Virus record (IMG/VR): IMGVR_UViG_3300047678_000082
Location: 1 to 21,662 of that record
Origin: a virus
Reading direction: 5' to 3' (one strand)
Length of the DNA stretch: 21,662 bases
This document shows, piece after piece, positions 1-21,662 of the stretch. Below the pieces are notes generated by a model. That model made no database searches. It was not told the origin of the DNA and saw nothing but the letters and a program-made list of their open reading frames with translations. Positions within the stretch are counted from its first letter, which is position 1, and each line of letters opens with the position of its first letter. The translations under genes were made by a program, and so were the position numbers.

Positions 1-2428
1 CGGTGACGAGCTGGTCAGAGAACGTCCGCAGCGCCCGGACCACTCCCGAGGCCATGTCCTTGCCGATCTTCACGTCCAGGCCACCAGAGGCGATGGAATC
101 GGACACGCCAGACGTGCCGTAGCTGCTAATCGACTTCGGGGTGGATTTGAACAGGCCGCCGAGCAGGCCACCGACGATGCCACCAATAAGTGAACCTATG
201 GGGCCGCCTATGGCCGCGCCGATTGCACCGCCAACCGCGCCGACCTGCCCGCTGCCGGTAATCTGGCCCACGCCGTAGCCCAGCATCGCACCACCGGCAA
301 CACCGCCGACCGTACTGTTGCCAATGGGCTTGCTGAGGAATCCGGTCTGGACCCCAGAGCCGGAATAAATGTCCTTCATGTAGTCTTTGCCGCCAAGCGC
401 TGCACCTGCCGAACTTGATCCGCCGCCGAACAGGAACTTGCCGATTGCGCTGGCACCGATGCCACCGAATGCCGCTTGTGTGCCAGCCGCGCCAGTCGTC
501 CCCGGCATTTTCATGCCGAACATGGCCTCGAACAGCGGCGCGACGATGGACTGCTGGGTAGACAGCGCGATCATGTCGGCGATCGCACGGGCCCAGGTGG
601 ATTTCAGGCTGTTGGCGAACGACTTGAACGACAGCTTGCCCTTGTCGAAGATGTCGAACAGGAAGTCTGACCAAGCGGCGTTCACGCCCTGGGCGGCGTT
701 GGTCCAGATGGCCTCGACTTCATCGGCGGCCTTTTTGGCGGCGTCGGCGATCTTCTTGGCATCCAAGGCAGCATTCATCCGGGCGATTTGGTCCGACGTC
801 GCGCCCTCTTTCTCCAGTTTCAGCAGGGCGATAGTGCGTTCGCGCTCGTCATTGGACATGCCCATCAGTCGGGTTTCCAACTCGATATCGTCAATCACAC
901 CCTTGATGTTGGCTTGGCGCTCAGCATACGCCTTGGCCTCATCCGCGCCCGCTTCCTGCGCATCCTTGGCAACCTGCCGATAGAAATCCTCGCTCGCCGC
1001 GCCGACCTTTTCGTAAACGGTCAACCAGCCCTCGGCGACCTTCTCCTGCCAATCGTGCTGCGCGTTGAGTTGCGCCTTGATTTCGGCATCCGTGGGGATG
1101 ACGCCGTAGCGGTTTTTGCGACCGGGGGCGGCGCTGCGGTCCTGATTGTAGGTGGACATGTAATCAGGCGAGGCGCCGGACGGCAGGCCGCTCAGGTCAA
1201 TCTTGGGCATGTTGCCGGGCGTAGTCCCGTAGAAGCCCGGCGTAGGGTCAATCACGCGAATGTCGCGCTTGCCGTAGGTGCCGTTTTTGGCCACCCAATC
1301 CTGAATTCCAGCCAATTGGTTCAGCACCGACTGGACTGGATTGAGCGCGCTCAGCGCGGCTTCCTTGACTGTATCGAAAAAGCCCTTCACCTGCGGCGTG
1401 GACTTGTCGTTGATGTCGCCGGCGAACTTGGCGATGTCGGACAGCGCAGCGCCGACCGCAATCAGCGGCTGCATGTTCTTGTCGACCTGTTCGAACGCGC
1501 CGGTCAGCGAGCCGCCCAGCGCCTCTATGGCCTTGCCCGCACTGTTCGCCGCTGCGGTGAACCCTTCGGACTTTCCCGCCGCCTCGATGAATTTGTTGCT
1601 CAGTTCGGTCAGGGATTGGCCGATCTGCGTCTGTGCCAACCCGGCCTTGGTCGCCAGCTCCTCGGACCCGGCGATGGCCGCCTCGAAGAACGCTTTGTTG
1701 CTTACCTCGCCGTCGCGGACCATCTGGGTCAGCTTTGCAACCGACCCTCCGGCGCCGTCCAGATGGTTGGCGACGGACTGCAGGAGCGGGCGCATACCGT
1801 CGATCAGGCTGTTGTATTCCTGCGCCTGGATCTTCGCGCCGCCCATCGCTTGCGACAACTGGAGCAGCGCACCGGATGCGGCCGATGCTTCCGTGCCGTT
1901 GATCTTGAGCGCGTTGCCGACCGCTTCGGTGAACGTGAAAAGCTGATCGCTCGACGCGCCCAATTCCTTCTGCGCAGCGGACAGGCGGCCATACAGCGTG
2001 GCGTTCGCCTCCACCGAGGTCTTGGTTCGGTTGGATATCTCGAACAGCCGGTCGGTCGCCGACGCCAGCGCATCGGATTCGAAGCCTGCGACGCGAAGCT
2101 GGTTCTGCAGGCCCTTGAAGCTGTCAGCGGCCAGCACGGTACGGCGCCCGAGTTCCAGCAGCGCGCCGGCCGAAGCGTATCGAGCGAGCGCGGCAAGGCC
2201 GACATTCAGAGCGTTCGTGGACGTGGACGCGACGTTGGCATGAGCGGCATAGTCTCGGGCCGCACCGCCTAGTCTACTGACGCCATCTCCAGCCTGCGAA
2301 GCCGCGCCGCCGGTGCGCTTGAAGCTTTCGGCTGTCTTGGCGTCGGCTGACTGCACTTCGGCATAGTCGCGCTTCACCTGGTCCGCGCCGACGCTATCCC
2401 AGCGGATCGTATTGCGTGTTTCAGCCAC
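1..2428 (-). CDS. Tape measure protein, N-terminal part (runs off left edge)
   Basis: The frame is open for 809 codons from a GTG at 2428 to the window edge, so the 3' end is missing. The tape measure protein sets tail length and lies in the tail lumen. Residues about 60-260 look like a phage tape-measure N-terminal domain. Residues about 575-640 resemble the lambda gpH C-terminal domain (contains AWSDFLFDIFDKGKLSFKSF). Residues about 665-760 are Gly/Ala-rich and hydrophobic, as expected for a membrane-active tape measure segment. An AGGAAA ribosome site precedes the GTG, and the start overlaps the stop of the upstream DUF6441 gene by 8 bases. The rest of the protein is very probably the fragment at the right edge (20697-21662). 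Identity is based on domain resemblance and on position after the chaperone. Confidence 0.9.
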   Translation of the reverse strand, partial: MAETRNTIRWDSVGADQVKRDYAEVQSADAKTAESFKRTGGAASQAGDGVSRLGGAARDYAAHANVASTSTNALNVGLAALARYASAGALLELGRRTVLAADSFKGLQNQLRVAGFESDALASATDRLFEISNRTKTSVEANATLYGRLSAAQKELGASSDQLFTFTEAVGNALKINGTEASAASGALLQLSQAMGGAKIQAQEYNSLIDGMRPLLQSVANHLDGAGGSVAKLTQMVRDGEVSNKAFFEAAIAGSEELATKAGLAQTQIGQSLTELSNKFIEAAGKSEGFTAAANSAGKAIEALGGSLTGAFEQVDKNMQPLIAVGAALSDIAKFAGDINDKSTPQVKGFFDTVKEAALSALNPVQSVLNQLAGIQDWVAKNGTYGKRDIRVIDPTPGFYGTTPGNMPKIDLSGLPSGASPDYMSTYNQDRSAAPGRKNRYGVIPTDAEIKAQLNAQHDWQEKVAEGWLTVYEKVGAASEDFYRQVAKDAQEAGADEAKAYAERQANIKGVIDDIELETRLMGMSNDERERTIALLKLEKEGATSDQIARMNAALDAKKIADAAKKAADEVEAIWTNAAQGVNAAWSDFLFDIFDKGKLSFKSFANSLKSTWARAIADMIALSTQQSIVAPLFEAMFGMKMPGTTGAAGTQAAFGGIGASAIGKFLFGGGSSSAGAALGGKDYMKDIYSGSGVQTGFLSKPIGNSTVGGVAGGAMLGYGVGQITGSGQVGAVGGAIGAAIGGPIGSLIGGIVGGLLGGLFKSTPKSISSYGTSGVSDSIASGGLDVKIGKDMASGVVRALRTFSDQLVT

Positions 2429-3107
2429 GGCGGTTTCCTGAGATGCGTTGATATTCAGCGGCGATAAGGTCGGGAACCTGGGCGCGCCATTTGGCTTCCA
2501 GCGGAGCAATGGAGAACCGCTTCCGCAGCGTGACGACGGGGACGAGAATAAAGACGACGATGGTGGCGACTTTGCCCGCCGCCGCAGCCTTTGCCGATGC
2601 TCGCGCGAAGCCGCCCCGCTTGCCGCCTCTGGCGCGTACATTGTCCGCCACCAGCAGCGACGGCTTGCCACGCCGGTAGACGAACCGCAGTTTTCCATAC
2701 CGCGCCTCGGCCGCGGCCAGCCGCTTGTCGCGGTCCCGGCCCAAGCCCACCTTCGGCGCGTTCTCAGTCGGGATCAGCAGGAAGAAGCCGCTTCCAGACC
2801 GGATGGTTGATCCGTTGGTGAACGCATACATCGCGTCCTGAGTGTGCTGGCTGCCCTTCACAAAGATTTCAGCAGACGCGCTCAGCGAACCAACACCCTG
2901 CCGAGGATAGGCTGCCGACGTCCACGAGCGTGACAGACGGCCAAGGCCACTGGACGAAGCCGCGTTCTCAAGGTCTTTCTCAAGGCCGCGCGCCGCCGTC
3001 CTCAGCCCTTCAGCCTGGGCCTTCTTCCGATATTCCAGATCGGCCTTGAGGTCCTTCGCCACCGTGCTGATGAACTTGGCGACGGCGTGCATTGAATCCC
3101 CTATCAT
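2421..3107 (-). CDS. DUF6441-family phage tail-region protein
   Basis: This 228-residue protein resembles the DUF6441 family, which is found beside the tape measure gene in alphaproteobacterial siphophages; its function is not established. The N-terminal third is charged and helical (about residues 10-55). The middle has a Lys/Arg-rich stretch with an FVYRRGKPSLLV motif, and a hydrophobic stretch (VATIVVFILVPVV) lies near residue 185. The C-terminus ends in a basic tail. Two starts are possible. ATG 3107 follows a GGAG at short spacing, and a second ATG five codons later follows GGGGA; the second may be the better start. The gene lies between the tail assembly chaperone and the tape measure and is translationally coupled to the latter. 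A minor tail or completion role is inferred from position. Confidence 0.72.
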   Translation of the reverse strand: MIGDSMHAVAKFISTVAKDLKADLEYRKKAQAEGLRTAARGLEKDLENAASSSGLGRLSRSWTSAAYPRQGVGSLSASAEIFVKGSQHTQDAMYAFTNGSTIRSGSGFFLLIPTENAPKVGLGRDRDKRLAAAEARYGKLRFVYRRGKPSLLVADNVRARGGKRGGFARASAKAAAAGKVATIVVFILVPVVTLRKRFSIAPLEAKWRAQVPDLIAAEYQRISGNRRG

Positions 3108-3138
3108 GGCGCTCCCTTATGTTCGGGAGGCCAACCTA

Positions 3139-3486
3139 ATGACCGACAGTGTTGTGAAGATCGCCGTAGTTATGGTGGGGCTAATTGTAGTGGCCACCTT
3201 AGCAGCGGGTTTTTCCGCTTCAGGATCAAACGAGCGGGGCGCCCTGAGCGAGAGTGAGGTTGTCGCGCGATGCCAAAAAGCGATTGAGGCAGAACAAAGC
3301 CCGTCTGCTACCGTCACCTACGATAGGTTCGGCGAAAAGTCCGCAAGCAAAGTCCCAGATGGGTGGGATGTCTTCATTGACTTTACTGTCAACAACGTCA
3401 CAGGCCAAACCTTGCGCATGAAAGGGCTGTGCTTTGTTGAATCGTATGGCGCTCGCGTATCAGCTTCAACTTTTGAGCGGCCTTAA
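3139..3486 (+). CDS. Small membrane-anchored or exported protein, moron-like
   Basis: This 115-residue protein is encoded on the strand opposite the surrounding tail operon. I chose ATG 3139 because a strong GGGAGG lies 8 bases upstream (3125-3130); in-frame Met codons further up overlap the DUF6441 start. Residues 7-25 form one hydrophobic segment (uncleaved anchor or signal peptide). After it comes a polar domain with two cysteines (45 and 98) and a WDVFIDFTVNNVTG motif, which suggests a small exported beta-rich domain. I recognise no family. The gene is visibly less GC-rich than its neighbours. It sits alone between divergent DUF6441 and the convergent chaperone frameshift ORF, whose stop is 9 bases away. 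Together this fits a moron, a cargo gene expressed independently of the late operon. A weak promoter would have to overlap the DUF6441 start. Confidence 0.6.
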   Translation: MTDSVVKIAVVMVGLIVVATLAAGFSASGSNERGALSESEVVARCQKAIEAEQSPSATVTYDRFGEKSASKVPDGWDVFIDFTVNNVTGQTLRMKGLCFVESYGARVSASTFERP

Positions 3487-3495
3487 ATATCGCAC

Positions 3496-3792
3496 CTAAC
3501 CCTCCCGCGCCGACTTCTTCCAGTCGTGATACTCCGCCATCACCTGATCCAGCACATTGAATGCTGACATGACGAATGCGGCCTGATCGTTCACGCCGCC
3601 TTCGTCCGGCATTCGCATGTAGCCACCTTCCGGCGACCTGCACAGGCTCCACAGAGTGATGATGTTCCAGCACCAGGCCGGAATGTCATCGGTCGGATTG
3701 GTCTCTACTTGCTCGCCGAGGATGTCCCAGGGGCCGTCTTCGTCCGGGCCGAACGCTTCGGCTTGCTGGCGGATGAAGAAGGCCCATCGGAG
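3496..3792 (-). CDS. Frameshift extension of tail assembly chaperone (gpT-like domain)
   Basis: This is a 98-codon frame in -1 relative to the chaperone gene. It runs from the slippery site to TAG at 3496. It has no usable start in its first 58 codons, so it is expected to be made only as a fusion of 223 zero-frame residues plus 98 residues (321 in total). The encoded sequence looks real: it begins LRWAFFIRQQAEAFG, has a Trp/Cys-rich middle (PAWCWNIITLWSLC), and ends in a charged helix. By analogy with lambda gpGT, this minor fusion would bind tape measure and recruit tube subunits. The frame and heptamer are seen in the sequence; the role is inferred from the conserved siphophage arrangement. 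Confidence 0.8.
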   Translation of the reverse strand, partial: LRWAFFIRQQAEAFGPDEDGPWDILGEQVETNPTDDIPAWCWNIITLWSLCRSPEGGYMRMPDEGGVNDQAAFVMSAFNVLDQVMAEYHDWKKSAREG

Positions 3793-4460
3793 TTTTTTAG
3801 GTCGTCACCGATGGTGTTCATGAGGCCGACTGCGTGCCAGCCGATCTCAAGCGCATGGCCGCTTGGCAAGGCGCTCAGGGTCTCATCCAGCACCAGCCCT
3901 GCGGTGCGGCTGATCTCGATTTCCGAATTCTCGGCGCCGACAAGAAACATGGCCGCTGCGGTGAGTGGCGCCATCTGCATCCAGAAAAGCTGCTCGCCGA
4001 ACTTGCGGCCGTAGGGCGGGAACATGCGCCGCATCTGGCCTTCAAGATCGTCCATCTGGTCCTTCAGATCGGTGATCTTTTCGAAGATCGACAGCAGTTC
4101 GGCGCCGATAGCCTTGGCTTCATCGCTGCCGTCTTCCAGGCCTTCCGACCGGGCGTTGGCGTCGATGATGTCATCCCGGTACTCGGCGAGCCTGGGCTCG
4201 TAGTTGTCGAGGAATTCCAGCAGTTCGGCGCGCTGGTCCTCGGCGACCACCTTGTTGATGCCGCGCCGCATGGACGCATAGAGCGTGTCCCCCGAGACAT
4301 GCTTCGCGCCCTGGTCCGACAGGAGCCGGTGCCATTCAGCGCGGGTGTGGAGCGTCGGAGGCTGGATCAGATAGACAACGGCGCCGGGATTCGGCTTTCC
4401 CTTGTCGTTGCAGAGCGCGCGCGGCGTGAACCGCACCGTCTGCTTGGCAGAGGTGATCAT
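3705..4460 (-). CDS. Tail assembly chaperone, zero-frame product (gpG-like)
   Basis: This 251-residue protein lies between the tail tube and tape measure genes, the standard place for the chaperone that coats the tape measure before tube polymerisation. The body is acidic and helical, with a long charged helix at about residues 85-145, and the last 30 residues are a disordered Ser/Lys/Ala-rich tail. Codons 221-223 read CTA AAA AAC and contain an in-phase A_AAA_AAC slippery heptamer. A -1 slip there replaces the disordered tail with a conserved-looking 98-residue extension (3496-3792). Translation in the zero frame gives this short form. ATG 4460 has an AGGAAG ribosome site that is partly paired in a small hairpin (4468-4486). 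Confidence 0.82.
   Translation of the reverse strand: MITSAKQTVRFTPRALCNDKGKPNPGAVVYLIQPPTLHTRAEWHRLLSDQGAKHVSGDTLYASMRRGINKVVAEDQRAELLEFLDNYEPRLAEYRDDIIDANARSEGLEDGSDEAKAIGAELLSIFEKITDLKDQMDDLEGQMRRMFPPYGRKFGEQLFWMQMAPLTAAAMFLVGAENSEIEISRTAGLVLDETLSALPSGHALEIGWHAVGLMNTIGDDLKNSDGPSSSASKPKRSARTKTAPGTSSASK
3792..3798 (-). promoter_or_regulatory. Programmed -1 ribosomal frameshift site A_AAA_AAC
   Basis: On the minus strand the sequence is CT A AAA AAC TCC, with the heptamer in the X_XXY_YYZ phase of the chaperone frame (codons 221-223). This is one of the most efficient bacterial slippery sequences. The -1 frame opens directly into a 98-codon ORF that lacks its own start. No stimulatory pseudoknot was folded. 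Confidence 0.85.
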
Positions 4461-4467
4461 GTTGCTT

Positions 4468-4486
4468 CCTATTTATCGGGAATAGG
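4468..4486 (-). promoter_or_regulatory. Hairpin overlapping the chaperone ribosome binding site
   Basis: A 6-bp inverted repeat CCTATT/AATAGG with a 7-base loop lies just upstream of ATG 4460 on the minus strand. The 3' arm contains the AGG of the AGGAAG ribosome site, so folding would reduce initiation. The stem is AT-rich and weak. A tuning role is inferred. Confidence 0.4.
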
Positions 4487-4487
4487 T

Positions 4488-4517
4488 GGCGGCGCGAAGC
4501 CCGACCCTCGCGCCGCC
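4488..4517 (-). terminator. GC-rich hairpin between tail tube and chaperone genes
   Basis: A perfect 10-bp inverted repeat (GGCGGCGCGA/TCGCGCCGCC) with a 10-base loop lies in the only sizeable gap of the tail operon. No U-run follows on the minus strand, so it may be a leaky attenuator or an mRNA-stabilising structure that keeps tube output above chaperone output. It may not be a full terminator. Confidence 0.45.
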
Positions 4518-4566
4518 GGGTCCGCTGCACACCGGGGAGGAAAGCAGCGGGACGGCTAGGGTCGGG

Positions 4567-5742
4567 TCAGTAGAAGCAGATCGAAAAAGCGTCGTTGTCG
4601 CCGGTGCAGCGGAAGTTGACGGCCTCGGTCGAGAAGCCGTCGCGGTCGCCGCCCTGGTTGTTCTGGGTCGCGTAGCAATTGGCCGCCGTCACCGCGACAC
4701 GGGCGCCGGCCGCAGTGCCCGCGCGGGCGTGGACGATGCGCGCCGTGTTGTTGCGCATGTCGGCGAGGATGTCGCGGGTGGCCAGAAGGGTTTCCAGCGG
4801 GTCGAACGAGCCGGAGGCATTGCGCAGCGTGATCTGCGCCGGATCGTAACCTTCGACACCTTCCGGGTTGTCCGGCCTCACCACCGTGTTGCCGGCATCG
4901 AAGGTCAGCGTCTTGCACTGCGCCAGGATACGGTTCCAGCGCATGCGGCTGACGGCGGATGTGGTGCCGCGCCAGACCAGCTTGGTCGTGTCATTGAACG
5001 TGCCGGAGACGTTGGCCGTGTCGGTGGCCTGGACCCAGACGCCCATGAACGAGAACGAGAACTTGATGCCCTCGCCGCTCACCCACTGCATCGTGAACGT
5101 GCCACGGCAGCCAATGCCCATCAGCTTCTTGCCGTCGCGGTACAGCCACAGCGTGGCGCTGGTCAGCGAGCTGGACGCGAACCGGTACAGCGCGTTGATC
5201 GGGATGACATAGTTCGTGGTCGCCACCAGCGCGCCGCTCATGATGTCGGTCAGCGTGGCCAGCTTGGCGGCGGAATAGGCGGCGATGAAGCTGTCGCCCG
5301 ACACCGTGCCGCTGAACGTGATCGGCATGCCGGTGTATAGGTTGGCCGTGCCGGTGGCCGACGCGCCCAAGACCGCCGTGGTGGTCGAGCCACCGGCGGC
5401 AAGGGCTTCGGGCGCCGCCGGGATCGACGTGGTGGTCAGCGTCTCGGTCATGCCGCACGCCTTGAGCAGCGGCGACATGTCGGGCGCGGTCGAGCCCAGC
5501 GCGCGGGCCTTCACCCACACGTCGAAGGTCACCGCCGTCTTGACGCCGCCAATCAGCGGGGGCGACACGTCAAGAGCACCGGATACCTCGTTGGACTGGA
5601 TGACGTTCGGCGTCTCGGTCCAGTTGACGTTCTCGACCTTGATGGCATTGGCGGCGGCGGTCGGCGTCGGATCGACACCTTCGCTGGATTCCACCTTGGC
5701 CAGCAGCGTCTGGGGGCGGGTGCGGATGAACGTGGCGACCAT
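4567..5742 (-). CDS. Major tail tube protein
   Basis: This 391-residue protein lies immediately before the chaperone with a programmed frameshift, the standard place of the tail tube gene. Tube subunits form the hexameric rings of the tail lumen. The sequence starts MVATFIRTRPQTLLAKVESS, a start typical of phage tube proteins of this type, and is rich in Thr/Ser/Ala/Val beta strands throughout. The middle (about 105-170) is a low-complexity Ala/Gly/Thr/Ser stretch that could be an inserted loop or decoration. The C-terminus contains an asparagine/glycine/aspartate-rich segment and ends SICFY. Its start overlaps the stop of the upstream small gene (TAATG). Function is assigned from position and composition, without an alignment. 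Confidence 0.8.
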   Translation of the reverse strand: MVATFIRTRPQTLLAKVESSEGVDPTPTAAANAIKVENVNWTETPNVIQSNEVSGALDVSPPLIGGVKTAVTFDVWVKARALGSTAPDMSPLLKACGMTETLTTTSIPAAPEALAAGGSTTTAVLGASATGTANLYTGMPITFSGTVSGDSFIAAYSAAKLATLTDIMSGALVATTNYVIPINALYRFASSSLTSATLWLYRDGKKLMGIGCRGTFTMQWVSGEGIKFSFSFMGVWVQATDTANVSGTFNDTTKLVWRGTTSAVSRMRWNRILAQCKTLTFDAGNTVVRPDNPEGVEGYDPAQITLRNASGSFDPLETLLATRDILADMRNNTARIVHARAGTAAGARVAVTAANCYATQNNQGGDRDGFSTEAVNFRCTGDNDAFSICFY

Positions 5743-5921
5743 TACGCGATCTCCTCAGTGGGGGCGGCCTTCGCCTTGGTTTTCGGGGGTTCGGGCGGCG
5801 CCATGGCCGCTTCCACTTCGGCGACGATCTCCGCCGCCAGCGCCTTGCCGTGGAGGTTCTCCAGGCGCAGCTTTTCCTCGGGCGGCACCTTGCCGTCCGT
5901 CGTCGAAACCGCGTGATCCAC
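5742..5921 (-). CDS. Small conserved-looking protein, GTG start
   Basis: This 59-residue protein starts at GTG 5921 behind a clear GGAGG at 6-base spacing and ends TAA, overlapping the tail tube ATG. It has a Glu/Leu/Ala-rich amphipathic helix in the middle, then a Pro/Lys-rich tail (PPEPPKTKAKAAP). I recognise no family. Its strong ribosome site and tight spacing between the tail completion gene and the tail tube gene make it a credible gene. It may be an accessory assembly factor, but nothing in the sequence proves it. Confidence 0.6.
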   Translation of the reverse strand: MDHAVSTTDGKVPPEEKLRLENLHGKALAAEIVAEVEAAMAPPEPPKTKAKAAPTEEIA

Positions 5922-5923
5922 GG

Positions 5924-6406
5924 TCAGCCTCCGATGTCTTGTGAGAAGGGGTTGGAACTGGAGGTCCAGTAATCGACCTCGAAAACGACGGTGAACGAGC
6001 CGCTGTTGGTCGCCGCGTCCATGGCGATTTCAGGCGTCATCGACAGGAACCGCATATCGACGGCGATACCGCCCAGGGTGCGCGGTTCGGTCAGCACGGC
6101 TTGCACGGTGCGGGCGTAAAGGTCATTCACGGCGGCCTCGAAGTCGGCGCCTGCTGCATCCACGTCGCCTTCCTCGGCGGCCTGCTGGACGTAGCCGTAA
6201 ACCTCGATGGTCATGGTCAGGTCTTGCTGGCCATAGGACCGCTCGTCGCCGCGTTCATTGCCCGAATTGATGATCAGGCAGGGGAATGCGGAAACGGGCG
6301 CATCACGGCCACGCTCGACGGTGACCGCATCGCCGTGTTCGTCCTCGATGCTGGCCAGCAGCGCGGCAAAGGCGCGGACCACCTGTTCGCGGATAGCGAT
6401 GGTCAT
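5924..6406 (-). CDS. Probable tail terminator / tail completion protein
   Basis: This 160-residue protein begins with a helix (REQVVRAFAALLASIED) and alternates beta strands and helices afterwards. It has a FPCLIINSGNE motif and a tandem EVYGYVQ / FEVDYWT strand pattern like gpU or tail-terminator folds, which cap the tube at the head-proximal end. The order joining protein, this gene, tube matches the position of tail terminators in siphophages. It shares an ATGA overlap with the gene upstream. The family is inferred from size, position and predicted fold. Confidence 0.6.
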   Translation of the reverse strand: MTIAIREQVVRAFAALLASIEDEHGDAVTVERGRDAPVSAFPCLIINSGNERGDERSYGQQDLTMTIEVYGYVQQAAEEGDVDAAGADFEAAVNDLYARTVQAVLTEPRTLGGIAVDMRFLSMTPEIAMDAATNSGSFTVVFEVDYWTSSSNPFSQDIGG

Positions 6407-6714
6407 CGGGTGGTGCCCAGCATGAAGCGGAAGACGAGGTTGTCGTTCACCTTCTGGACGGACTTGACGTAATAGGATGCCGTGCCGAACAGCACGGTGT
6501 CTTTCTCGGCAGGCGTGACGCTGAACTGCGCGGCGTCGGCCTCATAGATCAGTTCCGGGACCACCATCGAACCGGCGATCTGCATTTCGCTGTCACCGGC
6601 CACCACAGGCACCATCTTGACGGCAAACGACGACCCGACGCGGGGCCGATAGCGCGCGGTTTCGCCCAGAGGCCCGGCGAAGATGGCCGCCAGCGGTGCT
6701 GAAAAGATGCTCAT
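6403..6714 (-). CDS. Probable head-tail joining protein
   Basis: This 103-residue, largely beta-stranded protein lies in the head-tail connector cluster. I chose ATG 6714 (MSIFSAPLAAIFAGPLG) because it gives ATGA overlaps with both neighbours; an upstream extension of 12 residues lies inside the preceding gene. Small head-tail joining proteins of this size that start with a short hydrophobic segment are common in alphaproteobacterial siphophages. They form a ring between the portal/adaptor and the tail terminator. The assignment rests on size, position and the strand-rich C-terminus (KDTVLFGTASYYVKSV). Confidence 0.55.
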   Translation of the reverse strand: MSIFSAPLAAIFAGPLGETARYRPRVGSSFAVKMVPVVAGDSEMQIAGSMVVPELIYEADAAQFSVTPAEKDTVLFGTASYYVKSVQKVNDNLVFRFMLGTTR

Positions 6715-7037
6715 TGGTTGCGATACCGGGCGCGCACGGTGCGCCGCCATTCGCCGACATTGCCATCGGTGTCGGTGGCGCGGACCCGCACGGTATATTC
6801 GGCGTTCTCAGTCAGGCTGACGGTGTGCGGCAACTTGCCGTAATAGTCGCCGTCCGACCCGCCCTTGTAGGTCATGCTGATATTCGTGGTGCCCGATACC
6901 TGGGCGCCATTGGCGTCCAGCACCTCGACGATCAGGCAGGTGGCATCATTGATCGCCATCCCGCTGATGTCGTTCTTCAGCCCGTCGATCCACACGTTGT
7001 TCGTGTTGTCGATATAGAGGAGGTCGGTCGCGCTCAA
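6711..7037 (-). CDS. Small beta-sandwich structural protein, TTG start
   Basis: This 108-residue protein starts at TTG 7037, which overlaps the stop of the gene upstream (TTGA), and ends with an ATGA overlap on the joining protein. The composition fits an immunoglobulin-like or fibronectin-like domain: alternating polar/hydrophobic strands, with KLPHTVSLTENAEYTVRVRA followed by a final RTVRARYR strand. Such domains often decorate capsids or tails. No upstream Shine-Dalgarno is obvious, so translational coupling probably drives it. The product is unrecognised at family level. Confidence 0.6.
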   Translation of the reverse strand: MSATDLLYIDNTNNVWIDGLKNDISGMAINDATCLIVEVLDANGAQVSGTTNISMTYKGGSDGDYYGKLPHTVSLTENAEYTVRVRATDTDGNVGEWRRTVRARYRNQ

Positions 7038-7183
7038 ACGGCGTATCCCAGCTTGATCAGGACGGCGGCGGATTCGTCGTCAACCGTGACGGTCGAACCT
7101 TCGCGCAATACCTTGCCTGCGGCGTTACCCTTGGCGTCGGTGATGCGGCGTTCGCATGTGTGCGTGATCTTGATCTTTTTCAT
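7034..7183 (-). CDS. 49-residue phage protein
   Basis: The product starts MKKIKITHTCERRI and is a short basic protein with a VLREGSTVTVDDESAAVLI segment. That segment resembles the small 'tail/head completion' peptides found between head genes in related phages. The stop overlaps the TTG start of the downstream gene, and its ATG lies 3 bases after the upstream stop, which supports it as part of a coupled operon. No function can be assigned. It is short but fits the operon exactly. Confidence 0.55.
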   Translation of the reverse strand: MKKIKITHTCERRITDAKGNAAGKVLREGSTVTVDDESAAVLIKLGYAV

Positions 7184-7186
7184 GGA

Positions 7187-7735
7187 TCAGCTCGCGGTAT
7201 AGGTGACGGTGACGTTCAGGGTGTCGCCCGAGATGGCCGAGCGGTCGGCGGCGAAGGCCTTGATGTTCAGCAGCGTGCCGGTGGTGCCCGACTTGGTGTT
7301 CACACTGGTGACGAAGGCACCGCCGACAGTCGTGGTGCCGTTGATGCTGAAGGCCGCCTTCGATGCCGAATTGTTGACCGTCTTGCTGGCGACCGTGCCC
7401 AGGGTCAGCGTCTGGCGCACGCTTTCCGAATAGGTGACGTTCTCCGTCCAGCCGCCATGGCTCGACATGGTGTCGCCCGCCGCCGCAGTCGGTGCCGAAG
7501 CCGTCAAGCCCACATACCAGGCCGCCGTATAGGCGCTGCCCTTCAGCGTGTAGTCGAGGAAGGCGTTCAGCCCGGTATCGACCACAAGGTTGGAGCCTTC
7601 CTCCACCCACTTGACCGAACCATCGGCACCAATACACTCGACGTGCCAGTGCGCCGTGACGCCCACCTTTTCCGTGAACCGGGCGCGCAGATACCCGAGC
7701 GCGCGGCGCACAGCCGCGACGAGACGGTCGGTCAT
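7187..7735 (-). CDS. Putative virion-associated protein, beta-rich
   Basis: In this 182-residue protein, residues 1-25 form a basic helix (RLVAAVRRALGYLRARF). The rest is a beta-rich domain with many Thr/Ser/Val/Gly residues, including a VDTGLNAFLDYTLKGSAYTA motif. This motif is common in hypothetical virion proteins located among head and tail-fibre genes. The architecture (short helix plus a large sandwich) would suit a capsid or neck decoration. The gene lies directly after the repeat-rich protein and in the same transcription unit. Family unrecognised. Confidence 0.6.
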   Translation of the reverse strand: MTDRLVAAVRRALGYLRARFTEKVGVTAHWHVECIGADGSVKWVEEGSNLVVDTGLNAFLDYTLKGSAYTAAWYVGLTASAPTAAAGDTMSSHGGWTENVTYSESVRQTLTLGTVASKTVNNSASKAAFSINGTTTVGGAFVTSVNTKSGTTGTLLNIKAFAADRSAISGDTLNVTVTYTAS

Positions 7736-7739
7736 CGTG

Positions 7740-9197
7740 TCAGTCTCCTAGATTGGCCTTGCCCGAGAGGGCGGCGCGCAGCCTTGCCGCCGTAGCAGCG
7801 ATCTTGGCCCGTGTTTCAATGTCGGCTTGCAGCGTTGCCGCCGTGCTTGTCTCGCCGGCCAGTGCCGGGTTCGTATTCGCGTCACCAGCAAGAGCGGGAC
7901 GTAGCCGCAGCACACCCGCCAGGATAACCAGCGTGAGCAGCGCCACAGCCGCAGCGTCCGAAATGCCCAAGGCTTCCGAGATGGAATCCGAAAGCAGCTT
8001 CCCGCCGACGAGATAATCGGCGATGGACACGTCTTCGGCGATCAATGCCGCCAGATTGGCCTGTAGACTGGCCGCGTCGGTCACGCTGACCAGTTCAGCC
8101 AGCGCGGCGTTGAAGATCGCGTTCGCCGCCGCTGCGTCCGTAAGGCTCAATGCCTCGGCTATGGATGCCGCCAGCGCCATGGTAGCGCTTGCCGCATCGG
8201 TCAGGCCCACCGTCTCGGCGATGGCGTTCTGTGCGTCCAGTAACCCCGTCAGCGCGTCACTGGCGCCGACATTGTCCGATATGGCAGCCTGCAACGCCGC
8301 GAGGTTGGATGCCGCGTCGGTAAAGCTGACGGCTTCCGCGATGGCGCCCGGCATGGTGAGTGCCGCCGCGACCGCATCGGCCACCGACATGGTTTCCGCC
8401 AGCGCCGCCAGCATGGCCAGATTGCCGCCCGCCGCGTCTGTCAGCGACAGCGCCTCGGCGATGCTGCTGGCGAACACCGCCAGCGCCGATGCATTGTCGG
8501 CCAGTCCCGCCGTTTCCGAGATGGCGCCGCCGATGGTCAGCGCGCCGCTCGCCGCGTCGGTGAAGGTTGCGGTCTCGCTGATGCTGTTGTTGTAGGCGTA
8601 GGTGATGATCAGCGCCGGGCGGTTCGCGCTCGTCGCATGATCGTCGGAATAAATCTGGTACTGCTCGCTCGTCGTCGGCGGCGTGCCGTCCATCAACTTC
8701 TGGCTGGCCGCCATGAAGTCGAAATCGCCGCCCGCCGCCGCCTCGATGGCCGTTCGCGCCGCCGCGTTCAGCGTAATCTGGTAGGTCGTGTCGCCGGTGT
8801 GATAGCCGGTCGCCGGAATCGTGCCGTAATTGGTCAGCGCCGCCAGTGTCGAGGCCGCTTTCCAGTCACCGCTGCCGACCGTGGCACCGGCGCTGAAGTT
8901 CAGCAGCTGCTGGGCGCAGGCCGTGGAACTGTTGAACGTGGCCTTTGTGAATTCGAGGACAGCCGATGAAACCGTGACACCCGCCGGCAGGCTGGCCAGC
9001 GAGAACCGGAAGAAGCATTCGTTCAGTTCCAGCGACGAGCCATCGGTCCACTGGCCCATCATCATGGTGTTGCTGGAATTATCGACGCTGCCAGCCGCGT
9101 AGGTTTCCTTCAGCGTCGCGTAATTCGCCAGCAATCCGGCCGAGCGCACGCGGCCGATGGCGACCGACGCGCTGGGCCGCACCGTAAGGGTCGTCAT
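7740..9197 (-). CDS. Repeat-rich putative adhesin/fibre with DNRLRE-like N-terminal domain
   Basis: This is a 485-residue protein. Residues about 1-205 resemble DNRLRE/disaggregatase-related beta-sandwich modules, which bind carbohydrates or surfaces; a typical piece is FFRFSLASLPAGVTVSSAVL. They are followed by eleven consecutive 20-residue repeats (about residues 206-425) with consensus [IL][SA]E-x-x-[SG]-x-[TA]DAA. A last Ala/Leu/Arg-rich tail (about 426-485) follows, with shorter ALAG-type repeats. The regular helical repeats suggest an elongated stalk, so a fibre or decoration on the capsid or neck is plausible. It overlaps the 9194-9529 gene by ATGA. Its place in the head-completion cluster, away from the tail tip, is unusual for an adhesin. 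Function is inferred. Confidence 0.65.
   Translation of the reverse strand: MTTLTVRPSASVAIGRVRSAGLLANYATLKETYAAGSVDNSSNTMMMGQWTDGSSLELNECFFRFSLASLPAGVTVSSAVLEFTKATFNSSTACAQQLLNFSAGATVGSGDWKAASTLAALTNYGTIPATGYHTGDTTYQITLNAAARTAIEAAAGGDFDFMAASQKLMDGTPPTTSEQYQIYSDDHATSANRPALIITYAYNNSISETATFTDAASGALTIGGAISETAGLADNASALAVFASSIAEALSLTDAAGGNLAMLAALAETMSVADAVAAALTMPGAIAEAVSFTDAASNLAALQAAISDNVGASDALTGLLDAQNAIAETVGLTDAASATMALAASIAEALSLTDAAAANAIFNAALAELVSVTDAASLQANLAALIAEDVSIADYLVGGKLLSDSISEALGISDAAAVALLTLVILAGVLRLRPALAGDANTNPALAGETSTAATLQADIETRAKIAATAARLRAALSGKANLGD
7923..8582 (-). repeat. Eleven tandem 60-bp coding repeats
   Basis: Eleven units of exactly 60 bp encode 20-residue repeats that begin ISE/IAE/LAE and carry a central TDAA or SDAA. 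Copies are diverged at DNA level but keep strict phase, with no indels. One unit (beginning ISDNVGASDALTG) and the one reading IAEDVSIADYLVG are the most diverged. Confidence 0.85.
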
Positions 9198-9529
9198 GCG
9201 CGCCAGAGCCCAAGCTGGCGGGCAAATTCCGTGGTGGCAACCGCGACGGGATCGATCCGGCCCATCACCGTCGTCTCGATCATCTCGTGTTGATCGTTTT
9301 CGGCGATGGACGTGCGCGGCACATCACCGGCAGGGTCCAGCAGCCATGTTTCCGGGTCCGGATAGACCCAGGACCGCCACTTGCCGGCGAAATCGTCGAA
9401 CAGGCCGATCCGCAGCACTTCGTCGTCGGCCTCGAGACTGGTAACGGTCGCCCCCAGCGTCTCGAAAATGATCGGCAGCGGGCCGAACGTCGCCAGCAGC
9501 GCCGCGACATGCATCTCGGCTTTGGTCAT
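9194..9529 (-). CDS. Hypothetical phage protein between cement and fibre genes
   Basis: This 111-residue protein starts MTKAEMHVAALLATFG. It is mixed alpha/beta with an acidic middle (LEADDEVLRIGLFDDFAGKW) and a Trp/Pro-rich segment (WVYPDPETWLLDPAGDVP). Its ATG is just 3' of the terminator that follows the cement gene, so it probably begins a new transcription segment or relies on read-through. It ends with ATGA on the repeat protein. No family is recognised. By position it could be a head-completion (adaptor or stopper) protein. Confidence 0.6.
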   Translation of the reverse strand: MTKAEMHVAALLATFGPLPIIFETLGATVTSLEADDEVLRIGLFDDFAGKWRSWVYPDPETWLLDPAGDVPRTSIAENDQHEMIETTVMGRIDPVAVATTEFARQLGLWRA

Positions 9530-9542
9530 CTGGCCTCGGGAT

Positions 9543-9574
9543 GGAAAAGGCCGGAGCGGTCAGGCTCCGGCCTT
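9543..9574 (-). terminator. Intrinsic terminator after the cement protein gene
   Basis: An 11-bp perfect stem (AAGGCCGGAGC/GCTCCGGCCTT) with a 6-base loop lies 6 bases after the stop at 9580. It is followed by TTTTCC on the minus strand. This is the strongest terminator in the head operon. It should keep capsid and cement mRNA in excess over the downstream connector and tail genes. Confidence 0.85.
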
Positions 9575-9579
9575 CAGGT

Positions 9580-10353
9580 TTAGACGGTGGCGCTGAATGG
9601 CGTGGCCTCGGCGCCGGTCGCCTTGCCGCGCACTTCCACCGAGAACACGTTCGTGGCGATGTCGCGGACGATGATCTTGTCGCCCGCGTATCCGCCAGTC
9701 GTCGTACCGTTCAGGGTGATGGTGTCATCGGTCGCGGCCGCCGCGATGAAGCCCTTCACCGTCGCCGGGTCGTCCGAGACGATCATCGAGAAGCCGATAA
9801 AGGCGTCCGACGCGTTGGCCACCTTGATCGTGGTCGACGGCGTGGTCACGGTCGTCTTGATGATGAACTCGTAGATATTGCCCGTACCAGCCGCAGCCGG
9901 CAGGGTAACCGCCTGGCTGGCCGCGCGGTCCAGCAGGACAATCTTGCCAGCGTGCTTGGCCGCCGTAACGGTCAGGGTGGCCGCCGTAACGGAGACAAGG
10001 CCACCAGCAACCGCCGGAACGATGCCGTTCAGGCGCACATAGCCAGTGGTCAAGGTGGAGCCAGAGCCCACAGTTGCGGTGGCAACGCCGATATAGACGC
10101 CGTCACCGGCCACATTGGTACAGCGAGTATTGGCGTCATCCCAGAAGATGCGGTCGCCGACAGCCCATGCCTGCGAGCCGACCTTGACCAGGTTGAACAC
10201 GCCATCCGTGGCGAGGACCACGTCTTCACCGACAAGCTGGGTGGTTGCGGCGACACCGAAGATGCCGCCGATGAGGTAGCCGAGGCCGGAAGTCGTACCG
10301 CCGGACGGGGCCGTGACGGTGACGTTATCACCGTCCTGAATGTAGTTCTTCAT
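9580..10353 (-). CDS. Capsid cement/decoration protein (DUF2190-like)
   Basis: This 257-residue protein is encoded right after the major capsid gene. Residues 1-110 match the DUF2190 pattern: MKNYIQDGDNVTVTAPSGG, then GVATTxQLVGEDVV, a RIFWDD turn and a final GYVRLNG strand. Members sit on the capsid surface as trimeric cement proteins. Residues 110-257 form an added beta-rich domain (TLPAAAGTGNIYEFIIK and later strands) that may project outward. An AAAGGAC ribosome site precedes ATG 10353, and a strong terminator follows the stop. The cement role is inferred from family and location. Confidence 0.78.
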   Translation of the reverse strand: MKNYIQDGDNVTVTAPSGGTTSGLGYLIGGIFGVAATTQLVGEDVVLATDGVFNLVKVGSQAWAVGDRIFWDDANTRCTNVAGDGVYIGVATATVGSGSTLTTGYVRLNGIVPAVAGGLVSVTAATLTVTAAKHAGKIVLLDRAASQAVTLPAAAGTGNIYEFIIKTTVTTPSTTIKVANASDAFIGFSMIVSDDPATVKGFIAAAATDDTITLNGTTTGGYAGDKIIVRDIATNVFSVEVRGKATGAEATPFSATV

Positions 10354-10380
10354 GTCTGATGTCCTTTCAGGATCAGCGAA

Positions 10381-11751
10381 TTACGCGCCGGCGTTCTTGT
10401 ACATACCGCGCCAGTCCAGCGCCTTGGCGGCGAAGTCGTGGCGGGCCTTGATCTCGATGCCGTCCACCTCGAATCCCACGCGGGTCTCGGTGTAGACACC
10501 GTCCTGGCCGTCCAGATAGGCATACTCGATGGTGTCGATCTGGTCCGGGGAGGCGAAGACGTACCACTGGTTACCGGTCAGCCGGGCCTCGGTGATGGGC
10601 TCGAGACCGGAGTAGACATTCTGGGTTGCCTGCGAGACCGGCACGTAGTTCGCGCTGGTCATCTGCTTGCGCACCATGTCGGTCGCCCAGCCGCCCACCA
10701 GATACCGGCCCTGCAGGTTCAGGTAGGTGGTGTCATCACTGTCGCGACCTGTCTGCGAGCCGATGGCGGTCATGGCTGCGCCAATGGTCGTCAGGTCAGG
10801 GGCCGCACCGGAACCGGACTGGTTCGCGTGATTGGTCGCGTCGAACAGCGTGTACCCGTCATTCAGCGCGGCGTTGGCAGTGATGATGCCCCACACCGTG
10901 TCCGATTCCAGGTTGGCGGCCGACTGGCCCATCAGCTGGGGGATGCGGGTGAAGGCGTTCAGATCGTCGTTGATGATCGCCTGGCGGGTGATCGGCACGA
11001 TGCGGCCATAGGTGGACAGGGAATAGACTTCCTTGCCCTCTCCGATATAACCGTAGGTGAATTCACCTTCCTCGGTGACCTTGCGCATCTTCGGGCCGCT
11101 GCCCAGCTGGGTGCGCTGCGCCTGCTTGAAGTCAGGCAACGTGGTCCGGCGGGCAATCGGCAGGAAAGTGCGCGGGGCGGTCGCATAGCCCATGCGCAGC
11201 GTCTTGTTGGCGACGTTGGCGAGGATATACGGGAAGTCGGAGGTGGACAGCATGCCGCCGGAGCGAACATCCATGCCCAGCACCAGGCCGGCGCGGGCCA
11301 TCTTGTCAGTGCCCTTGGTGTTGACGCCGCGGCGCTCCAGGAGGTCGGTGCCGACTTCCAGCAGCGAACGGCCCATGAACTGGCGGGCGCCGTCTTCCAG
11401 CGGATTCTTGGCCGGATCATAGCGGTGCATGATGGCGTTTTCGGCCAGTGCGCGGGTCGTGTCGACTTCGTCGCGGGTGATCTGGACATGGTTTTCGGTG
11501 CGCACCTGTTCGTCCTTTGCGGCAAGGTGATCGAAGATCGCGGCGCGGGCCTGCTCGATGGTCAGGCCCTTGTCTTCCACGCTCTCAAACAGAGCATCGC
11601 GGTAGACGGTATCGAGGCCAACCGCGCGAACGGCGGCGGTCACTTCCTTGAAGCTTGCCTTGGCCGGCTTCTCGGTGCGGGTTTCAACCGCGACCTGGGC
11701 GGGCTCGGTGCGGACTTCGGTGGCGGGCGGGTTGCCCGTGGCTTCGGTCAT
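10381..11751 (-). CDS. Major capsid protein (protease-fused HK97-type)
   Basis: This 456-residue product is counted from the internal ATG 11751. The first 100 residues are polar and helical (a scaffold-like delta region with ATEVRTEPAQVAVETRTEKP). They are followed by a capsid body with landmark pieces GFFTYGYIGEGKE-like (here EFTYGYIGEGKEVYSLSTY), GRIVPITRQAIINDD, and a C-terminal EIKARHDFAAKALDWRGMYK. These match the capsid domain of protease/capsid fusion proteins from alphaproteobacterial prophages. The frame continues upstream into a protease remnant, so full-length protein was originally a fusion. An AGGAG at 11758-11762, 6 bases from this ATG, suggests that capsid protein can also be made alone. 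Confidence 0.88.
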   Translation of the reverse strand: MTEATGNPPATEVRTEPAQVAVETRTEKPAKASFKEVTAAVRAVGLDTVYRDALFESVEDKGLTIEQARAAIFDHLAAKDEQVRTENHVQITRDEVDTTRALAENAIMHRYDPAKNPLEDGARQFMGRSLLEVGTDLLERRGVNTKGTDKMARAGLVLGMDVRSGGMLSTSDFPYILANVANKTLRMGYATAPRTFLPIARRTTLPDFKQAQRTQLGSGPKMRKVTEEGEFTYGYIGEGKEVYSLSTYGRIVPITRQAIINDDLNAFTRIPQLMGQSAANLESDTVWGIITANAALNDGYTLFDATNHANQSGSGAAPDLTTIGAAMTAIGSQTGRDSDDTTYLNLQGRYLVGGWATDMVRKQMTSANYVPVSQATQNVYSGLEPITEARLTGNQWYVFASPDQIDTIEYAYLDGQDGVYTETRVGFEVDGIEIKARHDFAAKALDWRGMYKNAGA

Positions 11752-11952
11752 CGGATTCTCCTCTGATGGACCAGGCTCGGGCAGTGCCCGGATGGTGCAG
11801 GGAAAAGTCTTGGTGTTTTCGCTGCGGACCCCTGCGCCCGCATCGGCCCCTACCGGGACAAAACTCAGTTCCATGGGCTCCCAATCGGTGGCCCGCCAGA
11901 TGTCGGGACCGTCGTCGGATTCCGTCTTCTCGTAGGTGTGGACGCGGTACCC
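11752..11952 (-). pseudogene. Prohead protease, C-terminal remnant (5' end lost)
   Basis: This frame is continuous with the capsid gene. It encodes GYRVHTYEKTESDDGPDIW, then RATDWEPMELSFVPVGADAG, a hallmark of the end of HK97-type prohead proteases. That enzyme cleaves scaffold and capsid N-termini inside the prohead. The catalytic His and Ser lie in the part that should precede GYRV, and that part is absent. Upstream, the sequence abruptly becomes antisense to a methyltransferase fragment. The reading frame stays open to 12114 by chance, but that extra piece is not protease. The cut coincides with the genome junction at about 11945-11962. Confidence 0.75.
11758..11762 (-). promoter_or_regulatory. 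Internal ribosome binding site for the capsid domain
   Basis: AGGAG lies on the minus strand with a 6-base spacer before ATG 11751, inside the protease/capsid frame. It would permit capsid synthesis independent of the protease, and it decides the start chosen for the capsid entry. Confidence 0.55.
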
Positions 11953-11962
11953 ACAGCATTCC
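11945..11962. other. Head-to-head junction of two 5'-truncated genes
   Basis: To the left the minus strand codes for the end of a prohead protease. To the right the plus strand codes for the end of a DNA methyltransferase. Both coding homologies stop here and both 5' ends are missing. The missing interval would normally hold protease active site, portal, terminase, replication and repressor genes. This is a deletion end-joint or an assembly misjoin. Confidence 0.7.
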
Positions 11963-12409
11963 GACGCCGACAGCCTCGGATCACATCGAGCGGCAGGAAA
12001 CCTACGGCCAACTGAACTATGCGACGAACAAGGCGGTGACGCTGGATCGGTTTGCGAAGATGTGGCCGACACCAACAGTAAGCGGAAATCACAACCGGAA
12101 GGGCGCGTCGGCAAACTCAGGCGACGGACTCGCGACCGCAGTCAAGATGTGGCGCACACCAGCAGCATCGGATGCGAACAAGTGGTCGAACCAGTCTTTG
12201 GAAGAGCGTTTGGCCAAGGGGCAGCAGATCAGATTGAACACGCAAGTCTCACCCAAGGGTGGGGCTGGTGGCGCACTGAACCCGACGTGGGTCGAGTGGC
12301 TCATGGGGTTCCCGCTCGGGTGGACCGACTTAAAGGGCTAGGCAACGCCGTAGTCCCCCAAATCCCCGAGATGATCGGGCGTGCCATTCTTGCAGCGCGG
12401 GGTGAGTGA
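11955..12409 (+). pseudogene. DNA cytosine methyltransferase, C-terminal remnant with frameshift
   Basis: The plus frame from about 11955 reads SIPTPTASDHIERQ, then WPTPTVSGNHNRKGASA, GDGLATAVKMW and NPTWVEWLMGFPLGW. This is the repeating WPTPTASD pattern and conserved C-terminus of phage cytosine-5 methyltransferases. The catalytic PC motif and SAM-binding motifs lie in the lost 5' part. The frame stops at TAG 12339-12341. The characteristic last motif, LGNAVVPQIPEMIGRAIL, continues in the -1 frame to 12409. The change of frame falls exactly on A_AAG_GGC, just before the stop. It is either a frameshift mutation in a decaying gene or a slippage site. Enzymatic activity is not expected from this copy. 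Confidence 0.75.
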
Positions 12410-12446
12410 TGGAGCGGACCTTGCCTGAGATACAGGAGATCGGAAA

Positions 12447-12635
12447 ATGACGCGGTATGTGTGCATCAAGAAGTTCGCCGAGATCAGCGGCTACAGCGAG
12501 AAGGCGATCTATCATAAGGTCGAAAACGGCGTGTGGGTCGAGGGCCATCAGTACAAGAAGGCCAGGGACAACCGCATCCTGATCGACATCAAGGGGTATG
12601 AGCGATGGGTAGAGGGCGGCCAGGGACCGGCGTAG
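12447..12635 (+). CDS. xis: Excisionase-like DNA-binding protein
   Basis: This 62-residue protein contains a winged-helix DNA-binding motif (KKFAEISGYSEKAIYHKV at about residues 8-25) and a basic wing (HQYKKARDNRILI), as in phage excisionases and excisionase-like regulators. It would bend attP or attL/R DNA and direct the integrase to excision. It lies immediately upstream of the integrase and overlaps its start by 31 bases, the usual xis-int layout. GGAG lies 9 bases before the ATG. A 13-codon ORF (12409-12450) overlaps its start by ATGA and may couple translation. The exact Pfam family was not searched. Confidence 0.75.
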   Translation: MTRYVCIKKFAEISGYSEKAIYHKVENGVWVEGHQYKKARDNRILIDIKGYERWVEGGQGPA

Positions 12636-13771
12636 AGCCGTTACAGACATGCATCCGCATCCGATTCCAGTACCAGAACCAGCGCTGCACCGAACGGCTC
12701 GACTTGGAGCCGACGCCGGCCAACATCAAGGCTGCGGTGCGGCTGGTGGCGAAGGTCAAGGGCCAGATCGCCCACGGCACGTTCGACTACGCCGAGACGT
12801 TCCCGAATTCACCCCGCGCGTTGCAGGCGCCCAAGCGGCTGTTCAGGGATTACGCAAAGGCATGGCTGGGCACGTTGACGGTGCAGAAGTCCACCCGCAA
12901 GGGCTACGAGAACGCCATAGACTACGTTTGGATTCCCGCGCTTGGGGACCGGCCTGTTGCCGAGATCGTCTATTCGGAGATCGCCAAGGTGGTCGGGGAG
13001 AAGGCGGAGACGGCCAGCGGCAAGACGGTCAACAATATCCTGATCCCGCTCCGCAAGGTGTTCGCGTCGGCGAAGGCGGACAAGATGATCAAGGATTTGC
13101 CCACTGCCGAAGTGCACAATTTGCCGCACCAGTCACCGGAGCCGGACCCGTTCGAGCGAGGCGAGATGGAAAAGATCGTCGCCTTCATGAAGGACAAGTA
13201 CCCGGAGCAGGTGTGGAACTATTACGAGTTCGCGTTCAATACCGGCCTGCGCCCATCCGAACAGATCGTGGTGCGCTGGGCAGACGTGGATTGGGTACGC
13301 CGGAAGATCAAGATCGAGCGCGCCAGGGTGCGCTTCCGAGAGAAGGGCACCAAAACGAATACCGTGCGACTGGTAGACCTGAACGACCGCGCCATGGAGG
13401 CCCTGGAGCGTCAGAAGGCGCACACCTTCATGAAGGGCGAGGAGATATTCGAGAACCCCGTCAGCGGGCGCGTGTGGGCCAGCGAGAAGGTACAGCGGCT
13501 GAAATACTTCTACCCTGCTCAGAAGGCGCTTGGCATCAGGGTTCGGCACGCCTACCAGACCCGGCACACCTACGCGACCGTCCGGCTCATGGGCGGCATC
13601 GTCCCCGCCTACATTGCCAAGCAGCTCGGGCACAAGACCACGGCCATGCTGTTCAAGCACTACGCCAAATGGATCGAAGGCGCGGACAAAGGGACCGAAG
13701 CGGCCAAGGTGAATGCGTTATTTGCCCAGCATTTGCCCACGGACGTTGCAAACACCGCAGAAACCCGCTAA
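12605..13771 (+). CDS. int: Tyrosine recombinase integrase
   Basis: This 388-residue integrase has three domains. Residues 1-60 form an arm-site-binding domain of the DUF3596 type (MGRGRPGTGVE, then IRIRFQYQNQRCTERL). Residues about 75-165 are a SAM-like core-binding domain. The catalytic domain covers about 180-360. Catalytic residues visible are Arg216 (TGLRPSE), a Lys near 248-250, Arg320 in YQTRHTYAT, His343 (QLGHKTT) and the nucleophile Tyr353 (FKHYAKW). The usual first His of H-x-x-R is Tyr317, as is common in this subgroup. It recombines attP with a host tRNA attB. The gene ends 5 bases before the tRNA-like att core. Confidence 0.93.
   Translation: MGRGRPGTGVEPLQTCIRIRFQYQNQRCTERLDLEPTPANIKAAVRLVAKVKGQIAHGTFDYAETFPNSPRALQAPKRLFRDYAKAWLGTLTVQKSTRKGYENAIDYVWIPALGDRPVAEIVYSEIAKVVGEKAETASGKTVNNILIPLRKVFASAKADKMIKDLPTAEVHNLPHQSPEPDPFERGEMEKIVAFMKDKYPEQVWNYYEFAFNTGLRPSEQIVVRWADVDWVRRKIKIERARVRFREKGTKTNTVRLVDLNDRAMEALERQKAHTFMKGEEIFENPVSGRVWASEKVQRLKYFYPAQKALGIRVRHAYQTRHTYATVRLMGGIVPAYIAKQLGHKTTAMLFKHYAKWIEGADKGTEAAKVNALFAQHLPTDVANTAETR
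13721..13740 (+). repeat. Left pair of putative integrase arm-type sites
   Basis: TTTGCCCAG at 13721 and TTTGCCCAC at 13732 are direct repeats 11 bases apart, inside the 3' end of int. A matching pair lies on the other side of the att core (13882-13902). Paired direct repeats on both sides of the core are typical of integrase arm sites in attP. Confidence 0.6.
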
Positions 13772-13776
13772 AAATA

Positions 13777-13804
13777 TGGTGCGAGCGACGGGAGTCGAAC
13801 CCGT
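13777..13804 (-). other. attP: attP core: 3' end of a tRNA gene (T arm to CCA)
   Basis: Read on the minus strand, this is a tRNA 3' end. It has a T stem ACGGG/CCCGT with loop TTCGACT, an acceptor 3' half CGCTCGC, a discriminator A, and encoded CCA. No anticodon or D arm is present upstream, so it is a tRNA fragment and not a gene. Phage integrases commonly use such ends as attP cores, and this one follows int directly. The host tRNA should begin GCGAGCG; its identity cannot be read from this fragment. Core length against attB is unknown. Confidence 0.82.
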
Positions 13805-13831
13805 TGCGGTGGGGGTTTACGGGGAATACAT

Positions 13832-13856
13832 GGGAACAGGTTCACGGCCTGTTTCC
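13832..13856. repeat. Imperfect inverted repeat next to attP
   Basis: GGGAACAGG and CCTGTTTCC form a 9-bp stem with one mismatch around a 7-base spacer, between the att core and the right arm repeats. It could bind Xis or a host bending protein, or be chance. No function is visible. Confidence 0.4.
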
Positions 13857-13881
13857 AATAGGTTCCCGGAGAACATCCTAT

Positions 13882-13902
13882 TTTGCCCACGAATTTGCCC
13901 AC
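13882..13902 (+). repeat. Right pair of putative integrase arm-type sites
   Basis: TTTGCCCAC occurs at 13882 and again at 13894. The second is part of ATTTGCCCACGGA (13893-13905), which is repeated exactly at 13731-13743 across the att core. This supports P and P' arms of the integration site. Confidence 0.6.
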
Positions 13903-13913
13903 GGAGGCCTTTT

Positions 13914-14384
13914 ATGAAAATCCCGATGGCCATGTGGCAGTCGCCTAAGGAGATGACGAACATCTACGTCATCGAATGCGCTGGCTTCATCAAGGTCGGC
14001 ATCGCTGGCAGCATTGAAGGCAGGCTCCAGCAGTTGCGCGCCATGAACCCGCTGGAATGCGAACTGCGACACAGCGTGCGGGTCTGCAAGCATTACGCCC
14101 GAACGGTCGAAACCCGCGTTCATATGGCGCTTCACAAGCTTGGGAGGACGCACCGATACGAATGGTTCAACGCGACTATCGAGGAAGCCATCGCAGAGGT
14201 TGAGCGGCTGAAGGCATGGCACGACCAAACCTATGCCGAGCATCTTGTGCACGTCGGAAGCAATCAGCCGCCGGCCGATTTTGACAAGTGGCTACACCCG
14301 CGCCGCCATGCTCGCAGCGGCACCCGCACTAGAGGGAGAGCGGTAGATGGCGCGGCGGCGGTTCAGCACATGGACAGAAGTTGA
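13914..14384 (+). CDS. GIY-YIG / T5orf172-like nuclease family protein
   Basis: This 156-residue protein starts at ATG 13914 behind a GGAGG 6 bases upstream. Residues about 15-95 have the features of the T5orf172/GIY-YIG family. They include an opening strand (TNIYVIECAGFIKVGIAGSI), a helix with RLQQLRAMNP, a conserved E-x-x-VHMALH helix and a closing HRYEWFN strand carrying the acidic residue. Such domains are nicking nucleases or inactive relatives in phages; the substrate is unknown. The last 40 residues are Arg/His-rich and unlikely to be conserved. The gene lies between attP and the spanins. It could be late cargo, and may be lost or retained depending on the exact att point. Confidence 0.68.
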   Translation: MKIPMAMWQSPKEMTNIYVIECAGFIKVGIAGSIEGRLQQLRAMNPLECELRHSVRVCKHYARTVETRVHMALHKLGRTHRYEWFNATIEEAIAEVERLKAWHDQTYAEHLVHVGSNQPPADFDKWLHPRRHARSGTRTRGRAVDGAAAVQHMDRS

Positions 14385-14547
14385 CGCGCTTGATCCCGCC
14401 GAACTAGTGGAGGGCTATTGGGACGGCTACAATGGCGAGCAGGAGCCATCGACTGCGGGCAATCTATCGGCATTGCTGGATTGCGGGGGAACTGGTAAAA
14501 TCCGCTGCAACGGGGATCGGGAGAACTGCCAAACAACCGGTCCCTGA
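14347..14547 (+). CDS. Small phage ORF related to ribosome-modulation-factor-like proteins
   Basis: This 66-residue ORF overlaps the end of the GIY-YIG gene and ends 4 bases before a terminator. Its first half (TWTEVDALDPAELVEGYWDG, then YNGEQEPS) resembles short phage proteins with an AxEGYxDG helix. Its second half does not match the expected W-x-x-GW-x-x-G pattern. A partly similar run (YRHCWIAGE) is found in another frame, so a frameshift is possible. Function unknown. Confidence 0.45.
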   Translation: MARRRFSTWTEVDALDPAELVEGYWDGYNGEQEPSTAGNLSALLDCGGTGKIRCNGDRENCQTTGP

Positions 14548-14551
14548 AATC

Positions 14552-14582
14552 GAGGCCTCAGAGCGGCAAACTCTGGGGCCTC
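14552..14582 (+). terminator. Intrinsic terminator-like hairpin
   Basis: A 12-bp stem (GAGGCCTCAGAG/CTCTGGGGCCTC, with one G-T pair) and a 7-base loop CGGCAAA are followed by AACCTTTCC. The hairpin directly follows the stop at 14547. It probably ends the plus-strand int-to-small-ORF unit, though the T tract is short. Confidence 0.65.
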
Positions 14583-14681
14583 AACCTTTCCATTATAGCG
14601 TTGCCAGATTGTTCTCTAAATGCGCGTCTGTGGCGAATGCCCTGAACGCACGATTATTCCGGCATGTGTGGCGGATTTGTC

Positions 14682-14830
14682 ACATTCCACCTCGTGCTAC
14701 GGTCTGGCATCGGGGGAGCGGATGGGGTAGGATTCGATGTAGTGCGGCGGCAGGGTTAGACCTGCGGGATATGGATGGAACGGTGTCCAAGGACAACCTA
14801 ACTGGGTTCAATTCCCAGACCACGGAATGT
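14682..14830 (+). ncRNA. Candidate structured RNA with tRNA-like T arm
   Basis: This gene-free stretch holds nested complementarity. ACATTCC (14682-14688) pairs with GGAATGT (14824-14830), and GGTCTGG (14701-14707) pairs with CCAGACC (14815-14821). Inside are a GCAGG/CCTGC hairpin (14750-14765) and a perfect T-arm look-alike, CTGGG-TTCAATT-CCCAG (14802-14818). The T arm and the GGTCTGG helix cannot form together. No acceptor, D or anticodon arm fits a normal tRNA. Either strand could be transcribed. This is candidate status only; no folding program was run. Confidence 0.3.
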
Positions 14831-14847
14831 AACGATAAGCACCCGTA

Positions 14848-14865
14848 GCCGGTAACCAATCCGGC
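14848..14865 (-). terminator. Hairpin after the o-spanin gene
   Basis: A 5-bp stem GCCGG/CCGGC with an 8-base loop lies 9 bases past the spanin stop on the minus strand. There is no U-run, so it is at best a weak end of the late transcript. Confidence 0.3.
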
Positions 14866-14873
14866 CCGCACCA

Positions 14874-15170
14874 TCACTCCCCATTCACCGCCCGCGCTGC
14901 CTCGTAGGCATCCACGACTGCCCGGCGCTTCGCCTCGCATTCGGTCAGCGCCTGCTGATGATAGGTCAGGCTATCGACCACCGTCACCAGTTCCCCGTCC
15001 TTGAGTTCCATCAGCGGCGGGCACGGTGAGGATGCGATGGCCGGAAGCGGCGGCAAGGTCACGCGTGTATTGATTGGTGGCGTCGAGCAGGCGATCAGGG
15101 AAACGCAGGCAAGGCAGATCGCGAGCGACTTCGACAGCGACGTAACGCGGCTTGTCTCGGGGAACCTCAC
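14874..15170 (-). CDS. Outer-membrane spanin lipoprotein (o-spanin, Rz1-like)
   Basis: This is a 98-residue lipoprotein. It has a signal peptide (SLAICLACVSLIAC) with lipobox LIAC and lipidated Cys28. The mature start is CSTPPI, then a Pro-rich stretch (VTLPPLPAIASSPCPPL) and a helical C-terminus (LTYHQQALTECEAKRRAVVD). It would sit in the outer membrane and bind the i-spanin to fuse inner and outer membranes in the last step of lysis. The first 200 bases lie inside the i-spanin gene in another frame, and 97 bases extend past it. This nested start is typical of Rz/Rz1. The product is longer than lambda Rz1 and has a C-terminal helix that lambda Rz1 lacks. Confidence 0.82.
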   Translation of the reverse strand: MRFPETSRVTSLSKSLAICLACVSLIACSTPPINTRVTLPPLPAIASSPCPPLMELKDGELVTVVDSLTYHQQALTECEAKRRAVVDAYEAARAVNGE

Positions 15171-15450
15171 GGATTTTCTCCACGGTTTGAATCAGGGTTG
15201 TGTCGATCTGGTGAATGTCGCCCACCAGTTTCCAACTATCGGCCTGCGCTTTGGCCTGTACTGCCTGCTGGCGGGCCTGCCACTCTGCGTTGGCCGCGTC
15301 ATAGCCCGCGTGCCAGATGTGGCTGTGTACGGCCCACAGCGCCCCGGCAATGAGAAAGAGGACGATGCCGTCAGCAGCGATGCTGGCGAACTTCTGCGGG
15401 ACGCCCCAGCGCAGGAGCAGTTTGATCAGGAATCCGAGGGCGAAGGTCAT
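14971..15450 (-). CDS. Inner-membrane spanin (i-spanin, Rz-like)
   Basis: This 159-residue protein is counted from ATG 15450, which forms an ATGA overlap with the endolysin stop; a start 12 codons upstream would lie inside the endolysin. A transmembrane segment occupies residues about 22-42 (GIVLFLIAGALWAVH). It is followed by a long helical region (about 50-100, QARQQAVQAKAQADSWKLVG) that should form a coiled coil, and a periplasmic end. The order is endolysin, i-spanin, nested o-spanin, as in many Gram-negative phages. It spans the periplasm with the lipoprotein. Assigned from topology and context. Confidence 0.8.
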   Translation of the reverse strand: MTFALGFLIKLLLRWGVPQKFASIAADGIVLFLIAGALWAVHSHIWHAGYDAANAEWQARQQAVQAKAQADSWKLVGDIHQIDTTLIQTVEKIREVPRDKPRYVAVEVARDLPCLRFPDRLLDATNQYTRDLAAASGHRILTVPAADGTQGRGTGDGGR

Positions 15451-16145
15451 TCGATGCCCCTCTTGCGTCTGTCGTATTTGCTCCACAGCACGATCCCGAT
15501 GCCGATCACGGTCAGGACGGCCATGGCAATACCGGCATAGGACCAGAACCCCATGGTCATTGAGACAGCCTCCTTTGCCTGCTCAATGGTGTCCTGAGCG
15601 CCGACAAGGTTATGGATGTCCGTGTCCTTGATCTGGGACACAACCGCGCCACCAGCCGTCCCTGCCGAAGCAATCGCGCTTCCAATAACGGTCGGGGATT
15701 TGGCGATGGGCTTGCGTACCGCAGCGGGCATGATCCCAGCCAGTGCCAACCCAGCATCAATGTCGGACGCGGTGACCGGAGCCAGCCGCCCGTTCTCGTG
15801 TTTGATGATCGCTTCCACCAGGGGGCGCAGGACGGCGTATTGCTCAACGTCGATCTGCTCATCAGGGGAGACGCCGACAGCCTTGGCCACAGCTCGGGCA
15901 TACGCTCCCGTATCGTTCTCGTTCGGGGGCGCCCATCGGTTGATGATCGTCGCCACAGTCCGCAGCCCACGCTTGCGCTGGTAGTTCAGGACGATGGTCG
16001 CCAGTGCGCGTATCCCGTAGGCGAAGCTACTGAACGTGCAGAAGTCGGGATCGGTGCCCTTGACCTCGCCCTGCCAAGTGGTGGACGGGTTGAGGCGGAT
16101 GTTGCCCGGGTTAAAGTTGCGAAGCCCCCTAGGCAGGTTCGTCAT
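15447..16145 (-). CDS. Muralytic enzyme with C-terminal membrane anchor
   Basis: This 232-residue protein begins LPRGLRNFNPGNIRLNPSTT, the signature of the 'structural protein P5'-like lytic enzymes found in many phages (NxNPGNIR motif). Residues 1-115 hold the probable cell-wall domain. A linker with small residues follows (about 145-175), and residues about 201-221 are one hydrophobic span (AGIAMAVLTVIGIGIVLWS) ending in KYDRRKRG. There is no N-terminal signal peptide. It is read just before the spanins, which makes an endolysin role likely. The C-terminal anchor with a basic tail suggests membrane attachment (tail-anchored topology), unlike a soluble endolysin. It overlaps the upstream small gene by 17 bases. 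Confidence 0.78.
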   Translation of the reverse strand: MTNLPRGLRNFNPGNIRLNPSTTWQGEVKGTDPDFCTFSSFAYGIRALATIVLNYQRKRGLRTVATIINRWAPPNENDTGAYARAVAKAVGVSPDEQIDVEQYAVLRPLVEAIIKHENGRLAPVTASDIDAGLALAGIMPAAVRKPIAKSPTVIGSAIASAGTAGGAVVSQIKDTDIHNLVGAQDTIEQAKEAVSMTMGFWSYAGIAMAVLTVIGIGIVLWSKYDRRKRGIE

Positions 16146-16275
16146 TGGATTCCTCCGTGTCGCAAGGAAGGTCGCCCGCGTTGTCGGTGAATAGGAAGGG
16201 ATAGGGATCGAACACCGATTCCTCTTTCCGCTTGGCAGCCCGGTAGGCGGCTAGATCCACGACGTTATCCGTCAT
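16129..16275 (-). CDS. 48-residue acidic phage peptide
   Basis: The product starts MTDNVVDLAAYRAAKRKEES and then has FDPYPFLF and an acidic C-terminal tail. The VDLAAYRAA start is common in small alphaproteobacterial proteins of unknown function. The start makes ATGA with the membrane-protein stop (16272), and the end overlaps the endolysin start by 17 bases, so it is tightly coupled within the lysis cassette. No function known. Confidence 0.6.
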   Translation of the reverse strand: MTDNVVDLAAYRAAKRKEESVFDPYPFLFTDNAGDLPCDTEESNDEPA

Positions 16276-16592
16276 TTCCCGCTCCTGATCGCATCCAACA
16301 CCTTGGCAATATCGCTCGTGTACTGCGCCTTGCTGACGTAGGGGCCGCCGTCTGTCTTGATCAGGTATCCAGCGAACACACATGCCAACACGAAACCGCT
16401 GACCAGCACGCCCCAGAGCAACTTGTAGATGGCAGCCAAGGCCCGCCCATTCTCCCTGTGCTGGGCTGTATTCTCGGCGCGCATTTCCTTCACTTCGGTT
16501 TCAATCCGCGCCTGTCCTTCGGATAGGTGACGTATCTCGACCTGTTGGGCTGCAACCATCTCCTGTGTCTCCGAAAGGCTTTTATCTGCCAT
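16272..16592 (-). CDS. Membrane protein with coiled coil, holin/XhlA-like candidate
   Basis: This 106-residue protein has a heptad-like coiled coil (about 8-45; VAAQQVEIRHLSEGQARIE), one transmembrane helix (about 55-78; LLWGVLVSGFVLACVFAGYL) and a short C-terminal tail. The layout matches phage XhlA-type and lysis-associated membrane proteins. Since no separate multi-span holin is seen in the cassette, this is the best holin candidate, but a single span with a coiled coil could instead be an accessory or antiholin. AAGGG lies 7 bases before the ATG. Confidence 0.6.
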   Translation of the reverse strand: MADKSLSETQEMVAAQQVEIRHLSEGQARIETEVKEMRAENTAQHRENGRALAAIYKLLWGVLVSGFVLACVFAGYLIKTDGGPYVSKAQYTSDIAKVLDAIRSGK

Positions 16593-16628
16593 TGCCCAGC
16601 CCTTTGAATCGTGTCGTCATGGCCGTCG

Positions 16629-16709
16629 TCATCGCTCACCCCTTATCGGTGGTCGGTGGAAGTCCTGCCCGGCGTAGTTGAAGCCTGCGTCGGGCGGGCG
16701 CTCAGACAT
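16629..16709 (-). CDS. Possible 26-residue ORF after the hicA terminator
   Basis: The ORF reads MSERPPDAGFNYAGQDFHRP and ends TGA at 16629, making an ATGA overlap with a 16-codon ORF that runs into the membrane-protein start (16592). The cascade of overlapping small ORFs could couple translation of the lysis genes. No clear ribosome site is seen, because the terminator precedes it. Low support. Confidence 0.25.
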   Translation of the reverse strand: MSERPPDAGFNYAGQDFHRPPIRGER

Positions 16710-16711
16710 AG

Positions 16712-16741
16712 AAAAAGGGCGGCTCCGAAGAACCGCCCTTT
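16712..16741 (-). terminator. Intrinsic terminator after hicA with UUCG tetraloop
   Basis: The minus strand reads AAAGGGCGGTTC-TTCG-GAGCCGCCCTTT followed by TTTTTC: a 12-bp stem with one G-U pair, the extra-stable UUCG loop and a U-run. It lies 20 bases after the hicA stop, so the toxin-antitoxin transcript ends before the lysis genes. Confidence 0.92.
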
Positions 16742-16761
16742 GGGTCGTCATGTGAAACTGA

Positions 16762-16953
16762 TCAGAAGGCCTTCGCGAGACCCGCCTGTTTTAGAACTTC
16801 GTTTGCCGTGTGCCGGGACTTGATGTCCGTATCGACCGTGACGTGCCTGTTGCTGTGTGGGCTGTACCAGATGTCATGGTCGCCCTTGCCGCGCCTCTCG
16901 AAAGTGCAGCCGCCGTCCTTCAGCAATTTCCGGACTTCGCGGCCATAGCTCAT
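16762..16953 (-). CDS. hicA: HicA-family mRNA interferase toxin
   Basis: This 63-residue protein is typical of HicA size. It shows YGREVRKLLKDGGCTFERRG, then KGDHDIWYSP with the catalytic-position His26, and a closing helix (SRHTANEVLKQAGL). HicA toxins are dsRBD-like ribonucleases that cleave translated mRNAs; activity depends on this His. Its ATG abuts the hicB stop (TGAATG), and it is transcribed downstream of the antitoxin. A strong terminator follows. The gene could stabilise the element or act as an abortive or lysogeny-related module. Confidence 0.88.
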   Translation of the reverse strand: MSYGREVRKLLKDGGCTFERRGKGDHDIWYSPHSNRHVTVDTDIKSRHTANEVLKQAGLAKAF

Positions 16954-17202
16954 TCACTGGCTCGTGCGCATATCCAATTCGAGGCGTTTATCCGCCATAA
17001 GATGGACCGGCAACGGGCATTGACCCGTTCCCTCACCATCGTTAAGACCAACCAATTCTGGGATGATAACCTCCAGCTTCTTGATCAGCTTTTCAATGGT
17101 TTCGGCCTCCGTGGCCAACCCCTCGATATCGTCGCTCCGCGCCCACCAGACTTTTGCTTCTTCGTCCCACGTCGCAAAAACTGTGATGCCACCCGCACTC
17201 AT
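16954..17202 (-). CDS. hicB: HicB-like antitoxin (DUF1902 type)
   Basis: This 82-residue protein has the DUF1902 form of the HicB fold: strand FATWDEEAKVWWARSDDIEG, helix ATEAETIEKLIKKLEVIIPE, then a polar tail (VHLMADKRLELDMRTSQ). It would bind and inhibit HicA. Unlike longer HicB proteins, no separate DNA-binding domain is evident, so autorepression may need the HicA/HicB complex. GGAG precedes ATG 17202 with 6-base spacing. The pair lies between tail-tip and lysis genes. Confidence 0.85.
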   Translation of the reverse strand: MSAGGITVFATWDEEAKVWWARSDDIEGLATEAETIEKLIKKLEVIIPELVGLNDGEGTGQCPLPVHLMADKRLELDMRTSQ

Positions 17203-17329
17203 TGCCTACTCCTAACACCACCCCTCGCCCTTGGCGTTACCGTGTATATGGTCACACATGATGCAAAATGCACCAGAGGAATTTTACGCCTCCTGCCCCG
17301 GCTGTCTTGCCACGGTCGGGGTGGGCGCT
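17203..17329 (-). promoter_or_regulatory. Intergenic region with candidate hicBA promoter/operator
   Basis: This 127-base gap separates tail-tip genes from hicB. On the minus strand it has an inverted repeat GTGT-8-ACAC (17242-17257) enclosing TATACA, and a nearby TGCATTTTGCA palindrome (17262-17272). A -35 at normal spacing is not convincing. It may hold an autoregulated hicBA promoter; evidence is limited. Confidence 0.4.
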
Positions 17330-18109
17330 CTAAATCAAACCTTCAATCGTGAACCGGGTGCTGTAGACGTTGAGCGCGGCGACGATCACCGGCTCCAGTT
17401 TCAGCGCGCCGTAATACATCCGGCCCTGCCGGTAGGTGCTGGCATCCGGCGCCAGCATCGCAAACACTGCGCCGGTCTTGTTCCGCTGCAGCTCCAGCAC
17501 GTCGCGCTCCATCTCCGTCGCTGACAGGAAATTCGCCTCGAATGACAGCACCGGCCGCTTGGCCTTGTCCTCGATCAGCAGTTGCCCGCCGAACGCCTCT
17601 TTGGTCGTCGTCAGGTCATTGAAGCCCCGGCCGGCACCGAAGCTGTAATTCCGGGTGAACTGCAGGGCATCGGCGAGGATGACGCGGCCCGCCTGGAAAT
17701 ATCCATCGGGATTGGCAGCGTCAGTCAGGTCGAACCGCCACCAACGATAGGTCTGCGCGGCGGCGAGATAGGTCATAGTGTGCGGCCGGGCCACATTCTG
17801 GGTCGCGCCAGCCCACGCCGGGTTGATCGTGCCGCTGTCATAGCCGGGCGACGCCGTAAGGTTGGCCTGGCTCGTGGCACCGCGGATCCGCATCGTCGCC
17901 GCGCTGGTCAGGTTGGTGAACAGCAGCGCCATCAGGTCCACGGCCTTGGCCGATCCCAGGTCGCATTCGATGTACTGCGTCGCCAACCCGGTAGACCGCC
18001 ACACGTCGGACGGCTGCACCTTGTTTAGATTCGTCGCGTTCATCGACGTAGCGTTCGAGGCAGCCGTGATCGTGGCGCTGTAAGGCTGCGCAATAATGAA
18101 GTTGGTCAT
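17330..18109 (-). CDS. Tail tip-associated structural protein
   Basis: This 259-residue protein follows the large tail-tip protein by one base (stop TGA, then ATG) and is the last gene of the tail operon. Residues about 15-140 have a galactose-binding-like jelly-roll feel (KVQPSDVWRSTGLATQYIEC, then DLGSAKAVDLMALLFTNLTS), with a WWRFDLTDAANPDGYFQAGR motif. The second half is beta-rich and ends RFTIEGLI. It is likely a virion tip, fibre-adaptor or receptor-contact protein. Assigned by location and fold-like features only. Confidence 0.65.
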   Translation of the reverse strand: MTNFIIAQPYSATITAASNATSMNATNLNKVQPSDVWRSTGLATQYIECDLGSAKAVDLMALLFTNLTSAATMRIRGATSQANLTASPGYDSGTINPAWAGATQNVARPHTMTYLAAAQTYRWWRFDLTDAANPDGYFQAGRVILADALQFTRNYSFGAGRGFNDLTTTKEAFGGQLLIEDKAKRPVLSFEANFLSATEMERDVLELQRNKTGAVFAMLAPDASTYRQGRMYYGALKLEPVIVAALNVYSTRFTIEGLI

Positions 18110-18110
18110 G

Positions 18111-20696
18111 TCAGCCCCACAAAGTCAGAACGGTTTCGTCCGGGTCTGCCCCGGTGGACATGCCGCCGATAATCATGTCTTTGCCGCTCGTGAGCCCGAA
18201 ACGGTTCAGCCGCAGCGTCACCGTCGCACCCAAGGTCAGGCTGTAATCCTCAATCACTGTCCGAAGCACTGGCACCTGGTACAAGTCCCACTTGGCGTCC
18301 AGCAGCGCGAATTGCCGCGCGTTCTCTGTTGTGGCGGCTGCGGACGTATCGAAAAGGCTGGCCACTTCCCGTTCTCGGGCCAGTTTGTGCCGCGTCTGCA
18401 CCGCCGTGTCGCTCGTGGTGACAAACCGCTGCTGCTCGCCGATGAATGCCGAACGCACGATCACCGTCTGGGCATCCGTCGCTGGCAGCATCTGCGGCTG
18501 GCTTATCGCTGCCGAGGTGATCGAAGACGCTCCTCGGGTCATGGCGCCGATCACCAGCATGGATGATGTGCGGGTGAAATTGGTCCAGCCCGCGCCCGTG
18601 TCGTACTGCCAGTTGCCGCCGCTGTACCGGCAGAACGCCACCGCTGGTTTCTCCGCGCTGACCGTCCAGGCGCTGGTGGCGTTGCCTGCGCGGAAGTTCG
18701 ACAGCAGCGCCGCCGGCGCCGTCTGGAAGCCCGCATTGATCATGGCACCGGAATAGATCCCGCCATTGCCCGCCGCCGAGATGCCCGAATCCGTGCCGGT
18801 GCAGTACAGCGTCCACTTGACCTCGCCCGGATTCTTCGCCCAGGCAGAGATCGTCGTGCCGATGCACGTCAGCCGCAGCTTCATGCCCGCCACATAGGGG
18901 ATTTCCGCCAGGTTGCCCACCTGCGTCACCGTGCTGACGCCTGTGACCAGGTAGATGCCCGCCGACAGGTTCAGCCCCGCTGACAGCGCCTTGCTCACGT
19001 TGAACACATACATCGACGTGGCCGACTGGTAGCGGCCGATCACGCCCCAGTTGTTCGGATAGGTCTCGTCCCAAGCGTCGAGCTGATATTCCGCGAACAT
19101 ATTGGCCGACGATGGCGCGTTGTTCGCCCGGTAGGTGACGATCACGTTCGTCGTCGCCAGGCTCACCGCTACCTTGCCCGTGCCATCCAGCTTGAACTTG
19201 CGGGTGATACCGCTGATGTCGCTCCAGCTGGTGCCCGTGTTCGGCGTATGGGCCGAAAGATCGGTTGCCGCCGTGCCCGTGAACACGTCCTGGAACGACA
19301 CGGTCACAGGGTCGAAGTCGTGGACGATGTAACCGTCGCTGGTCTGGCTCGTCTTCAGGGTCGAGCCGTCGGCGAACTGGGCGCGCGGCAGGGTCACCTG
19401 AGCGGCGCCGTAATAGTACCAGCCGTCCGAATCCGCCCGGCTGCTGTCCACATTGAGGCCGTGAATGAACGCCTTGCCGTTGCTCGTGGTTGAGAACGTC
19501 TGATAGTTGATGTCGATCGCGATGGCCGGCGTCAGGGCACCCGCGATCTCGTTGGGCGCGTGGACCCGCCACGACGTGGCATAACCCATCTTGCTGCGCC
19601 AGTAGGGCGGCGGCGTCTCCACTCTCACCACGGCATCCAGCGCCAGTGGGCCATACTGATATGAGATGGTCGCCGCACTCGTACCAAACGCGATCTGCTT
19701 GACGGTCAGCAGCCGGGCCGGTGTGAATGTCCAGAAGCCGCCGACGGTGACCATTATCTGCGTGAACAAGTCAGCCGCCGATGGCGTGCTGTCGGTGCCG
19801 ACATAAAGGCTGCACAGCGAACTGTTGGCCGTGTTCAGCGCCGTGAAGGCAGCCGTGTCTATATCGCCGATCACGAGACCCGTGAAGCTGAGTGCGATAC
19901 GCTTCAGGATGTCGCCAGCGGTCGTCACATAACCGCCCGTGTTATCTCCCTGCACATCGGCAGTCAGGACGAACACCACTGCCGCGTTGACCCGAATAAG
20001 CCCCTCGGCAAGGCAGGTGGCATAGGAGCCGGGTGTGATCGTTGCTGCGATCAGCAGCGCATAACTGCCATAGTCGGAGCTTGCAGTCAGCGCCACGCCG
20101 CCATCATAAACCGCGTCCACGGCCTGCGCCGCACGGCAGTGAAACTGGTAGACCAGATAGGTGCTGTTGATCAGCGTCGGTTCCACATTGCGCGGCCCGC
20201 CGAACGCAAGCGGCTTGGGCTTGCCGGTCAGGTCCGAACCACCCTCCGCCGCGCCTGTACCAGCATACAACGTCGTCTGGACCGGCTTCTGGACCACCTC
20301 GCCATAGTCGGCCAGGTTCAAGGTCAGCGTGAACCGATCCCACTGGATCGAGCGCACCGTGCCCTTGAAGATCAGGCTCATGGAGCCGAAGGCGTCGGTC
20401 TCCTCGCCCCGGTAGATCGAGATGTCGCGGCCGTCCCAGTAGTAACCCAGCAGCGCGTCATATTCCCCGGCCACGAGCGCGATCTGCACCACACCGAATG
20501 TCGGCACCGCGCCGCCGAACTCGCCGGTGAACACCGTCACCTCGGCATTGAACGCCGTCGTCAGCCGGGCCGGCCACAGCAGCGAATTGTAGACTGGGGC
20601 CTTGCCGTCAGGGCGTCCGGTCGAGAAATAGACAGCGGTTTCCGCCGCGCCTACGGGGTCGTAAGGTGTCGCCGTGACGAGGAATATCTTACCCAT
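18111..20696 (-). CDS. Large tail tip / baseplate hub protein
   Basis: This 861-residue protein lies directly after the tape measure (TAG abuts its ATG). It starts GKIFLVTATPYDPVGAAETA, a start common in tail-tip proteins of alphaproteobacterial siphophages. Residues about 30-450 are a hub-like beta-rich region. Residues about 490-670 look like an inserted concanavalin/LamG-like lectin sandwich (WDETYPNNWGVIGRYQSA, then ISAWAKNPGEVKWTLY), which could bind host surface glycans. The C-terminus (about 760-861) returns to hub-like sequence (ARQFALLDAKWDLYQVPVLR, VTLRLNRFGL). Together with the following 259-residue protein it should form the tail tip that contacts the host. Function inferred from position and domains. 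Confidence 0.75.
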   Translation of the reverse strand: MGKIFLVTATPYDPVGAAETAVYFSTGRPDGKAPVYNSLLWPARLTTAFNAEVTVFTGEFGGAVPTFGVVQIALVAGEYDALLGYYWDGRDISIYRGEETDAFGSMSLIFKGTVRSIQWDRFTLTLNLADYGEVVQKPVQTTLYAGTGAAEGGSDLTGKPKPLAFGGPRNVEPTLINSTYLVYQFHCRAAQAVDAVYDGGVALTASSDYGSYALLIAATITPGSYATCLAEGLIRVNAAVVFVLTADVQGDNTGGYVTTAGDILKRIALSFTGLVIGDIDTAAFTALNTANSSLCSLYVGTDSTPSAADLFTQIMVTVGGFWTFTPARLLTVKQIAFGTSAATISYQYGPLALDAVVRVETPPPYWRSKMGYATSWRVHAPNEIAGALTPAIAIDINYQTFSTTSNGKAFIHGLNVDSSRADSDGWYYYGAAQVTLPRAQFADGSTLKTSQTSDGYIVHDFDPVTVSFQDVFTGTAATDLSAHTPNTGTSWSDISGITRKFKLDGTGKVAVSLATTNVIVTYRANNAPSSANMFAEYQLDAWDETYPNNWGVIGRYQSATSMYVFNVSKALSAGLNLSAGIYLVTGVSTVTQVGNLAEIPYVAGMKLRLTCIGTTISAWAKNPGEVKWTLYCTGTDSGISAAGNGGIYSGAMINAGFQTAPAALLSNFRAGNATSAWTVSAEKPAVAFCRYSGGNWQYDTGAGWTNFTRTSSMLVIGAMTRGASSITSAAISQPQMLPATDAQTVIVRSAFIGEQQRFVTTSDTAVQTRHKLAREREVASLFDTSAAATTENARQFALLDAKWDLYQVPVLRTVIEDYSLTLGATVTLRLNRFGLTSGKDMIIGGMSTGADPDETVLTLWG

Positions 20697-21662
20697 CTAA
20701 CGCAGTCCCGCGACGGCCTGTTGAATGGCGCCGAAGTCGATGTTGCCGACAGTGACCACACCATTCTGCGTCGGCGCCGCGCTGCCACGCTGTGCCGCGC
20801 CGGCCGATGCCGACAGCAGCGAGATCACGGTGTCCAGCTTGGCATTGGTGTCGGCGCGCTGGTTCGCGGCGCGCTCGGCATAGGCCGCCTGCACACGGGT
20901 GTTATCGTTCACCGCCGCCGCCGCATTGCTGTTGGCAGCCGCAAGCGGATTGGCCGATCCTGTCACCTGCGAGAGTGTCGCCACCACGTTCTGATAGCTG
21001 GACTGGAAGCCGCCCGCCGATCCGTAGACCGCCTGCGATGCCGACAGGAAGTCCTGCGAGGCACCCTGTAGCGCGGCGATGGCATCGGTGTCCCCGGCAA
21101 GCGCCCGGCCACGAATATCGTTGTAGCGGGTCTGGGCAAGGTTGAGCCGGTTGGTCGGCGACAGCGGAGACGCGGAACCGCCCGTGATGCTGAACAAGTA
21201 ATCCTTCAGGCCGCCGAGCGACTGTTCCATGGCAGCGTTCTGTTGCTGGTTGTACTGCGCGACCAGGTCCAGCCGCTTCTGCGCATAGACGGCTTCCAGC
21301 TTGGTCTTGTCGGCCTCGTACTTGTCGGCAAGGATCAGCTGCTGCTGGTACTCGAATTCCAGCCGGGCCTGTGCCTCGGCTAGCGGGTTGGACAGGCCGG
21401 TGAACTGGAAGTCGAGCTCGCGCTTGAAGTCGTGGCTGGCCACCACGTCCTGCATGGCCTGCTCCACCGATCCCGCAGCCCGCATCAGCTTCTTGTCGGC
21501 GTCGGTCAGGCCCTTCACCACGCCTGAATTGATGGCAGCCTCGATGGCGGCGGCAATAGCTTCCTCAGCGCTGTCGAACTTCACCGCGCCGTACTTGCCC
21601 TTGCCGGCGGATTTGAGGTCGGACTGCTGCGACTGATAGAAGAACTTCTTCCCGCGCTGGCC
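20697..21662 (-). CDS. Tape measure protein, C-terminal part (enters from right edge)
   Basis: The frame is open to the right edge. 322 codons including the stop are visible, without an initiator at the edge; the first internal ATG is 21584. The edge codons read GQRGKKFFYQSQQSDLKSAG, then KGKYGAVKFDSAEEAIAAAI, a typical C-terminal tape measure segment. A helical domain (about residues 100-190 of the fragment) and a disordered Ala/Asn-rich end follow. It precedes the tail tip gene, as expected. It is very probably the missing end of the gene at 1-2428. A direct join of the two window ends changes frame, so some bases (2 modulo 3) are missing between them. Confidence 0.88.
   Translation of the reverse strand, partial: GQRGKKFFYQSQQSDLKSAGKGKYGAVKFDSAEEAIAAAIEAAINSGVVKGLTDADKKLMRAAGSVEQAMQDVVASHDFKRELDFQFTGLSNPLAEAQARLEFEYQQQLILADKYEADKTKLEAVYAQKRLDLVAQYNQQQNAAMEQSLGGLKDYLFSITGGSASPLSPTNRLNLAQTRYNDIRGRALAGDTDAIAALQGASQDFLSASQAVYGSAGGFQSSYQNVVATLSQVTGSANPLAAANSNAAAAVNDNTRVQAAYAERAANQRADTNAKLDTVISLLSASAGAAQRGSAAPTQNGVVTVGNIDFGAIQQAVAGLR

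Follow-up and report, generated by a model that had tools for sequence, protein, structure and literature searches.

The G/GT genes of phage lambda, which encode a pair of tail assembly chaperones made by -1 frameshifting, carry the slippery heptamer G_GGA_AAG and stand in the order tail protein V, G, T and tape measure protein H. Many copies of G per GT are placed on the tape measure protein in lambda, the T domain binds the tail shaft subunit, and the G/GT arrangement is described as widely conserved despite low sequence similarity (PMC5009743). The haloarchaeal HCTV-1 and HCTV-2 use G_GGA_AAC and A_AAA_AAC as g-t slip sites (PMC5009743); they have archaeal hosts, and the likeness to the locus studied here lies in those published slip sites. 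A_AAA_AAC is listed among the prokaryotic consensus heptamers, and 6-7% frameshifting was measured for HK97-like chaperone genes (PMC3711429). A study of Rhodobacter phages treats the frameshift as usual in tail assembly chaperone genes (PMC8601537), and the frequency with which such genes stay unjoined is reported in PMC10885494. In RcKemmy, RcOceanus and other Rhodobacter phages, the depositors joined a -1 chaperone gene that contains an in-phase GGGAAAC and lies between the tail tube and tape measure genes, on the far side of the tail tube gene.

The DNA analyzed here (the window; 21,662 nt) is the IMG/VR virus record IMGVR_UViG_3300047678_000082. The features relevant to a putative chaperone gene are as follows.

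5742..4567, minus strand: 391-aa gene of tail family phrog_290, in the position of the major tail protein (PHROGs E 2.7e-11)
4460..3705, minus strand: 0-frame ORF of 251 codons, candidate short (G-like) form of a tail assembly chaperone (ORF scan; homologues aligned up to the slip)
3798..3792, minus strand: slippery heptamer A_AAA_AAC, in phase at codons 221-223, CTA AAA AAC (in-phase heptamer scan)
3792..3496, minus strand: putative T-like -1 frame extension, 98 codons after the slip plus stop (dN/dS, alignment)
3791..3705, minus strand: overlap read in both frames, a 28-codon 0-frame tail plus stop (dN/dS: 0 frame 1.2, -1 frame 0.077)
3785..3731, minus strand: predicted RNA hairpin, 6 nt after the heptamer (folding; z -2.64 against dinucleotide shuffles, 0.01 codon-preserving)
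3107..2421, minus strand: DUF6441 gene (PF20039, E 2.5e-23; also phrog_6367)
2428..2, minus strand: N-terminal part of the tape measure gene (tape measure PHROGs, best E 1.1e-45; aligned to the intact 1069-aa gene of relative L003)
20700-21662, minus strand: rest of the tape measure gene (alignment to the L003 protein)

The first-pass annotation had placed a 251-codon ORF, a heptamer at codons 221-223, a 98-codon extension and a 321-residue fusion at this locus, and these coordinates and counts were correct. The -1 frame is open from 3804, the last base of its stop is 3496, and a -1 slip at the heptamer gives a fusion of 321 aa. Besides A_AAA_AAC, the 251-codon ORF contains a single in-phase X_XXY_YYZ sequence, GGGAAAG at codon 20. 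The extension had been called Trp/Cys-rich; this is apt for Trp, with 6 among 98 residues, but not for Cys, with 2. In alignments of 35 rows (the window, its close relative L002, and 33 of the 54 loci described below, after near-duplicates and odd N-termini were dropped), W24 of the extension is invariant (35/35) and W50 is Trp in 31 of 35.

A tail terminator gene (phrog_4204, E 1.2e-9) precedes the phrog_290 tail gene, which is followed by the putative chaperone gene, the DUF6441 gene and the tape measure gene, with 388 nt between the chaperone and DUF6441 genes. In L003 the gene also lies between the tail-protein and tape measure genes. Gene order in divergent relatives was inspected at four loci: L048 has phrog_290 upstream and phrog_6367 and tape measure families downstream, L081 has the same two downstream, L053 has a tape measure gene downstream and L079 has phrog_6367 downstream, and the upstream gene is unmatched in the last three. 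The gpG/gpGT-like arrangement claimed in the first-pass annotation is supported, with a gene between tail-protein and tape measure genes and a DUF6441 gene intervening. Judged by its neighbors, the window gene occupies the place of lambda G/GT, with DUF6441 inserted. It shares with lambda the gene order and, in L079, the G_GGA_AAG heptamer, but it differs in the length of the short form (251 codons here and 140 in lambda), in its A_AAA_AAC site and in the DUF6441 gene before the tape measure gene. The Rhodobacter phages differ again, because their extension carries DUF7697 and their DUF6441-like gene, annotated as a minor tail protein, lies upstream of the tail tube gene.

On the plus strand of the window, between the extension and DUF6441, lies a 115-aa ORF (3139-3486) with a hydrophobic N-terminal stretch; it has no Pfam match, is absent in L003, and has a 34%-identical relative in L038 (4582-4412) in the same place and the same opposite orientation. 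It looks like an insert of the lysogenic-conversion type. Close relatives carry two opposite-strand ORFs between the tail-protein gene and the chaperone (L003 5259-5824, minus strand) that are not there in the window and, by eye, look like a HigB/HigA-type toxin-antitoxin pair.

The window gene very probably encodes a pair of tail assembly chaperones like lambda G/GT, the longer one arising through programmed -1 frameshifting. The sequence shows how the locus is arranged, that this layout is conserved, that selection acts on the -1 frame and in which order the genes lie; that ribosomes slip here, how often they do so and what each protein does are inferred. Most ribosomes would keep the 0 frame and produce a short, helical, G-like protein, and a minority would slip back one base with the P- and A-site tRNAs (Lys, Asn) on A_AAA_AAC, appending the 98-residue, T-like C-terminal domain. 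By analogy with lambda, the tape measure protein may be coated by the short form, with the scarcer long form bringing the tail tube protein to it. One point against this reading is that E. coli is reported to slip far less on A_AAA_AAC than on A_AAA_AAG (PMC5009743). Others are the DUF6441 gene and 388 nt that intervene, the lack of a match to characterized chaperones by sequence, profile or fold, and a predicted window hairpin whose signal disappears once codons are preserved.

Neither half of the protein (35 members each) had a tail-chaperone model in Pfam or PHROGs, and NCBIfam gave no chaperone model for either half of the window's own proteins. Hhalign found no match to the single lambda G and T sequences, and neither half matched the Rhodobacter phage chaperones by profile. 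This is thus a sequence family without a model in the libraries searched, in a classical arrangement. Pfam matches of the short forms to VMAP-M0 (5 of 35 members, best E 5.2e-5) were weak and were taken as composition-driven. The predicted structure of the short form to residue 223 consists mainly of long helices (mean pLDDT 92.7), and that of the extension has a mean pLDDT of 83.9. At E <= 0.001, Foldseek returned no match for the short form (PDB, BFVD) or the extension (PDB). The best VIA-align 2 scores were middling (short form, Z 8.1, rmsd 4.4, 94 aligned; extension, Z 2.7, rmsd 3.0, 46 aligned), and no phage tail chaperone was among the fold matches listed by either program. Matches to 14-3-3, IpaB and long-helix folds were weak (Foldseek E of at least 0.14, TM ~0.3) and were set aside. 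The best BFVD match, Mx8 p82 (E 0.16), was also dropped; it adjoins p81, which is annotated as similar to phi105 p8. The absence of a sequence or fold match to any characterized chaperone, like the position of DUF6441 between the gene and the tape measure gene, would fit a genuine frameshift in a protein other than a tail assembly chaperone. We regard this as highly improbable, given that a tail-protein neighbor, a tape measure gene downstream and a -1 frameshift together are the chaperone signature.

Relatives were sought with both halves. The short form found no match in 50,697 phage records, and the extension found one, in Synechococcus phage MinM1 (ON981384; tblastn E 1e-2, 33% identity). 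MinM1 has a homologous extension and A_AAA_AAC; DUF6441 comes next, and then a long gene where a tape measure gene would stand. Its junction reads GCA AAA AAC TGA, so that a 0-frame stop directly follows the heptamer, and the extension is reached by reading on in the -1 frame. Its 0-frame part spans the ends of the record, and the comparison rests on the extension and the junction. Literature searches on DUF6441, and on MinM1 with Synechococcus, found no paper. Two other cyanophages, Sc-Yong805-1 (L014) and Nsp-JY21 (L015), have two adjacent annotated genes (6015-6712 in each) at the place of the joined chaperone gene of the Rhodobacter phages. In Sc-Yong805-1, the first ORF contains an in-phase AAAAAAA and the other frame is 46% identical to the Rhodobacter extension, so the frameshift seems to have been missed there too.

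Profiles of the extension recovered 18, later 28, loci in viral contigs and 29 in bacterial genome records, whose titles were mostly Roseomonas, Acetobacteraceae and Rhodospirillales, with some Methylocystis and others. Three of these 57 loci (L035-L037) are copies of L034 and were left out. Heptamer conservation, the check proposed in the first-pass annotation, was borne out: an in-phase slippery heptamer was present at the same junction in all 54 loci examined, which are not independent of each other (L080 and L089, for example, match in size and range), and A_AAA_AAC was present in MinM1. Further heptamers with an open 0 frame occur elsewhere in the -1 ORF of L052, L062, L080, L089 and L090, where the one at the junction was counted. 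One search pattern started with KKL, which the heptamer itself partly encodes, so loci with a slip-independent pattern were counted apart; all 35 of these have the heptamer, 6 of them in a form other than A_AAA_AAC, and the remaining 19, which hold the KKL pattern only, all have A_AAA_AAC. The extensions of the 35 aligned rows fall into 12 clusters at 70% identity. Within the 6543 upstream codons of these 35 genes, in-phase heptamers occur 3 times (one of A6N/G3A3N type), vs. 35 of 35 at the junction, and Lys codons outside the slip are AAA in only 9 of 87. The heptamer is commoner at the junction than expected by chance. The distance from the slip to the 0-frame stop is 17 codons in 33 loci, 0 in 12, 1 in 5, 28 in 2, 27 in 1 and 38 in 1. 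In L024-L033 and L016, the search upstream of DUF6441 gave no heptamer with a suitable geometry; several of them carry heptamers of that kind 2.5-3 kb past DUF6441, consistent with a Rhodobacter-type gene order.

These alignments bear on whether the extension is a separate protein, started alone from an unusual codon or by re-initiation. The MinM1 depositors annotated it in this way, as a stand-alone hypothetical protein begun at an internal codon, the -1 frame of some relatives has an ATG, GTG or TTG ahead of the slip, and the window has ATC codons at positions 9 and 26 of that frame. The -1 frame of the window was nevertheless without an early start of its own, much as the first reading of the sequence had it, with no ATG, GTG or TTG ahead of codon 61 counted from the slip. 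Moreover, conserved residues begin right at the slip (invariant K, L3 and A6), and free starts leave the in-phase retention of the heptamer unexplained. Two independently started proteins are accordingly a very unlikely source of this pattern.

The makeup of the slip site speaks to whether the two products could arise from mRNAs of two lengths, made by RNA polymerase slipping on the A run. The heptamers in the 54 loci are A_AAA_AAC (48), G_GGA_AAA (4), G_GGA_AAC (1) and G_GGA_AAG (1; L079), with no A_AAA_AAG at any junction; the 48:6 ratio is biased towards A_AAA_AAC because the 19 KKL-only loci are all of this type. Most relatives have 6 or 7 consecutive A at the site. Poly-A sites can serve either process, and the runs cited for transcription exceed 7 (PMC3711429). 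Six A form a short run, and the six loci with G_GGA_AAN have no long run and yet keep the tandem-slip pattern. Transcriptional slippage is very unlikely.

Protein-coding constraint on each side of the frame change was assessed with close relatives. Four IMG/VR contigs (L002-L005) are mutually identical over 1020 nt, and their protein pair is 85-86% identical to that of the window. Compared with L002, the 0-frame part of the window has 22/17/68 changes at codon positions 1/2/3, and the -1 frame has 8/2/27. In the close-relative comparison, dN/dS ahead of the slip is 0.168. Past the 0-frame stop, the value is 0.172 for the -1 frame, as against 1.4 and 5.7 for the remaining two, which marks the extension as a selected protein. 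The 28-codon 0-frame tail after the slip has a dN/dS of 1.2 and thus no sign of being a selected protein, whereas the same overlap gives 0.077 in the -1 frame. The -1 frame is therefore under purifying selection, and the 0-frame reading of the overlap is unconstrained. That the overlap has diverged so little (4 changes in 84 nt) was considered as a special feature and rejected, as another 84-nt stretch of the gene is equally low. An indel in the A run of a single contig could have split a true single-frame gene, but the relatives refute a sequencing error. Error or gene decay has next to no chance of being correct: the frame changes in this way at an in-phase heptamer in every one of the 54 separately assembled loci, both frames are under purifying selection on either side of it, the -1 frame is conserved in every relative examined (MinM1 included), and no homologue among the 54 has both parts in one frame. 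Neither finding named at the outset as fatal to the frameshift was encountered.

The predicted hairpin 6 nt past the heptamer of the window gave z -2.6 to -2.9 against dinucleotide shuffles, but codon-preserving resampling gave z 0.01 (255/500) in the window and 0.27 in L002, so the window hairpin is no stabler than synonymous-codon resampling gives. With the shuffle signal gone once codons were preserved, no RNA stimulator is claimed for the window. The codon-preserving test was run on 21 of the 36 sequences of the dinucleotide-shuffle test; z was below -2 in 6 of the 21 (L038, L049, L081, L085, L087 and L090) and above +1 in L039, L048, L052, L053, L056 and L078. Some distant relatives, the L081 type foremost, thus retain a signal. 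An upstream Shine-Dalgarno-like stretch was not uniform among the sequences and is likewise not claimed.

Other features of the record concern its ends and its remaining genes. Residues 1-740 of the L003 tape measure protein match the left end of the window in pieces and residues 752-1069 match the right end, with 11 codons missing. Because both ends hold one tape measure gene, the record comes from a circular or circularly permuted molecule and is cut inside that gene; no direct repeat was detected at its termini. At 10381-12409, a capsid ORF (Phage_capsid_4) meets opposite-strand ORFs, and no terminase or portal gene was recognized by eye in the ORF list of the window. Possibly this 21.7-kb record is a circle that underwent a deletion or was joined wrongly. 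At 16762-17202 on the minus strand, a DUF1902 gene (PF08972, E 7.9e-19) is followed by a HicA-type toxin gene (PF07927, E 3e-10), and the two are probably a HicA/HicB-like pair.

The -1 frameshift chaperone arrangement itself is known and classical; less ordinary are the family without a library model and its use mostly of A_AAA_AAC. It is possible, though the odds are against it, that these loci represent an uncatalogued chaperone family, found in alphaproteobacterial phages and one Synechococcus phage, whose hosts slip well on the A_AAA_AAC on which E. coli slips poorly, with a switch of heptamer to G_GGA_AAN within the family and a 0-frame tail of anything between 38 codons and none, the latter putting a stop right after the slip in some members. 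Were this the case, the family would be a natural series for asking what sets the rates of bacterial -1 frameshifting. The chaperone reading itself gives a function to a protein family un-modelled in Pfam and PHROGs, and the comparison shows that the deposited MinM1 genome mis-starts its extension and yields a deep alignment of one frameshift site, with varied heptamers, stop distances and hosts far from E. coli.

Follow-up and report, generated by a model that had tools for sequence, protein, structure and literature searches.

Genes and features of the window

The DNA analysed here, called the window throughout, is the whole of a virus record of 21,662 bases that is classed as linear. Siphophage head and tail genes, together with lysis genes and an attP-like site, lie on one side, and the opposite strand carries an excisionase, an integrase and a fragment of a methyltransferase. 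Two genes that both lack their 5' ends meet head to head in the middle of this arrangement, and the contig ends lie within a single tape-measure gene. The features on which the argument turns are as follows.

1-2698, minus: 5' part of the tape-measure gene, running off the contig start (PF20155; collinear with relative L131)
10381-11949, minus: prohead protease/major capsid fusion gene, 5'-truncated before GYRVH (NF045541, alignment with relatives L035 and L045, DNA break)
11948-11952: joint, placed by the limits of similarity to relatives on both sides
11948-12409, plus: C-terminal remnant of a C5-cytosine methyltransferase, frame A, YPQHSDAD...RLKGLGNAVVPQIPEMIGRAILAARGE (C-terminal matches to PHROG 363 and PHROG 32758)
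11949-12341, plus: C-terminal remnant of an overlapping +1 ORF, frame B, THSIPTPTASD...NPTWVEWLMGFPLGWTDLKG (PHROG 1008)
12447-12635, plus: excisionase-like protein (PHROG 9668, PHROG 539)
12605-13771, plus: tyrosine integrase (PF00589, PF12167, PHROG 1)
13777-13804, plus: probable attP core, TGGTGCGAGCGACGGGAGTCGAACCCGT, directly after the integrase stop
20697-21662, minus: 3' part of the tape-measure gene, running off the contig end (one gene with 1-2698)

Neither a terminase nor a portal gene was seen in the ORF list of the window. A toxin-antitoxin-like pair lies on the minus strand between the lysis and tail genes (16762-17202); the small toxin matches PHROG 353, and its neighbor, which presumably resembles HicB, gives only a weak profile match to a family of unknown function.

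How isolated is this virus? A megablast search of phage genomes with the whole window returned no matches. The integrase found distant relatives only (about 33% identity), none of them among the tail-gene relatives at the E limit used. The capsid gene, searched against a genome collection, retrieved relatives that reach about 50% identity at best across most of its length, with no host assigned, and one short fragment at 79% identity.

Two truncated genes at the joint

The minus-strand gene was called a prohead protease in the preliminary description. The protease part of that call stands, but it is not a separate gene: ORF 10381-12114 belongs to a family in which protease and major capsid protein are fused (NF045541). 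The ORF scores 572.9 bits against a cut-off of 525, yet the match covers only positions 110-634 of the 634-position model; likewise, the match to PHROG 4523 begins at position 130 of 644. The ORF thus reads as a truncated, clearly homologous member of NF045541. Its seven closest relatives (L030-L036), at 70% amino acid identity, run uninterrupted through the point just before GYRVH where the break had been placed (...QGIVRNVSV-GYRVHTYEK...), and their frame continues upstream for 137 further open codons, about 131 of them from the Met. At the nucleotide level, blastn similarity to the closest relatives stops at window position 11952, and the 53 window-ORF residues ahead of CGYRVH are methyltransferase sequence read in antisense. 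An alignment to L035 and L045 places the start codon and the conserved LDxH and VSVGY segments in the missing part; we take these segments to hold the catalytic His and Ser of HK97-type proteases. The intact L035 homolog matches NF045541 from position 1. Upstream of it lie, in order, a small terminase (52-609), a large terminase (569-2494; PHROG 15, E 4e-235) and a lambda-type portal (2660-4231; TIGR01539, E 1.3e-91), followed by the protease/capsid gene itself (4182-6176).

On the plus side, the C-terminal matches to PHROG 363 and PHROG 32758, together with full-length relatives, agree with the earlier view that a cytosine methyltransferase has lost its 5' half. The residues given for the edge of that gene were wrong, for PTPTASD belongs to the +1 frame B, and the methyltransferase frame at the joint reads YPQHSDAD. 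Frame A of the window runs from there to GLGNAVVPQIPEMIGRAILAARGE. In full-length relatives (L141, L137, L135 and L133), ...APHRRDRVWIIA precedes the part equivalent to YPQHSDAD; the cut falls between RDRVWIIA and YPQHSDAD, and motifs I-VIII, that is the catalytic domain, are gone. The PCQ and ENV motifs that mark PF00145 are present in the intact relatives and absent from the window fragment, which has no Pfam match. Judged from its sequence, the fragment is a non-functional remnant.

Similarity to the methyltransferase genes of L141, L154, L155 and L157 begins at window position 11948. From that position, TACCCACAGCATTCCGACGCC is exactly common to the window, L141 and L194, while the preceding base is C in the two relatives and G in the window; therefore 11948 is the first base of the methyltransferase part, and the protease part extends to 11949 or 11952. 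The exact joint lies at 11948-11949, or 11952 at the furthest, inside the interval 11945-11962 proposed at the outset, and beyond these limits each side matches its own relatives only. A head-to-head joint of two 5'-truncated genes is thereby borne out, with similarity ending at 11952 on the minus side and beginning at 11948 on the plus side. The two sides share 2 bp, TA (11948-11949), if the parental Gly codon was GGC, GGT or GGA, as in 49 of 50 relatives, and 5 bp, TACCC, if it was GGG, as in 1 of 50. Five base pairs of microhomology were considered, but the estimate was lowered to 2 bp, since the GGG codon that it requires is unused in 49 of the 50 relatives. By our own arithmetic, for random joints and equal base frequencies, 2 bp or more of overlap is expected with a probability of about 0.16; therefore no homology is implied at the joint. 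No run of N lies there. A 21-mer across the joint had no match in the viral_contigs set, from which near-identical records may be absent.

Relatives, contig ends and circularity

Two IMG/VR records, 3300042504_000534 (L035/L130) and 3300044733_001760 (L131), share the tail, tape-measure and lysis genes of the window, arranged alike and mostly 72-86% identical in DNA. In L131 an integrase follows the lysis genes on the opposite strand, the same place as in the window. Unlike the window, L035 has the terminase, the portal and the 5' end of the protease, and in L035/L130 and L131 the tape-measure gene is continuous and there is no joint. L130, L131 and L033 carry some 600 extra bases (5351-5978 in L131) at window position 4566/4567, which the window lacks; a small ORF within them presumably resembles RelE/HigB.

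The absence of terminase and portal reported earlier is thus confirmed, both genes lying just upstream of the protease in an intact relative. That these genes belong between the two truncated ones also holds for terminase and portal, provided that "between" is read on a circular map. The search for an intact parent found relatives with intact counterparts but not the exact parent phage. No relative has the two gene ends adjacent, and the joint was seen in no other record. Relatives with an intact order of small terminase, large terminase, portal and protease/capsid show that parental sequence is interrupted here, which supports the original alternative of a large internal deletion or a misassembly.

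Rhodobacter phages RcKemmy, RcOceanus and their relatives belong to the same protease/major-capsid fusion family, with about 44% identity across all of the retained part. In these phages the fusion gene is intact and the genomes are mostly 38-42 kb, while the window, without the 5' part of the gene, is 21.66 kb. The parent was probably a temperate tailed phage of about 38-42 kb from which, by the genome sizes of same-capsid relatives, roughly 16-20 kb are probably missing; parent size and exact overlap at the joint are both read from relatives at 70% amino acid identity in the capsid gene.

Despite its linear class, the record probably represents a circle of about 21.69 kb left unclosed. In L131, where the tape-measure gene is continuous, 40 nt separate the counterparts of window bases 21662 and 9, against 8 in the window, so that 32 nt are missing; this gap accounts for the difference in frame between the two tape-measure halves. 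The window has no end repeat of 10 to 200 bases, so a circle with perfectly overlapping ends was rejected. In order and orientation, the window is otherwise collinear with L035 and L131.

The site after the integrase stop also bears on circularity. In reverse complement, TGGTGCGAGCGACGGGAGTCGAACCCGT reads like the 3' end of a tRNA, comprising the T arm, the acceptor strand and CCA, and ARAGORN finds no tRNA gene in the contig. A tRNA 3' end beside an integrase, with no complete tRNA, points to attP and hence to DNA in circular or virion form, not integrated as a prophage.

Two open reading frames in the methyltransferase gene

Why should PTPTASD, in the wrong frame, have looked like methyltransferase? 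With the frame-B fragment as query, 80 related loci (L133-L212) were fetched; loci L221-L224 were examined as well. At 76 of the 80, a frame-A methyltransferase with catalytic motifs overlaps a frame-B ORF of 164-368 aa, always at the same offset. The longest open frame B was reached by at most 5% of synonymous-codon shuffles that keep the frame-A protein at 71 of these 76 loci; the corresponding count for the third frame was 9. The 80 loci are mutually related and were chosen by C-terminal frame-B similarity, so the openness of frame B in that region is partly built in. No such bias from the selection applies to frame B staying open in the catalytic region or to frame A staying open in the C-terminal region. 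From PCQ to RxRxW, at 52 loci, frame B holds no stops where 78.8 are expected, and the third frame holds 170 (174.8 expected). In the C-terminal region, frame A holds 11 stops where shuffles that keep frame B predict 185.6, and the third frame holds 400 (383 expected). In the catalytic region, substitutions between homologs are concentrated at the third codon positions of frame A (0.54), and in the C-terminal region at those of frame B (0.50); on a finer scan the pattern shifts after RxRxW and goes back to frame A around motif X.

The openness of both frames at 76 of 80 loci, far past the expectation from synonymous shuffles, suggests a widespread dual-coding phage methyltransferase. Frame A would supply catalytic motifs I-VIII and motif X, and frame B would supply a WPTPTxSD...WVEWLMGFPxGWT segment resembling a target-recognition part and motif IX. 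We think it somewhat probable that the plus-side gene of the window is a remnant of such a gene, whose enzyme would depend for its activity or specificity on both products or on a frameshift product. We rejected a CCC-type +1 slippage site at the transition from A to B, since both the window and L141 read CCA at that point. Frame B gave no matches in Pfam, NCBIfam or PADLOC, a profile search of solved structures returned only chance-level matches, and structure prediction for the frame-B protein alone was of low confidence (pLDDT 54.5, pTM 0.24).

A literature search found no paper on an overlapping frame-B methyltransferase ORF; other insertions in actinophage methylases, distinct from frame B, are described in PMC9957025. 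Some phage records annotate both ORFs. In Paenibacillus phage Shelly, frame B is recorded as a "g55 internal gene", and in Mycobacterium phage Aubs and Klebsiella phage VLCpiS13e it is present and unannotated. Streptomyces phage RemusLoopin (802-1855 of L224) has its methyltransferase split into gp34 and gp35, both annotated "DNA methylase". Motifs I-VIII lie in one frame in gp34; gp35, in the +1 frame, carries PTPTVAD, SPEFAEWLMGLEPGW and RIGNGVVPHQ, corresponding to the recognition domain and motifs IX-X. The pair is either a split enzyme or the product of a programmed frameshift, and this case suggests that frame B supplies the same enzyme's recognition domain and its motif IX. In two-subunit cytosine methyltransferases of the M.AquI type, motifs I-VIII lie in one polypeptide and target recognition and the later motifs in another, a division that resembles the split between gp34 and gp35. 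Unlike in the M.AquI type, at most of the loci studied the two frames are not consecutive but overlap over 500-1100 nt.

Long out-of-frame overlaps on the same strand that are held open across many phages are rare. If true, an overlap through a DNA methyltransferase would be a directly testable case of dual coding, and it would explain why gene callers label either frame "DNA methylase". The overlapping methyltransferase frames deserve separate study.

Origin of the joint

How did the two genes come together? Both are truncated, both have intact counterparts in relatives, the contig ends nearly close on each other, and the joint is free of repeats. Our main reading, to which we assign a probability of about 0.5, is that the window is an opened circle of about 21.69 kb in which one segment of a temperate tailed-phage genome was joined to itself, most likely by illegitimate deletion in vivo. 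The retained segment would run without interruption from protease/capsid through tail, lysis, attP, integrase and excisionase genes to the methyltransferase, and its ends would have been closed by a non-homologous join with an overlap of about 2 bp. The lost half would comprise the methyltransferase 5' end, the early/replication region, terminase, portal and the protease 5' end. The product would be a defective phage or prophage circle, unable on its own to mature capsids or package DNA. A large part of an intact parent is gone and a single abnormal joint is left, as in a deletion-type defective genome. In all likelihood the joint existed in a DNA molecule, because an assembler cannot join sequences at 2-5 common bases. 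Several points count against the main reading: a deeply covered circle gives overlapping ends, whereas here a 32-nt gap remains; the joint, found in no other record, may be unique to one library; and the exact parent phage did not turn up.

The first two of these also favor an artifact of the library, in which a fragment of the intact phage was circularized, or switched template, during amplification or library making and was then sequenced. Such a chimera would show short or no homology between partners, and here the overlap is 2-5 bp and both partners are intact in relatives. The repeat-free 2-bp joint, its uniqueness in viral_contigs, the cutting of both genes at random functional points and the lack of overlap between contig ends all fit this explanation, which we hold to be possible but short of an even chance. 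It must contend with a contig that crosses the joint and closes to within 32 nt, so that joined molecules would have outweighed the native path, and this needs strong amplification of a single chimera. A fault of software, whereby the assembler fused two separate contigs from a single phage at a short word that they have in common, was proposed in the preliminary description, and metagenome contigs do contain misjoins; with 2-5 bp in common, far under any assembly word length, and no N run at the joint, we regard it as improbable. Less probable still is that the gene order is natural and conserved, in a phage or satellite borrowing the terminase and portal of a helper. Integrase, excisionase, tail and lysis genes are intact, as such an element would have them, and two copies of 21.69 kb (43.4 kb) would come near what a full head of these phages holds. 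At the joint, however, both genes are decapitated within conserved codons with no new start, the capsid gene lacks its own protease active site, and the arrangement is found in no relative.

The joint is the mark of an ordinary defective or chimeric genome, not of a new kind of gene arrangement. The record should pass neither as a complete small phage nor as a satellite, and its missing terminase and portal reflect loss rather than the biology of the lineage. The terminase region, where cos or pac sites often sit, is missing as well. The nearest known parallel to our main reading is provided by deletion-type defective interfering phage genomes and defective prophages, which, as the window would on that reading, have a large internal deletion and retain some structural and integration genes.
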